Shown here piece by piece: positions 1 to 64,000 of a stretch of 64,000 nucleotides of DNA. The position numbers and the translations under genes were made by a program. Under the pieces are notes generated by a model, which was given only the letters and a program-made list of their open reading frames with translations, was not told where the DNA came from and did not search any database. Source of the stretch: Thraustochytrium sp. TN22 (taxonomy: Eukaryota; Sar; Bigyra; Thraustochytrida; Thraustochytriidae); NCBI GenBank assembly GCA_013306675.1, contig JABLUY010000116.1, positions 1 through 64,000 of the forward strand, read 5' to 3'. The first letter of the stretch is position 1, and each line of letters starts with the position of its first letter.

Positions 1-172
1 GGCGGCGGCGGCGGCGGCGGCGGCGGCGGGCGCGGGCGGCGCGGGTGCGGCGGCGCGGCGGCGCGGCGGCGCGGCGGCGCGGCGGCGGCAGCGGCAGCGG
101 CAGCGTCGGGCGGCAGCAGGAGCGAAAGCGAGCGGCGGGTGGCGGCGCAGAGCCTGAGCGCGGGCAGGCACC
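1..172 (+). repeat. GGC-repeat leader upstream of DRG1
   Basis: Bases 1-30 are a perfect GGC triplet run, followed by GCGGC-rich sequence. The stretch forms the 5' leader of the GTPase gene starting at 173, whose ATG sits in a GGCACC context. The upstream gene boundary is outside the window. Confidence 0.6.
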
Positions 173-1494
173 ATGTCGGTCGTCCAGAAGATCGCGGAGA
201 TTGAGGCGGAGATGGCGCGTACGCAAAAGAACAAGGCGACCGCCAAGCACCTGGGCCTGCTCAAGGCGAAGCTGGCCAAGCTGCGCACGGAGCTGCTCAT
301 CGGCGGCAAGTCGGGCGGCGGCGGCGGCGGCGACGGCTTCGACGTGGCCAAGACGGGCGATACGCGCATCGGCTTCGTCGGGTTCCCGTCGGTGGGTAAG
401 TCGACGCTGCTGACCAAGATGACGGGCACCTTTTCCGAGGCGGCAAGCTACGAGTTCACCACGCTCGTGGCGACGCCCGGCCAGCTGCACTACAAGGGCG
501 CCAAAATCCAGATGATCGACCTGCCCGGTATTATCGAGGGTGCTAAGGATGGCAAGGGTCGCGGTCGTCAGGTCATTGCCACGGCGCGCACCTGCAACAT
601 GCTGTACATTGTGCTGGACGCGTCCAAGCCCATGACGCACAAGAAGCTGATTGAGAAGGAGCTCTACGGCTTCAACATCCGGCTCAACGCCAAGCCGCCC
701 GGCATGACGGTACGCAAGAAGGAAAAGGGTGGCATCGCCTTCACCAACACCATGAAGGACAAGCCGCGCAACCTCGACCTCGAGACCGTCACCACCATCC
801 TCAAGGAGTACAGGATTCACAACTGCGACGTCATCCTGCGCGAGGACTGCACCCCCGACCAGCTCATTGACGTGCTCGAGGGCAACATTGTCTACATGCC
901 CTGCATCTACGTGCTCAACAAGATCGTACGTTACCGCTAACCCTTGGCGAGCCCACACAATTCTTTGCTAACGCCGAGCGCTCTCGCAGGATGCGATCTC
1001 CATGGAGGAGCTCGAGCTGCTCAGCCAGGTGCCGCATTACGTGCCCATTAGCGCACAGGACGAGTGGAACTTTGACGAACTGCTCGAGACCACCTGGTCC
1101 ATGCTGCACATGATCCGTATCTACACGAAGCCAAAGGGCCAGGTACGTTTCCGACTACACACGCACAAGATGAAGACACACACAGACACACAGCGAGAGA
1201 GAGAGCGAGAGAGAGAAAGAGAGAAAGAGAGAAAGAGAGAGAAAGAGAAAAGACTGACACCATTCATTGCCCGGCCTCGCGCGACCACAGATCCCGGACC
1301 TCTCGGCGCCCGTCATTTTGCACAGCAAGAACCCGACCGTGGAGGCCTTTTGCCTGCGTCTGCACAAGAGCCTGGTCAAGGAGTTCAAGCACGCGCGCGT
1401 CTGGGGCAACAGCGTGCGCCACCAGCCGCAGATCGTCGGCCTCAACCACATTCTGCAGGACGAGGACGTTGTGCAGATCATCAAGAAGGTCTAA
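173..1494 (+). CDS. DRG1: Developmentally regulated GTP-binding protein DRG1/Rbg1
   Basis: A translation-associated OBG-family GTPase of the cytosol; in other eukaryotes it partners with DFRP1 and binds ribosomes. Three exons are inferred: 173-925, 990-1142 and 1291-1494, giving 369 residues against about 367 in human DRG1. Both introns start GTACG and end CAG. The N-terminal helix [18 protein letters not shown] is typical of the family. The P-loop GFPSVGKST is near residue 70, the Walker B motif [19 protein letters not shown] follows, and NKID spans the first splice junction (NKI before, D after). The end is the TGS domain, closing with [29 protein letters not shown] and IYTKPKGQ favour DRG1 over DRG2. 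Intron 2 holds a GA-rich microsatellite at about 1190-1253. The ATG at 173 is in a good context and no earlier start is needed. Confidence 0.95.
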
Positions 1495-2055
1495 AAAAAC
1501 AGCAAGGGTGAAGAGAAATGACATGCGCCGGTCCCGAGCCGGCCGAGCATGTAACCACCGGCCGGCCCGGGCGTTCGGCGCCTGAACAACCTCACATACA
1601 CACAAGGTACCGAGCTGCCCGGGCCCGTCGACTGCAGGAGAGCACTGGCAAGAGCACCCACCGCAGTACTTTGACAGCGAGTGCCCTTGCACTTGCCCGA
1701 CCTCTCGGCCCGCATCCTTTTATTGACCTTTGAGAAAGAGCACGCCGCACAAAGAAGCAAGAAAAGACAGCAAAAATGTCCGAATTACTTTCAAGCATTC
1801 CTTGTGGTGGATGCAATGCAGTTGTAGTCACGAAGATCAGACTCAGGTTCAGGGTCACTCTCTCAGGCTCAGGCACTGGCAGGCTCATGCTCATACTCAG
1901 GCTGAGCCAGGCAGACTCAGGCTGCCGTTGATCTTGGGGTCGAAGTTGACGGAGTACGCGGTGGCGCACACAGATTCACCGAGCACAACTTGAAGGCGTG
2001 CCAGCCGCTTCAATCAAGACAGCGCAAGCAAACTCGCTCGCGCTGCGTTGGCACG
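1495..2055. other. Intergenic region, DRG1 to the PH-like gene
   Basis: About 560 bases without a convincing gene. It holds an imperfect CTCAGG-type repeat at about 1845-1930, two copies of CACTGGCA (1643, 1874) and one AACTTGAA (1987-1994), which lies 61 bases before the next ATG. It probably contains the DRG1 3' UTR and the promoter of the gene at 2056. Confidence 0.5.
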
Positions 2056-4548
2056 ATGCAGGGCACCGAGCGCGCAGCGGCAGCGGCGCCGGCGCCGGCG
2101 CCGGCAGGGGCCGCCGCAGCCGCCGCAGCGACGGCCCCGGCCGCCGCGGCAACCTCGGGCGAGCCTCAGCAGGCTGCGACGCAGGCTGGTGGCGACGTGG
2201 CGCACGTGCAGGAGCAGCTGCAGAAGCAGGAGCAGGATGCGGAGCGAGCGGCGCCGACGCCGCGCTTCAGGCGCAGGATGCGGTCGTGGGACGCCTGGGA
2301 CCTGGATGGCTTTCCGTGGGAGCACGGCGGCGGCGAGGCGGTGGCCGGTGAGCGACGCGACGACCTCCAGCCGCTCTTTTCCGCAGACACGCTGCGCTCG
2401 CGCGTGGCGGAGCTGCAGGAGCTGCAGCGGCAGCAGCTCGCGCAGCAGCGGCTCGCACAACAGCAGCGGCAGCAGCAGCAAGAGCAGCAGCGGCAACCGC
2501 GGCCTTTGGAGCAGGGGCACCCGCGACGACGGTCGAGCGAGCCACGCAGCGAGACGCGCATCACCCTGGTCGGCGAGGACGACGAGAGGGAACCACTGAG
2601 CACGGATGTGGAGGACTGGTACGCGCAGCTGGAGACGGGCGTACGAGAGCTCTGGGCAAGTAGCAGTGCGTCGGCACGCAGCAGCGGCGGGCGCAGGCCG
2701 CTCCCGCAGGTGCAGGACGTTCGTGGCGCGTGGCAGGATCTTGTGCGTCTGCGCGCGGCGCTGCACATTGCGGCGGTGCGGCGGCGCGGCGCGCAAGGCG
2801 GCCTGAGTGTGCTGCAGCCCGAGGCGGCGCGGGTGCTGGGCGAGCTCGTCTTCGTGCTGCAGCGCTCGCACCGCGTGCGCCTGCACTTTCTGCAGGTCGT
2901 CGCGCACGCGGACCGCGGCGCGGCGCGGCAGCTCGTGCAGTGTCTCATGCACGGCGTCTTGCACCCACTGGCTGTCGCAGAGGACGTGGTGCTGGAGTGG
3001 GTGGCCCGCGTCTTGGTGGCCGCCTCTGCTGGCCGCCTGAGCAAGGCGACGGCATGGGAGGTGCTCACTGCGCTCGCGGCGCGCGAGGACTGTGGCCTGG
3101 CCGGGCAGCAGGGCCCGCGCGCGCTGCTGGCCGAGGCGCGCGACTGGGCGCCCGCCGAGTGGGTGCTGCGTGCGCCGGCGCCCGTGCGGCGTGCCGCGCA
3201 GCTCGTGGCGGCCACCAGCCTCGAGACCGGCATCTCCGCAGACCGCTTCCTGGTGGAGGCCTGGCTCGTGCCGCGCCTCGTGGCGCTGGACCGCCGCCAG
3301 GCAGCCGCCGACGTAAGTCGCGAGGGCCTCCCGGCCGGGGCCATTCGCGCTGTTCTTGACACACCCGTGTCGGCGGCCGAACACTACGAGCGCGGCGACC
3401 TGTGCGGGTTGGTGCCACTGCGCGGCGACGAGGCCGGCTCGCTGGCGCTCGCCACCGTGCTCTTTGGTGCCGCGGCCGCCGAGGACCTGCGCACGGCGGC
3501 GCCTGAGTCGGCGCTCGCGCGTATTGGACTCTGCGCGCACAAGCTGCGCAGCACGGACTTTAGCCCACAGATCGACAGGGCCACCTGGTATGCGGTGCCG
3601 CTGCAGGATTATCGCGCCCACCGCCTGGCGCGCGGCGATTCGGACAAGGTCGCCTGGGCGTACATGCGCATCAACGCCCTGCGCAACCTGACTATGCGCG
3701 TCGAGGAGACGCTGGCGCGCGAGGCGCTGCTCGCCGGGGATGGGACCACGGCGTTGCGCACGCGCTGCCGCGAGATGGCTGCCCTCGCCGACGAGCTGCG
3801 CCTCTCGCGTGGCGAAGTCAGTCTGCTCTGGGACTTTGTGGATCAAATCCGCGAGGGCCTCGCCTTCTTGCGCCGCCAGGGTCGCGCCATGTCCAGCGAA
3901 GAGGCTGCCGCGATCTTCGGTGTCGAAGACGAGGACAGCACCAAGGCCATCACCCATCTCGGCGCCGCCAACCGCGGCAGGGAGGACGGGGAGGACGGGG
4001 AGGACGGGGAGGAGGAAGAGCAGAAGGACAAGAACAGTCTGCGCGGCCCGCCGACGCGCCGGCCGCCGCCGCCCGAGCCGTCCCCGGGCGCAGAGCGCGC
4101 CAACGAGGGCGCGCTCGGCGACGCCGTGGCCGCGCTCAAGGCGCCCTGCGCCATGCTGGACCTCCTCCTGCTCCCCGAGGACGACGGCGCCATGGCACCT
4201 CGTGCCTGCACCTACGAGCTCAGCAGCGACGAGACCTTTGTGAGCATCCGCAGTGACGTTGACTTTGACGTACACGAGTCGCTCCCGCTCGACGCGATCG
4301 AGCACGTCGACATGGGCCTCTCTCCCGCAGCGGTACGCGCCGGTCTCGCCTTGGACGCAACTTCGCGCGCCGGCTCCCTCTTTCTCGAGTTCCGCGGGGG
4401 CACAACGCTGCAGCTCGTCGCACCCTCCGAGGCCACTGCGTTGACGTGGACCTTTGCGCTCCAGCATCTCGCGCCCGCCTGCCCCAAGGACCTCACAGCG
4501 CAACAGTATCGCCACATGGTCCGTGCCATGGACCGTCGTCGTAGCTAG
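2056..4548 (+). CDS. Unknown protein with Gln-rich coil and C-terminal PH-like domain
   Basis: 830 residues from the ATG at 2056; the open frame extends further upstream but has only a TTG at 1990. The N-terminus is Ala/Pro-rich low complexity. A Gln/Arg-rich coiled coil lies near residues 120-165, with runs such as QQRLAQQQRQQQQEQQ. A mostly helical middle section has no motif I recognise. An acidic linker (GEDGEDGEDGEEEE) and a Pro-rich stretch precede a C-terminal segment of about 110 residues. That segment reads like a PH fold: ESLPLDAIEHVDMG, then LFLEFRGGTTLQLVAPSEA, then a final helix. The order of its elements resembles the C-terminal PH domain of ELMO/CED-12 proteins, but I see no ELMO domain. 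A membrane- or Rho-related role would be guesswork. It is intronless. Confidence 0.75.
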   Translation: MQGTERAAAAAPAPAPAGAAAAAAATAPAAAATSGEPQQAATQAGGDVAHVQEQLQKQEQDAERAAPTPRFRRRMRSWDAWDLDGFPWEHGGGEAVAGERRDDLQPLFSADTLRSRVAELQELQRQQLAQQRLAQQQRQQQQEQQRQPRPLEQGHPRRRSSEPRSETRITLVGEDDEREPLSTDVEDWYAQLETGVRELWASSSASARSSGGRRPLPQVQDVRGAWQDLVRLRAALHIAAVRRRGAQGGLSVLQPEAARVLGELVFVLQRSHRVRLHFLQVVAHADRGAARQLVQCLMHGVLHPLAVAEDVVLEWVARVLVAASAGRLSKATAWEVLTALAAREDCGLAGQQGPRALLAEARDWAPAEWVLRAPAPVRRAAQLVAATSLETGISADRFLVEAWLVPRLVALDRRQAAADVSREGLPAGAIRAVLDTPVSAAEHYERGDLCGLVPLRGDEAGSLALATVLFGAAAAEDLRTAAPESALARIGLCAHKLRSTDFSPQIDRATWYAVPLQDYRAHRLARGDSDKVAWAYMRINALRNLTMRVEETLAREALLAGDGTTALRTRCREMAALADELRLSRGEVSLLWDFVDQIREGLAFLRRQGRAMSSEEAAAIFGVEDEDSTKAITHLGAANRGREDGEDGEDGEEEEQKDKNSLRGPPTRRPPPPEPSPGAERANEGALGDAVAALKAPCAMLDLLLLPEDDGAMAPRACTYELSSDETFVSIRSDVDFDVHESLPLDAIEHVDMGLSPAAVRAGLALDATSRAGSLFLEFRGGTTLQLVAPSEATALTWTFALQHLAPACPKDLTAQQYRHMVRAMDRRRS

Positions 4549-5075
4549 CTAGGCTAGGCCATGAAGGGCACTTGTGACCCACCGAGCAGCTTTCACCGAG
4601 CAGCTTTCGCCTCAAGAACATGACGGCCGATGACTCACAACAAGACCTTGGTTGTGCTTGAACTCCGGCCGCAGCGGAGCGCCACACACAAAGCAACAGG
4701 AAAGGACACTTGTGCAGCCAGCAAAAGCGAAGGAGCATTCACCGTCAGCGCGAAAGCTGCAAATGTAAGCCTCTCCGCCCTCGCTGCTGTTGATTCGCTT
4801 CGTGGCCACCCTGGTGGTGACCGACTCAGGGAGGCCCGGGTCCGCCTTGGGAACTCGGCGCTTCTCTCTCTCGCTCTCTTGATAGCGAAGTGGAGAGGCA
4901 GTGGCGGCGTGAGGCACGCAGAGTCCGAGCTCACGCCGCGTCGCACGGCCGGCGGGAGCAGCGCGAGCAGGCAGGCAGGCAGGCAGGCGGGCAGGTCGGC
5001 CGAGCGCGTGCCGCAGGTGCAGACGCCCCCCGAGCGAGCGAGCGAGCGAGCTAGCGTGCTGGCAAGCGAGGCAAA
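4549..5075. other. Intergenic region upstream of riboflavin synthase
   Basis: No gene seen. It contains a 14-bp direct duplication (CACCGAGCAGCTTT twice, about 4579-4606), a GCAG tetranucleotide run at about 4966-4995 and a GAGC run at about 5031-5052. The last ends just before the ATG at 5076, so it is probably in the transcribed leader. Confidence 0.5.
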
Positions 5076-5798
5076 ATGTTCACCGGCATCGTGGAGGAGA
5101 TGGGCGAGGTGGTGAGCATGGCGCTCGAGGACGGGCTGACGCTCTGGGACGGGTCCAAGGGCGAGGGCTACGTGCTGGTGGTCAAGTGCGCGGTGGCGCT
5201 GGACGGGTGCTACCTGGGCGCCTCGATCGCGATCAACGGAGTGTGCCTGACGGCGACGGCCTTCGACGATAGCACGGTGAGCTTTGGCGTGGCGCCCGAG
5301 ACGATTCGTCGCACGAATTTGTTGCAGCTCAAGGAGGGCGACCCGGTGAACGTGGAGCGCGCGGCGAAGATGAACGACCGCAACTCAGGCCACTACGTGC
5401 AGGGCCACGTGGACGGGACGGGCGAGATCGTGGAGAAGCGGCGCGACGGCGAGTCGCTGTGGATCACCGTCAAGGTGACGGGCGAGATGCTCGGCTCCAT
5501 CGTGCACAAGGGCTTCATTGCGGTGGACGGGACCTCACTGACGGTGTGCGACGTGGACGCGGCCGCAAGCACCTTCAACTTCATGCTCGTGGCCCACACG
5601 CAGACGGCGGTGATTGTCCCGTTGAAGGAGGTGGGCGACCTGGTGAACCTGGAGCTGGATGTCATGGGCAAGTTCGTGCAGCAATCGATGCGCGTGCTGA
5701 CGGACCGCGTGGCGCAGCTGGAGACGCGCGTTGCGGACCAGCTGGAAGGGATCATGGAGCGCCTCGCGAGACTGGAGGCGGCCAGCTCGAAGCCATGA
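5076..5798 (+). CDS. RIB5: Riboflavin synthase, alpha chain
   Basis: Converts two 6,7-dimethyl-8-ribityllumazines into riboflavin and a pyrimidinedione, the last step of vitamin B2 synthesis. 240 residues. It starts with the diagnostic MFTGIVEEMGEV and has two lumazine-binding repeats. The first contains INGVCLTATAF, the second VDGTSLTVCDV, joined by NSGHYVQGHVDGTGEI. The second repeat closes with GDLVNLELDVMGKFVQQ, the usual family end. After it comes an extra tail of about 35 residues with heptad-like spacing (RVAQLETRVADQLEGIMERL), predicted to be a coiled coil. That tail may help hold the trimer, which in bacteria uses a C-terminal helix. Intronless, with a purine-rich leader. The identification is secure. 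Confidence 0.96.
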   Translation: MFTGIVEEMGEVVSMALEDGLTLWDGSKGEGYVLVVKCAVALDGCYLGASIAINGVCLTATAFDDSTVSFGVAPETIRRTNLLQLKEGDPVNVERAAKMNDRNSGHYVQGHVDGTGEIVEKRRDGESLWITVKVTGEMLGSIVHKGFIAVDGTSLTVCDVDAAASTFNFMLVAHTQTAVIVPLKEVGDLVNLELDVMGKFVQQSMRVLTDRVAQLETRVADQLEGIMERLARLEAASSKP

Positions 5799-5942
5799 GA
5801 CCAAGCAAGACTAAGCAAGAGCAAGCGAGAGCAAGCGAGAGCCGTGTGTTGCAGAAAACGAGGATGCAACCAAGTTTGCATGAGATGGAGAATGTCCGTC
5901 CGTCAGTTTCAGCTTTTCCTTTCCACCTCAGCTCCCCGCGCT

Positions 5943-7508
5943 CTACTGAAAGTAGCTGGACTTGACACGTGCAGGGTTCTGCTCCTTGCGGCGCGCCTGT
6001 GCCTCCTGGAGCACGGTGCGCGCATGCGGCTTGAACGAGCGCTTGACAAGCTCGTAGACGGCCGTGTCTTGCTCGATGGCACGGAAGCGGTCGGTGTTGA
6101 GCTTGGCCTCTGCGGGCGTCATACGCGTGGACACCTCATTCTTGGCGGCCTGCTTCTCCGCAACCTGGCGGTCGAGCGCCGTGCGCAGCTCCTCTGCACG
6201 GTCGAGGAGACGCTGCTTGTACTCGGCGTCGATCCTGGCCTGCTCGGCGGCGAGCGCCTTGGCCTCTTTGGCGGACTCGTGGAACTCGCGGCGCTCCTCG
6301 CGTTTGGCCTCCTCCCGAGCATCGATGAGGCCGCGGTTGATGCGCTGCGCCTCGCTGAGCTCGTGGCGCTGGCGCTCCGCAAGCCGCTTGGCGCGCTCTT
6401 GGTCGGCGGCGCGGCGTTCCCGCTGCACGCGGTCGATGCGCTCCTGGTCAGCGACCTCGCGCGCGCGCGCGTCGGCAGTGGCGAGCAGAAACTGCTCCTG
6501 GTTCGAGGAGGCCCTTTGCTTGAGGCTCTCCAGGTGACGCACGCGCGCCTGCTCCTCCCGCTCGAGCTTGGCGGCGTACTCCTTGCTGCGCTGGATGTCT
6601 TCCTCCCAGCTGCGCTGCTTCTCCTCTTCGCGTAGCTTGCGCTGGACCTCGAGCTCGCGCGTGAAGGCGGAGTAGGCCTCCTGCTCGCGAGCAATGCGGT
6701 CCCGCCTGCGCTGCTCCTCAGCGGCGAGGGCCGCCTTGATGCGTTGCAGCTCCTCGGCCTCCTCGCGCTCCTTGAGCGCCTTGGCGCGGCGCTCAGCCTC
6801 GCGCCGCGCCGCCAGCTGCTTCTCGCGGAGGGCCTTGTCCTGCTGGAAGCGCTCCTGCTCGCGCTGCTTCTTCTCCTGCACCTCGCGCTCGTACGCGCGG
6901 GCGTCCGCGAAGAGCTGCTCGCCGTACGCTTCGGCCTCCTTGCGCTCGCGCTCGCGCCGCGCCTGCACCTCCTCCACCTGGCGGTCCAGGACTTCCTTGG
7001 TGTGCTTGAGGTTCGCCACCTGGTCGCGGCGCCGCTGCTGCGCGTCCACCGTGTGCTTGACGCGGTCGTATTCCATGAGCGTCTGAAAGTCGTCCTGCGG
7101 CAGGCCGCCGCCGTTCCGTGGCGCAGCCGAGGACGCGGCGGCAGCGCTGGTCCCGGCGACGGCCGCGACACCAGCCGCGACGGTGGGCGACCTCGTGCGC
7201 GCCGACGGCTCGCTGGGGCGCGTGTTGAAGGCCGCCACAGCGCGCGCGCGCACGCGGTCCTCCAGCTCGCGCAGATGCGCCTCGCTCACCTTGACACGGT
7301 TGCACTTGCGGAAGACCGCCTCGACCTCATTTTTCACGTCCGCCTCGAAGGCCGCACGCGCCTGCACCGCTGACCTCGGCGGCGCGTACGCGTCCATCAG
7401 CTTGGCGCGCATCTCCGCGCCCAGCTGCTCCCGCTCTCGGGCCACCGTCCCGTCCTTGGACGCCGCCAGCAGCTTGCCCAGCTGCGCGCGCTTGCGCGGG
7501 TCCGCCAT
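5943..7508 (-). CDS. Long coiled-coil protein, trichohyalin/plectin-homology-like
   Basis: 521 residues from the ATG at 7508; the frame stays open upstream only through repeat DNA. The N-terminal 130 residues are mixed helix with an Ala-rich linker. Residues from about 150 to 480 are almost continuous charged coiled coil (Arg, Glu, Gln, Ala), with motifs such as REKQLAARREAERRAKALKE. The C-terminus is less charged and ends VKSSYFQ. Composition and length resemble trichohyalin-plectin-homology proteins of the axoneme (CFAP45, CFAP53, MNS1 group), which would suit an organism with flagellate zoospores. Low-complexity coils give false matches easily, so the family is only suggested. It converges on riboflavin synthase with about 144 bases between stops and shares a divergent spacer with the reticulon gene. 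Confidence 0.75.
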   Translation of the reverse strand: MADPRKRAQLGKLLAASKDGTVAREREQLGAEMRAKLMDAYAPPRSAVQARAAFEADVKNEVEAVFRKCNRVKVSEAHLRELEDRVRARAVAAFNTRPSEPSARTRSPTVAAGVAAVAGTSAAAASSAAPRNGGGLPQDDFQTLMEYDRVKHTVDAQQRRRDQVANLKHTKEVLDRQVEEVQARRERERKEAEAYGEQLFADARAYEREVQEKKQREQERFQQDKALREKQLAARREAERRAKALKEREEAEELQRIKAALAAEEQRRRDRIAREQEAYSAFTRELEVQRKLREEEKQRSWEEDIQRSKEYAAKLEREEQARVRHLESLKQRASSNQEQFLLATADARAREVADQERIDRVQRERRAADQERAKRLAERQRHELSEAQRINRGLIDAREEAKREERREFHESAKEAKALAAEQARIDAEYKQRLLDRAEELRTALDRQVAEKQAAKNEVSTRMTPAEAKLNTDRFRAIEQDTAVYELVKRSFKPHARTVLQEAQARRKEQNPARVKSSYFQ

Positions 7509-7526
7509 CTTCTCCTCGCGCGCGGA

Positions 7527-7668
7527 CGAGAGCGAGAGCGAGAACGAGAGCGAGAGCGAGAGCGAGAGCGAGAGCGAGAGCGAGAGCGAGAGCGAGAGCG
7601 AGAGCGAGAGCGAGAGCGAGAGAGCGAGAGCGAGCGAGCGAGAACGAGAGAGCGAGAGCGAGAGAGAC
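7527..7668. repeat. GAGCGA hexanucleotide microsatellite
   Basis: A nearly perfect (GAGCGA)n tract of about 140 bases lying 19 bases outside the ATG of the coiled-coil gene. In the sense of that gene it is a CT-rich leader. Confidence 0.9.
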
Positions 7669-8340
7669 GCGCCCTCTGCGCTTGCCTGCCTGCCTCCCAG
7701 TGCGTGCAGGCCACAGGCCGCCTTGGTCGTGTCAGCCCCGCGCACGTGCCGCCGCCGCCTCGACCTCCGTCGCCGCCACGACCCCGCGCGCCTGTCCTGC
7801 CCTGCAAGACAGACAGGAAAATCCTCCGCGCACCCCTGCACACCCCAACGGCTCCTAGCACTCTGTGGGTGCATTCCCCACGTCCTCCCCGCTCGCTCCT
7901 GTTCCCGTCCCTTCCTTCGGCGAATCCTCCTCCCAGTGGCGTCCCCCTCTCGCCGGCGGCTCCCGGACTCCCCCCGCACCCCCTCCCCCCTCCACCCCCC
8001 GTGTCGCATTTCCCCGGCGTATTTCCCCGGCGGGCCCCGCGGCTGGGTGGAGCGCGCAAGGTAGACACGGAAGCGAACACGCGCGGGCGCGCGGCGGTGC
8101 TGGGTGGCGCGCGCAATGCGAACATGAGGCGCGCGCAAGCAGGCGCCAGTGTCGACGAAGGCGGGCGGCTGCCCAGGGCGAGGAGGCGGGCTGCCGCTGC
8201 CGCCTGCCTGCTGCGCCGCCGCTGCCTGGCGCGGCGCGCGAGGCGCGGCAGCTCGCCAACCACAGGCTTCTCTCCGCGGCAGGGTAGGTGCGCGGCGGCG
8301 GCGGCGGCGCGGCGCGGCGGCGGGCGCGGCGGCCGGCGCG
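7669..8340. promoter_or_regulatory. Divergent spacer, coiled-coil gene and reticulon
   Basis: About 670 bases between a minus-strand and a plus-strand start. It is C-rich on the plus strand around 7900-8030 and very GC-rich near 8290-8340. No gene or known promoter element is recognised; the position implies shared or back-to-back promoters. Confidence 0.45.
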
Positions 8341-9201
8341 ATGGCGCGGCGCGAGGCGGCGGACGCGCAGGGCGCGGCGGGCGCGGGCGAGGACGGCGAG
8401 ACGGTGTGGGTGGTGCGGCACACGCGCGCCGTGCAGCGGCAGCCGGGCCGCCGCAAGCAGCGCGCGGACTACAAGATCGAGGAGCGCGACGACGTGCAGT
8501 TCGAGGGGGACGGCGGCGAGGAGGAGGAGGAGGAGGAGGGGGAGGTCCTCGTCGAGGAGGAGGAGGACGCGGACGACGATGACCCCGAGCTGTACGTGCG
8601 GCACCAGATGTACAACCTGGCGACCTGGGAGGAGCCCGCGTTCTCCTCGCTGGGGCTCAGCATGGTCGTGCTCGTGTACGGCCTGGTGCACTACTCGGAG
8701 TACTCGTTGCTGACGCTCTTGAGCTTCATGGTGCTCTTCCAGCTCACGCTGAGCGTGGTGGCCGTGCACTTTACGCCGGTGCTGCGCGACGCCAAGCTCG
8801 TGGGTCGCACCTTTACGGCCGAGAAGTTCATTGAGCAGCGTCGCCTTGTGCCGGGCAGCGAGATCGAGAAGCTTTCCAGGGGCATGGGCATGATCGCTGG
8901 CACCATCTCGGACACCCTGGACCAGATCATGTTCGACGAGACCGACCTGCGCCTTGTTGCGGCTCTAGTCCTCACCCTCGTGGCGACCATGGTTTTGAAC
9001 CTCAATTACGGCCTGCCTACGCTTCTGGCAGGAGTCGGCGTGCTCTTCTTTACGCTCCCTCCACTGTATGGCGCAAACCAGGAGTACTTCGACGACATCT
9101 TTGCGGATTTCTTCGCGTCACGCCGCCGCAGCTATCGGGACGACGATTATGGGGACGACCTCGATGATGACGACGATGAGGAATTCGATGACGACCAGTG
9201 A
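8341..9201 (+). CDS. Reticulon-like ER membrane-shaping protein
   Basis: 286 residues. An acidic N-terminus (a Glu run near residues 60-70, then DADDDDP) precedes a reticulon homology domain. WEEPAFSSLGLSMVVLVYGL matches the family opening with Trp and Pro before the first hydrophobic hairpin. A charged loop of about 70 residues follows (LVGRTFTAEKFIEQ to MFDETDLR), then a second long hydrophobic stretch (LVAALVLTLVATMVLNLNYG), closing with PPLYGANQEYFDDIF. Each hydrophobic region is about 35-40 residues, long enough for a hairpin that curves ER tubules. The C-terminal tail is strongly Asp-rich and has no dilysine retrieval signal. It is intronless and starts in a GCGCGATGGC context. Confidence 0.85.
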   Translation: MARREAADAQGAAGAGEDGETVWVVRHTRAVQRQPGRRKQRADYKIEERDDVQFEGDGGEEEEEEEGEVLVEEEEDADDDDPELYVRHQMYNLATWEEPAFSSLGLSMVVLVYGLVHYSEYSLLTLLSFMVLFQLTLSVVAVHFTPVLRDAKLVGRTFTAEKFIEQRRLVPGSEIEKLSRGMGMIAGTISDTLDQIMFDETDLRLVAALVLTLVATMVLNLNYGLPTLLAGVGVLFFTLPPLYGANQEYFDDIFADFFASRRRSYRDDDYGDDLDDDDDEEFDDDQ

Positions 9202-9634
9202 CAGCGTGCACACGCTGCGTTTCGTTCCATTCCGCTCTGTTTGACCACAACCAATGATCATCACATCACAACTGTTTGCTCTTTTTTTGTTTCTGGTGTG
9301 TGGCGCACACGAGTCTGTCTTCTCTCATCACCTCAGAGGCTCAGCAGCCTCCAACTTGAGTGTCCTACTCCGTCCGAACGGTGACATTTCCTTGCACACG
9401 TGGCACAACAGGGCGCAAAGTCATCATTACACGGTTAAAACGCAAAGTCAATTCGTCAAGAGGTTCGTCGTGAGGTTCGTCACATCTCGCTGTCCATTCG
9501 TTGTCAGCTTGTGGCGGCACAGCTTGCTTGCGTGCAGCTTGAGGAGCGCTCCACTCCCGTTTCAAAGGCGCGGACTTGCTCCTGGAGATCCCCCCCCCTT
9601 CACCCTCCTCTCTAGCTAGATGAAGATGCTGAAC
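9202..9634. other. Convergent 3' region, reticulon and SPC2
   Basis: 433 bases, less GC-rich than the genes. It is probably both 3' UTRs. A frame of 121 codons from 9254 begins with a hydrophobic stretch but is not convincing as a gene. Confidence 0.5.
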
Positions 9635-10219
9635 TCAAGTGTCCTTCTTGGACACGTCGGCCTTGACGGTAGCCTCCATAGCGAGGAGGGCTTGGTGCAA
9701 GTCAGCTTGGATGGCGTGCTCGTCGAGCTCGCCGTCGGCGGAAAAGTAGGTGCAGACGGAGGCCTTGTACTCGTTGAATGCGTTCGCGCCGCGGGAGCGC
9801 GCGGAGTCGCGAAAGTCCACGCGCACCTTGATGACGTCGTCGCCACGATCCATAAAGGTGGAAATGAGCAAGCCGCTGCGTGGCAAGCCATCCTTGGGCA
9901 GGGTTCGCACGATGTAGTCGCACTCGACAAAGGACGCAAGAAGCTGCAGCAGCGCGCACGCCACGGCATAGACGACGACGCAGACAGTGAGCGTGCTCTT
10001 GTCCTCCGGGAAGGTGTGCGGGCCTAGCTGCGCGTAGAGCGCCACGGCGCAGGCCACCGACATGATGGCCAGCTTCACGTTGCTGAGCATGAGGTCCTCG
10101 CGGTAGCCTTCGAGCTCTAGGAGCTTGCACAGGCAGTCATCGACCGTGCGCTTGACCGCCAGCTGGTCCAGCACGTCCACGGGCGGCACGGGCGCGTCCT
10201 CGTCGCTGGTCACCGACAT
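9635..10219 (-). CDS. SPC2: Signal peptidase complex subunit 2 (SPC2/SPCS2)
   Basis: Accessory subunit of the ER signal peptidase; in other eukaryotes it links the complex to the translocon. 194 residues from the ATG at 10219. LAVKRTVDDCLCKLL aligns with the family start, in which a conserved V-K and D precede the membrane part. Two transmembrane segments follow: LAIMSVACAVALYAQL, and after a short luminal turn (GPHTFPEDKSTL) TVCVVVYAVACALLQLL. The cytosolic C-terminal part (VKVRVDFRDSARSR to TYFSADGELDEHAIQADL) matches the remaining fold. It ends with a Lys-rich tail (KADVSKKDT). Divergent from VPS45 with 351 bases between the starts. Confidence 0.88.
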   Translation of the reverse strand: MSVTSDEDAPVPPVDVLDQLAVKRTVDDCLCKLLELEGYREDLMLSNVKLAIMSVACAVALYAQLGPHTFPEDKSTLTVCVVVYAVACALLQLLASFVECDYIVRTLPKDGLPRSGLLISTFMDRGDDVIKVRVDFRDSARSRGANAFNEYKASVCTYFSADGELDEHAIQADLHQALLAMEATVKADVSKKDT

Positions 10220-10570
10220 GGCGCCGTTGCCGTGGTCCGCGCCGGGGCACACAGACTCCGTCCGCGGCGTCCGAGCGAGCCGCCGGCGGGGGCGGGCGGC
10301 GGGAGCGCGGCGGCGGAGGCGCGGGCCCCGGCCGCGACCGGGCGATGCGCGAAGGAGTCTGGCCTGGCCTTGACCTGCCTGCGCAGCCCTGCGCAGCGGC
10401 GGCGTCCGCGACGGTCCCAAACCGCCCCGGACGCGTCCGCAACGGTTTCGGGACGCGCGAAGGATCAAGCAAGTTCGAGTCGGGCAGAGAATCATCAATC
10501 AATCAATCCTCCTGTCGAGGGAGTCAGTTGACCAGGGTCGGCCGGCGGCGGCGCGGGGCGCGGCGGCAGG
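10220..10570. promoter_or_regulatory. Divergent promoter region, SPC2 and VPS45
   Basis: 351 bases between two opposite starts, so both promoters must lie here or inside the genes. It is very GC-rich, with a CAATCAATCAAT run near 10495-10507. No TATA-like element is seen. Confidence 0.55.
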
Positions 10571-12355
10571 ATGGCGGCGGGCGGGCCGAAGGAGAGCGGG
10601 TTCTCGCACCTGACGCGCGAGTCGGGCGGCATGGCGGCGGCGACGGCGTGCGAGTCGTACTTCGACAAGCTGCTGGGGAGCATCAGCGGCATGAAGGTGC
10701 TCCTGCTGGACTGGGAGACGACGGGCATCCTGTCGATGGTGATGTCGCAGACGCGCGTGCTGGAGCGCGAGGTGTTCTTGGCGACGAACCTCTCGGACGC
10801 GCGGGAGCCGATGATGCACCTCAAGGGCGTGGTGTTCTGTCGGCCGACCAAGTCGAACGTGCTGGCGCTGCGCGAGGAGCTGCGCAAGCCCAAGTACGGC
10901 GAGTACCACATCTTCTTCAGCAACGTGGTGCGACAGGACCTGCTGCAGCAGCTGGCGGACGCGGACGAGCGCGAGGTGGTCAAGCAGGTGCAGGAGGTGT
11001 ACGCGGACTTTTACGCGGTCAACAACGAGCTCTTCACGCTCAACGTGGCCAACAGCGTGCTGCACAGCGTGCCGCGCGCGCGGTGGTCGCGCGACGAGGA
11101 GGCCTCCTACTACCGCACGGTGGAGGGCGTGCTGGCGAGCCTGCTGGCGTTCAAGAAGCAACCAGTCATCCGGTATCAGCGCAACTCGGACCTGTGCCAC
11201 AACTTTGCGCGCGAGATCAAGCACCAGATGGGCCGCGAGCAGCAGCTCTTTGATTTCCGCGACGGCCAGTCCTCGCTGCTGCTGGTCGTGGACCGCCGCG
11301 ATGACCCCATCACGCCCCTGCTCACGCAGTGGACCTACCAGGCCATGGTGCACGAGCTCCTGGGTATCCGCAACAACCGGGTGAGCCTGGCCAAGGCCCC
11401 CGGCGCGGGCGCCGACATGGAGGAGGTCGTGCTCTCGCTGGCCGATCCGTTCTTTGAGACCAACATGTACACGAACTTTGGTGACCTGGCCGAGGCCGTC
11501 GCGGAGCTGCTGCAAAACTACCAACGCCAGCAAAAGACCAACCAGCAGATTGAGAGCATCGAGGACATGCAGCGCTTCGTGGAGAGCTACCCGCAGTTCA
11601 AGCAGTTCGCCACCAACGTGTCCAAGCACGTGGCCGTGGTCGGTGAGCTGGTCCGCCTCGTGAACGAGCACAAGCTCATGGAGGTCTCGCAGCTCGAGCA
11701 GGAGCTGGCCTGCACGAGCGACCATGCCACGCAGGTCGAAGAGGTCAAGGCCAAGATCCTCAGCCCCAGCATCTCGCGCCCGGACGCGCTCCGCCTCGTG
11801 CTTCTCTACGCCATTCGCTACGAGAACCACCAGGGCAACGCCATCGGCCAGCTCAAGCGGATGCTGCGCGAGAAGGGCGTGGAGGACGTGCGTATTCAGC
11901 TCATCGACCAGATGCTCGCCTACGCCGGGGCTTCCAAGCGCGGCAGTGACCTTTTCGGCGAGAGCACCCTGCTGTCCAAGAGCCTCAAGCTCGCCACGCG
12001 TGCCATCAAGGGCGTCAGCAACGTCTACACCCAGCACCAGCCGCTCCTTGCCGAGACGCTCGACAAGCTTGCCAAGGGCAAGCTTTCTGACAAGGTCTAC
12101 GCCTTTGCTGGCTCCGGCAACGCGCGCGAGAAGCCCCGCGACGTCATCGTCTTCATCATGGGCGGCGCCACCTTCGAGGAGGCCGCCGCCGTCCACCGCT
12201 TCAACGACGCCAATCCGGGCATGCGCGTCGTCATTGGCGGCTCCAGCATCCATAGCAGCAACACCTTCCTCTCCGAGCTCGCGCGTCTCGGTACCGGCGG
12301 CCTGCCCATGTCCTCCTTCCAGACATCCTCCTCGCGCGCCGGCTTTTCGCCCTGA
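10571..12355 (+). CDS. VPS45: Vacuolar protein sorting protein VPS45 (Sec1/Munc18 family)
   Basis: An SM protein that controls SNARE assembly at the trans-Golgi/endosome with syntaxin Tlg2/STX16. 594 residues against about 570 in human. An N-terminal extension of roughly 25 residues precedes YFDKLLGSISGMKVLLLDWET, the typical domain 1 opening with the D-x-x-T that meets syntaxin. SLLLVVDRRDDPITPLLTQW near residue 240 is the strongest SM signature. LKLATRAIKGVSNVYTQHQP and DVIVFIMGGATFEEAAAVH are diagnostic of VPS45 over Sly1 and Vps33. It ends with a Ser/Thr-rich tail. One uninterrupted frame; the first ATG is used. Confidence 0.95.
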   Translation: MAAGGPKESGFSHLTRESGGMAAATACESYFDKLLGSISGMKVLLLDWETTGILSMVMSQTRVLEREVFLATNLSDAREPMMHLKGVVFCRPTKSNVLALREELRKPKYGEYHIFFSNVVRQDLLQQLADADEREVVKQVQEVYADFYAVNNELFTLNVANSVLHSVPRARWSRDEEASYYRTVEGVLASLLAFKKQPVIRYQRNSDLCHNFAREIKHQMGREQQLFDFRDGQSSLLLVVDRRDDPITPLLTQWTYQAMVHELLGIRNNRVSLAKAPGAGADMEEVVLSLADPFFETNMYTNFGDLAEAVAELLQNYQRQQKTNQQIESIEDMQRFVESYPQFKQFATNVSKHVAVVGELVRLVNEHKLMEVSQLEQELACTSDHATQVEEVKAKILSPSISRPDALRLVLLYAIRYENHQGNAIGQLKRMLREKGVEDVRIQLIDQMLAYAGASKRGSDLFGESTLLSKSLKLATRAIKGVSNVYTQHQPLLAETLDKLAKGKLSDKVYAFAGSGNAREKPRDVIVFIMGGATFEEAAAVHRFNDANPGMRVVIGGSSIHSSNTFLSELARLGTGGLPMSSFQTSSSRAGFSP

Positions 12356-12770
12356 CCCTCAGTCGGAACGATCGAAGCCGTATGAAGAAAGAACTCGCCG
12401 ACCACTCGGAACGAACGAGGCAAGGACGCCGTACTCTACTCTGCACGCGCCCGGTGCGATCGCTAGCCTTAGAGACCAGCAAATCAGATATGTTTCGACG
12501 CATGGGAAATGCCCGACCGTCCAGCAAATCAGATGTGTGTTGCATTGGAAAGCCCGAGTTGTGAGCTTGAAATATGTACTGCCACCTGGTCCAGCCAGCA
12601 GTTGGCCTAAACGGGCGGCGCGATAGCGGCGGCGCGGCAGTGTATAACGGTCGTGCCGTGGTCTTGTGCCTAGCGAAACCTTCCGTGCGCCTGCGCTTCT
12701 ATTCTTCATCAGACACTCTTCATTCAAGTTCTTGCGCAAGCATCTCGCTTTGGTGAGTGACTCGCGCTCA
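12356..12770. other. 3' region of VPS45 up to the transposon pair
   Basis: No gene seen. A 14-bp phrase (CCAGCAAATCAGAT) occurs twice about 44 bases apart, near 12477 and 12521. One TTCAAGTT lies at 12723-12730. The 4-bp target ATAG of the first transposon follows at 12771. Confidence 0.5.
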
Positions 12771-13229
12771 ATAGCCCAATCACACCTCTATGCTTACTCG
12801 TATCCGCCTACCACGCGGGGGTCCCTCGGTGACGCCCGGCACAGGGGGCACTAAAGCGTATTAAGAGGGTACTTTACTCCCGATTTGCTCCAAAAAAGTG
12901 GCCTAGAGTCTGGCGAAGTTAGTTCCGCATTCGATCAAAAACGCAGCGATGGGGCCGAGCTTGAAGAGGCCCACTCGAAGCGACCCAAGGCTCCTGCCCC
13001 CTATTCATTTTGGCCGAAGGCGTGGTGGTTAGGATGAGATGAGCTCGGCAGTTCGCCCAGAGCGGCTTTGGGGGGAGCTCGCGCGCGACTTCGTCGCGGA
13101 GCGCGCTGGAGCCGCAGGCGCTGCGGCGCGCGGCTGCAGGCGGCCCTGGCGGGTGCCTTGTGCCTGCTCTCAGCTCGCACGCCCCTGCCGCAGCGCTTGG
13201 ACGTGGAGTCGGGCCCGCACTGCGACATC

Positions 13230-13860
13230 ATGGCATCGGCGAGGCCTAACCACCGCGTGGAGGACGACAGCGACAGCGACAGCGACAGCGAGTTCGTGCC
13301 CCTGGACAAGCGGGACACAGGGGACGAAGACGAAGAAGGAGAGGAGCTTGGCGACGAGGATGCTCGTGCTGAGGCCGCTGCGCAGCAAGACTTCGAAGAC
13401 ATACTTGCGTTGGTCGACGAACCGACGCGTGGTGCGAGTGCATGTTCGAGGTCGGCCTCATTCAGCACAAGCCCGTTCCGGGGCTCGCAGTCTCGCCGGA
13501 TGGAGTCGCTCGCGTCCGGCTTCCAGGCGCGGAGTGCGACGCATCGTCAGTACTATGCAGCGTCGAGATCAAGACGCGCGTCGCGCCTGGAGGCGCGGTA
13601 GACGCACGTATCGTGAGCACCCAGATGAACACGTGGGGGACGAGACTTGGTGGAAGGCCATACCTGCCGAGCACCGCGCGCAAGTCTTGCACCAAGCTGT
13701 GGTCCTCCAAATCGATCACGTGCTCTACGTTGCTGCCAGCACGAGTTCGTGTTTGTACGCCTGCCTCGTTGAAGTGCCTCCGGACGCCCGGCTCGCCATG
13801 GAGCGCGCTCTGAAACCGTGGGCGGACAAGCTCACGACATGGGCGCACCAGAGCATCGAC
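13230..13860 (+). pseudogene. Acidic segment plus YqaJ-like nuclease segment, transposon copy 1
   Basis: The ATG at 13230 opens an acidic stretch (DDSDSDSDSEF, GDEDEEGEE) typical of transposase N-termini. Then come segments in successive different frames that read as a YqaJ/lambda-exonuclease-like fold. GLAVSPDGVARV contains the SPDG motif, VEIKTRV the E-x-K motif, and IPAEHRAQVLHQAVVLQIDH the Gln-helix that usually follows. This order (SPDG, then VEIK, then P-x-x-x-R-x-Q) is the YqaJ signature. The segment is not open in a single frame; indels or very short introns would explain this. Confidence 0.6.
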
Positions 13861-13912
13861 AGCGGGTGCGCCGCCCAAGCCACCTGCCATCTTCGGCGAG
13901 GAGGAGGGGGCG

Positions 13913-14905
13913 GTGCTGAGCTCGCACTTCCGGCTGTGGCGCGCCATGCGCAAGCTTGTCGCTCTGAAGGGGCCCATGCGGCCCGTGCATGTCATCAAGT
14001 GCTTACCGCAGGAGCTATACAACGTCGCAAAGGGCGGCGTCGACGGAAGCACACAGTACGTGGAGCAGATCACCAACACGCAGTGCATGAATCTGAGCTG
14101 CGACCAGAACATCGCGTTGCGCACGTACAAGCAGCTCGTTGTCAACGCCATCGTGGTCTACCGCTACTTACAGGCTGCGAGGAAGAGCAACCTCGAAGAC
14201 AGCGACGGGCTAAAGGCCCTCCGCGACAAGGTGAACCGCTCTGAAGCGCTCAGCACTGTCTCGTTCCGCCTCACTGTCGACATGGTCCGTCACGTCTACA
14301 GGAGCAGGCAGCTCGATACGGCGCAGGTGGAGTTCAACATGCAGCCAAGCATGCCCAAGCCCACTGGGCTCACCAGGGAAGCGGCGAGGGACCTCGTGAC
14401 CGCCGGTAAGCGCAAGCGAACCCCCGAGTTGCAGAAGTTCTTCAACCACGGCCAAGCCCGCGACATCCGCCTCGATGCCGCACTGCAACATGACTCAGAG
14501 GCAGCGGGAAAGGCATCCTTCAACGCCAACAACAAGAGGATTCCCGCCAAGCGGCTCTGCGTCATCTGCGGCAAGCAAACGCACCGTCGTTGCACCATCT
14601 GCGGTGTGCCTCTGCACGTGTTCATGAGAAAGAATGAACGCACAACCTGCTTTTCCAAGTGGCACACGCGCGTGCGCGTCGAGCCTCACGAAGGCTTCAA
14701 GAAGCGCAAGACAAACGTCAACGGAACACCTTCGCCCATTTGCCTCGATCATGTCGATTCGAGCAGCGCCAGTGCCTCGTCCGGTACCCCTACAGCGCAG
14801 AGCAGGAACGACCACGTAGCCCAAGCCAGCTACACCGACACCCCATCAAGCCATAGTTCAAGATCCTCTCGCAGCAGCCTCAGCACGAGTCCATCGTGCC
14901 CTTGA
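13913..14905 (+). CDS. PiggyBac-type transposase C-terminal module, copy 1
   Basis: An open frame of up to 330 residues. ELYNVAKGGVDGSTQYVEQI matches the piggyBac motif around the third catalytic Asp (Y-N-x-x-x-G-G-V-D). LVVNAIVVYRYLQA then matches the helix after it. A C-terminal Cys/His zinc ribbon follows with C-x2-C, C-x2-C and C-x3-H spacing, as in piggyBac Cys-rich domains. The first two catalytic Asp motifs of a full transposase were not found upstream, where the YqaJ-like segment lies. It ends in a Ser-rich tail. The true start is uncertain because this frame is probably entered from the upstream segment. Confidence 0.65.
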   Translation: MLSSHFRLWRAMRKLVALKGPMRPVHVIKCLPQELYNVAKGGVDGSTQYVEQITNTQCMNLSCDQNIALRTYKQLVVNAIVVYRYLQAARKSNLEDSDGLKALRDKVNRSEALSTVSFRLTVDMVRHVYRSRQLDTAQVEFNMQPSMPKPTGLTREAARDLVTAGKRKRTPELQKFFNHGQARDIRLDAALQHDSEAAGKASFNANNKRIPAKRLCVICGKQTHRRCTICGVPLHVFMRKNERTTCFSKWHTRVRVEPHEGFKKRKTNVNGTPSPICLDHVDSSSASASSGTPTAQSRNDHVAQASYTDTPSSHSSRSSRSSLSTSPSCP

Positions 14906-15321
14906 TGCAGCCCAAGTTGGCCTCAGCATCCGCACAGGCCAGTCGGAAGTGACCAACACTTTACGCTTCCATACAAACCCAGTAGTTGAAAGTTCCAAAA
15001 ATGATTAGAATCATGATAGCAACAGGTCAGTCGAGCGCAAGCAGGAGAGCCTATTGACGAGGGACAATAGGGCTATCCTGATTAAACTCCGTCTAGGGCG
15101 ATGGGATTGGGATAGCCCAATCCCATCGCCCTAGACGGAGTTTAATCAGGATAGCCATATTATCCCTAGTAAATCGGCTCTCCTGCTTGCGCTCGACTGA
15201 CCTGTTGCTATCATGATTCTAATCATTTTTGGAACTTTCAACTACTGGGTTTGTATGGAAGCGTAAAGTGTTGGTCACTTCCGACTGGCCTGTGCGGATG
15301 CTGAGGCCAACTTGGGCTGCA

Positions 15322-16314
15322 TCAAGGGCACGATGGACTCGTGCTGAGGCTGCTGCGAGAGGATCTTGAACTATGGCTTGATGGGGTGTCGGTGTAGCTG
15401 GCTTGGGCTACGTGGTCGTTCCTGCTCTGCGCTGTAGGGGTACCGGACGAGGCACTGGCGCTGCTCGAATCGACATGATCGAGGCAAATGGGCGAAGGTG
15501 TTCCGTTGACGTTTGTCTTGCGCTTCTTGAAGCCTTCGTGAGGCTCGACGCGCACGCGCGTGTGCCACTTGGAAAAGCAGGTTGTGCGTTCATTCTTTCT
15601 CATGAACACGTGCAGAGGCACACCGCAGATGGTGCAACGACGGTGCGTTTGCTTGCCGCAGATGACGCAGAGCCGCTTGGCGGGAATCCTCTTGTTGTTG
15701 GCGTTGAAGGATGCCTTTCCCGCTGCCTCTGAGTCATGTTGCAGTGCGGCATCGAGGCGGATGTCGCGGGCTTGGCCGTGGTTGAAGAACTTCTGCAACT
15801 CGGGGGTTCGCTTGCGCTTACCGGCGGTCACGAGGTCCCTCGCCGCTTCCCTGGTGAGCCCAGTGGGCTTGGGCATGCTTGGCTGCATGTTGAACTCCAC
15901 CTGCGCCGTATCGAGCTGCCTGCTCCTGTAGACGTGACGGACCATGTCGACAGTGAGGCGGAACGAGACAGTGCTGAGCGCTTCAGAGCGGTTCACCTTG
16001 TCGCGGAGGGCCTTTAGCCCGTCGCTGTCTTCGAGGTTGCTCTTCCTCGCAGCCTGTAAGTAGCGGTAGACCACGATGGCGTTGACAACGAGCTGCTTGT
16101 ACGTGCGCAACGCGATGTTCTGGTCGCAGCTCAGATTCATGCACTGCGTGTTGGTGATCTGCTCCACGTACTGTGTGCTTCCGTCGACGCCGCCCTTTGC
16201 GACGTTGTATAGCTCCTGCGGTAAGCACTTGATGACATGCACGGGCCGCATGGGCCCCTTCAGAGCGACAAGCTTGCGCATGGCGCGCCACAGCCGGAAG
16301 TGCGAGCTCAGCAC
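15322..16314 (-). CDS. PiggyBac-type transposase C-terminal module, copy 2
   Basis: The mirror copy of the module at 13913-14905, with an identical 330-residue translation as far as I can compare. It carries the same G-G-V-D motif and zinc ribbon. Confidence 0.65.
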   Translation of the reverse strand: MLSSHFRLWRAMRKLVALKGPMRPVHVIKCLPQELYNVAKGGVDGSTQYVEQITNTQCMNLSCDQNIALRTYKQLVVNAIVVYRYLQAARKSNLEDSDGLKALRDKVNRSEALSTVSFRLTVDMVRHVYRSRQLDTAQVEFNMQPSMPKPTGLTREAARDLVTAGKRKRTPELQKFFNHGQARDIRLDAALQHDSEAAGKASFNANNKRIPAKRLCVICGKQTHRRCTICGVPLHVFMRKNERTTCFSKWHTRVRVEPHEGFKKRKTNVNGTPSPICLDHVDSSSASASSGTPTAQSRNDHVAQASYTDTPSSHSSRSSRSSLSTSPSCP

Positions 16315-16366
16315 CGCCCCCTCCTCCTCGCCGAAGATGGCAGGTGGCTTGGGCGGCGCACCCGCT

Positions 16367-16997
16367 GTCGATGCTCTGGTGCGCCCATGTCGTGAGCTTG
16401 TCCGCCCACGGTTTCAGAGCGCGCTCCATGGCGAGCCGGGCGTCCGGAGGCACTTCAACGAGGCAGGCGTACAAACACGAACTCGTGCTGGCAGCAACGT
16501 AGAGCACGTGATCGATTTGGAGGACCACAGCTTGGTGCAAGACTTGCGCGCGGTGCTCGGCAGGTATGGCCTTCCACCAAGTCTCGTCCCCCACGTGTTC
16601 ATCTGGGTGCTCACGATACGTGCGTCTACCGCGCCTCCAGGCGCGACGCGCGTCTTGATCTCGACGCTGCATAGTACTGACGATGCGTCGCACTCCGCGC
16701 CTGGAAGCCGGACGCGAGCGACTCCATCCGGCGAGACTGCGAGCCCCGGAACGGTCTTGTGCTGAATGAGGCCGACCTCGAACATGCACTCGCACCACGC
16801 GTCGGTTCGTCGACCAACGCAAGTATGTCTTCGAAGTCTTGCTGCGCAGCGGCCTCAGCACGAGCATCCTCGTCGCCAAGCTCCTCTCCTTCTTCGTCTT
16901 CGTCCCCTGTGTCCCGCTTGTCCAGGGGCACGAACTCGCTGTCGCTGTCGCTGTCGCTGTCGTCCTCCACGCGGTGGTTAGGCCTCGCCGATGCCAT
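16367..16997 (-). pseudogene. Acidic segment plus YqaJ-like nuclease segment, transposon copy 2
   Basis: Mirror of 13230-13860 with the same frame changes and the same SPDG and VEIK motifs. One residue differs: KTVPG here against KPVPG in copy 1. Shared frame changes mean they predate the duplication, or that they are spliced out in both copies. Confidence 0.55.
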
Positions 16998-17452
16998 GAT
17001 GTCGCAGTGCGGGCCCGACTCCACGTCCAAGCGCTGCGGCAGGGGCGTGCGAGCTGAGAGCAGGCACAAGGCACCCGCCAGGGCCGCCTGCAGCCGCGCG
17101 CCGCAGCGCCTGCGGCTCCAGCGCGCTCCGCGACGAAGTCGCGCGCGAGCTCCCCCCAAAGCCGCTCTGGGCGAACTGCCGAGCTCATCTCATCCTAACC
17201 ACCACGCCTTCGGCCAAAATGAATAGGGGGCAGGAGCCTTGGGTCGCTTCGAGTGGGCCTCTTCAAGCTCGGCCCCATCGCTGCGTTTTTGATCGAATGC
17301 GGAACTAACTTCGCCAGACTCTAGGCCACTTTTTTGGAGCAAATCGGGAGTAAAGTACCCTCTTAATACGCTTTAGTGCCCCCTGTGCCGGGCGTCACCG
17401 AGGGACCCCCGCGTGGTAGGCGGATACGAGTAAGCATAGAGGTGTGATTGGG

Positions 17453-17501
17453 ATATGGCTATCCTGATTAAACTCCGTCTAGGGCGATGGGATTGGGATA
17501 T
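17453..17501 (+). repeat. Solo 41-bp transposon end flanked by ATAT
   Basis: Bases 17457-17497 repeat the last 41 bases of the transposon (GGCTATCC to GATTGGG). They are bracketed by ATAT at 17453-17456 and 17498-17501. The same module ends copy 1 (15071-15111), bracketed by ATAG on both sides, and copy 2 (15116-15156, inverted). Confidence 0.8.
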
Positions 17502-17941
17502 GCATAGAGCGAATCTCTCAGTCGCGTCCACCGTATCCGCGGCTGCTCGTTTTGTGTCGTTGGGTTGACTGGCCTCGGCGCGTCTTCCTTCACATCTTCA
17601 CAAGAAATGGACCGAGTCAGCGTTGCACTTTGCCATTACAGACCAACAAGACAGTGGAGAGGCCGTCACCTCTTCGAGACGAAGCAAGACGCCATTGTAA
17701 AAGTTCACCTTTGCACGTCGTCTCTCAAAGACGAAGCGAGATACGCCACGCCTTTGCTAGTACCGACCAACAGGACTCACGCAGAAAGACCATCATCTCA
17801 CAACAGAAAGCCGACCTGTGACGGCGTCGTTGCCGCTGGCGTCGTTGCCGCTGGCGTCGTTGCCGCTGGCGTCGTTGCCGCTGGCGTCAGGCAGCTGAGC
17901 TCCACGGGCCGCGCCGGTGCACACATGCGTAAAAGGGTCAC
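17502..17941. other. Gene-free stretch with 15-bp tandem repeat
   Basis: Four perfect copies of GTCGTTGCCGCTGGC lie at 17826-17885. Earlier sequence has a loose duplication of a phrase around GACGAAGC(A/G)AGA. It is probably the 3' UTR of the serine racemase gene plus spacer. Confidence 0.55.
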
Positions 17942-19009
17942 TTATTTCACAAACGGAAGCGGCTCTGTCACGGTGACATTGCCGCCAGAGAGCACCACGC
18001 CGATGCGCTTCGCGTCAGGGTGCGACGCGAGAAAATTCGAGGCGAAGGCGCTTGAGAGCATGGCCGCGACGCCGACGGCCGCGGATGGCTCGATGACGAT
18101 CTTCATGCGCTCAAACACCAGTCTCATGGCGTCCACGATCTCGTCCTCAGACACGGTGAGCACCTCGTCGACCAGGTCGCGCACCACGGGCCACGTGTTG
18201 CTGCCCAAGGTCGTGCGCAGGCCGTCCGCAACGGTTGCGGGCACCAGGCCATCTCGGTGGCCCTGCAGCTCGCCGCTCGCCTTGGAACGCGCTGCATCGT
18301 CTGCCAGCGCCGGCTCCGCCGCGATGATGCAGGTCTGCGGGCTCAGCGCGCGCAGCGCCACGGCAGCGCCAGACAGCAGACCGCCGCCCCCGACCGGGAC
18401 GATGACGACGTCCAGCGGGTCGCCTTGGATCTGCGCCCAGAACTCTGCCATGAGCGTGCCCTGACCCGCCATGACGAGCGGATCGTTGGACGGATGCACC
18501 TCCAGGGCGCCGGTCTGCTGCGCGATCTCCGCCGTGCGCTCGGCGCGTGCCGCCGCGTCCACCTCCTCGATGCTGGCCCCGTAGTCACGCATGGCGTCCA
18601 CCTTGGCGCGCGGCGCGCCTTTGGGGACAACGATGGTCACGGGCGCGCCGCGCAGCCGGCCGGCCAGCGCCAGCGCCTGGCCGTGGTTGCCTGAGCTGTG
18701 CGTGACGAAGCCGGCGGGCGGCGCCTCCGCCTGCGCGAAGACCGCGTTGCAGGCGCCGCGGAATTTGAAGGCGCCCACCTTCTGAAAGTTCTCACATTTG
18801 AAGAAGACCTCACCGGCGCCCTCGCGCCCGAACACCCTGGCTGCCAACGTCGAGCTCGTCAGCACGGGCGTTCGCTTCGCGTGCGGCGCCACGCGTCGCG
18901 CCGCAGCCGCCACATCCGCCGCGGTGATGGCCTGCGCGCGGCTGCCCACAGCAACCCGCGCGGCCGCCGCTTCCAGCGCTGCTGCGCCCGCAAGCAGCGG
19001 GTCCGCCAT
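17942..19009 (-). CDS. SRR: Serine racemase-like PLP enzyme
   Basis: A fold-type II PLP enzyme, expected to racemise L-serine to D-serine and to eliminate water from serine. 355 residues from the ATG at 19009; a TTG further out was not used. The PLP lysine is Lys82 in VGAFKFRGA. THSSGNHGQALALAG binds the substrate carboxylate and PVGGGGLLSG is the phosphate loop. NTWPVVRDLVDEVLTVSEDEI and the end LSGGNVTV align closely with animal serine racemases; the Ser/Gly pattern distinguishes it less clearly from biosynthetic threonine deaminase, which has an extra C-terminal ACT-like domain absent here. No clear targeting peptide. Threonine/serine dehydratase is the main alternative. Confidence 0.88.
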   Translation of the reverse strand: MADPLLAGAAALEAAAARVAVGSRAQAITAADVAAAARRVAPHAKRTPVLTSSTLAARVFGREGAGEVFFKCENFQKVGAFKFRGACNAVFAQAEAPPAGFVTHSSGNHGQALALAGRLRGAPVTIVVPKGAPRAKVDAMRDYGASIEEVDAAARAERTAEIAQQTGALEVHPSNDPLVMAGQGTLMAEFWAQIQGDPLDVVIVPVGGGGLLSGAAVALRALSPQTCIIAAEPALADDAARSKASGELQGHRDGLVPATVADGLRTTLGSNTWPVVRDLVDEVLTVSEDEIVDAMRLVFERMKIVIEPSAAVGVAAMLSSAFASNFLASHPDAKRIGVVLSGGNVTVTEPLPFVK

Positions 19010-19511
19010 GCCCCAGTGGCGCCGCGGTGATTCTTCACGTTGGATTTGGTTTTGCTTGCTCTGTCTCAAGGCTTGCGTTTGCGGCGGAAAGCAGCATCTT
19101 CAAGTTCTAACCTTGACCCTCCCTTTGCGCGCCCGTCGGCGGCTACGTCGAGCGACTCGGGCCGCCAAGGCCTGTGCCAGCAAGGCATTGGCTCCAAATG
19201 GTCGCGCGAACGTCAAGCTGGCTCAAGAGCATGTGGCTATCAGTCACAGTCAGTGTCCGAGGAGTCACGGTCGTAAGCGAGTCACTGTGATGTGTCACTA
19301 CAGTCCCCATGCAGGTTCCCGCATTTGCACACTGCAGCATGGGAATGCGAACCTTCGCGTGTGGACGCATGTGGACACCGCGGATACCGCGCCACGGCGC
19401 GGTTTGACTCGTCGCGCCGAGCTCCGCGCAGCAGCAGGCAGCTCTGGATGCTCCGCAGCTCGCGCGACCGAGCAGACCCCCAAAACTAAGCTGGAACCGC
19501 AGCGCAGCAGG
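19010..19511. promoter_or_regulatory. Divergent spacer, serine racemase and BART gene
   Basis: 502 bases between opposite starts. It contains TTCAAGTT at 19099-19106, 89 bases outside the SRR start, and several GTCAC repeats at about 19240-19300. No gene seen. Confidence 0.5.
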
Positions 19512-20106
19512 ATGGAATCCAAGACGCACGAGGAGAGCAAGTGCCCGTATGCGGGCGGCCGTGGCGACCACGGCGACGGCGACCTTGGCCGCATCGTAAG
19601 TTGCGTTGTCAGGCAGTATGTGTTGGAGGGTGAGACTGACCGTGGGAGAGATGACTACAGATGAAGGCGCGGGGCAAGGGTGACGTGATCAGCAACCTGT
19701 ACCCGTTCTACCAGTCCAAGATTGCCTTTGGCCTGGACGAGTTTTACCGCGAGCACCTCGACGAGTTTGAGCCCGACGAGGAGGAGAACAAGCTCGTCTA
19801 TTGGGACATCTTCAAGGAGTTCGAGCAGCTCTTCGAGAGCTACCTCGAGGAGTTTATTGAGGAGCAGCAAATCGACCGCGCCGAGTTCCGAGAGCAGCTC
19901 CGCGAGGCGTCCGAAGGTGTACGTTTGCTTTGGTAGGAGCGAGGGTCGAGGGTGGCGGAAACTGACGTCGCTATGACGCTTGACAGGCTGACAAGCGGTC
20001 TTGCTTCCTCGTCAAGATGGTGGCCGCGCAGACCGACTTTGACTTCTTCGTGACTCTCATGAAGGACAAGGCTCGCGATGCGCGTAGCAAGACCTCTCAC
20101 AAGTGA
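19512..20106 (+). CDS. BART-domain protein, ARL2BP-like
   Basis: Three exons are inferred: 19512-19595, 19661-19918 and 19987-20106, giving 153 residues. Introns begin GTAAGT and GTACG and end CAG. An earlier GT in the second donor region would put a stop in frame, so GTACG is chosen. The BART fold is recognisable: FEPDEEENKLVYWDIFKEF, the conserved E-N-K-L-x-Y block, then FESYLEEFIEE, and after the intron FLVKMVAAQTDFDFFVTLMKD. In animals such proteins (ARL2BP, CFAP36) bind Arl2/Arl3-type GTPases and act at mitochondria or cilia. The C-terminus is short. The last part of the coding sequence and the following bases are duplicated in tandem (20078-20177). Confidence 0.75.
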
Positions 20107-20177
20107 GACCTGTCTTTGCGCGTACGTATGCGCGTAGCAAAACCTCCCACAAGTGAGCCCTGTCTTTGCGCGTACGT
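20078..20177 (+). repeat. 50-bp tandem duplication across the BART stop codon
   Basis: Copy 1 is 20078-20127 and copy 2 is 20128-20177, with 47 of 50 bases equal. The stop codon in copy 1 ends translation, so copy 2 is 3' UTR. Confidence 0.9.
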
Positions 20178-20550
20178 GCGCTTCGAGCCTTGCGCTCAAC
20201 GCGCTGCCTTTTGATTGTCAATGAAATGCAAAATCCAACTCGCAAGAACTGTTCTTTGTTTTGGTGCGAGGGCCCGGGCGACTCGAAGCGCCCACTGGCC
20301 ACTCTGGCTTGCAGGCTCGCGACCTCAGCAGTGGCAGCTGACCGTGAGTGCTTCTGCCTGGTAATGAGCGTGCATGGTGCTGCCTTTGTGTGACTCCCGA
20401 CCTCCGAGCTCCGTCGGCCCAACCTGACCTGACATTGCACGCGCGTTGGCTCGTTGTCGTCGAGGCAGTCAAAGCCCAAAGCCCGCGCACAGAGCCGCGT
20501 GCCCGCACGGCCTCGCCGCTCAAGCTCGCGGAGCAGCTCGCGCAGCAAGC
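20178..20550. other. Spacer before the DUF2252 gene
   Basis: 373 bases with no gene or clear motif; presumed 3' UTR and promoter. Confidence 0.4.
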
Positions 20551-21981
20551 ATGACGCGCCTGGCCCGAGCCGCGTTCGTGGCGCTCCTGGCCGTGGTGGC
20601 CATGACGATGGTGGCGAGCACGGCGAGCGCCGCGACGCGCAGGGAAGAGGTCCGCGCGGCCGTGGAAGCGGACCTGGAGGGGCTGGCGGTGCAGACCCGC
20701 GCGGAGAAACTGGCGCTGCTGCGCGAGGGCGAGTTCGCCTTCTTCCGAGGCACGGCGCGGCTCTTCTTCGAGGACGTGGCGCGGTCACCGCCGCCGGCCT
20801 CGGTGCTCGAGGGCCAGGGCAACCTCTCAACGTGGATCTCGGGAGACGCGCATGTGCAGAACTTTGGCGCCTTCGACGACGACCGCGGGCGCGTGGTCTT
20901 CGACCTGAACGACTTCGACGAGTCCTTGGTGGGGGACTTTCGGCTGGACCTGTGGCGGCTCTCAACGTCCGTCGTGGTGGCCTGCAGAGAGGGCCGCGCC
21001 ATCGTGCCGGACTGGAGCATGGCGGTGTGCGAGACGGCGGTGACGGCGCTGGTTTCGGCATATCTGAAGCAGCTGGCGCTTTTTGTGGGCAACGATGACG
21101 AGCTGTCCTTTGAGATGGTGCGCGAACGCGCGTATGGGCGTCTGGACAACTTCTTGGAGGACGTGGAGCGCAAGAAGTCGCGCAAGAAGATGATCAAGAA
21201 GTGGACGCGGTCAGGGGAGGACGGTGGGCAGCGGCGCTTCGACCTGCGACTGGACACGCTCGGCGAGGTGTCGCCAGAGACGACGGCGTCCCTCAAGGGT
21301 GCGCTGGAGGCGTACTGCGAGGGCGTGTCGCCGGAGCTGCGGCCGAGCGCGGCGTCGTACTTTGCGGTCAAGGACGTGGCGCACCGACTCAAGGCCGGTC
21401 TGGGGTCCTACGGGACGACGCGGTATTACGTGTTGGTGGAGGGACCGACGGAGGCAGAGTACGACGACCTGATTTTGGACATCAAGGTGCAGCGGGACCC
21501 GCACTCGGCGCTGGCGGTGCCGGCGGCCTCGGAGGCGGCGCTCATGGGGTCGGCCCGCGTGGCGCACCTGGAGGGTGCGCGCGTGGCGCTCGCGAATCGC
21601 GCGCTGCTGACGCACGCCGACCTGACCTTGGGCAATGCCAGCTTTGACGGCGGGAGCTATTCGGTGCGGCAGCGCAGCCCGTTCAAGGCCTCGTTTGACA
21701 TGACGGAGCTGCACTCGGAGACGCGTTGGCGCAAGCTCGCGGAGCAGTGGGGTCAGGTGCTGGCCGCTGCGCACGCGCGCAGCGACGACGACTTTGACAG
21801 CACGCTGGTGCCGTACAGCTTTGAGGCGGTGGTGACGGCCGCAGTGGCCGGGCGCGCGGACTCCATGGCGCAAGAGATGTGGACCTTTGCCGAGGCGGCT
21901 GCTCGGCGCGTGTCGTCTGACTTTGCGCTCTTTCTCGAGCTGTTTCCGAGCGCGGGAGCGGCCCTGCTGGAGGAGCTGTGA
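20551..21981 (+). CDS. DUF2252 family protein with signal peptide
   Basis: 476 residues. The first 27 form a classic signal peptide (two Arg, a long Ala/Val/Leu core, cleavage near STASA-AT). The rest is a DUF2252 domain, a family known mainly from bacteria. EFAFFRGTARLFFEDVA is the opening block. WISGDAHVQNFGAF (GDAH at residues 98-101) and VVFDLNDFDES are the two conserved Asp motifs. YFAVKDVAHRLKAGLGSYG follows, and a second His-Ala-Asp block (LLTHADLTLGN) comes late. GDAH-x2-N and the D-F-D motif recall kinase-like or aminoglycoside-phosphotransferase catalytic loops, so phosphotransfer is conceivable but unproven. Function is unknown. The signal peptide puts it in the secretory route. 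Intronless; bacterial origin is an inference. Confidence 0.85.
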   Translation: MTRLARAAFVALLAVVAMTMVASTASAATRREEVRAAVEADLEGLAVQTRAEKLALLREGEFAFFRGTARLFFEDVARSPPPASVLEGQGNLSTWISGDAHVQNFGAFDDDRGRVVFDLNDFDESLVGDFRLDLWRLSTSVVVACREGRAIVPDWSMAVCETAVTALVSAYLKQLALFVGNDDELSFEMVRERAYGRLDNFLEDVERKKSRKKMIKKWTRSGEDGGQRRFDLRLDTLGEVSPETTASLKGALEAYCEGVSPELRPSAASYFAVKDVAHRLKAGLGSYGTTRYYVLVEGPTEAEYDDLILDIKVQRDPHSALAVPAASEAALMGSARVAHLEGARVALANRALLTHADLTLGNASFDGGSYSVRQRSPFKASFDMTELHSETRWRKLAEQWGQVLAAAHARSDDDFDSTLVPYSFEAVVTAAVAGRADSMAQEMWTFAEAAARRVSSDFALFLELFPSAGAALLEEL

Positions 21982-22179
21982 GCGTGCCAGCAGCATGCAT
22001 GCCTCGTTGAGCGCGCCGAGAAAAGAAAAAAAAACGAGAACTGCCTGTGAGCGTGCCAAAACATGTAAGCTTATGAAACACTGAAATTTGGTGGCACCAG
22101 TAGTTACCCCTGGTACCAACCACCGGGTCCCGACCTTTTTCTCTCTGCAGTTTTGTTCTACCAGTATCCACGACACACA
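21982..22179. other. Convergent 3' spacer
   Basis: 198 bases between the stops of the DUF2252 and SohB-like genes, with an A-rich run near 22020-22034. No gene. Confidence 0.5.
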
Positions 22180-23655
22180 TCAGAGCCTGGCGCGCAGCCT
22201 GCGCGGGCTGACGACGTGTTGCAGCGCCTGCATGGCGGCCTGCGCGTCGAGGCGCAGCGCGGAAACCACAGAGCAGGCGTCGCGGTAGATGGCGCGCAAG
22301 CCAAAGTCCATGTCCTCGAGGTCGAGGTATTCCCAGAGTAGGGAGGAGAGGACGCGGCGCGGCTTGGGACGCTTGAGGGACATGGCGATGAGGTCCCGGC
22401 CGTCGAGCTCGAGCTGGTGGAGCAGCTCATCGCTGGTCATGAGGTCGTCAACGAGGCCGCGTTCCTTGGCCTGGAGGGCAAGCCAGGCCTCGCCGGTACT
22501 GGTGGCGTCAATGTCGACAGCGGGGCGGTTGGCGGTGACGTGGTCCTTGAAGGCGGTGTGGATGGCCTCAAGCTCCTCGCGAAACTTGTCCATGCCCTCC
22601 TCGGTGTTCTCGGCGAGCGTGTGCACAGTACGCTTGTAGCGACCGGCGGTGAAGAGCAGGTAGTCAACGCCGATGCGGTCCTTGAGCAGGCGGTGAAAGT
22701 TGGGCAGTTCCGCGACGACACCGATGGAGCCGATGAGCGCAAAGGGCGCCGCGACGATGCGGTCGGCGCAGCAGGCCATCATGTAGCCCCCGCTGGCGGC
22801 GACCTCGTCGATGCACACGGTGACCTTGATGCCAGCCTTGCGCAGGCGCAGCAGGTGCGAGGCGGCCAGGCCGTAGTCGGTGACGGAGCCGCCGGGCGAG
22901 GCCAGACGAATGACGACCTCGTCGAACTTGCAGGCGGCGTGCAGCAAGAAGGAGACGGCGTCGCGCAAGAAGGCGACCCACTCGGTGGTGCCGGAGGGCA
23001 GGCGGCGCGGCGAATCGGCGCCGGCGATGTCCTCGGCGTCGCCGATGCTCTCGTAGTCGGCGAAGTCAAGCACGAAGACGGTGGGGCTGAGCGCGCGCAG
23101 CACGTCGCGCGGGCTCTTGCCTGCCTCGAGCTCGCCGCGCACGCGGTCCTCGAGGCCCTTTTCCTTTTCGAGCAGTCGCTGGCGGCGCTCCTTGCGCTGG
23201 CGCTCGTAGGCGTCCTGGAAGAGCTCCTGGATGTCGGCTGGGAACCAGAACGGCATGAAGCCCGCGGTCTCCTCCATGCGCTCCACCTCGGCGCGCCAGC
23301 GCTTGTTGAGCACGCGGAAGTCGAAGACGGCGGGGCTGCCGGCGCTGCCGGGGCTCAGGCGCGCGTGCGTGGGCGCCAGCGGCACGGCCGGCGCCGGCGG
23401 CTGCCGCAGCGCGGGCAGCAGCAGGCCGGCGCCGGCCGCGCCCAGCGCCAAGCCCGCCGTGTCCAGGCGCACCGCGCTGCGCGCGCCGGCCACGAGCGGC
23501 GCGCGGTGCTGCCACGCCGCCAGCGCCGCGCCGCCCGCCAGCGCCGCCACGCCCGCCCACCGCCGCTCGCGGCTCAGCGCCGGCTCGCTCGCCAGCTCGC
23601 GCCGCTCCTGCTCGGCCCACGCCTCGCGCCGCTCGTCCCCCTCCTCCGCGCCCAT
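22180..23655 (-). CDS. SohB-type signal peptide peptidase (S49 Ser-Lys protease)
   Basis: 491 residues from the ATG at 23655. Two hydrophobic segments lie near residues 35-80, then a long charged helix (RQRKERRQRLLEKEKG), then the S49 protease domain. The domain matches bacterial SohB block by block: VIRLASPGGSVTDYGLAASHL, then IDEVAASGGYMMACCADRIV, then GSIGVVAELPNFHRLL. The catalytic dyad is present: Ser288 in AASGGY and Lys341 in GRYKRT. It ends in a tail absent from SohB. A second in-frame ATG at 23913 would add 86 residues beginning MASRFLSPAICHLRLLGRL, which looks like a mitochondrial presequence, so the true start may be there. Family members are membrane-bound proteases in bacteria and plastids. 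Here an organelle is likely but not shown. Confidence 0.87.
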   Translation of the reverse strand: MGAEEGDERREAWAEQERRELASEPALSRERRWAGVAALAGGAALAAWQHRAPLVAGARSAVRLDTAGLALGAAGAGLLLPALRQPPAPAVPLAPTHARLSPGSAGSPAVFDFRVLNKRWRAEVERMEETAGFMPFWFPADIQELFQDAYERQRKERRQRLLEKEKGLEDRVRGELEAGKSPRDVLRALSPTVFVLDFADYESIGDAEDIAGADSPRRLPSGTTEWVAFLRDAVSFLLHAACKFDEVVIRLASPGGSVTDYGLAASHLLRLRKAGIKVTVCIDEVAASGGYMMACCADRIVAAPFALIGSIGVVAELPNFHRLLKDRIGVDYLLFTAGRYKRTVHTLAENTEEGMDKFREELEAIHTAFKDHVTANRPAVDIDATSTGEAWLALQAKERGLVDDLMTSDELLHQLELDGRDLIAMSLKRPKPRRVLSSLLWEYLDLEDMDFGLRAIYRDACSVVSALRLDAQAAMQALQHVVSPRRLRARL

Positions 23656-23972
23656 CGCGCTCGCGCCGTTCGTTCTCTCTCTGTCGCGTCGGCCGGAGAT
23701 GACGCTCTGCGCTCTGCGCTCTGCTCGCTCCTGTTGAGTCACTCTTCGTGTCAGCAAGCATGATGATGTCGTCCGAGTCGAGTGAGCCAGATGATGATGA
23801 TGAGCAAAGCGCACGCGCGCATCACCAGCAAGCGAGCGTACAGCACCGGCGCCGTGCAATCGGCCAAGCAGCCTGAGATGGCAGATGGCAGGGCTCAAGA
23901 ATCGCGAGGCCATGCGAGGCCAAGGAGCTGTAACTTCGTGCCACTGTCTCGAGGGAGAGAAGCCGAAGCCTA

Positions 23973-24180
23973 CTAACTTACATGCTCTGCTCTTGACCGC
24001 ACCTCGCCGTTGGCAGCGTCCTCGCCGCCTTTCCAGCCCATGCCGCGCAGCATGGCCATGCCAAAGTCCTCGATCGGCATGCCTTTGAACTGCTCCTCGC
24101 TCGAGTCTGGCAGCTGCGCCAGGTGCCGCTCGAAGCGCTCCTCTTTGTCAAGGGCAGGAGAAATGTGAGGCCCATGTGCT
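23973..24180 (-). pseudogene. Orphan G-patch exon, Spp2/GPKOW-like
   Basis: A frame with no usable ATG before the domain. It contains KEERFERHLAQLPDSS and then MPIEDFGMAMLRGMGWKGGE. The latter is the G-patch of the splicing factor Spp2/GPKOW, which activates the DEAH helicase Prp2. The coding stretch ends right at a strong donor, GTAAGT, at 23981-23976, so it looks like an internal exon. I find no matching upstream exon (that DNA is the HSDL2-like gene) and no downstream exon before the SohB-like gene. It is either a gene fragment or an exon of a transcript overlapping its neighbours. Confidence 0.6.
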
Positions 24181-24288
24181 GAAGCACTTGCCAAGGACGT
24201 GCACACACTGACTGTGTGATGAGACACCGTGCATGGCGAGCAAGCAGTCAGGTTCAATGCATGTGGGCAGACTCTCTTCAAATTTAAG

Positions 24289-25308
24289 TTAGAGCTTGGA
24301 AGGCTTGGGCGCGCGGACGATGGCACGGCCGCGCTTGCTGAGCTCTTTGCCGGCGCCGGCGGAGAGCTCGGCCATGGAAGGGGGCTCGTGACCGGGAACG
24401 ACCTGGTAGCGGGAAAAGTCGTCCATGCCGCAGCTGCGGAGGAGGTCCTCGTCGATGAGCGTGTTGCCGGAGTAGCCGAGGCCCTTGGAGATGAGAACGA
24501 GCACGCAGTCGCTGATGATGGTGGCCTTGCGCCACATCTCGGGCGAGCCGAGCTGGTGGTTGATGGAGGCCAGGCTCTCGATGACGGTGCGAGGCCAAAG
24601 CGTGTTGGCGGCGATGACACCCGGGTTCTCCTGAGCGGCACCAAGCGCGACGAGCGTCATGCCGTGCTTGGAGATGAAGTACGCGGTCTTGCCGGCGACG
24701 CCGTTGGTGGAGATGGGCGGACTCATGTTGATGACAAAGCCGGAGCCGGCCTTCTTCATGTGCGGCAAGCAAGCTTTGGTCATCATAAAGGTGCCGCGCG
24801 CGTTGACCTCATAGATGAGATCGGCGCGCTTCATGGGCGTGTCCTCGATGTCGTGCCACCACAGGCTGCTGGCGTTGTTGATGAGGATGTCGATGCGCCC
24901 GAAGGTGCGCATGGTCTGCTCGATGCACTTCGCCACGTCCTCCTCGCTGCGCACGTCCACCTGGAGCGGCAGCGCCTCCACGCCCAGCTTCACGCACTCC
25001 TCCGCCACCGAAAAGATGGTGCCGGGCAGCGTTGGGTGCGGCTCTGTCGTCTTGGCAGCGATCACCACGTTGCACCCGAGCTTGGCCAGCGCCAGCACGC
25101 ACTCGCGCCCAATGCCGCGGCTCGCGCCCGTGCAGATGGCCACCTTGCCCTTGACGCTGCGCGCCACGCCATTAGTCTTCTTCCTTCAAGTCCCCATTCT
25201 CCGTCCTCGTCCTCGTCCTCGTCCTCGTCCTTGCCGACGCCGCCCCCGCCGCCTTCTCCTCCTCCGTCACACCTACTCGGGCCGCAGGAGCGCCTCATCG
25301 AAGGTCAT
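24289..25308 (-). CDS. HSDL2-like short-chain dehydrogenase
   Basis: NAD(P)-dependent SDR of the hydroxysteroid dehydrogenase-like 2 type, peroxisomal or mitochondrial in animals. The large exon (25156-24289) lacks an ATG. A short first exon, 25308-25277, with donor GTAGGT and acceptor CAG gives the start MTFDEALLRPDVKGK and 299 residues in all. The cofactor motif is TGASRGIG, then the family-specific IAAKTTEPHPTLPGTI. NNAS is the structural motif. The usual Y-x3-K is present as YFISK in AGKTAYFISKHGM, with the Ser on INMSPPIS. LWPRTVIES and the conserved PGH near the C-terminus match HSDL2. The SCP2 domain of animal HSDL2 is missing. The last three residues are SKL, a type 1 peroxisomal targeting signal, so peroxisomal location is likely. 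Confidence 0.88.
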
Positions 25309-25400
25309 GCTGGCTGTGCGGGCTGTGGTCGCCGTCCTCCTCGCCGTCGCCACGCTTGCTGCCGCTTTGCGCTGCTGCTTCCCTGCGCCGCCGCCGCCGC

Positions 25401-25434
<34 letters not shown>

Positions 25435-28400
25435 AAGTTCTTGACAGTACTCGGCCTCTTCGTGACCTGCTGGTGATCCTAGTCCGCCACTGGCACGAAG
25501 TATTCAAAAAAACTATGCGGCGCGAGGCGAAGTGGCGAAGGAACGGACAGCCCGAGTCAGACTAAGCCAGAAGTCATTCGCAGCCGAACGTTCTTCATCT
25601 GATAACTAAATGCAAACAAGCTCTGATCACTGATGGCAGCAAACAAGCTCTGTTCACTGATGGCAGCAAACAAGCTCTGTTCACTGATGGCAGCAAACAA
25701 GCTCTGCCCATGGCTCTGGTTTTCACATGGCCGGCCACGGACGTTGTTCAAGGCGATCTGATGAATGCAGACAAACAACTTGAAGCTCTGTTCACTGGCA
25801 CCACTGACGATGAGCAATGAGCATGAGCACGAGCGGCTGCAGCAAGCACTGCAAGACAAGATTTGAAGCAGCTCGTGTCGGCGCAGCGCTTTTCTCACCT
25901 GGCACCCTTGTTTCTCTCGAGTTTCGCGCTGCTCTGACTTGGCAAGTGGCCGCCGCAGCCCGCCGCAGCAGGCTGCAAGAGGCGGAGAGACAGGGAGCGC
26001 AAAGCTTGGGTTCAAGCGCAAATGCTTGAGTCGGGTTCGGCCGCGCGCAACGTCCAAGGGGCCGCTGGCGGCCGCTGCCCCAGCCCGCCCGCTAGAGACT
26101 CGGTCCCACTGACTGACGCCCGCATCCAGAAGTCGCGTAGATTTTGGCGTCGCTGGAGTGCAACCGTTCTGACTCCTCCGGCGACCCCAGATCGAAGATC
26201 GCGTACGCGCCAGCGTCTGCGCACCCTGCCTGCACCAGGGTGCAGTACTAAGCGCTCTGACTCTGGCTTCAAGTTGGCGAAGCTGGCGCGTCACGGTTAG
26301 AACTTCTGGCAGACGAGCCGAACGAGCTGGTCTCCACCCCAAAGTCTGTCCGAGTCCGCTGTCTGTCAGCGGATCAGCCAGGCCTCGCCCGATGACTTGC
26401 ATTTCATGGGGTGCCAGTGCAAGTGCTTGACCACTACGCGCCGGCATTTGCCTCGATCGTGACCTGTGCTTGCTCCTCATTTTGGGTTGCACTGCACTGT
26501 CGCCAGGGTCGCTCGCTGGCAGGCAGCCTGGCGCTCGCTGTCGCTCTCCGCCGCCAGGCCCACGGGAGGCGCCCAGTCCAAGCAGAAAACCCCCCTGAGC
26601 CCTCCCAAGAGTTCTCTCTGGGACTAACTAGCGCGAGACGGAGTCGCAGCGGTGCAGGGCACTGCAGGCCGTGCCAGTGGAAGGCTGCCAGCCTGGCTGT
26701 CGGGCGCGTCCCTGGTAGCTAAGGCTCGAGCGCCTCGCCTCGCTCGCGCTTGCCGTGCTTGCATTGCATTACAAGCCCAATGCGAGGCATCGGCCGTCCG
26801 TGCCGCCGAGCCAGCCACCCAATCAGCCTCGCCGCCTCTGCCACGGCCAGTGCCTGGCACTGGTGGGCCAGTGGCAGTGTCCAGAGATGGGTCCCGCAGC
26901 AGCCGCTGCGGCGTCGGCCGACTGGCTGCTCGGCGCCCCGGCCTGCCGCGTGGCACTGCGCAGGCGCTGCACACGCGGGCACCAGTGGTCGGCCGAGCGC
27001 CTCGGAGTCGGCGGCGGCTCGAAACCTGATTTGGATCACCCTGGTGATGGATGGGATTCTTCTTTCTTTGTGCCAGTGGCGCTTGGCGGCAAGTTCGCGC
27101 TGCTTGCGGGAGAAGAGCTGGCAGCTCCACACCGCCGCTACCACCACGACCACAGATGTGGGTGTGCGCCCGCGCTCCGAGCAGGCGTGGGTGGCGTGTG
27201 CGCGGCTGCTGCCTGCAGTGCCACTGCCAGCCTGAGCAGCCAGTGGCAGGCTCGCAGCGGCCAGCCATCTCCAGGGCGTGCGTCGGGTCGCGCTTTTGCG
27301 GCGTGGTTCTTCGAGCGGGTTGTAAGCAGTTAGCTTACAGGTAACGTGGCTGCGATCATCAAGCAAGCACTGGGAGTCGACTTGGTGGTCGCCGGCTGCA
27401 GAACTGGCAGGATCGGCGTCGCTTGGCACGGCCCGGGTTGCACCGCTTGATGAAAGCACGCGAGTGCTGGTGGGTTGTAGTAGATTAGATAGATCATCAT
27501 CGGCGGAAGCGGCAAGCCGGTGAATGGAAGAAAACCTGGCTGCTCGACATCGAGCGAGGCCGGGTAGATCGCTGGCTGGCTGACATGGCTAGCTAGGGTA
27601 AGAGCGCGCCGCGAGCCCGAGTCTTGGCGAGCCCAAGTTTGGCAGCTGCGAGAGAGGCAGAGAGAGAGACTGGGAGAGAGAGAGAGAGAGATGCGATTGG
27701 TTGCTCGGCGCTCGCCGCCGCCCTGCTGACTGGCCACGGCCCGGCGCCCGCGCGGTCGCGCGGTCCTCACAGCGACTGGCCAGCGGCGCTACAGGAACTG
27801 CAGTGCGTGCAGTGCAGTGCCAGTGCACTGGCAGGGATGGCTGGCAGCGCGCGTGCGTGCGTGTGAGCGTGCAGTGGCAGGCGGGTGCACTGCACTGCAC
27901 GGTGAAGTGTAGTGGCCTACTGCACCGCGCAGTGATCTTGTCTTTGCCTCTGGCTTGGATCTGGCTGCTCGCGCCGCTCCGCGCCGCTCGTGGCGTGGTG
28001 CTGGCTGTGGCAGCTAGCTGTGCAGCGGCGTCGACGCGGCCAGCGGCTGGCCAGCCTCAGCTCAGGCTAGCTCAGCATGCTTAGCTCGTTTCCAGGCTCC
28101 CGCGAGCCCGCCGCAGCCAGCCAGCGCCTGGCGCACGAGTCCGAGCCCGCGCGAGCGCTGCCAGCTAGCAAGCTAGCCTGCAAGCTCGCGCCAATGGCGG
28201 CCAATCCAGGCACGCCGCAAGCCGCCACGGCCACCGACGGCGAAGGACAGCCGCGCTGCGTCCCAGCGCACGGGTGGCTGAGAGATTGCTCTTCTCTTGC
28301 CAAGGCTTGGACTTGGAGGCCTGCCGTGGCCGCGGCGCGCTCGGCGCCGAGGCCAGCGCAGCGGCTGCTCGCGGCGAGCTCCAAGCAGCTGCGCGCGGCG

Positions 28401-29102
28401 CCGCTCGCCGCCGCGGCGCGGCCGCGGGATTAGCGCTGATCTGAGAGCTCGAGGTGCGGTCGGCGCTCGTGGATCGTGATCGATGATGCGGTGGTCGTCG
28501 TGGTCAGTAATCCTCCTGGAAGGTGCGCGCCGAGTGAGGCCCGAGGTGGCAAGTCGCGGGTCGCGGCGCAGAGGCGGCGGGCGCGCTGCGGGGGCCTTGG
28601 CGCGGGCGCGGGGCCCGCAGCGCGCGCGCGCGGGGGGCGCGGCGGCCCAGCGGGGCGGGGGGCGGCGGCGCGCGGAATCTTGGCCCGGGCCCCAGAGGCG
28701 CAGGGCGCGGCTGCGGGCCAGAGGCGGGGGGCGCAGAGGCGGGGAGGAGGGCGCGCCGCAGCCGCAGATCCCGAACCGGAGCAGCGCGGAAGGGAGCGCG
28801 CGTCGCGGCGCGTCGCAGCGCAGCGCAGCGCAGCGCAGCGCCCAGCGCGCGGCGGCTGCGCGCGGAGCTCCGCGCGAGGCCCCAGGCCGCCTCACTCCGC
28901 AGGCAGCTAGCGAGCCGAGCCGGCCGACGCGGCTGGCGCAGCGCGGCTGGGCTGTGCAGGTGTTGTGCAGTGCAGCGAGTGCACAAGGGCGGGCTTTTTC
29001 CTTTCTTTCTTTCTTTGTTTGCGTGCGTGGAAAGCGAAAGGCGCTTTCACGCGCGAGGCGAGAAAGGGCAAAGCAGTTTCCGAGGAGATTGCTACGAGCA
29101 GG
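25309..29102. other. 3.8-kb gene-free stretch upstream of CPS
   Basis: No coding sequence I can support. It holds a GCC run (about 25386-25430) beside TTCAAGTT (25432), a 27-bp tandem repeat, a GA tract (about 27658-27692) and a GCGCA run (about 28806-28845). TTCAAGTT recurs at 25777 and 26268. TGCCAGTG or CACTGGCA occurs at 25793, 26413, 26672, 27071, 27818 and 27826. Many frames are open because of the high GC content, but none has recognisable protein features. Confidence 0.5.
25612..25710. repeat. 27-bp tandem repeat, about 3.7 copies
   Basis: Units start at 25612, 25639, 25666 and 25693, each beginning GCAAACAAGCTCTG. The first three are nearly identical and the last is partial. There are no spacers, so it is not a CRISPR array. 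Confidence 0.9.
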
Positions 29103-32100
29103 ATGTGGGGCCTCAAGAAGGCGCAGCAGCGCGTGGCTGCCAGCGGCAAGGGCGCCGTGCGGCAGCTGTCGTCGTCCGGCAAGGGCACGGCGGACCTGAG
29201 CAAGCCGGCGGCGCCGCGCGGGTTCGTGGGCGCCAGCATGGGCTCGGGCGGCTCCCGCACGGCCACCCTGGTGCTGGAGGACGGGTCCCGGTTCACGGGC
29301 GTCTCGTTCGGCCACGAGGAGTCCGTGGCCGGCGAGGTGGTCTTCAACACCGCCATGGTGGGCTACCCCGAGTCGCTGACCGACCCCTCGTACCGCGGCC
29401 AGCTGCTGGTGAGCACGTACCCGCTGGTGGGCAACTACGGTGTCCCGGACAAGGGCGTCGTGGACGAGTTCGGCCTCCCGAAGCACTTCGAGAGCGACCA
29501 GATCCACGCCGGCGCCTTTCTGGTGAGCGACTACTCGCACCACTTTAGCAACTGGGAGTCGGGCCGCAGCCTGAGCTCGTGGCTGCGCGAGGAGAAGATC
29601 CCGGGCCTGTACGGCATCGACACGCGCCTGCTCACCAAGAAGATCCGCGAGCGCGGCAGCATGAAGGCCAAGATTGAGTTCGACCCGGCCTACAAGCCGG
29701 CCGGCCACAACGAGCTCGAGTTCGTGGACATCAACGCCCGTAACCTGATCGAGGAGGTCTCGTGCACGGACCGCATTGTGTACGGTGCCGGCAACAAGGT
29801 CAAGCTGCTCGCCCTGGACTGCGGCATCAAGAACAACATCATCCGCAACCTCGTGCGCCGCGACGTCGAGCTGCACCGCGTGCCGCATGACTTCCCGTTC
29901 GCCGAGCACGTCCACGAGTTCGACGGCCTCTTCCTCAGCAACGGCCCGGGTGACCCGGAGATGGCCACCACGGCCGTGGCGAACCTGCGCAAGGTGCTGG
30001 AGAGCGGCTTCGACAAGCCCATCTTTGGCATCTGCATGGGCAACCAGCTCACGGCTCTGGCCGCTGGCGCCGAGACCTACAAGATGTCCTTTGGCAACCG
30101 CGGCGCCAACCAGCCGGTGCTCAACCTGCGCACCGGCCAGTGCTTCATCACCCCGCAGAACCACGGCTACGCGATCCGCACCGAGACCCTGCCCGAGGCC
30201 TGGGAGCCGCTCTTTGTGAACCGCAACGACGGCACCAACGAGGGCATCATGCACAAGACCAAGCCGTGGTTCACGGCGCAGTTCCACCCGGAGGCCAAGG
30301 GCGGTCCCACGGACACGGAGTTCCTCTTTGACGACTTTGTCAACATGGTGCGCAGCGGCCAGTCCTCGGTGGGCGCCATCTTTGACGCCCGCAAGGTGCC
30401 CGACACGCGCGTCCAGGCCAAGAAGGTGCTCCTTCTCGGCTCGGGCGGTCTCTCGATTGGCCAGGCTGGCGAGTTTGACTACTCGGGCAACCAGGCCATC
30501 AAGTCCCTCAAGGAGGAGGGCATCGAGACGGTGCTCATGAACCCCAACATTGCCTCGGTGCAGACCAACCTGGAGGGCGAGAACCAGGCCGACACCGTGT
30601 ACTTTCTTCCCGTGACCATGGACTTTGTGGAGGAGGTCATCAAGCGCGAGAAGCCGGACGGCCTCATCCTCTCCATGGGCGGCCAGACCGCGCTCAACGT
30701 GGGTGTGGAGCTGCACGACAAGGGCATCCTCGCCAAGTACGACGTCAAGGTGCTCGGTACCTCGGTGGACTCGATCATTGCCACGGAGGACCGCGGCATC
30801 TTCTCGGACAAGCTCAATGAGATCAACGAGAAGCTTGCGCCGTCCTTTGCCGTCAAGAGCATCGACGACGCCATTATCGCCGCCACCAAGGTCGGCTACC
30901 CGTGCATGATCCGCAGCGCCTTTGCGCTGGGCGGCCTCGGCTCGGGCATCTGCAAGGACGAGAAGCACCTGCGCGAGATGGCGGCCAAGGCCTTCACCAC
31001 CTCCCCGCAGATCCTCGTCGAGAAGTCCATGCTGGGCTGGAAGGAGGTCGAGTACGAGGTCGTGCGCGACGCTGCCGACAACTGCATCACCGTGTGTAAC
31101 ATGGAGAACTTTGACCCGCTCGGCATCCACACCGGCGACTCGATCGTCGTCGCGCCCTCGCAGACGCTCTCCAACCACGACTACCAGATGCTCCGCGACA
31201 CGGCCATCAAGACCGTCAAGCACCTCGGCATCATCGGCGAGTGCAACATCCAGTACGCGCTCGACCCGCACAGCGACGACTACGCCATCATCGAGGTCAA
31301 CCCGCGTCTCTCGCGCTCCTCGGCGCTCGCCTCCAAGGCCACCGGCTACCCGCTCGCCTTCGTGGCGGCCAAGCTCTCGCTCGGCATCCAGCTCCCGGAC
31401 ATCACCAACCAGGTCACCAAGCGCACCACGGCTTGCTTTGAGCCCTCGCTCGACTACGTCGTCACCAAGATCCCGCGCTGGGACATGACCAAGTTCGAGC
31501 TCGTCTCGCGCAAGATCGGCTCCGCCATGAAGTCCGTTGGTGAGGTCATGGGCATCGGCCGCTCCTGGGAGGAGTCGCTCCAGAAGGCCATGCGCATGGT
31601 GGACCCCTCCATCGAGGGCTTCCAGCCGCACAAGCACATGTACATGCCGCCCACCAGCGAGGCCGCCCTCATCGAGGAGCTCGAGCAGCCCTCGGACGTG
31701 CGCCCCTACGCCATCGCCCACGCCATGATGGACCTTGGCTGGTCCGTCGACCGCGTCAACAAGCACACCGCCATCGACACCTGGTTCCTCTACAAGCTGC
31801 AGCGCCTGTGCCAGATTGACTCCATGATGCGCGAGGCCGGCACCCTGGACCGCCTCAACTCCACCCTCCTCATGCAGGCCAAGAAGTCCGGCTTCTCTGA
31901 CCGCCAGATCGCCCAGCGCGTCAACAGCGATGAGCTCTCGGTCCGCGCCGCCCGCAAGGCCATGGGCATCATGCCGGTGGTCAAGCAGATTGACACCGTC
32001 GCCGGCGAGGCCCCGGCCGCCACCAACTACCTCTACACCACCTACAACGGTGATGAGTCCGATGTGTCCTTCGACGACCACGGCACCATGGTGCTCGGCT

Positions 32101-33686
32101 CGGGCGTCTACCGCATCGGCTCCTCGGTCGAGTTCGACTGGTGCTCCGTCTCGGCCATCCGCACCCTGCGCAAGCTCGGCAAGAAGTCCGTCATGGTCAA
32201 CTACAACCCGGAGACCGTGTCCACCGACTTTGACGAGTGCGACAAGCTCTACTTTGAGGAGCTCTCGCTCGAGCGCGTGCTCGACATCTACGAGCTCGAG
32301 GGCTGCGAGCAGGCCATCGTCTCCGTCGGTGGCCAGCTGCCCAACAACATCGCCCTCCAGATGCACAACTACGGCACCAAGATCGCCGGCACCTCGCCGC
32401 TCATGATCGACTCGGCCGAGGACCGCGACAAGTTCTCCAGCGTCTGCGACAAGTTCGACATTGACCAGCCCTCCTGGTCGCGCCTCACCACCCCGGAGGA
32501 CGCCTTCGACTTTGCGGACCGCGTCGGCTACCCCGTGCTCGTGCGCCCCTCGTACGTGCTCTCGGGCGCCGCCATGAGCGTCGCCTACAACGCTGCCGAG
32601 CTCTCCCGCAACCTCCAGCGCGCTGGCGAGGTCTCGCGCGAGCACCCCGTCGTGCTCACCGCCTTCATCGAGAACGCCCGCGAGATTGACGTCGACGCCG
32701 TCGCCCAGGACGGCGAGGTCGTCGCCCACGCCATCTCGGAGCACGTGGAGAACGCCGGTGTCCACTCCGGTGACGCCCACCTCATGCTCCCGCCCCAGAC
32801 CCTCTCCGAGGAGGTCCTCGAGAAGTGCCGCGAGACCACGCGCCGCATCGCCAAGGCCTTCAACATCACCGGCCCCTTCAACCAGCAGCTCATCGCCAGC
32901 CCGGACGGCACCGTCAAGATCATCGAGGCCAACATCCGTGCCTCGCGCTCCTTCCCCTTCAGCTCCAAGACCGTTGGCGCCGACTTCATCGAGATCGCCA
33001 CCCGCGCCATGGTCGGCGCGGAGCAGCCCGACTGGCTCCCGGCCAAGGACCTCGGCCTCGACGGCAAGGGCTCCATGCCGCAGACCTACGTCGGCACCAA
33101 GGTGCCCCAGTTCTCCTTCAAGCGTCTTGCCGGCGCTGACCCCAAGCTCGGTGTCGAGATGGCCTCCACCGGCGAGGTCGCCTGCTACGGCAAGAACGTG
33201 CATGAGGCCTTCCTCAAGTCCACCCTCTCCACCCTCGCCTTCACCATGCCGGAGCGCAAGAACATCCTCGTCTCCATCCAGGACCGTCTCCAGGCCGACT
33301 TCAAGCCTGCCCTCGAGAACCTCATCGAGGCCGGCTTCACCATCTTCGCCACCGAGAAGACCGCCCGCTTCTGCGAGTCCATCAACATCCCTGTCACCGA
33401 GCTGCACTGGGAGGAGTCCGGCCAGGTCCCCTGCCTCGACCAGTTCGTCCAGGAGGGCGAGGTCGAGCAGGTCTGGATGTTCTCCACCAACGAGTCCGTC
33501 CGCACCGAGACCAACTACAAGATCCGCCGCCTGGCCGTTGACTACGGCACCCAGCTCATCACCAACCCGCAGGTCGCCGGCATGCTCGCCGAGTGCTACC
33601 TCAAGGTCAGCAAGGGCGAGCTCAACATGGAGCCCCTCACCCTCAAGGAGTACTACGAGGCCGAGGCTGCCGCCAAGACTGCCTAA
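29103..33686 (+). CDS. CPS: Carbamoyl-phosphate synthase, fused glutaminase and synthetase, mitochondrial type
   Basis: Makes carbamoyl phosphate for citrulline and arginine from bicarbonate, ATP and glutamine nitrogen. 1,527 residues against about 1,500 in human CPS1. The ATG at 29103 opens an Arg/Lys/Ser-rich leader (KKAQQRVAASGKGAVRQLSS) typical of mitochondrial import. The small-subunit and glutaminase domains cover residues of about 50-420. The nucleophile is Cys311 in GICMGNQLTALAAGA, with QFHPEA later, so glutamine use is intact, unlike urea-cycle CPS1 of mammals. The large subunit starts at about residue 438 (VLLLGSGGLSIGQAGEFDYSG), with two ATP-grasp halves. The C-terminal MGS-like allosteric domain starts near 1385. 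There is no ATCase or DHOase fusion, so it is the arginine/urea type, not CAD. Intronless. Confidence 0.95.
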   Translation: MWGLKKAQQRVAASGKGAVRQLSSSGKGTADLSKPAAPRGFVGASMGSGGSRTATLVLEDGSRFTGVSFGHEESVAGEVVFNTAMVGYPESLTDPSYRGQLLVSTYPLVGNYGVPDKGVVDEFGLPKHFESDQIHAGAFLVSDYSHHFSNWESGRSLSSWLREEKIPGLYGIDTRLLTKKIRERGSMKAKIEFDPAYKPAGHNELEFVDINARNLIEEVSCTDRIVYGAGNKVKLLALDCGIKNNIIRNLVRRDVELHRVPHDFPFAEHVHEFDGLFLSNGPGDPEMATTAVANLRKVLESGFDKPIFGICMGNQLTALAAGAETYKMSFGNRGANQPVLNLRTGQCFITPQNHGYAIRTETLPEAWEPLFVNRNDGTNEGIMHKTKPWFTAQFHPEAKGGPTDTEFLFDDFVNMVRSGQSSVGAIFDARKVPDTRVQAKKVLLLGSGGLSIGQAGEFDYSGNQAIKSLKEEGIETVLMNPNIASVQTNLEGENQADTVYFLPVTMDFVEEVIKREKPDGLILSMGGQTALNVGVELHDKGILAKYDVKVLGTSVDSIIATEDRGIFSDKLNEINEKLAPSFAVKSIDDAIIAATKVGYPCMIRSAFALGGLGSGICKDEKHLREMAAKAFTTSPQILVEKSMLGWKEVEYEVVRDAADNCITVCNMENFDPLGIHTGDSIVVAPSQTLSNHDYQMLRDTAIKTVKHLGIIGECNIQYALDPHSDDYAIIEVNPRLSRSSALASKATGYPLAFVAAKLSLGIQLPDITNQVTKRTTACFEPSLDYVVTKIPRWDMTKFELVSRKIGSAMKSVGEVMGIGRSWEESLQKAMRMVDPSIEGFQPHKHMYMPPTSEAALIEELEQPSDVRPYAIAHAMMDLGWSVDRVNKHTAIDTWFLYKLQRLCQIDSMMREAGTLDRLNSTLLMQAKKSGFSDRQIAQRVNSDELSVRAARKAMGIMPVVKQIDTVAGEAPAATNYLYTTYNGDESDVSFDDHGTMVLGSGVYRIGSSVEFDWCSVSAIRTLRKLGKKSVMVNYNPETVSTDFDECDKLYFEELSLERVLDIYELEGCEQAIVSVGGQLPNNIALQMHNYGTKIAGTSPLMIDSAEDRDKFSSVCDKFDIDQPSWSRLTTPEDAFDFADRVGYPVLVRPSYVLSGAAMSVAYNAAELSRNLQRAGEVSREHPVVLTAFIENAREIDVDAVAQDGEVVAHAISEHVENAGVHSGDAHLMLPPQTLSEEVLEKCRETTRRIAKAFNITGPFNQQLIASPDGTVKIIEANIRASRSFPFSSKTVGADFIEIATRAMVGAEQPDWLPAKDLGLDGKGSMPQTYVGTKVPQFSFKRLAGADPKLGVEMASTGEVACYGKNVHEAFLKSTLSTLAFTMPERKNILVSIQDRLQADFKPALENLIEAGFTIFATEKTARFCESINIPVTELHWEESGQVPCLDQFVQEGEVEQVWMFSTNESVRTETNYKIRRLAVDYGTQLITNPQVAGMLAECYLKVSKGELNMEPLTLKEYYEAEAAAKTA

Positions 33687-35688
33687 GTTTTTTTCCTACA
33701 CACTCCGAGTCGTGCGATTGCCGCAACCAGCATGTGAACACAGAGACTAAAATTGCATGCCGGTCTACCTGCCTCGCGCACCCTTTTCCCCCCTGATGAT
33801 GACAGATTTGGCCATGACCATCCAGCCCCCCTTTTTCTCCGTGAAAGTGAAAACACTGTCCATGCAAACTGCAATACACATCCCGCTCTTGACTTGGTGC
33901 GCGAGGCGATGCCGGACGAGCGCAGCGGATTTCAGCATCCCAATCAGAACATCAACCAGGGAAGTCACAATGGACATTCGCACGCACGTTGACGGGCACA
34001 TGGAGTTTGTGGCAGTTTGTTTGACCCGTTTCGTAACACGACGACAGAAATTCAAGTTTTCAGCCAGAAAGGCCTGGCATTCTCGTTGATTAGCGTTGCT
34101 TGCAAGCATCGCGCAGACGGAGTACGGGTTGGAAAGTGGGCTCCTCCTGGTTGATCAGCTTTGCCTGCAAGCAGCCGACCACTTGCTCAGCGATGGCTTT
34201 ATCCGGAAGGAGCCCACCCTTCACCCCGTGCTCCGTCTGCGCGACAACGTGCAGCGACAGACTTCATCAGGACTTGGACGCTGTTGGCAGTGCACAGCGA
34301 TCGAGCCGAGCCACCGCCAGTCGTGGTGGTCAGCCTTTCGCGCCACTCTTACTCACTGTCAGCAATGTGAGCCCAGGGTCCGCATCGCGCCACGGAAGAG
34401 CACAAGCGCCTTTGACTCGCATCCAAGCAATGCACAGTCTCTGGCACGGCTTTTCAAGTTGCCGATTGCAGAACCAAGGACTCTGCGTTTCATTGCCCAC
34501 TCAGCTCTCTTGTGAGCGCGACCTCGCCCGTACCAAGGTTGCGCTGGCGAAGTGGCTGCAGCCAGCAGTTCTGCGAGCAGCTTTCTACTACACTGCAGCC
34601 AGGGGCAGCTGGCATCCAGGGGCAGCCGGGGTCCTACACTGGCAACCCAGTCGCGAGGCCGAAGGCTTGCTCTCAAACGCGCTTCGTTCGTCCGACGCGA
34701 GAACGCGCCGAACCTTGACCTAGTTGACTGCGCCCGCCGGCGCCGGCCGCGCAGCGGCACTAGGACGCACTGCAGCTGGCAGCCACAAACCGTGACAGCT
34801 CCCGCTTTATTTTATAGGAGCCGCACTGCACCGTGACCGTCGCGACGTGCATCGATGTGCGCGCCCCAGGCGAAGCAGGGCTGTCAAGGACACGGCTCAG
34901 CCGCCACCGCTCGACTGGGATAGGCCGGTCATCCACTGGCAGGAGCTGGCTGGCTTGCAGAAGCTGGCGGTCGCATGCATGATGCCCACTGTGAGCCAGT
35001 CTGAGCCTGCCAGTGAAATCTGAGTAGACCGCGGGCCGCTGGCTGTACAGCGGACTCCGCCGTACCCGCGCTCTCAGCCGTCGAACCTATGCATGATGCC
35101 CGCTGCGAGCCAGCCTGACTGAGCCTGCCAGTGGAATCTGAGCAGACCGCGGGCCGCTGGCTGTACAGCCTGTACAGCCCTGTTCAGGGGACTGTTCCCA
35201 AGCGCTCTCAACCGTCGAACCGTGGCGGCGCTTGCAGCGTGCTGCAGTGTGCATGGCTGTGCATGCCATTAGCCGGCATGCAGGGTTCCGTCCTGTTCTC
35301 CTTGCGGCTACAAGTCGGAGGCGCGCGCGGCCCATGTGCGAGTAGGTAGCACCGTAGCTGATGAGACCACTGGCAAGATCCCAAATGTCATGGCTTGGCG
35401 CGGCCTGCACGGCCTGGGGCACGGCCTGCACGGCCTGTACGCTGGCAGCGGCGACCGGGAACGACGAGGGTGCCAGTGCAACGTGCAGTAGTGCGCGGCT
35501 CGCCGCGCGAATGCGATCGCCGACCAGCTGGTGGAATTGTGGCGCGGGCCCGGCGTCTCAGCAGACGCGCCGCTCTCGCGCTGCTCGCAGCCTGGCCCGG
35601 AATGCAAAATCGAAACCGGAGCGAAGAGCACACGGAGAGCACAGTAGCGGAAGGAGCAACAGCCTAAGGTAGAGCTAGCACCGGCATC
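33687..35688. other. 2-kb gene-free stretch with a 114-bp duplication
   Basis: No gene supported. TTCAAGTT lies at 34051 and 34453. CACTGGCA or its complement lies at 34638, 34934, 35008, 35126, 35368 and 35471. An imperfect tandem duplication is listed separately. Confidence 0.5.
34976..35220. repeat. Imperfect tandem duplication of about 114-131 bp
   Basis: Copy 1 is 34976-35089 and copy 2 is 35090-35220. Both open TGCATGATGCCC, share GACCGCGGGCCGCTGGCTGT, and end near CGTCGAAC. Copy 2 carries small insertions. Confidence 0.85.
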
Positions 35689-38600
35689 ATGGGAACAATG
35701 TTACGTGGGTGTCGTCTTCGGGGCCGAAGCTCGGCCGATGTGGTGATGGCGGTGCTGCTGCTCATGTTCATGCATGTGGCCATTGCCGCAGCGGAGGGCA
35801 ACCGGCAGACAACGCCCATGCCAGGCGACCTGAGCGACGAGCCTGCGTGCGCGGTGCGCGGCTGGCTGCCGCAGGACATGCCTACGCCGATCGAGGTCGT
35901 CCCCAATGTAGCAGACGCGGGCGTTTGCCGTACCATGTGCGTGAACCACTTCCGTGCAGCCAAGTTCAAGGCAAGCCTCAGCGCGGCCAGCGGAAGTCCT
36001 GCAGCGTGCATCGGCTGGACCTTCGCGAGCTACTTAGGCGGGCCCGTGTCCATCCCGTGCCAGGCCACGTATGAACTACAGCTGTCGCCGTGCCTCGATG
36101 GCGCTTGGGGCCTCTCGACCGACGCCCTGCACTCGAACGGCATGTCCCCGTCAACTAGCTTCGTGGCCTTCACCGGAATGCAGCTCTCTATTCAGCGCGC
36201 AAGCGGCTCTGAGGGCGTGGAGATGTGCGACAACTTGCCTGAGAGCGCCGCCACGAGCGGCCATCACAGCCCGCCGTGCACGCACTTTACCTGGAGCGCC
36301 AGCAGCGGCTCATGCTCGTTCTTCAACGAAGCAGCCGCTGAGCCCGACGTCTTCCAGGCGCCATCCTATGAAGCAGCACCGGATACCGTCTTCGGAGCCT
36401 CGTATTGCGTCGGGACCACTTCATCGCACCAGATCATGGCTGCGGCGCTTGGATCTCCGGGCTGCATGAAAGAGGGGTGGGATATGATCGGAAGCGACAT
36501 TAAGACATTCTGGGAAACCGCTTCTCAACACGACTGTCGACGTAATTGCATGCTTACTGAAGGCTGCGTGACCTTCTACTACGGCTCGGATCACAAGCAG
36601 TGCTGGGTGAAAACAAGCGCAGCTTTTGGTAGTGTCTTCACCAGGGAGCCGGCCGCCTTTTCGGGCTTCCGCGATTGCCCGGACTGCCGGCCGGGGTACT
36701 ACATTGACGAGAGTCAGTTGACGGAGGACAAGTGCATGCCTTGCCCAGCAGGTTCTTTTTGCGTGAACTCCACCAGAACGGCATGCCCGGTGGGCACCTA
36801 TAGCCCGCTACCGGGCGCTCTGCAGTGCAGCGATGTGCCTGCGAACGCGTATCAGGACGAAGTTGGCGCCATCACGTACAAACCGTGCGACGCCGTCGGC
36901 TCGCTGAACACGCCACCGGCCAGTTCCACGTGCACGTGCGTTGGCGGCTATGTGGGAGAGGACTGCTCGCAGTGCTTGAGCGAAGGCTGCGGCAAATGGG
37001 CACTTCAGTACTGGTGTGATCTGGACGCTAGCTGTGCGTGTCTTGATGGCGTCTCCGGAGACAAGTGCGACACCTTTGACTTCGTCGTGGAGGCCGGGAC
37101 AACCATCGACGCCTTCTGTGCGGACCTGCTCGCCGAGAGCGAAGCCGATCGCTGCCCCTGCGGCCTCGTGCGCAATGTCACCTCCGGCGCTTGCGATGCG
37201 CCCCCCGGGACTGCAACCCCGCGGGCCGTCTGCCCGCACGGGTCGCTTCAGCGCGGCGACACCTGCTTCTTCGTCGCAAGCGCGACGTACAACAACACGG
37301 ACGCACGCGCCCTGTGCGGCGCCTTCGGCATGAACCTTGTCAGGGCCTCGGGCTTGACGGAGGCGCAGGAGCTGGCCGACCTCATTACGAGCGCTGCCGC
37401 CCAAGAGGGCTCTACGCTTGCAGGCACGGAGATGGTCTGGGTCGGCTTGCGCTGGGCGGGCATATTCCATCCACTCATGAGCGAACTGCCGCCGGCCGCA
37501 GGACTCCCTTGGGCGCTGCTCCCCTCCGCGCAATGGGACGAGGGCACGCCATTTTCGGTGGGAAATGGCAGGTTCGCGCCTGGGACGACCGTGGAGCACG
37601 ACGGAAAGCGAACCTGCCTCGCGATCGGTCTGACGGACGGTCTTTGGCATGCCACCGCGTGCGACGAGGCCGTTGGCACGGTGTGCACGCTGCCGGCAGT
37701 CCTTGGCGGCTGCGACGATGGCCATGTGCTGGACGCCTTTCACAACGTTTGCGTGCCCTCGGCCTCTGTGCAGACGGCCCCGCACTGCTCGAACGGCTGG
37801 ACTCCTTTCCGCGAAGGCTGCGCCAGGCTTGAAACAGCTACACCCCAAAGCTTTGACGCAGCGCATGTCGTCTGCACCGAGGAGCGCGCCAACCTGGTGT
37901 CGATCATCCGCGCGGATGAAGTTGGCATCCTGCAGTCCATGTCGCAGGGCACACCGATCCGCCTCGGGCTCCGCGTGACGAGTGGCGAGACGCCGGGCTG
38001 GACCGACGGACACGACTTCGACCCTGCCGTGGCCAGCTTTGTCCACAGCGAACTCAATGGGTGCGCTTACATGGAAAGCGACGGCAGCCTCTGGCTTACA
38101 GACACCTGCAACGAGGCAAAAGCCTTTGTCTGCCTGCGCAGCGCCCCCCGCGCGTGCGATAAAGGCTATCACCCGGTCGAGACGTCCACCGGGACGCTGG
38201 CCTGCGAGCAGCGCAACACCGATCTGTACCAGGCGTACATGCACGAGTCTGTCTGTGCTGTTCGCGCGCTCGGCGAACCGTCCACCAAGGCCGCTGGAGC
38301 AGCCCTCCTCGACTCCGTGGCGCGCTGCATGGACCTAAGTAGCAGCTTTCTGCCATGGACGTCGCAGCTGAGCATCCTCGCCACAACGGGCGCTGATGAG
38401 CTCCTCGAGGCGTACTACGACGACACATTCAACCCGGTGGATGCCTATGCACCGGCAGACGACGTCCCGCTCTGGACGCTCTACAACGAGTCGGACCCGT
38501 TCTACTACGCCACCACCAAGGTCCTGCTTGACGGCCTCGGCCGCTTCGGGCCGGGACACGACTCGTATCGCGCACCGCCGCTCTCCTCCGACGTTCAAGC

Positions 38601-41600
38601 CTTTCTCGAGGTCAACACGCCGGCCTTTCGCGCATGCAAACGCGCGCCCTGTCCTTGCGGCGCGATCCGTGACGCCGGAGGGGCCTGCGTCGACCTGGAT
38701 GCAAGTGAGCTGTCACACAGGGCGCACCTCGAGCTGGAGCTGTACACGGCGTACGCGAGGTGCGCCCTCGTGCCACGCGAGGTCCGCCGCGCGTCGCTGA
38801 GCTTTGTTCCGATCGACCAGTTCTTCTCCCGAGCGCTCTTCTGCCTCAACGCGATGGATGTGAACGACCTGCTCGACGCGGACCAGATGCTCGCGTCTAT
38901 TGATACGGTCAGGACCATGATTGCGCTGGACCGCGCCGCCTATGGCCCCACGACGCGCCTGAGCAAGCTGGACGGCCTGGCGAATCGCATGCAGGACAGG
39001 GTATCCCAGGTCCCGCTCGTTTCCTTCAACGTGCCCTCGTACGCGATGCAATATGTGCGGACGGATGTGCTGGCCCTGGCTGACGCGTACAAGGTCCGCG
39101 CCCAGTTTTCGCTCGCCAAGGAGCTCAACGCGGGTTTGTCGTCCGACCTCAAGGTCGAGCTCGAGGGCCTCGGGGCTCGTCTCGAAGGGGCCCTGCTCGC
39201 GGCCCGAAATGACCTCTCGGGCCAAATCCAGGCTGGCAACGCAGACCTACGGACACAGCTTGACAACGCGCTCACAACGGTCAGCAAGACCATCCGAGAG
39301 GGCTTCTCCTCTGTGCATGAAGCCTTTGCCGAGGATGCCGCAGCGTCCCGTCGTATGAAGCAGCAAGAGCTCGAATCTGTGGGCGCCTCACTCGACGACC
39401 TTCTCGCCCGGGCCTTGGCTACCTACAACTCGGTCAAGGAGTGGAATGGCAAGATGATCACGCACCTGGATGAGCTTGGAGACTTGCTGGACCTTCTCGC
39501 CAGGATTCGCGAACAGTTCGACCAGGCCGTGGGCAAGCTTCAGGACATGAAGGAGCAGCGTGCTCGGGCAAGGAAGTTCATCAAAATTCTAAGGTCCGTC
39601 GGTAAGTTTGCGGTGGCAGTCGCAGCGTTCATACCGCAGCCGTACGGCGCTGCCGTCTACGCAGCCGGGACCGCGATGGAGACGGCCGCCAATGTCGGCG
39701 ACTTCGTCATGGACAACTACCACCGTGAACTGCAGACGAGCATGACCTGCACCTTCGCGGATCTCGGTAGCGCAGATAGTATCAGTATCACGCCCGAGGG
39801 TGTTTTCTACGTGGACGTGCCGGAAGCCGCCATCTCGCGCACCGCACCTCCGGCGCTGGCGTTGTCGCTCCTGAGCGCTGAACATCAGCCTTCGGGTCGC
39901 CTCGAGAGAACCTTACGAGCGGGACCGCCCAGACGTGACGCATTCAACGCTCTTGCAGTCAATTGCCCAACCGCGCAGGTGGTCTTTCCGAACGGGACTT
40001 TGCTGGATCCTTTCGCCACCGCGGATGGCGCGCTCGACGAGGTCCAGAACCTTGACCGCCGCGGCTTTGCTGCCATGTGGACCGACCTCTGGATGGAGAG
40101 GACCCGCGCACAGGACGGCAGCGATAAAGACATTTACATTGGCGCGGGCGACGTGGAGATCTGCGACGGCCATCTCGCCGTATACCAGTGCTTCCGAAGA
40201 GGCGAGTGGTCCACGCCCCCGGTCGTTCTCTCGTGCTGCAGCTACCAGCGAGTGTACGGCGCCGTCGCTCAGGACGCCAAGAGTGCCTACCTGGAGTCCT
40301 CCTGCGGGCTCCCGTCCGCCGCAGCTCTCGAGAGGGCCGAGGTGGATTGCTTCCGGCGCGTGGAGAACACGGATAACTCGCTCACCGCAACGCCGAACGA
40401 GGGCGCGCCTCGGCGCCACGTGTATGCCCACTGTGCCCTCGACACCCAGCAGTTCGTTTCCCGGGGCGAGACCTTTCACGAGGTCTCGCGACTTTCTGAA
40501 GCCTTTCGCATGAGTGCCTGTGTGGACGGCGTGGATGGGATCAAGACCCAGGCCGACGCCGGTCTCGACGCCGACGGCTTCTGGCTGGAGCTGCTCACGG
40601 TCCCGTGCCCTGTGCATCCCGCGCAAGGCGCCTGCGAGGACCTCGAAGGCGACGGTCGCTGCACTGAGTGCCGACGTCTTCGTGCCGATGCGGACATGAA
40701 TCTCAATCCGGCGTCGCCCGCTGCACTCCTCCCGCAGCGTTTGCCCCGTGAGACGGAGAGCGTGCCCCGTGGCTGGGATGAGCAGCGCGGCGCCGTGGTT
40801 AGTGAAGGCGAGGATTTCGAGGAGTCTGAGGGTACCGATCGGCGCCGGCGCCTCCTCGGCGCCCGGCGCGCTCCAGGTGAAGGGTCACAGCGGCGCCATC
40901 TCATTTTCAAGAAGATCGGTAAGGCGGTCAAGAAGACCGTGTCGTCGGTGAAAAAGGTCGTCAAACAAGTCTGGGCGCCCATCAAGGGCGTCTTCAGCGC
41001 GTTTTCCTCGCCGCTCCAAGTGAGCGGCCCGCCGGAGCCCCTGCCGTACGTCCCGAGGCCCGAGGTCGTGCAGGCCTCCTTTGACCGCCTCCACGTTGTA
41101 CTGGACCGCATCGGCTCCGCCATCGCAACCTTACTGGACCGCCTTGTGAGGCTGGCGCTTGACCAAGAGTACACTGCAGCTGATGCGGCAGACCACGATG
41201 CCGGCGGCGCGTCCTCGCACCCGGCCCTGTGGGATAGCGTTTTCGCCGAGATCATGGACCTCTTCGAGTACGACTTGGATCTGTGCCCGAGGCTCGTTCC
41301 TGATAGCGGCGTCATTGGGAGTGGCGGTGTTCGGCGCGCGCTCAGCCACGACGCCGCTGCTGGCGGTGAGGTGCACGATGAGCACTTTCGCGAGGTCCTG
41401 GGGCGGCGTCAGGCCCTCCACCGACGCCTCGGCATGCCGGCGCCCGCCGCGGTCACCATGCGGCGCACGCTCGGGCTCAAGGGCAGCATTCCGTCGCAGG
41501 CCGAAGTGGACGCGCAAGCGGCGTACGTGGAGGAACTGCGCTACAAGTGGTACAAGGAGCGCGTCAAGCTTCCGGGCGTGTGCGGGCACTACCGCGGGGC

Positions 41601-43059
41601 GCTTCAACAGGTGACCTTGTACGCCAAGGCCATGCACGAGACGCTCATCGAGCTCGTGGAGGCTGCTCGCAAGGCCAAGATGCTTTCGGCGCAGATCTCC
41701 ACGCTGGAGAGCCGGGAGGCGAGCGCCCGAGCCGCCGCGGCGGAGGCCCTGCTCGAGGGCAATCGCCAGGTCGCCGTCATCCAGCAGTACAAGTTCCCGG
41801 AGCGACAGTCCTCCTTTGCTGTGGACCGCGTCACGCTGATGCAGGACCTGCAGCAGGGTTTCCATGACACGATCCTGCAGGAGGACGTCATGGAGATGCA
41901 CTTTACTGCGTCGACAACGCTGCTGGAGTTCTGTTCCGCGGTCATCTACTCCAATCCGGGCATGCTCGCCACCCTGGGCGACTCGTGCAGCGCCGCGTAC
42001 GAGACCGGCGGCCTGGGGAGCGACTCCTTGCTCACCTTGGCGGAAAAGCTCGAAGCAGCGGCAGGTTCGATCGAAGACACGATGCGCGACCAGATCATCG
42101 CGTACGGGCTTCTGACGGCGGAGAACGCCGTCCTGGACGTGAGTGAGCTGATCAACTTTCCGGAGCTTCGCAGCTCCGGCACGGGCACGTTTAAGCTGGA
42201 GGGGCCACACGGCGTGCACACCGTGCGCCAGGACGACGCAACCAGCGCGTCGGCAGGCTCAATGCGTGGCGGGCCGTACTTTTGCGAGGACGTCCAAATG
42301 GACAATATCGAGATGGAGTCCGTCGGCCTTCTCTTTTACGACAGCGAGGACAACCTCCTTGGCCCGGAGGCTGGCGACAGAGATCTCCGCATCGAAATCT
42401 CGCTCGACGGCCCCTTCGTCAAGACGCGAGGCGGCGAGTCCTTCGCCTTCAACATGCACTCTTACTCAAACCTCCTCTCCTCATACCACCTGCCTGGCTC
42501 GAATGGGGAATGCCGCAACGGCGCGTCCCCTTTGCTCGGCGAGATGTGCAAGGGCAGCGTGCACGCACAAGTGGACCCAGACGTGCAGCCCCGGCCGTCG
42601 CCTTACGCCAAGTGGAGCTTCCGAGTCACCAATGGTCATGCGTACCTGGCCAACGTCTCCAAGGTTGTCATCCTCAGCGACCTCAAGGGCATCTATGCGG
42701 ACAATCTCGAGTGCAGGCCGGATACCATCGGCTACTCGGAGACCTGTGAGGAGTGCGAGTACATCCCAAGAGGGCAAACGGGGGGGGCGGGCGTCAGCGC
42801 AGGCGCCATCGCGGGGATCGTCATTGTGTGCTGCGCCGTCATCCTCGGGGCTGCCTTCGCGTGCCGGAAGCTGCGAAACCGTTCTGAGCCCGTCACCCTC
42901 ATGACGCGGGCTGAAGTGTTCACGATGATATCCGGCTGGGCCGCCCAGGGGAGGCAAGTGGTGTGCAGACCGCTGCGGCCTCGCCAGGCTGCTGCAAATG
43001 ACGCAGGCCACAGCGACGGCTTGAAGAAGAACACGACTGAAGACTTGCAGCAGGTCTAA
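35689..43059 (+). CDS. Giant type I membrane protein with PAN, Cys-rich and two C-type-lectin modules
   Basis: 2,456 residues, intronless. The signal sequence is VVMAVLLLMFMHVAIAAAEG. PAN/apple-like Cys modules cover residues of about 50-330 (for example CMKEGWDMIGSD to QCWVK). A GCC2/GCC3-like Cys block follows (RPGYYIDES, then PCPAGSFC), with an EGF-like stretch. Two C-type-lectin-like domains come next (about 510-670 and 700-830), each ending C-x5-11-C (TACDEAVGTVC, DTCNEAKAFVC). Amphipathic helices lie at about 1140-1320, ending in a hydrophobic segment (KFAVAVAAFIPQPYG). A basic run DRRRRLLGARR near 1717 precedes a Lys-rich amphipathic helix (FKKIGKAVKKTVSSVKKVV). More coiled coil follows. 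One transmembrane helix near 2370-2395 (AGIVIVCCAVILGAAF) and a short tail of about 60 residues end the protein. A surface receptor or adhesin is likely; the ligand is unknown. Confidence 0.85.
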   Translation: MGTMLRGCRLRGRSSADVVMAVLLLMFMHVAIAAAEGNRQTTPMPGDLSDEPACAVRGWLPQDMPTPIEVVPNVADAGVCRTMCVNHFRAAKFKASLSAASGSPAACIGWTFASYLGGPVSIPCQATYELQLSPCLDGAWGLSTDALHSNGMSPSTSFVAFTGMQLSIQRASGSEGVEMCDNLPESAATSGHHSPPCTHFTWSASSGSCSFFNEAAAEPDVFQAPSYEAAPDTVFGASYCVGTTSSHQIMAAALGSPGCMKEGWDMIGSDIKTFWETASQHDCRRNCMLTEGCVTFYYGSDHKQCWVKTSAAFGSVFTREPAAFSGFRDCPDCRPGYYIDESQLTEDKCMPCPAGSFCVNSTRTACPVGTYSPLPGALQCSDVPANAYQDEVGAITYKPCDAVGSLNTPPASSTCTCVGGYVGEDCSQCLSEGCGKWALQYWCDLDASCACLDGVSGDKCDTFDFVVEAGTTIDAFCADLLAESEADRCPCGLVRNVTSGACDAPPGTATPRAVCPHGSLQRGDTCFFVASATYNNTDARALCGAFGMNLVRASGLTEAQELADLITSAAAQEGSTLAGTEMVWVGLRWAGIFHPLMSELPPAAGLPWALLPSAQWDEGTPFSVGNGRFAPGTTVEHDGKRTCLAIGLTDGLWHATACDEAVGTVCTLPAVLGGCDDGHVLDAFHNVCVPSASVQTAPHCSNGWTPFREGCARLETATPQSFDAAHVVCTEERANLVSIIRADEVGILQSMSQGTPIRLGLRVTSGETPGWTDGHDFDPAVASFVHSELNGCAYMESDGSLWLTDTCNEAKAFVCLRSAPRACDKGYHPVETSTGTLACEQRNTDLYQAYMHESVCAVRALGEPSTKAAGAALLDSVARCMDLSSSFLPWTSQLSILATTGADELLEAYYDDTFNPVDAYAPADDVPLWTLYNESDPFYYATTKVLLDGLGRFGPGHDSYRAPPLSSDVQAFLEVNTPAFRACKRAPCPCGAIRDAGGACVDLDASELSHRAHLELELYTAYARCALVPREVRRASLSFVPIDQFFSRALFCLNAMDVNDLLDADQMLASIDTVRTMIALDRAAYGPTTRLSKLDGLANRMQDRVSQVPLVSFNVPSYAMQYVRTDVLALADAYKVRAQFSLAKELNAGLSSDLKVELEGLGARLEGALLAARNDLSGQIQAGNADLRTQLDNALTTVSKTIREGFSSVHEAFAEDAAASRRMKQQELESVGASLDDLLARALATYNSVKEWNGKMITHLDELGDLLDLLARIREQFDQAVGKLQDMKEQRARARKFIKILRSVGKFAVAVAAFIPQPYGAAVYAAGTAMETAANVGDFVMDNYHRELQTSMTCTFADLGSADSISITPEGVFYVDVPEAAISRTAPPALALSLLSAEHQPSGRLERTLRAGPPRRDAFNALAVNCPTAQVVFPNGTLLDPFATADGALDEVQNLDRRGFAAMWTDLWMERTRAQDGSDKDIYIGAGDVEICDGHLAVYQCFRRGEWSTPPVVLSCCSYQRVYGAVAQDAKSAYLESSCGLPSAAALERAEVDCFRRVENTDNSLTATPNEGAPRRHVYAHCALDTQQFVSRGETFHEVSRLSEAFRMSACVDGVDGIKTQADAGLDADGFWLELLTVPCPVHPAQGACEDLEGDGRCTECRRLRADADMNLNPASPAALLPQRLPRETESVPRGWDEQRGAVVSEGEDFEESEGTDRRRRLLGARRAPGEGSQRRHLIFKKIGKAVKKTVSSVKKVVKQVWAPIKGVFSAFSSPLQVSGPPEPLPYVPRPEVVQASFDRLHVVLDRIGSAIATLLDRLVRLALDQEYTAADAADHDAGGASSHPALWDSVFAEIMDLFEYDLDLCPRLVPDSGVIGSGGVRRALSHDAAAGGEVHDEHFREVLGRRQALHRRLGMPAPAAVTMRRTLGLKGSIPSQAEVDAQAAYVEELRYKWYKERVKLPGVCGHYRGALQQVTLYAKAMHETLIELVEAARKAKMLSAQISTLESREASARAAAAEALLEGNRQVAVIQQYKFPERQSSFAVDRVTLMQDLQQGFHDTILQEDVMEMHFTASTTLLEFCSAVIYSNPGMLATLGDSCSAAYETGGLGSDSLLTLAEKLEAAAGSIEDTMRDQIIAYGLLTAENAVLDVSELINFPELRSSGTGTFKLEGPHGVHTVRQDDATSASAGSMRGGPYFCEDVQMDNIEMESVGLLFYDSEDNLLGPEAGDRDLRIEISLDGPFVKTRGGESFAFNMHSYSNLLSSYHLPGSNGECRNGASPLLGEMCKGSVHAQVDPDVQPRPSPYAKWSFRVTNGHAYLANVSKVVILSDLKGIYADNLECRPDTIGYSETCEECEYIPRGQTGGAGVSAGAIAGIVIVCCAVILGAAFACRKLRNRSEPVTLMTRAEVFTMISGWAAQGRQVVCRPLRPRQAAANDAGHSDGLKKNTTEDLQQV

Positions 43060-43589
43060 AGAAGAATCATGCAAAGCGTACCATGTGATTTGTCTCGGTC
43101 ATGTCTCGTAGCTACAAACGCCTCGCCTGGTGGGGGGCTGGACTCTGTGAAGGAGGTCTTGGTCTTAACTTTGTGGAGGCCTTCGACTTTGTGGAGGCCG
43201 CAGGCCACACACAGCCTGCGCCCTTCGTGCCGCCACCGCGCGTGCCCAGGGGCAGCCCAGCACGAGCCAAAAGATACCGACTTACCGCGTGAGCCAAGAG
43301 TGGCGCACCGACCGCAAGACAATGATGTGGAACCAAGTCTCGTGCATTCGCTGGCATTCGCAGCAGTGCCAAACATTATCGATGGTGGCTGCTTGCGATT
43401 TCGGCGTCCGCCGTGTTCTCCGCTAGTTCGCGCGGTGATAGCCTGCTCTGGCTCTTCAGAGCTGGAGATTGGAGCTTCTAAACTTACGAAGCCCCCCCCC
43501 CCGTCAGGTCATGTCATAACTTAGAGAAGAAGTGGTTGTGTGTTCAGGTAATTCAATGTCCGTGCAGCAGCAGAGTATCAAAAGCATTG
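43060..43589. other. Convergent 3' region
   Basis: 530 bases between two stops. It has a duplicated phrase TTTGTGGAGGCC near 43170-43198 and a C run at about 43491-43502. No gene. Confidence 0.5.
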
Positions 43590-46157
43590 TCAGCCGTGCT
43601 TGAGCTTGGTGAGCGTCTGCTGCACGGTCTCGAGGGCGGGGAAGTGTTTCTGCGCGTAGGCGACCTCGGAGACGGCGCCCATGCGGAGGAGCGCGCGCTT
43701 GGCGACCGGATTGTAAGCGAGGTTGTACAGCACTGAGCAGGCGTGGAGCTGCACGTCCTTGTTGCGGCGGTGAGCGCGCATGGCCGCAAGGACCTCAGCA
43801 GCTGCGTTGAGCTCGAGGAGGATCTCCTCGTTCTGGTCGTTGGCTGCAAGATTGGTGAGCGCACGGCAGGCCTGTGCTTGGACGGGCGCAAACTGGCGCG
43901 TGGCACGCATCACTTCGAGGAGGGCTGGAATGGCGTCGACCTGCTGGCCAAGGAAGGACTGGTTGTCGGCGCAGGTGGCGAGCGTGGCGACGGCCGCGCA
44001 GGCGTACTCGAGAACGCGGGCGTCTTGCCCGTGGGCGTGCATGGCCTCGAGCGGCTCCGCGCCGAGGTCGAGGTCCTGGCAGAGCGTGCGCTTGGTGGTG
44101 TCGTCGTCGCCGGCGAGGACCGCCAAGAGCGCGCAGGCGGCGGCCTGCAGGTCGGCACAGTCGCGGTGCTCGCGAAAGAGGCGACCCAGAAGCTCGCCGA
44201 AGTTGTAGCCCTCCTCAAGTGCGGCCTGGCGGAAGCGGGCCGCAGCCGGCCCGGCGAGCGCCGAGGTGAGCGACCAGAGCGTGGCGGCCAAGACGTCGCC
44301 CTCTGTCTCGCGGGTCAGAATGGTCTGCGCCGAGCCAAGGAGGCCCCGCGAGAGTGCCTCGCCGCGCAGCTCCTCGGTCCTGGCGGTCTGCGCCTCGAGC
44401 TGAAGTGCATCGGCGAGCGCGCGCATGGAACGCTCAAGATTCGGGCTCGGGCCGGCGGCCACGTCGCGCATGAGGCCCGTCACTGTGCCGCGCGTTCCGG
44501 TGGCGGCGGTCCCGCCCCAGTTGTCAAAGAGATGGCGCTGGCGCGTAAAGGTGGTGGCCAGGCCGCGCAGGAGGCGTGAGCTGCGTCTCTTGTTGCCGAG
44601 CGCCTCAAACTGTGCGAGCACTGCGCTGGCACGCGGGCGCATGTCTGGTTTGTGCTCCCAGCACTGCATGACGAGCTGTGCCAGCCAGTCCGGCATGCCG
44701 ACCGTCGGCGAGATCTCGGGGCGGTCGCCGCTCAGCACGCGCGCTTGCAGCTCCGGAACGGAGAGGTCCGCAAAGGGGGGCTGGCCGTGAAAGATCTCCC
44801 AGGCAATCATGCCCAGCGCGTAGACGTCGGCGTGCGTGGACCAGCGCGCCGGCGGCTGCAGCACCTCGGGGGCCATGTAGAGCGCCGGACTGGCGCCGCT
44901 CGCGGCGAGCGCCGCGCCCGCGTATCGCGTGCGCAGCGACAGCGGCAGAGGCGGCAGGCCGTAGTCCAGCAGCTTGACGCGGCCCAAGTCGCGGCTCAAC
45001 ATCACGTTGGCCGGGCGCAGCTCGCGGTGCACAACGCCCTCGCGGTGAAGGTAGGCCAGGCCGCGCGCGATGCCGCGCAGAATGGCCTCTTTGTCGTCCT
45101 GCGTCAGCACGAGGCCATTCCTGCTGCTGCTGCTGCCGCCGCCGCCGCCGCCGCTGGCGGAGTCGCCACCTCCAGCGTAGTCGTCGTCATCATCGTCGTA
45201 GTCGTCAGCGCCGTCGTTCTCGTAGAGAAGGTCCTCCAGGGAGAGGTCGCAGCGGTCCAGCACGAGGTGGAAGCGGTCATTCAGCACGCAGGTGCCAAGC
45301 ACGCAGACGATATTCTCGTGCTGCAGGCGCTGCCAAATCTCAGCTTCGGCCAGGAGCACCTTCTCCTCCTCGAGCTGCAGGGCGGCGCCGCCCGCGGGCC
45401 GGACGCCCTTGACAGCGACGTCGAGATCGTCGGCGCCGTCCTCGCCGCGCAGCACGCCGGCCAAAACCTGGCCGAAGCGGCCCTCGCCCAGGACCTCGCG
45501 CGGCTCGCGCAGCACGAGGCGGTCGCTGGGCAGCGTGGCCTCGTCCGTGGCCTGGCGCAGCATGAGCGCCACCACGAGCTGCTCGAAGGCCTCGCGCTCC
45601 TCGTGCGAGCCGACGCGGCCCTGCTGCAGCGCGGCCAAGTCGATGTCGAGCTGGCGGCTGAGCATCTCCAGCACCTTGTCGGCGCCGGGCACGCCGGTCA
45701 GCGCGCCCTCCTCGCGCAGGTCCAGGAGCTCCTCCAGCAGCAGGTGGCGGTCGGCGCGCAGGTCAGCGTTGGCACGGGTCTTGCGCGTCGCCTGCTGCGG
45801 CTGGCGGCCGGCCGCCTGCGGCACCTCGCATAGCTGCGCCACGGCCTGCAGGCGCTTCTCCGCGTCCGCGATCGCCGCGAGCGAGCGCGGCGCCTCGATT
45901 AGCGCGAGCGCCAGCGCCGCGCCCTGGCGCTCGCGGCCCAGCACGGGCTCCAGCAGCAGCAGCACGTCTCGCAGGCCGGCCTCCAGCGCCACGCCGTCCA
46001 CGTCCGCCCTCGTCTGCAGCGCCTCCAGCCTCCCGCGCACCGCCGCGGCCAGTGCGTGCACCTCGCCCGCCTTGCGCTGGCACACCTGCGTCTCCGCCGT
46101 CAGCGCCTCTGCGCGCCGCGCCAGCGCCAGCGCGGCGCCCGCGCCCAGCGCCGCCAT
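43590..46157 (-). CDS. Pseudokinase with N-terminal helical bundle and ARM-like repeats
   Basis: 855 residues. Residues 1-115 read as a bundle of amphipathic helices (TAETQVCQRKAGEVHALAAA, LRDVLLLLEPVLG, EKRLQAVAQL), the pattern of the MLKL-type N-terminal domain seen in many TKL kinases. The kinase domain spans about 215-530. The P-loop GEGRFGQV and Lys in LDVAVKGV are present, but the catalytic loop reads HREL at residues 377-380, with Glu379 in place of the proton-acceptor Asp. DFG is DYG. An acidic and Gly/Ser-rich insert splits the C-lobe start. YMAPEVLQPPARWSTHADVYALG is a normal activation end. From about 600 on, ARM-type repeats occur (ACRALTNLAANDQNEEILLEL, HACSVLYNLAYNPVAKRALL). A scaffold or weak kinase is expected. 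No transmembrane segment. Confidence 0.85.
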   Translation of the reverse strand: MAALGAGAALALARRAEALTAETQVCQRKAGEVHALAAAVRGRLEALQTRADVDGVALEAGLRDVLLLLEPVLGRERQGAALALALIEAPRSLAAIADAEKRLQAVAQLCEVPQAAGRQPQQATRKTRANADLRADRHLLLEELLDLREEGALTGVPGADKVLEMLSRQLDIDLAALQQGRVGSHEEREAFEQLVVALMLRQATDEATLPSDRLVLREPREVLGEGRFGQVLAGVLRGEDGADDLDVAVKGVRPAGGAALQLEEEKVLLAEAEIWQRLQHENIVCVLGTCVLNDRFHLVLDRCDLSLEDLLYENDGADDYDDDDDDYAGGGDSASGGGGGGSSSSRNGLVLTQDDKEAILRGIARGLAYLHREGVVHRELRPANVMLSRDLGRVKLLDYGLPPLPLSLRTRYAGAALAASGASPALYMAPEVLQPPARWSTHADVYALGMIAWEIFHGQPPFADLSVPELQARVLSGDRPEISPTVGMPDWLAQLVMQCWEHKPDMRPRASAVLAQFEALGNKRRSSRLLRGLATTFTRQRHLFDNWGGTAATGTRGTVTGLMRDVAAGPSPNLERSMRALADALQLEAQTARTEELRGEALSRGLLGSAQTILTRETEGDVLAATLWSLTSALAGPAAARFRQAALEEGYNFGELLGRLFREHRDCADLQAAACALLAVLAGDDDTTKRTLCQDLDLGAEPLEAMHAHGQDARVLEYACAAVATLATCADNQSFLGQQVDAIPALLEVMRATRQFAPVQAQACRALTNLAANDQNEEILLELNAAAEVLAAMRAHRRNKDVQLHACSVLYNLAYNPVAKRALLRMGAVSEVAYAQKHFPALETVQQTLTKLKHG

Positions 46158-47288
46158 GCCGCCGCCCGCTCCGCCCGCGCGCGCGCCGCCCGCGCGCCTC
46201 CGCCCGTTCGCGCTTTGCTGCTGCCTGCCGCGGCCTCGGCGGCCGCCGCTGGCGGGTCCGCCTCGGACGCCGCTGGGGGCCTCGCCTCGCCTCGGACAAC
46301 TCGGCGCGGCCGCTGCCGCTGCCAGCGCTGCGCTGCGCGCGGGCCGAGGCCGAGCGGCCGGGCCCGGCCGGCCTGCCGGAGCTGCGCAGCGCGCGCGGCG
46401 CAGGCTCGAGCCCGGCGCGGCGGCCGGCCGGGTCGGCGCCGCCGGGCTCGGGCCTCCGAGTCCGAGTCAGGTTAACAGAGAGGCCAACTTCAACCTCGAG
46501 TCTTCGACTTGAAGTCTTGAACTTGGACGAAGCGCGGCACGCGCCGCCGGCCACTGCCAGCGCGGTGCACGCGCCGCGCCGGCGTCGCCCACTGACGCCC
46601 AGGGCCGGCGCGGCCAGCGAGCGAGGGAGGCGGCGGCGCGGGCCAGGCCAGGCCGCGCGGCGCGAGCCGTCTCCGGGCGGAGACGAGCGCCGGAAGCAGC
46701 CCGGCCCAGCAGGGACTGAGGAGAGAGGCGGCGGCCACGGGGCGGCCAAGGGGCGGCCGCCGGCGCAGGAGGCGACTGGAGCCGGCCGGAGCTGCGGCGG
46801 GAGCTGAGGCGGAGCGCGTCCAGCGTGGCGGGGAGACGACAGCATGCAGTGCAGTGCACAGTGCTGGCAAGTGCAAGTGCACTGTAACTTAGGCTTTCCT
46901 TTCACATGGAGGTTCCGAGTCCGAATCGTGCGAGCTGAGTCGCACGCGCGTGTGCTCGGATGAGGCTTCGAAGTTCCGAGAAGCCAAGGCCGAGCCTCTG
47001 AAGAGTCACGCAGGGGAGAGGCCGGAGACTAGGCCCGGCAGAGTGGCTTTCGAGGCGTGCGGAAGCCTTGCGCGCCAGCCCTGCGCCGCTGGTGCAAGGC
47101 GGAGCAGGCTGGCCGGTGGAGGCGAGATGTTGATGTCTGAACGGTGTGCAGCTGAAGCATGCTGGCGAGGCTACTTGCTGCACTGCATGTTGCAGCCAGG
47201 CTTTTCGTCGTGCGGCGGCCGGTGAAATCAAAGATGGCTGATCGGAGGTCAAGCAGGCCCTCGTCGCTGATGCCGAGCGAAGGGGTTC
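46158..47288. other. Spacer upstream of the pseudokinase gene
   Basis: About 1.1 kb, very GC-rich near 46160-46460. A cluster of related CTTGAA or TTCAAC words lies at about 46484-46527. No supported gene. It should include the pseudokinase promoter. Confidence 0.45.
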
Positions 47289-48098
47289 ATGCTGTTTGCA
47301 GTCTTTTTTTCTTTGACCTCGAGAGAGATGCTGGCACATCGTTCTTTGATCACGCTGAGCTTTGCCAGCGATGACTACCCCGCCCCGGCCGGCCTGCCTT
47401 GGCGCACTCTTGCGCGCGAGCGAGCCGTCGAAGATCAAGCTCACCCCTCGCCACCGCACATCATCCAACTTTCTATGGACGAGGTCGTCGGTGTCTGCAT
47501 GATCATCGTGCCCTACTACGGCATCGACGCGGTCGAGCTGCTCCGCGAGAATCGGGACGTCAATGTCCAGGTGCTCCTCAGCTTCTTCTCCACGCACGAC
47601 ACCTTGCACCCGGCCGGCGTTGCGCACGGCGACTTCAAGCCGGGCAACACGGCCGTCAGCGCCAAAAACGGTCGGTGGAATATCATCGACTACGGCCACC
47701 TCGTACCTGTCACGCGCCCGTGGCCCCTCAACCCGTCCGGTACCTACCCGTACATTGCGCCCGAGCACGGCAAGCTCGCGTTCGCGCGGGAAGCGGCATG
47801 CACGCCTTTGCGCTCTCCGTCCTCCACGTCTTCGGCATCTTTTCCTCCAACGTGTGCCGCCGCTGCATGTACCACCGAACCATGGGCAGGGCACTCTTGC
47901 GAAAGCAACTCGTCGTGCTCCTCTTGCAACGCATCGACCACCTTCTGCGCTGCGCGGACACCAACGCCGTCTTTCCGCCGCCCAAGCCCGAGGCCGAGCC
48001 CGAGCCCAAGTCCGGTGCAAACTCCAGCGAGATGGACACCAATAAACGGACCCCGACAGGTGCGCGAGGCCATCCACTTCTCGCATTTCGGGCCATAG
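47289..48098 (+). pseudogene. Broken protein kinase gene
   Basis: The frame from the ATG at 47289 has a kinase core without a recognisable N-lobe P-loop or VAIK lysine. It runs through GVAHGDFKPGN (catalytic loop), WNIIDYGHLV (DFG region) and GTYPYIAPEH (activation end). Immediately after this the kinase-like continuation (GMHAFALSVLHVFGIFSS) is found in another frame, so the C-lobe is interrupted. An intron is not obvious at the switch. A degenerate kinase gene or retained fragment is the simplest reading. The HGD and DYG motifs differ from the neighbouring pseudokinase, and I see no direct duplication of it. Confidence 0.5.
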
Positions 48099-49056
48099 AT
48101 GGCCCGGCCGATGCTGCGCGCGTTCCATGCGCAAAACTGATGCTGTCGTTGTGTGCGCAGAGCACGTCTTCACCGAGCTCAAGTCCGAGTTCCGCGTTTT
48201 GGCTTGAAATGCATGGACTGGCAAACGTAGCGCGCACCGTGCCAACACTAGCAGCTTTAGATTTTAGGCTGCGTTCGCTCATGATGCCCGTGCTGCGCGG
48301 GCGCTGCCGCGCGCTCCTCCTCCTGCTGCTGGTGCCGTGATCAAAATAGCGGCGTAGATCGGCGTAGATCAGATGCACTTCACTGCATGCCTACTTCGCA
48401 TACCTCGCTGTACTTCACGTTCGCTCACGTTCTTCTGGCTCTGTATTCGCAACTTGAACATTCGCAAGAGTGTTCTCATGTTCAGAGGCCGAGAGGGGGG
48501 CACTCAGCTCTCCTCTGGCTGACACAAGTTACATCTCTCTCAAGACTTACGCCCACTGCCTCGCCGCAGTGACAGTGAGAGGAGGGAGTAGCCCACATGG
48601 CTTGCTCCCTCTTGCGCGACGCAGAGACCGGAGGACTCAGTCCTGATGAGGGTGCAGTCTGGCCAGTCCGGCCAGTCTGGCAACAGTCAATGTCGTCCGT
48701 CGTGCAAGCCAGCTTCCGCCGGGACTCCAGGCCGCTCCAGGCCCGGCCATGCCGTGTGCACGTGCTACTACTAGTACTAAGTAGTTAGTACTAACAGTAG
48801 GCACGTACCGTCAGTCAGGCCTGGCTGAAGTGTGACTGCACCAGTGCCACACAGTGCCAGTGCCACAAGTCCCTCGCTCGGACAGCGAGCGGAACTCACG
48901 TACAGCCTGGAGTCGCAGTCGCCCTCGCTCCTCGCTCGCTCAGCTCGCTTGCTTGCAACAAACCTGCAAGGCTTGCGCGCGTGGCGAGTGGAACCGAGCT
49001 GGGTGGAACGCGCTGGCGCTGGCAAGGTCGCACCGGCAGCGGCGGCGCAGACGAGG
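48099..49056. other. Spacer before the repeat-bearing gene
   Basis: About 960 bases without a supported gene. AACTTGAA lies at 48453-48460 and TGCCAGTG at 48855-48862. A perfect inverted repeat (arms TAGTACTAA, loop GTAG) is at 48772-48793. Confidence 0.5.
48772..48793. repeat. Perfect 9-bp inverted repeat with GTAG loop
   Basis: Arms 48772-48780 and 48785-48793 are exact complements and could form a hairpin in DNA or RNA. It lies in the 5' spacer of the gene at 49057. Confidence 0.85.
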
Positions 49057-50013
49057 ATGGAGGCGCCCCGCGCAGCCAAGGCCATGGCGCGCGACGGGGT
49101 GGCGGCGGCGACGACCGTGGCCGCCGAGGGCGGTGGCCCGCTGGAAGAGGCCATGCCGGACGTGCAGGCTGGCTCGACGTGGACCGTGGAGGACGGCGAG
49201 CTCAAGGACGCCCAAGGCGCGGTCGTCATGAGGCTGGGCAAAGGCGGAGGCGGTGGCTGCTGCCTCTGGTGCTGCCTCTGCAGCGGTCCCTCCTCGGAGA
49301 CCGTGCACTACGGCAACGGCAGGAGGATGAAGCTCGTGGCACGAAGGCTGGGCCCTAAAGTCCCCAAATTCATGGATCCCAACTCGCTCTTCGCCAACAC
49401 CATGACGAATTACCGCCTCATGGTCTCCAGCGACGTTGTGGGCCTCACGATCGGCTACCCGCATGGGCCGCCCATGGTCCAGGTGACGTCGTTTGTCCCG
49501 GAAGACTTCGTGCTGGTGTCCCGTGCCTTGGCGGGCGGCTCCATCCTGGAGCTCGTCAACATGAGCTTGACAGAGCTGGGCACGATGCAGTGCTTCGACC
49601 GAGGTGTCCTATGCGCCACGCTCAACATCAACTCGCGCTCAAGCACGATCGACATTGAGCCCTCGTGCGTCTGCCCTGCTTCTGCGCTGGCCTTCTGCAT
49701 GCTTTCCCTGGCCAAGATGAATTTCAGCCTTGGCATGAGTGTGGCTGGTGTCAGGGCCCAGGCACGCATGAATGGCCGCTATGGCGGATACTACGCAGGC
49801 TCAGGACCCGGCGCAGGCTCAGGACCCTACGCAGGCTCAGGACCCTACGCAGGCTCAGGACCCTACGCAGGCTCAGGACCCTACGCAGGCTCAGGACCCT
49901 ACGCAGGCTCGGGACCCTTCGCCGGCGCGGGACCCTCCGCGGGCGCGATACCCCACGCGAGCGCGGGCGGCTTCGCGGCGGCCGGCGGCTTTCGGACGGA
50001 AGATATCGACTAA
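49057..50013 (+). CDS. Unknown protein with Cys cluster and YAGSGP repeats
   Basis: 318 residues from the ATG at 49057; a longer frame starts only at a GTG. An Ala-rich N-terminus is followed by STWTVEDGELKDAQGAVVMRL, a beta-like stretch. A Cys cluster (CCLWCCLC) comes next and could be lipidated. The middle (MDPNSLFANTMTNYRLMVSS to MQCFDRGVLCATLNIN) has no family I recognise. The C-terminal quarter is a tandem repeat of the hexapeptide YAGSGP, from an 18-bp DNA repeat at about 49791-49924, degrading into Gly/Ala-rich sequence. There is no signal peptide and no clear transmembrane helix. Function unknown; membrane attachment by palmitoylation is speculative. Confidence 0.65.
   Translation: MEAPRAAKAMARDGVAAATTVAAEGGGPLEEAMPDVQAGSTWTVEDGELKDAQGAVVMRLGKGGGGGCCLWCCLCSGPSSETVHYGNGRRMKLVARRLGPKVPKFMDPNSLFANTMTNYRLMVSSDVVGLTIGYPHGPPMVQVTSFVPEDFVLVSRALAGGSILELVNMSLTELGTMQCFDRGVLCATLNINSRSSTIDIEPSCVCPASALAFCMLSLAKMNFSLGMSVAGVRAQARMNGRYGGYYAGSGPGAGSGPYAGSGPYAGSGPYAGSGPYAGSGPYAGSGPFAGAGPSAGAIPHASAGGFAAAGGFRTEDID
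49791..49924 (+). repeat. 18-bp coding minisatellite
   Basis: About seven units of TACGCAGGCTCAGGACCC or close variants, in frame, encoding YAGSGP. The middle units are almost identical in DNA, so the array is young. Confidence 0.9.
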
Positions 50014-51212
50014 GAGGTAGTTGACATGAAGTGTACGCGAGCCTTGGCCATTGCACGTTCCTCTGGGGCTGCGCAGCGCGCCTCGCGCAGCGCTTCAGAG
50101 CGCGCCTTGAGCGCCTAGGTCCAGGCAACGCTGAAGCTTGCCTACAAGTCGCGTTCTCGGCCAGGCAAGGACTGCTGCGCCGGCACGCCCGCGTCCAAGA
50201 AAGCTGGACGGTCACATTCTGGGATCCCCCACGGGAGAACCAGAGAACCGCTTCAGATGCAGTTCACGCTCAGTAACGTTCTTCTTTTTTTTGTTTGGGG
50301 ATCGAGCCCCCTTTTCGCCAGAGTGCGTCAGAGGATGCACTTCCGCCTGACACAAGTTGCCTCCCTCACCGCAGAGGAAGAAGGACTTGTGAGAGGACCA
50401 CTTACATGCAGAACATGATGTGAACCGCGTTCTCCCTCCTGCGTGCCTCAGGCGACGGGTCAGGAAGCTCATACCGTGACCGGAGAACCCAGAGAACCCA
50501 GAGAACCGCTTTTGTAGGCTCGCGTTCCTGCAGAGGCCCCCTCCCTTTGCTGATCTAAAAGCCGGCACAAGAGAAGTTGGAGAATCAGAGGGAATTGTTC
50601 CTGTGTTGGTTCTTCCTCGATTTAGTTAGAGCCGGCGTCGGGCGAAAGGGGGGGGGGAGAAGCGGGGGGAACGACTTGGACGAGTTCAATTTACTGCGTC
50701 GACCGCGGAGAACGGGCTGTGGCATTGGCAAGCAATCGACCAAGCCACAGCCTGAGCTCAGGCAAAACCATAACTCGACGAGAAGGCCGGGAGAAAAAAC
50801 AATAGCGACAGCGACAGGCAGGCAGGCAGGCGCCGAGGACAAGAATGGGGTGCGTGCTTGGCCGGCCGCGGCGCCGGCCTCCGTTTCCGGATACCGGCCC
50901 CACGTATACCGACCCCAGACGCGAAGCGTGGGACGCGGAACGTTTCGCCCGGCCCGAGGTGCAAGCGAGGCTGGATCGTCAAGTTAAGCGCTAGGCCTAC
51001 GGCAGGGACGCAGATGGCTTTCACGGATGAAAAGAAGCGTCCCAGAAGTACTACCTAACTTCTCCCTCTCGAAGTCATCAAACAAACACATAAAAGAATT
51101 GCATTTGTGAAGGTCAAACTCCTACGTGCCGAAAGAGGCGGCAGGCAGGCTCGTCAAAGGCAACGGCGCAGGCTCGGTCTGGGGCAAAGGTACGAAAGTA
51201 CGAGGGGCCTGT
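50014..51212. other. 1.2-kb gene-free stretch
   Basis: No gene supported. The words GAGAACCAGAGAACCGC (about 50236) and GAGAACCCAGAGAACCC (about 50483) are related copies about 250 bases apart. GGGGATCGAGCCCC near 50297-50310 is a small hairpin after a T-rich run, followed by another short T run. Confidence 0.45.
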
Positions 51213-53801
51213 TTAGTCGAGGCTGATGCCGGCGAGCTCGTCAAAGCCCAGCGCGATGTTGAGGTTTTGGGTGCAGTGGGTGGCGGCGCCGAGGTTGAGG
51301 TTGTCGACGGCGGAGATGATGACAAGGCGGCCGGTGTTGGCGTCGAGCGTGAAGCCGCCGACGGAACCGTAGTGGGTGAACATGGTGTCACGCACGGTGG
51401 GAGCCTCCTTGGAAATCTTGACGAGGGGCTCGTCCTTGTAATAGGTCTCGAACTCCTCGCGGATAGCCTCCGTTGAGGGGTACTCGCCGGAGGCGTTGGG
51501 GTTGATGAAGCAGGTGGTGGTCATGTGGATGCCCTGGAACCACGAGGCGACGTGGGGCATGAAGGAAACCTGGGCGTTGAGGTGGCGAGTGCACTCACGC
51601 TCATGCATGTGGGAGACGAGGGTGTAGGGGATGATGTTGTCCTTGAGCACCATGGGGTCGTTCTTGTCGCTGGGGTTGGTGCCAGCGCCCGAGTAGCCGG
51701 AGACGCCAAAGGAGGCCGGGACGGTGCCGTCGCGGAGCGAGAGCAGGCCCGAGGAGGAGGGCTGGAGGATGGGCATGAGGGCGAGCTGGAGGGCCGAAGC
51801 GTAGCAGCCCGGGTTGGAGATGCGCTTGGCGCCCTTGAGCTGGTCGCGCGCGCCGGGGCGCTCGGGCATGCCGTAGACCCAGTTGTCATCAAAGCGGTAG
51901 TCGGCGCCGAGATCGATCATGGTGGAGTCCGGGGACATCTTCTCGAGGGCGTCGACGAAGCGCGGGGCGAGGCCGTTGGGAAGGGCGAGGACCCAGATGT
52001 CGACCTCGCGGGCGGCGTCGTCCTCGGGCAGGTCCTCGGGCTCGAGCGCGTTGAAGCGGAGGGTGTCGGCGACGCCGCGCACGGCGGCGGTCTTGTCGAG
52101 GCCGAAGCAGTCGATGACGCGCTGACCGGCGAGGGCGCGGGAGGAGGCAACGGTGAGCTCCATGTTGGGGTGGTCGGTGAGGAGCTTGACGAACTCGCGG
52201 CCGACATAGCCGCGAGCGCCGAGGAGGCCGACCTTGACCGGGTTCTCGTTGGGCGTGTACTCATGGGCGTACTTGACGGCCTTGGTCTCGGGAGGGTCGA
52301 TGACCAGGCGCGGCGCCTTGTCGGCGGACCAGCCCTTGAGCGGGTGGCCGCGGTTGTACCAGGCGACGTTGGAGTCGCTGGCCCAGTGGCAGAGGGTGCC
52401 GTCGGCGGCGGAGGAGCCGGCCTTGAGCGCACCCTGCTTGGCCTCGGCCACGGTCCAGGACCAGGCGAGGGACTCGTAGTCACGCTGGATGGCCTTCCAG
52501 AGCACGTGCTCGTAGCCGTTGCCGTGGTGGTTGGGCGAGAGGACGATCTCGTTGAGGACGGGCGGCAGGTCGGCGCCGAGCTTGGGCAGGCGCACAACGC
52601 GACCGGCGGCGTAGGCCTTGTCCGGGGACGGGCCGTAGATGTAGGTAGCGTCCACGACGGCGTCGCCCTTGGGCAGCGGCGAGAGCAGCGGCGTGGCCGC
52701 ATCGCCCTCGAGGCGCTGCACGGGCAGGCCCTTGGTGAAGAGCGTGCCGGCGCCCTCATGCGTGAAGAGCTCCTGGATCATGGAGCCAGCGCCCGTGATG
52801 GCCACAGCGGTGGAGCTCGAGACGCCGTCAAGGATGAGCTTGATCTCGTTTAGCTTGAGCAGGGTGCCCTGGCGGCCCTCGTAGTCGCGGTTGGCGAGCG
52901 CCTCGTACTCGTTGGCCATGTCGACGATGTTGACGATCTTGCCCGTGTCGTCGTCGAGCCAGCCACCCTTGGAGCTGGCGAACATGACGCGCATGGGCTG
53001 CAGCGAGTGCACGAGGTCGCGCGCCGCCACGTCGGCGTTGATGTTGAGAACCTGGCCGCTCTCCGAGGTGCCCAGCGAGGTGAGCACGGGCACGACGTTC
53101 TCGGCGAGCGCCGCCTTGATGTCCGTCTCGAAGACGCCCTTGACCTCGCCCACGAAGCCGAGCTCCGGCTTGGTCACCTCAGCGTGGAAGACGCCGGACG
53201 GGAAGGCCTTGGCGTTCACGCCAGCCTTCTGCATGGCCTTTACCACGCGCTCGTTCAGGCCCGTGAAGATGCGCTGCGCCACCTCCAGCGTCGCCTCGTC
53301 CGTGACGCGGCTGCCGCGAATGTACTGCGGCTCCACGCCCTTGAGCTTGAGCTCGTCGTTCATCTGCGGGCCGCCGCCGTGGATCACCACCGGCTTGAGC
53401 CCGGCCTTGTACAGGATCGAGACGGTCTCCACGAGCTCGTCCATTTCGTACTCGACCACGTCGCCGCCCACCTTGATGACGGCGAACGCCTCGCCCTCGA
53501 ACTTGGCGAAGCGGTCCAGGTAGTACTTGACCTGCTCCGTGTCCGTCACGGCGCGCAGAATCTGCGGCAAGATGTCGTCCGACTTGGCGGCCGCCGACAG
53601 CGCGCGCCGGTTCGCCAGCGACAGCGCGGCCGGCCGCGCCACCTGCTGCACGCCGGTCGCCGACGTGGCACGCACCGCCGCGCGGCCGGCGGCACGGCCA
53701 CTGGCCGAGCTCGACGTCACGAGCGCCCTGCGCGCGGCCGCGTTGCGGGCCCTGCGCGCCGCCGCGCGCGCCGCCGCCGACCGGACCATTGCCGTCTTCA
53801 T
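51213..53801 (-). CDS. ARG5,6: Acetylglutamate kinase / N-acetyl-gamma-glutamyl-phosphate reductase fusion (ARG5,6)
   Basis: Carries out the second and third steps of arginine synthesis from N-acetylglutamate. 862 residues. Residues 1-75 are rich in Arg and Ala with no acid until SDD, a mitochondrial presequence. The kinase domain follows (KVGGDVVEYEMDELVETVS, VIHGGGPQMNDEL, LNINADVAARDLV). A GNAT-like NAT segment is at about 385-500 (LPPVLNEIVLSPNHHGNG). The reductase starts near residue 525 with LLGARGYVG and has the active Cys near 666 in SNPGCYASA. HMTTTCFINP and NLNLGAATHCTQNLN complete it. The same order occurs in the fungal ARG5,6 precursor, which is cut into two enzymes in mitochondria. 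The linker before KVGLLGARG is the likely cleavage area. Intronless. Confidence 0.95.
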   Translation of the reverse strand: MKTAMVRSAAARAAARRARNAAARRALVTSSSASGRAAGRAAVRATSATGVQQVARPAALSLANRRALSAAAKSDDILPQILRAVTDTEQVKYYLDRFAKFEGEAFAVIKVGGDVVEYEMDELVETVSILYKAGLKPVVIHGGGPQMNDELKLKGVEPQYIRGSRVTDEATLEVAQRIFTGLNERVVKAMQKAGVNAKAFPSGVFHAEVTKPELGFVGEVKGVFETDIKAALAENVVPVLTSLGTSESGQVLNINADVAARDLVHSLQPMRVMFASSKGGWLDDDTGKIVNIVDMANEYEALANRDYEGRQGTLLKLNEIKLILDGVSSSTAVAITGAGSMIQELFTHEGAGTLFTKGLPVQRLEGDAATPLLSPLPKGDAVVDATYIYGPSPDKAYAAGRVVRLPKLGADLPPVLNEIVLSPNHHGNGYEHVLWKAIQRDYESLAWSWTVAEAKQGALKAGSSAADGTLCHWASDSNVAWYNRGHPLKGWSADKAPRLVIDPPETKAVKYAHEYTPNENPVKVGLLGARGYVGREFVKLLTDHPNMELTVASSRALAGQRVIDCFGLDKTAAVRGVADTLRFNALEPEDLPEDDAAREVDIWVLALPNGLAPRFVDALEKMSPDSTMIDLGADYRFDDNWVYGMPERPGARDQLKGAKRISNPGCYASALQLALMPILQPSSSGLLSLRDGTVPASFGVSGYSGAGTNPSDKNDPMVLKDNIIPYTLVSHMHERECTRHLNAQVSFMPHVASWFQGIHMTTTCFINPNASGEYPSTEAIREEFETYYKDEPLVKISKEAPTVRDTMFTHYGSVGGFTLDANTGRLVIISAVDNLNLGAATHCTQNLNIALGFDELAGISLD

Positions 53802-55134
53802 CTTTTTCTCCCGCGACTCCTCTTCCCGCTGCTCTTGCTCCTGCTGCTGCGCGTCTTCGTCACCGCCTCGCCGTCAGCCTAATGATTTTGCTCGCCCCGC
53901 CTCGGCAGCGCGCCTCCAACCTTCGCTCTTGCAACGATCTTTCCTCGCTCGCCTCGCCTGCAACAATCATCAATCCCAGACACAGACAGACAGACTGACT
54001 GACGCTCAGGACCAGCCAGGACTCGGACCACCACTGGCACCGCTCTGCCTGCCCTGCCCTGCCCTGTGTGCAAGGCAAGGAGCGCGAGTGCACTGGCGCT
54101 GTGCAGGCAGTGCAGGCCGGCCGACGCGACGCCAAGCCACTGCCTGCCAGTGCCAGCACACCGGCCACGGCCAAAACACCAGCCAGGCTCGTGGCGGCTG
54201 CCTTCAACTTGCGGCTGACAGTCTGTCTGACAGACCAGACAGTGAATGCGCCAGGCTGCCTCGCCACGCCCTCGCGCAGCTGGAGCACCAACTTCTCCCG
54301 GTCCCTGTGCGCCGCGCCGCCGCGCTCGCCTGGTCCACGCGCTGCGCACCACCCATTCTGCCGCCACCGTGCACGCTATCGCCCCCTCGCTCGCATTGTC
54401 TCCCCAATTTGAATTTCAAAACCACGCTCCGAGTCGCTCCCGCGCGTCCTGCGCCTCGCGCCTCGCGCCGCCAGCCGCCGCGCCCGCCGCGCCCGCCTGC
54501 GCGGCGCGCCGCGCGCGCGCCGCCTGCCTCGCACGTACCTGCTGGAGAGAGAGAGAGAGAGAGAGAAGGCTGCTCAGGGCCGGGACGAGGAGTTGGGGGT
54601 TTGTCTGGCTTGGACGCGGGCGGCGAGGCGCCCCTGCGTGCCCGCCTGCTGGCAAGGCGCGGGGCGGATCTTTTCCTGCGCGGTTCGCCTGGACTTCCGC
54701 GCGCAGTCCCCTCCAGAGCTTCGGGAGGTTGCGCCGCGGCAGCCTCCGCAACTTGCCACTGTTCGTTGCCGCTGCGGCGGGTTGTGCGAAAGTCGCGGGG
54801 GGGGGGGGGGGTGTGGGCGGCTGCGGGGTGTGCGGGATGCGGTCCAGGGGTGCAGGGTGCGGCGGCCCAACGTCCCGCCGCGGGGCGCTGCGGGCTCCCG
54901 CGAAGCACGAGAAGCGCCTCCCAACCTATAAGCAGCTGAGCAGAAGGCGTTCCGTCTGTGGGGAAGGTCCTATTCGTGAACCATAGCGTTTAGCATACGA
55001 GGGCGCCCCGCGCCCACCGTGACCGGCAAGGCGCTCGAGCAGCCTTGCATTGGCCGGGTCCGTCCAAGCTTGCAGCTCGTGGAGCTACAAGCGGAGCTCC
55101 TAGCTCTAGGGAGGGTCGGCACAGAAGCCGCCCC

Positions 55135-55208
55135 CACCGCGCTCGCTGCAGCCCAAAGCTATGCAGCCACCGCGCTCGCTGCAGCCCAAAGCTATGCAGC
55201 CACCGCGC
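55135..55208. repeat. 33-bp tandem repeat, 2.2 copies
   Basis: Units start at 55135 and 55168 with CACCGCGCTCGCTGCAGCCC and are identical through 33 bases. A partial third begins at 55201. Confidence 0.9.
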
Positions 55209-55713
55209 AGGCGCGCCGCCGCCGCGCGGCCAGCCTCCAGCGCGACCGCCGTCGCGCCGCGCCGATTGCGCCCCGGTTCCTGGTATGTCCATCTTCTGCG
55301 TTGGCGGCCAGCCTTCGCCAGCGCAGTGGCGGCTTGCTTGATCGACCTCGATCGTTAACGTTGGGTCAGAGCGCGCCCGTGGCCGGCCAGCGGCCTGGCA
55401 CGCCGGAGTCCGGCTGTGCTCTGTGCCGTGTCACTGTGTCAGTGACTGAGACTCTGACACAACCACGGCCATGCCAAGCCGCCTGGTTTCGCACGGGAAT
55501 GCGCTGTCATGAGCGCTGTCACAGGTGGAAGCGCACCTCTTCGCAAGAGGCTGGCGCGGCTGCGCGGCTGCTTATTGCCAGAATTCAAGTTCTTGGATGG
55601 TCCTCTTGCGCCTCGTGAGCCACGCAGCGTCAAGCGCCACTGGCACGGCCTCGCTCGCAGGAACGCGCGCCGCCGGGGGCCAGTCATCTGGCTTGCTAGC
55701 TAGAGCTAGCCAG

Positions 55714-55729
55714 CTACTAACGTTAGTAG
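55714..55729. repeat. Perfect 16-bp palindrome
   Basis: CTACTAACGTTAGTAG equals its own reverse complement. It follows a GCTAGCTAGAGCTAGC block, itself nearly palindromic. Confidence 0.9.
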
Positions 55730-56246
55730 CCAGACTCTGCCAGAGCCGGAGCCAGGTCGGCGGAAGCTCTCGCTTGCGCCTCGAATGACCGCCCACGCGC
55801 GCATCTTGCATTGGCCATGGAATCGCATGGATGCTGTGTCTCGCGTGCCTGACCCGCGACCAGCCAGGCACTGGCAGTGGCCGTAACGTTCGTGGCTGGG
55901 CGGGCGCCACTGGCACCGTGACTGCCACTGCAGTGCACGCGTCGCGACGCAGTGAAGCTGAGACAGGCGCGGCCACCTGCCACTTGGCTGATTCCGAAGC
56001 TGTTGCCAGCCAGCCTCAGGCTCGCCAGGACGAGACCTGTGAGAGCCTGACTGTGAGGCCGCAGCCAGCCTGAGGCTGCCTGAGAGGAGAGCGTTGCGCG
56101 CGCGAGACGCCCCAGCAAGAGCTTGCAGTGACTGGTCCTTGACCGTCCATCTGCTTGACTTGATTTGATTATTATTTTACCGAGTCCGAGTCAGCAGCCA
56201 CAGCACGTTTGAAGTAGCTTTGGGAGCTCTAGCTAGGCTACTGGCA

Positions 56247-59225
56247 TCAGGCGTCTTCTTCTCCTCCGTCCATCTCATTGTCGACGAGAGGGTCGAGCTC
56301 GTAAATGTCGCCCGAGGAGGAGACCAGAGACGGGCCGCCGCCGTAGCGGCCCTGCAAGTACTTCCAGATGCCGCGCGTAATGACAATGTACTGGGTATTG
56401 CGACGGAGGTGCGGGCGCGGCTCGCGCGGGTCCTTGGCGGTGAGCAAGGCCTCATTGGAAATAGGGCCCGGCGGCAGCACGCCCAAGTACGTGCCGCGGC
56501 CGTCCTGCGGACCGTTCTTGACGAAGCGCTGCCACGCGCGCGCCCAGGTGTTGTTCAGAATGTAGCTGGCAGGGCCCACACCCTCGAGCTCGCGGATCGC
56601 CTGGCGCTCCTCGTCGCGACGGTCCTGCAACGCCAAGCGCTCGTCGAAGCACTCGCGGCACTCGCGCGCTTCCTCGAGCGCCGGCGCGCACCCGTAGTGC
56701 CGGTCAATGGCGTTCCACACGGCCGTCGGCACTCGAAAGACGCGCTTGTGAACCTCTGGGGAGACCAGCGGCAGCACCCTTCCGTGCTGGCAGCTCGTGT
56801 CAAATGTGCCGCACACGCCCGGGTGCCGCAGCGTCGCCCACTTGAGCGTCCAGTACTGCGAGATGTACCGCGGCGGCCCGTCCTCCTCGTCGAGCCCCGC
56901 CTCCGCCTCCGCCTCCGCCTCCGCCTCCTCCTCCTCGCGTGCGGCGGCAGCCGCCGCGGCCGCCTCCTCATCCTCGCCGGCCTCCGCTTCAGGTACCAAA
57001 ACATGCTTTGTCGCGCGCGCCAGCACGCTGCGTACGTCCTCGTAGGCCTCCCGTGAGGCACGCGACTGGTGCTTGCGGTAAAAGAGCAGGTAGGCGTCCG
57101 TGCTCTGCACCGCCGACTCCGGCACCTCGCGCACCTGGTCGTCGTCGTACTCGTACCAGAGGTCGTTGACCGGGTTGCGGCACACCGTCGTGTAGTGCCC
57201 GCCGTTCATGCCGCCCGAGTGCCGCACGACCGCCATCAGGTCGTACGTGCACTCGTCCGGGTCCGCCACCACGCCGCTCTCGAAGCGCGCGTCGGGCGAC
57301 AGCGAGGCGCGCGGCGTCGAAGGCCCGTACTTGTTGTAGTAAAACTCCGACAGATCCATGTTCCGCACTGGGTAGCTCACTGGCGTCACATTCTTGGAGC
57401 TGTTTAGCGACCACGCAATCGACGTGCGGTTGAACCGCTTCAGGTTCAGGCACAGCACCTCCGGCAGATGCGCGAAGGAGTGCGATTTCTCCGCGTCCTG
57501 CTTCGCACGGCACTTCTCGCAATAGTACTGCTCCTCGCCGTGCAGTTGCTCCGGCGCGAAGAACGCCTGCAGGCACTCGCGGAGCGACAGCGTCGATGTG
57601 TCTAGCCCAATCATGCTCTTCACGCTCTTCACCATGCCCCACAGCCCGCCGCCGCCGCTCCCGTTGCCGCTCGACGACTCGGACGACGAGCTACGCGTGC
57701 GCGCGGCCGAATCGCTGCCGTCTTCGCCCTCCGCCATGTCGCGCCGCAGCTCCTTCAGCAGGGTCTTGGATGGTAGCGCCAGCGACATCTCCAGGTACTC
57801 CTCGAGCGAGAGCGAGGTGAAACCGCAATGTTTGCACGTCACGCGCTGCACCAGCAGCGTCTGGAAGGTGTCGCTGATGACGCTCTGCGCATACGGCGCG
57901 GTCAGCTGCCGGAACACGGGCTGCTTGCGCCCGCCCGTCGACCGCTCGCTGCCGCCTGCCGTGCTCCCGCTCGTAGGGCTGCCGTTGGCCGCTGCCATGT
58001 TCTTGAGCTTGTTCGCCGCGGCCCCGCTCCTGCCGCCATGTGAACCGTTTGCGGACCCAGCGCCCCCGATAGCGTCCTCCGCAGCCCCGACGCCGTCCGC
58101 CATGACGTCCTCGTCCTCCACCTCGCTCTCGTCGTCCTCGTCCTCGTCGGCAGCGGCAGCAGCGGCGGCCGCCGTCGTGCCGGCTGCGGCGGCGGCGGCC
58201 GCCGCCCTTTGCGCGCGTGACCGCCGGCGAAAGTTGGGCTTGAACTTGAGCCGCCGCCCGCTGCCCTGCGAACTGTCCCCCGAGGTAGTGGACCGGTGCC
58301 GGTTCGCGTTGCGGTGCATGCGTTTCCATGCGCGCTGCTCGCTCTCCAGGAGCAGAAGCACGTCGCGCGCAGGGTGAAAGGCCGCGTCCACTGGCACGGC
58401 CAGCTCCTCGTGCAGGTCGTTCATGATGTAGTTGAGGGCTTCCTGGGCGTCCTGCTGGCCGTTCTCATGAAATTCGGGCACGTTCTTGATGACACCGCGT
58501 ACGATGTCGCGCGGCGTCAGGTACTTGTTCAGCTTGGTGTTGAAGCGGCCCTCGGACCACAGGTGTCTCGTCAGCAGCGCGAAGTGGTCCGTGAACTCCG
58601 TGCGCGCTGCCTTTTCATAGTACCTGAACGCCCCGGCCGCCGGCCAGTTGTGACAAAAGAACGCCACCAGTGACGAGCAGTGCAGCAGCGCCTGCAGGAT
58701 CGAGTTCAGGTAGCACGTGTTGCCCAGGTTCGCCAGGCCCACGGCCACGGACGGTTTCCACTGGATTGGCTCGTCCCAGAAGAGCACCATGCTGCTCGCC
58801 TCTTGGCTCGCCCTGCGTGCGCCTCCCGCGTCCGCGCTCTCCGGTTCGTCCCTGAGCCCATTGGCGCTGGCCTCGCCGTCGGCTGCCGTCGCCATGGCTG
58901 GGCCGCCGCTGCCAGCGCCAACGCCAGCGCCAGCGCCAACGCCAGCGCTGGAGTCACGCCCGCTGCCGTTCACGTCCACCGGGCCTGGGTCCTCTCCGTC
59001 CTCGTCGTTCTCGTTTTCGCCCTCCTCGTCCTCGTCTTCCGGATCGCGCGTGCCCTCGGTGAGCTCGTCGCCGTCGGCGTCGGCGTCCACGGCGGCGCGA
59101 AGCTCCTCGAGTTCGCTCTCCGTCGCCGTCGCCGTCGGCTGCGGCTCTTGGCCGTCGCGCGCTTGCAGCGCGTCCAGGCCTCGGCTGGAGGCCGCTGCCG
59201 CGTCGTGGGCTGCGTGCGCCTGCAT
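56247..59225 (-). CDS. Ubiquitin carboxyl-terminal hydrolase with C-terminal DUSP domain
   Basis: A C19 deubiquitinase of 992 residues. The N-terminal 145 residues are acidic and low complexity. The catalytic domain opens with GLANLGNTCYLNSILQALL, the nucleophile being Cys171. It is split by a long insert (about 270-430) rich in Ala, Asp and Ser. A zinc ribbon is formed by CKHCG and CEKCRAK. The His box is GGMNGGHYTTVCRNP with His677, followed by WYEYDDDQVREV and AYLLFYRK. After a Glu/Ala linker, a DUSP-like domain lies near 870-960 (TWARAWQRFVKNG, then PGPISNEALL, then YIVITRGIWKYLQGRYGGG). USP20/33-type enzymes share a DUSP after the catalytic domain but also have an N-terminal ZnF-UBP, which is absent here. 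Intronless. Confidence 0.92.
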   Translation of the reverse strand: MQAHAAHDAAAASSRGLDALQARDGQEPQPTATATESELEELRAAVDADADGDELTEGTRDPEDEDEEGENENDEDGEDPGPVDVNGSGRDSSAGVGAGAGVGAGSGGPAMATAADGEASANGLRDEPESADAGGARRASQEASSMVLFWDEPIQWKPSVAVGLANLGNTCYLNSILQALLHCSSLVAFFCHNWPAAGAFRYYEKAARTEFTDHFALLTRHLWSEGRFNTKLNKYLTPRDIVRGVIKNVPEFHENGQQDAQEALNYIMNDLHEELAVPVDAAFHPARDVLLLLESEQRAWKRMHRNANRHRSTTSGDSSQGSGRRLKFKPNFRRRSRAQRAAAAAAAAGTTAAAAAAAADEDEDDESEVEDEDVMADGVGAAEDAIGGAGSANGSHGGRSGAAANKLKNMAAANGSPTSGSTAGGSERSTGGRKQPVFRQLTAPYAQSVISDTFQTLLVQRVTCKHCGFTSLSLEEYLEMSLALPSKTLLKELRRDMAEGEDGSDSAARTRSSSSESSSGNGSGGGGLWGMVKSVKSMIGLDTSTLSLRECLQAFFAPEQLHGEEQYYCEKCRAKQDAEKSHSFAHLPEVLCLNLKRFNRTSIAWSLNSSKNVTPVSYPVRNMDLSEFYYNKYGPSTPRASLSPDARFESGVVADPDECTYDLMAVVRHSGGMNGGHYTTVCRNPVNDLWYEYDDDQVREVPESAVQSTDAYLLFYRKHQSRASREAYEDVRSVLARATKHVLVPEAEAGEDEEAAAAAAAAREEEEAEAEAEAEAGLDEEDGPPRYISQYWTLKWATLRHPGVCGTFDTSCQHGRVLPLVSPEVHKRVFRVPTAVWNAIDRHYGCAPALEEARECRECFDERLALQDRRDEERQAIRELEGVGPASYILNNTWARAWQRFVKNGPQDGRGTYLGVLPPGPISNEALLTAKDPREPRPHLRRNTQYIVITRGIWKYLQGRYGGGPSLVSSSGDIYELDPLVDNEMDGGEEDA

Positions 59226-59994
59226 GCCCGTGGGCTCCTCAGCGCATCAGCGCGCCTGCCTGCCGCCGCCCGCGCGCTCGCGCTCGCGCTTGCGCGCCCC
59301 GCCTCGCCTCGCCTCGCCTCGCCTCGCCTCGGCGACGTGGCGTGGCGTGCCGCAGGCGCGCCCCGCCCGACTACGCCCCGGCCGCGCCGCCGCCGCTCGC
59401 CGCCGCCCGCAGCGTCCGCGCAGCCGGCGGCCGCCTCTGCCCGCGCCGCGCGCGCGCCGCCGCCGCCAACGCCGCGCGCCCGCCCGCGCGCCGCCCTTGG
59501 TGTCTGCGGCTCCGTGCGCGCGGCGGTCTTCGAGTTCAAGTTGGCGGCCGGGTCCGAGTCGCGCCTGGCCTGCTCGGACTCTGGCCTGCCAGAAGAATAC
59601 GCTCTTGGCCAGCAGCAGCGGGCGGAGCTCCGTATCCATCGAACTAACGATCCTCATCGATCGATCTCGGCCGAGGCGCGCTGGGTTCGGGCCGCGCCTC
59701 GCAGCGCCCGCTTCTGCGGCCGAACTCAGCTCGTTGCCGCTTGCCGGCGTCGCGCTGCACTGCACGCTCGTGCTGGAGCTGCATTGGCTGCGAGGCCTCT
59801 ACTTCTTTACATGCTCATTCACTGTCAAGACGAGAACGTTGACGTGCTCGCGACCTCGACCTCGACCAGCCTGACGTGACACTCCCAGTCAGACCAAGTC
59901 CCAACGCAGCTCGCTGCGCTCGACTCCAAGACCGCATCGCCCGGCCCCGCCGCGCCCCATCCTCATCTCCTCCTCGCCCTCCTCCTCGTCCATC
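59226..59994. other. Spacer outside the ubiquitin protease start
   Basis: About 770 bases with a CCTCG pentamer run (about 59306-59331) and TTCAAGTT at 59535-59542. No gene; presumed promoter of the protease. Confidence 0.45.
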
Positions 59995-60223
59995 CATCTC
60001 CTCGCCCTCCACCAGGCCGAAGTTGAGGAGCGCCAGCGAGGTCTGCGTCTTGAGCGAGGCCGCCTCGAAGCTCTTGAGCGACTCGTCGTAGCGGTTTGCC
60101 TCGTGCTCATCGTTGGTGAAGAGAGAGCTTGACGGTCTCGTCGTTGATGAGCGAGTCGACCACCTCGGCGCTCGCGTCATTTTCGGACGTGTTCATGCTC
60201 TTGCGGATCGCCGTGCGCCAGTT
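59995..60223 (-). pseudogene. Fragment of mitochondrial ABC transporter ATM1/ABCB7
   Basis: About 230 bases in two frames that read as consecutive parts of the ATM1/ABCB7 membrane domain. The first reads NWRTAIRKSMNTSENDASAE and then VVDSLINDETVK. The second reads FTNDEHEANRYDESLKSFEAA and then LKTQTSLALLNFG. The family pattern is W-R-T-x-x-R-x-x-M-N, then D-S-L-I-N-Y-E-T-V-K, then N-E-x-H-E-x-x-R-Y-D, then T-S-L-A-L-L-N-F-G-Q. The usual Tyr of NYETVK is Asp here, and there is a frame break between the two parts. No other part of the transporter is seen, so this is a relic fragment in the spacer upstream of the bS6m gene. Confidence 0.75.
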
Positions 60224-60623
60224 CGACGAGTCGGAGTGCACCTCCCCGTCCCGCGCCTCCCTGCCCATCAGCCACTGCAGCTCCGAAAGTCGGCTATGCG
60301 CAGTCGGCGCGGCCGCGGAAAGGGCGCTTGGCGGCGCCTGCCCACTTGCGGCGCGCGGAGCGGCACTTGCGCGGCAGCGCTGCCACTGCAGGCGGCGCGG
60401 CGCTGCCGGTGCCAGTGGCGCGGCCGAGCTCGAGGCGCGGGCGCGGCGCGCGGCGCGGGCGCGCGGCAGAGCCGCAGCGGGCGCGGCGGGGCGGCGGCGG
60501 CGGCGGCGGCGGAGCAGGAGCGGCCGGCCGCGGCGGAGCGCGCGCGACGGCGAGCGGCGCAGGCCTGGCGGCGGCGGCGAGCGGCTGGCTGGCTGGCTGG
60601 CTGGCTGGCGCGGCGGAGGCGAG
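60224..60623. promoter_or_regulatory. Leader/promoter region of bS6m
   Basis: 400 GC-rich bases between the ABC-transporter fragment and the ribosomal protein start. A CTGG tetranucleotide run at about 60588-60608 ends just before the ATG. TGCCAGTG lies at 60410-60417. Confidence 0.5.
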
Positions 60624-60962
60624 ATGGCGCCCGTGTACGTGCTGACGTGCTCGCTGCGGCCGACGGTGGGCGCGGCAGGGCTGAACCGCGTGGTGAAGAG
60701 CTGCGTGGAGCTCGTGCTGGAGAAGAACGCCATCGTGCGCAACGTGCGCAACAACGGCGTGCGCAAGATGGCGTACAAGCTGGACGGCAAGGGCGTCGGC
60801 GAGAGCTTTAAGCGCTCGCACATGTTCTCGATGGAGTTCATCGCGCCGGCCGCCGTCGTGCCGGAGCTGCACCATATCCTCTCGCTCGACGAGGACGTCC
60901 TGCGCAGCACCACGCTGCGCGCGGACGAGACGCTGCCGCGCCTCCCACCACAGTTCAGGTAA
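60624..60962 (+). CDS. MRPS6: Mitochondrial small-subunit ribosomal protein bS6m
   Basis: 112 residues, the usual size for the family. MAPVYVLTCSLRP is the first strand of the S6 ferredoxin-like fold. VVKSCVELVLEKNAIVRNVRNNGVRKMAYKLDG gives the helix and the conserved G-x-R-x-x-A-Y motif that follows. HMFSMEFIAP is the next strand, and LHHILSLDEDVLRSTTLR is the last helix with the typical D-x-x-V-L-R. It should sit in the mitoribosome platform near uS18m. No separate presequence, as in other bS6m proteins. A plastid or cytosolic form is unlikely given the sequence. Confidence 0.88.
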   Translation: MAPVYVLTCSLRPTVGAAGLNRVVKSCVELVLEKNAIVRNVRNNGVRKMAYKLDGKGVGESFKRSHMFSMEFIAPAAVVPELHHILSLDEDVLRSTTLRADETLPRLPPQFR

Positions 60963-61160
60963 ATGATGAAACAGAAAAGAAATGAAAGAAAAACAAACAA
61001 CGAAAATCAACGAACCAAAGACAACACACAAGCAAACAAACGAACAAACTGTACTGCTGCAAGGAAGACTCTTGCAAAGGGCGATACCTCAACCTTCTAA
61101 GTTACCGCCGCGACGTCGAGATCACAGGTCAGGGTGCATGTGCGTGGGTGGGTCTGCTTG
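60963..61160. other. Convergent 3' spacer
   Basis: 198 bases, A-rich near 60966-61050 (repeated AAAC/AACAA words). It probably holds both polyadenylation regions. No gene. Confidence 0.5.
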
Positions 61161-61626
61161 CTATTGCTTCATTTTCGCGTGAGCCTGATGCGAGGCCGCC
61201 GAGTGCAATAGGCTCTCGGCGCTGGACTGGATGAGGCGCGCGCGCTCCTGTTGCTTGCGCGCGTTCTGCAGCGAATAAAAGTTCCCGTACGCCTGTGACA
61301 TGCGCCGCCGCAGCGCGGCGTCCGAGTTGCTGCGCGCGCGGCCCTGCGCACGTTGCCGCCCCCCAGGGGATGCCGGCAGCGTGCGCACGGACCGCGGCGA
61401 AGACGTGCCCAGGTGCTGGCTCGCCGTCGCCGCCGCCGCCGCTGCTGCTGCTGCTGCCGCGGTCGCCGTGGCACCCTCGCTCTGGCTCAGCCGCCGCATC
61501 TCTCTGCCCGTGGGCGTGCGTGCTCGACGTCCCTGCGTCGCCCACAGCAGCAGCTGCTGCACCTGCTCCTCCGAGGCCGTCTTTGGGGTCATGAGTCCAG
61601 ACCCATACAGCATTTGCGACTCCACG

Positions 61627-61662
<36 letters not shown>

Positions 61663-62549
61663 GATAATGGCGTGCTCGGCTTGGACGAGGTCCGCAGCTG
61701 CTGTTCCCAGGCCTTGTCGCGCTCGAAGACTTGCGGCTGTGGCGTGCGCGGCTTGCGCGTCGCAGAGGCCGCCGCGATGCGTGAGCGAATAAAACGCCGC
61801 TGCTTCTCCTGCAGCCGGTCGCGCAGCGCGCTACCCAACGGCACCAGGTCCACCACCTCCGCCTCCTCCTCGTCCTGCGGAGGACGCGGCTCAATACGCA
61901 GAGCGCGCGCCGCGCGCGCCGCTGACCGCGGCGTGTGCCGCTGCCGGAAGGCCGCCGTCGCCGTCGCCGACGCCGACGCCACGGACTCGTTCGGTAGCAA
62001 GACGTAGTCTGGAGCCTCATCGAGCGCGCGCGAGAGCGCGCACGCGATCTCCACGGCGTTGCCGTCCGTCAGATACACCTCGCCCGCGTCCACCACCCCG
62101 GCTTCCGCACGCTCCTGCACCATGTCCGCGGCGAGCCGCAGGAGCTCGCACCGTACCTTGACCAGCCCCAGCCGCATCACGAGCCCCACCATGATGCGCA
62201 GCGCCATGCTCTGTGCGCGCAGCTCCACCACGCGCTCTACGCCGCACACCGGCGCGCCCCACGCGCGCCGCTCCGCCATGCACGACGGCGTCGACGGCGA
62301 GCACGGCGTCGACGGCGACGAGGCCGCGTACTCGCGCTCGTCCTCCTCGTCGCGCGCCTTGTCCTCGGTGCGGCGCCAGTCGCCATTGTGCGCTGTGGCG
62401 TCGTTCTCGCCCGCCACTCGCACGCGGTACTTGCCGGACGCCGCGTCGCGCTGCACCTGGCCGCCCTCGGCCACCACCGCGCGCTCCAGCAGCTCGCGCG
62501 CGCGCAGGAGGCCGCCCAGGTCCACGCTCGCGAGCGCCAGCGCGAACAT
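61161..62549 (-). CDS. Unknown protein with polyGln and polyAla tracts
   Basis: 462 residues from the ATG at 62549. An N-terminal ordered part of roughly 200 residues is rich in helix (LGGLLRARELLERAVVAEGG, LRIMVGLVMRLGLVKVRCELL). From about residue 200 on the chain is low complexity, basic and Ser/Thr/Pro-rich. It includes a polyGln tract (CAG/CTG repeat at about 61629-61659), a polyAla tract (about 61428-61462) and short motifs such as QRRFIRSRIAAA. I do not recognise a family. Repeat-length changes between strains are likely. No signal peptide or transmembrane helix. Confidence 0.65.
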
Positions 62550-63088
62550 GGCGCCTCTCCGCGCCTCTCCGCGCCTCTTCGCGCCAGGCCGCGCCGCGCC
62601 GACCCGCGCCGCGCCAAGCCGCGCCGCGCCGGGCCGCCGCCGCGCGCGCGCCCGGCCTCTGCGGCGCCGCGAGAGGCGGAAAGCATGAATGCCGAGCCCG
62701 GCCCGAGCGCAACGACTCCGAGCAAGGCGCGCCCCACGGACGTGCCCAGGCTCGTGCAAAACCTAACCGTCACTGTCCCCTTGGCCGGCGCGCTTCAAGT
62801 TGCAGTGCGCGGGGCAGGCCGGGCGGTGCGGAGGGAATGGCTGCGACGTGAAGATCGAGGCCCCTGCCGGCCGGAGCGAGCAAACGTTGTCGTGGCACGG
62901 GCATGGTCGTCGTCCAGGTGTCTGTCTCCCGTTGTGCCCCGGAGGTAGCGACCGTGGGGGCTGGGAGGGAAAGAGCATGAGCCCGAGCCTGAGGCGAGCC
63001 CCGGACAGCTAGCCACTCAAGGACTAATAAGGACTAATAAGAAAGAACATTCTCAACCATGCCAGTGCAGTGGTGGGTTTACTCGTCA
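62550..63088. other. Spacer with GCGCC-type repeats
   Basis: GCGCCTCTCC repeats at about 62551-62580 and GCGCC repeats to 62650 lie upstream of the polyGln gene. TTCAAGTT is at 62794-62801 and TGCCAGTG at 63060-63067. GGACTAATAAG is repeated in tandem at about 63019-63040. No gene. Confidence 0.5.
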
Positions 63089-64000
63089 TCAAACATTGTC
63101 ATCGAGATGGAGGGCCGCCAAGGCTTGCTCAGGGCCACGCTGCTGCTGCCGCTGGGCGGCTGCGGCGCTGCGCAGGGTGGCGGAGGCCTTGCGGAGGCTC
63201 GAGGCGACCCAGGAGGGCGTCGTCTCTTTGACACGCTGGACCCAGCCGGAGACGAGCTCGAGTGAGCTGACCGAGGAGGCGAGCTCGGCAGCAACGCGGG
63301 ACCAGCGCTGAAAGGCAACGTGGTTGGCGATGGCGCTCCACTTGGGCGCCATGGTGTGCCAGAACGAGCCAGGGCGCGCGCGCTCGCCGGCGAGCTCAAT
63401 ATCGCGCGAGACGCGCAAAAACTGCTGCTTCCAGAGCAGCTGAAAGGAGCGGTCGCGCTTGCGCAGCGTGCGCAGCACCCCGAGGATGGCCTGGAGCTGG
63501 CCGGTGCGCGGGTCGAGCGCGTCGTTGATGTGCCGCAGGTGCTGACGCATCGAAGCGCCCTCCTGCTGACCGCCCACGATGGTCGACGCAATGCTCTGCA
63601 GGTGCTCGCGCCACTCGCCGTTGCGGAACTGGCGCGGGCGCGTGCGCGCGGCCAGCAGCACGGCCTTGAGCGAGATGACGAGGATGCGCAGCATGGAGGG
63701 CTCCTCCGTCGTCTCGTTGGTGAGCATAAGACGCAAGATCGAGACGCCATCCTCCTCCTCGCCCTGCAGCAGGAGGCGCATGAAGCTCATGCCAGAGCCG
63801 TCGTCCTCCTCGCCCGCCATGAGTAGCTGCATGAGCGAGACGCCTTGCTCGTTATCGGCGCGCAGGGTGGCGCCCAGCTTCAGATAGCCCGACTTGAAGT
63901 CCACGCTCGTACCGAGCATGAGGCGCGCCAGCGAGTCCTCGCCCTCGAGCTCGCCCTGGAAGAAGAGGTCCGCGATCGACGGCGTGCCGGACGTGAGCAG
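63089..64000 (-). CDS. Unknown protein, C-terminal part, cut by the window edge
   Basis: The frame is open from 64000 to the stop at 63089, at least 303 residues, and the start lies beyond the window. The first 110 residues are loose repeats with a hydrophobic core and acidic turn: SIADLFFQGELEGED, VSLMQLLMAGEEDDG, MSFMRLLLQGEEEDG, VSILRLMLTNETTEE. The rest is helical (FQLLWKQQFLRVSRDIEL, FQRWSRVAAELASSVS) and ends with Gln/Ala-rich sequence and LHLDDNV. I do not recognise the family. Confidence 0.65.
   Translation of the reverse strand: MLTSGTPSIADLFFQGELEGEDSLARLMLGTSVDFKSGYLKLGATLRADNEQGVSLMQLLMAGEEDDGSGMSFMRLLLQGEEEDGVSILRLMLTNETTEEPSMLRILVISLKAVLLAARTRPRQFRNGEWREHLQSIASTIVGGQQEGASMRQHLRHINDALDPRTGQLQAILGVLRTLRKRDRSFQLLWKQQFLRVSRDIELAGERARPGSFWHTMAPKWSAIANHVAFQRWSRVAAELASSVSSLELVSGWVQRVKETTPSWVASSLRKASATLRSAAAAQRQQQRGPEQALAALHLDDNV

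Follow-up and report, generated by a model that had tools for sequence, protein, structure and literature searches.

Transposons of the piggyBac type have CCC tips, and one piggyBac-like element, Teratorn, is reportedly fused with a herpesvirus in a 180-kb composite that likewise brings together a piggyBac-like element and other DNA-handling genes, although it is not known to have a domain nested inside the transposase. The piggyBac transposase has three catalytic aspartates (D268, D346, and D447, the last preceded by G444 and G445) and an insertion domain (residues 372-433) between the second and third catalytic residues, which contacts hairpin and target DNA; other RNase H-fold transposases carry insertions at the same place (PMC7351741). 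ISL2EU, a DDE transposon of the PHIS superfamily, resembles the elements described here in encoding a YqaJ exonuclease, but does so in a separate second open reading frame (ORF); its transposase is of the Harbinger type and carries THAP or HTH, and its tips usually start with GG (PMC4482050 and PMC9179366); the role of the second ORF is described as unknown in the former. KolobokP is a further example of a transposon that adds a second nuclease, combining a DDD/E transposase with a His-Me finger nuclease (PMC9587614).

The window that we analyzed is a 64,000-nucleotide stretch of the genome of Thraustochytrium sp. TN22 (assembly GCA_013306675.1, 37.9 Mb in 453 contigs), namely positions 1 to 64,000 of the forward strand of contig JABLUY010000116.1, which is labeled C18 in our analysis. 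An earlier note on this DNA had drawn attention to a transposon at 13230-14905; the full element (12775-15111) exceeds this originally reported span (Table 1). The terminal inverted repeats are 7 bp long (CCCAATC), and the tips of the element are CCC...GGG. Twenty loci were fetched, the window's own two copies among them; 18 of these allowed both ends to be located, and all 18 elements are 2337 bp long. Identical 4-bp flanks are present at 14 of the 18 (12 ATAT and two ATAG), and the remaining four have unequal flanks, drawn from ATAT, CTAT, and ATAA.

In a three-frame translation of 12775-15115, all of the motifs that the earlier note had read are present in the order it gave. After an acidic N-terminal piece that starts at 13230 in a different frame, SPDG (13493-13504) and VEIK (13562-13573) share one frame, PAEHRAQVLH (13663-13692, read as P-x-x-x-R-x-Q-V-L-H) is in another, and GGVD (14033-14044) and the zinc motif CVIC...CTIC...H...C...H (14558-14665) are in the SPDG/VEIK frame again, which continues to 14905. 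The regions with the first two catalytic aspartates (D1 and D2), which the note had not found, are indeed missing from this copy, having been lost with an internal deletion of 1771 bp. The window sequence by itself proves little, because none of its three pieces scanned against Pfam gives a meaningful match, a single zf-RING hit having an E value of 0.29.

Table 1. Coordinates of the element and its parts in the window
Feature	Position	Strand	Basis or remark
Nonautonomous element, copy 1	12775..15111	+	2337 bp, ends CCCAATCAC...CGATGGGATTGGG; 20 fetched loci
Target site duplication ATAG, left	12771..12774
Target site duplication ATAG, right	15112..15115		Same four bases also flank copy 2
Remnant of transposase N-terminus (acidic, MASARPNHR...)	13230..13426	+	Frame open to 13601; identical start in long-copy protein P0004
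Junction of 1771-bp internal deletion	13424..13432	+	blastn against long copies, and junction sequences
Rear part of YqaJ-like nuclease domain	13433..13848	+	Alignment to relatives; hhalign of family domain with YqaJ references
Site of 19-bp deletion relative to long copy, shifting the frame inside the YqaJ part	13625..13642	+
Second frame change	13849..13880	+	Shared with long copy C109 but not with relatives C239, C232, and C151
Transposase C-terminal part (GGVD with third Asp; cysteine-rich zinc domain)	13880..14905	+	Motifs, alignment, and piggyBat tail match
Copy 2 of same element, tail-to-tail with copy 1	15116..17452	-	Six differences from copy 1
41-bp remnant of the 3' tip of a further copy	17457..17497	+	ATAT on both sides

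Our preferred reading, to which we assign a probability of roughly 0.8 from the sequence comparisons described below, is that the window carries a recently amplified, nonautonomous deletion copy, one of 112, whose parent is a piggyBac-like transposon with a YqaJ-type domain between the second and third catalytic aspartates (D2 and D3). The larger protein was first suggested by a related locus on C48, where a related N-terminus is joined directly to a related tail, so that both seemed to belong to one longer product; C48 is itself another deletion derivative. With its N-terminal 293 residues as query, four longer copies were found (on C109, C81, C394, and C33), with an open frame of 998 residues in the first three and one stop in the C33 copy. 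The C109 copy, the one of the four that was read end to end, is 4127 bp long and has ATAT on both sides. As the parent element, it carries an acidic N-terminus, a zinc-knuckle-like motif, D1, D2, the YqaJ domain, GGVD with D3, and a C-terminal zinc domain. As a minor variation, the zinc-knuckle-like motif of the C394 copy has one Cys changed.

Relative to C109, the window copy is without 1771 bp and 19 bp at the two deletion sites, sizes that were derived from alignments, junction sequences, and total lengths. The 1771-bp segment comprises the zinc-knuckle-like motif, both D1 and D2, and the front portion of YqaJ, and has GCGTGG at both of its edges in the long copy. Both deletion-junction words are present in all 20 short-copy loci examined and are absent from C109. 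Judged by these sequence features, the window copy is an ordinary internal-deletion derivative of a longer element, and what had been a puzzling chimera in a short repeat was explained once the longer copies had been found.

All of the parts are present in one uninterrupted frame in three relatives, on C239 (1079 residues, P0001, in an open frame of 1213), C232 (1164 residues, P0002, in an open frame of 1248), and C151 (1227 residues). The domain order is an N-terminus with a zinc-knuckle-like motif (not seen in C151), D1, D2, the YqaJ domain, the D3 motif, and the zinc domain. The D1-D2 spacing is 78 residues in C239 and C109, 72 in C232, and 68 in C151; D2 and D3 are separated by 458 (C239), 470 (C232), and 587 (C151) residues. 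At D3, C239 and the window family have a KGGVD turn, C151 has DCVDD, and C232 has ASVDE, and the putative zinc-ligand Cys and His residues are invariant in four family members. C239 has the full set of catalytic residues, as does C109 by alignment, although D3 of C109 is in another frame; C232 has Lys at D2 and has lost several YqaJ residues, and C151 keeps D1, D2, and D3 and has lost the Glu of E-x-K. The predicted nuclease activity is therefore not conserved across the family. The long open frames of C232 and C151, together with the loss of some catalytic residues, may reflect domestication. A further relative (C11:135075-137015) matches C232 at 27% identity over residues 479-1134 and lies inside an open frame of 3580 residues.

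Because the D2-D3 span holds the YqaJ domain in these relatives and the insertion domain at 372-433 in piggyBac, the nuclease domain lies between D2 and D3, in the insertion-domain region; its exact placement relative to the piggyBac insertion domain is something that we infer. The proposal that the YqaJ and piggyBac parts belong to one composite protein is thus borne out by C239, C232, and C151, where related copies have the nuclease and zinc parts in a single frame, but the idea that the nuclease replaces much of the transposase core is not, as the long copies keep D1 and D2. The other possibility raised at the time, an accessory protein mobilized by a full transposase elsewhere, finds no support, all parts sharing one frame in three relatives. 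Nor did intact relatives turn out to encode a standard transposase without the nuclease; the longer relatives carry the nuclease segment.

The reading frame of the long copies is less simple than that of these relatives. The second frame change (Table 1) has the same context in all 20 short-copy loci examined and in C109, and equal open-frame lengths suggest that C81 and C394 share the frame state of C109. With a frame change before D3, no subfamily copy examined encodes one uninterrupted protein that includes D3. Between shared flanking residues, the window has 82 bases at this point and C239 has 84, so that there is no room for an intron at 13849-13880. Introns, proposed in the earlier note as a means of joining the parts, were consequently rejected, and are not needed: the first frame change is the 19-bp deletion and the second leaves no space for one. 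The element is flanked by two long open frames without interruption (10571-12355 and 17942-19069), both host-gene-like, which speak mildly against poor sequence quality. The D3 part of the long copies may depend on a programmed frameshift, may be a founder defect rescued in trans, or may reflect a systematic sequence error.

The frame change before D3 in C109 also lends some weight to a different account, that the long copies are themselves inactive and that long and short copies alike are moved by another member of the family, for example C239. D1, D2, and D3 are all in a continuous frame in both C239 and C151, but the tail of C239 is only 40-45% identical to that of the window family, and the limited flank of C239 that was searched did not contain matching terminal repeats. 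We regard this as possible, though on balance somewhat unlikely.

Kinship of the transposase with piggyBac is probable from several comparisons. A reference profile of three genes of the same genome with above-cut-off Pfam piggyBac matches (C398, C16, and C76) aligns with the family core in hhalign (P = 0.0014; score, 36.2; best of 200 shuffles, 24.1; negative control, P = 0.28), the alignment extending up to D1; against the tail, the same profile gives no match (P = 0.47). Among the four cores, Pfam DDE_Tnp_1_7 (cut-off, 22.4 bits) matches one, that of C151, below threshold (E = 0.0023; 17.8 bits, or 19.1 in the genome scan), and the C151 core in turn matches C109 at an E value of 6.9e-7. C151 is also the fourth Pfam piggyBac match of the genome, a family relative that carries YqaJ. 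For the tail profile, the best PDB match is the C-terminal zinc domain of piggyBat (residues 514-574; E = 0.09); Pfam zf-Tnp_2 (PF13842) gives no match to the family. The order of the three catalytic aspartates, the D1-D2 spacing of 78, the GGVD turn, the C-terminal cysteine-rich zinc domain, and the 4-bp duplications are all likenesses to the piggyBac superfamily, as represented by Trichoplusia ni (T. ni) piggyBac and piggyBat (PMC7351741). The family departs from piggyBac in using ATAT and not TTAA, in its D2-D3 distances (458, 470, and 587, versus 101 in piggyBac), in having a YqaJ domain nested between these two residues, in the zinc-knuckle-like N-terminal motif, and in the 7-bp inverted repeats.

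Some of these departures would fit a DDD core from another IS4-like superfamily, sister to piggyBac but outside it, with which it would share the zinc domain and a GGVD-like turn. The ATAT target (TTAA is absent; the duplications are ATAT in 12 and ATAG in two of 18 copies) and the 7-bp inverted repeats point that way, as do the Pfam scores, in which DDE_Tnp_1 (IS4), itself under its cut-off, reaches an E value of 0.0013 on C239 and 0.00048 at best, matching two of the four cores versus one for DDE_Tnp_1_7; moreover, the core profile matched no transposase in the PDB up to an E value of 10. Against this stand the D1-D2 spacing, GGVD, the CCC tips, the 4-bp duplication, the tail match to piggyBat, and the alignment of the same-genome piggyBac genes up to D1, and we think such an origin unlikely.

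C398, C16, and C76 were rejected as parents of the element. They are neither among the matches of the Pfam YqaJ scan, a scan that misses the true family too, nor among the matches listed for a P0002 search (the best 40 of 260 scored). These loci (L022, L023, and L024, respectively) are long genes whose catalytic positions appear degenerate by eye, as in domesticated transposases. Elsewhere in the genome, C340:8446-8631 and C436:51299-51484 have subthreshold matches to the piggyBac zinc ribbon (E of about 0.015); the frames that hold them are 1404 and 485 residues long, respectively.

The identification of the D2-D3 insert as YqaJ-like (lambda-exonuclease-like) is well supported by profile comparison and motif order. 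A reference profile of eight proteins, seven phage exonucleases and the C78 protein of the same genome, matches the four-member domain alignment in hhalign with P = 8.2e-5 and a score of 37.8; none of 200 column shuffles reaches this score (best, 21.9), and two negative controls, taken from elsewhere in these proteins, yielded P values of 0.14 and 0.73. The motifs GL..H...GL..SPDG, E-x-K, and Q occur in order in the family alignment, and the ordered set (G..NE, SPDG, E-x-K, and Q) is complete in C109 and C239 and degenerate in C232 and C151. The best PDB sequence match is twice the lambda-type exonuclease 3syy, at E values of 0.12 with the whole-protein profile and 0.03 with the domain profile. 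The SPDG, E-x-K, and Q order and the profile match are thus shared with phage YqaJ/lambda-type exonucleases, from which the family domain differs in being embedded in a transposase, in falling below the Pfam cut-off, and in having lost catalytic residues in two of four members.

Single-sequence scores are more equivocal, and would be compatible with a long lineage-specific insertion between D2 and D3 that resembles YqaJ by chance. Pfam YqaJ (PF09588; curated cut-off, 22 bits) matches one of four members, C109, at a subthreshold 17.7 bits (E = 0.0044), and is outscored by a spurious SgrT match present in three of the four (E = 0.00052). The genome scan with Pfam YqaJ matches none of the transposon family, only the separate C78 gene, and the family domain compared with the C78 protein alone gives a weak match (probability, 5%; P = 0.0075) that is out of register after SPDG; the degenerate motifs of C232 and C151 could be read in the same way. 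Nonetheless, with the hhalign score beyond all shuffles, clean controls, motifs in order, and a lambda-type exonuclease as best PDB match twice, we consider chance resemblance improbable, and a chance origin of the motif order is unlikely in particular because C239, C232, and C151 each preserve that order within a single frame and it has profile-profile support. The Pfam check proposed in the earlier note therefore had a divided outcome: the single-sequence profiles are subthreshold, which by itself is contrary to the assignment, whereas both family assignments are backed by the profile-profile comparisons and by the order of the motifs. The C78 gene (C78:69347-69727; L001) has a YqaJ domain above the Pfam cut-off and resembles phage exonucleases; as a separate gene without element ends, it was rejected as the source of the nuclease part.

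Short copies are numerous and strikingly uniform. A nucleotide search of the genome gives at least 48 matches, 44 of them long and near-identical and four of 34 bases (the best 40 of 120 candidates having been scored). With the C-terminal frame as protein query there are at least 123 matches, seven divergent and 116 at 98-100% identity (one of these partial, residues 2-235); four of the 116 belong to the longer copies, leaving at least 112 short copies, one partial. A separate N-terminal search gives 112 short-type matches among at least 126, and all of these copy counts are lower bounds. Pairwise comparison of 18 short copies shows no difference at all in 120 of the 153 pairs and at most six differences in the others. 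From this near-identity, which shows the youth of the copies and not selection, the amplification burst of the short copies is evidently recent. Of the 112 listed short copies, 111 keep the C-terminal frame open (363 amino acids, stop-free) and one is partial, and this is what could be said for the notion that a window-type copy encodes a working composite, with the nuclease replacing the core and the parts joined by introns or frameshifts; with D1, D2, and the YqaJ front deleted, the YqaJ frame broken by the 19-bp deletion, no intron space at the second frame change, and near-identity that reflects youth and not selection, this is very improbable.

If the preferred reading of a piggyBac-like parent with a nested YqaJ-type domain is correct, transposase from the long copies or from a relative would move the short copies in trans. 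The element would be excised and integrated as in piggyBac, being cut at its CCC/GGG tips and joined to ATAT instead of TTAA. Carried by the transposase itself, the nuclease would be delivered to the site of cutting, where the predicted nuclease domain may trim broken DNA ends, whether of the donor or of the target; as a guess, trimming of donor ends might favor repair from a template. A fuller scheme, in which excision of the element and trimming of broken DNA ends are the work of a single protein, steering donor-site repair to recopying of the element, with D3 supplied by programmed frameshifting that limits dose, we view as doubtful.

As far as the searched literature and collections reach, a YqaJ domain nested between D2 and D3 of a piggyBac-like transposase is new, in keeping with the view of the earlier note that the combination is not an established family. 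No fusion of YqaJ with piggyBac or another transposase is mentioned in excerpts of papers on YqaJ with piggyBac or a transposase, among them PMC4482050, PMC9179366, PMC7826175, PMC13289751, and PMC11403445. Scans of viral contigs and of genome contigs, and a tblastn search of phages, yielded no relative; as the sequences covered come from viruses or prokaryotes, the negative result says little about how widely the family is spread. Unlike in ISL2EU, YqaJ is not a separate ORF here, the parts being in one frame in C239, C232, and C151, and a whole exonuclease in the D2-D3 region would unite two DNA-processing activities that belong to separate proteins in ISL2EU. The family thereby offers a system for testing the role of a YqaJ protein in transposons.

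The copies are also clustered. Fifty-one of the 116 lie within 6 kb of another copy, forming 28 neighbor pairs, whereas in a random control for clustering within this distance (116 points, 500 trials) the mean was 2.1 and no trial exceeded 7. The spacings are discrete: 2296 (seven pairs), 2341 (four), 2346 (two), 2324 (one), and 4131 (one) for direct pairs, 1364 (six), 1370 (one), and 1409 (two) for tail-to-tail pairs, and 3318 (two) and 3578 (two) for head-to-head pairs. A spacing of 2341 corresponds to one element plus 4 bases and 2296 is 45 fewer, and the sole ATAT within copy 2 sits 45 bases from its 3' end. These exact spacings would be explained if elements had inserted into an ATAT located either at the 3' end of another copy or 45 bp within it, and the short 3'-tip remnant at the far side of copy 2 (Table 1), with its ATAT flanks, is a sign of such insertion into another copy; segmental duplication is also a possible source of the array spacings. 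The arrangement seen at this remnant tip recurs at loci L014 and L015.
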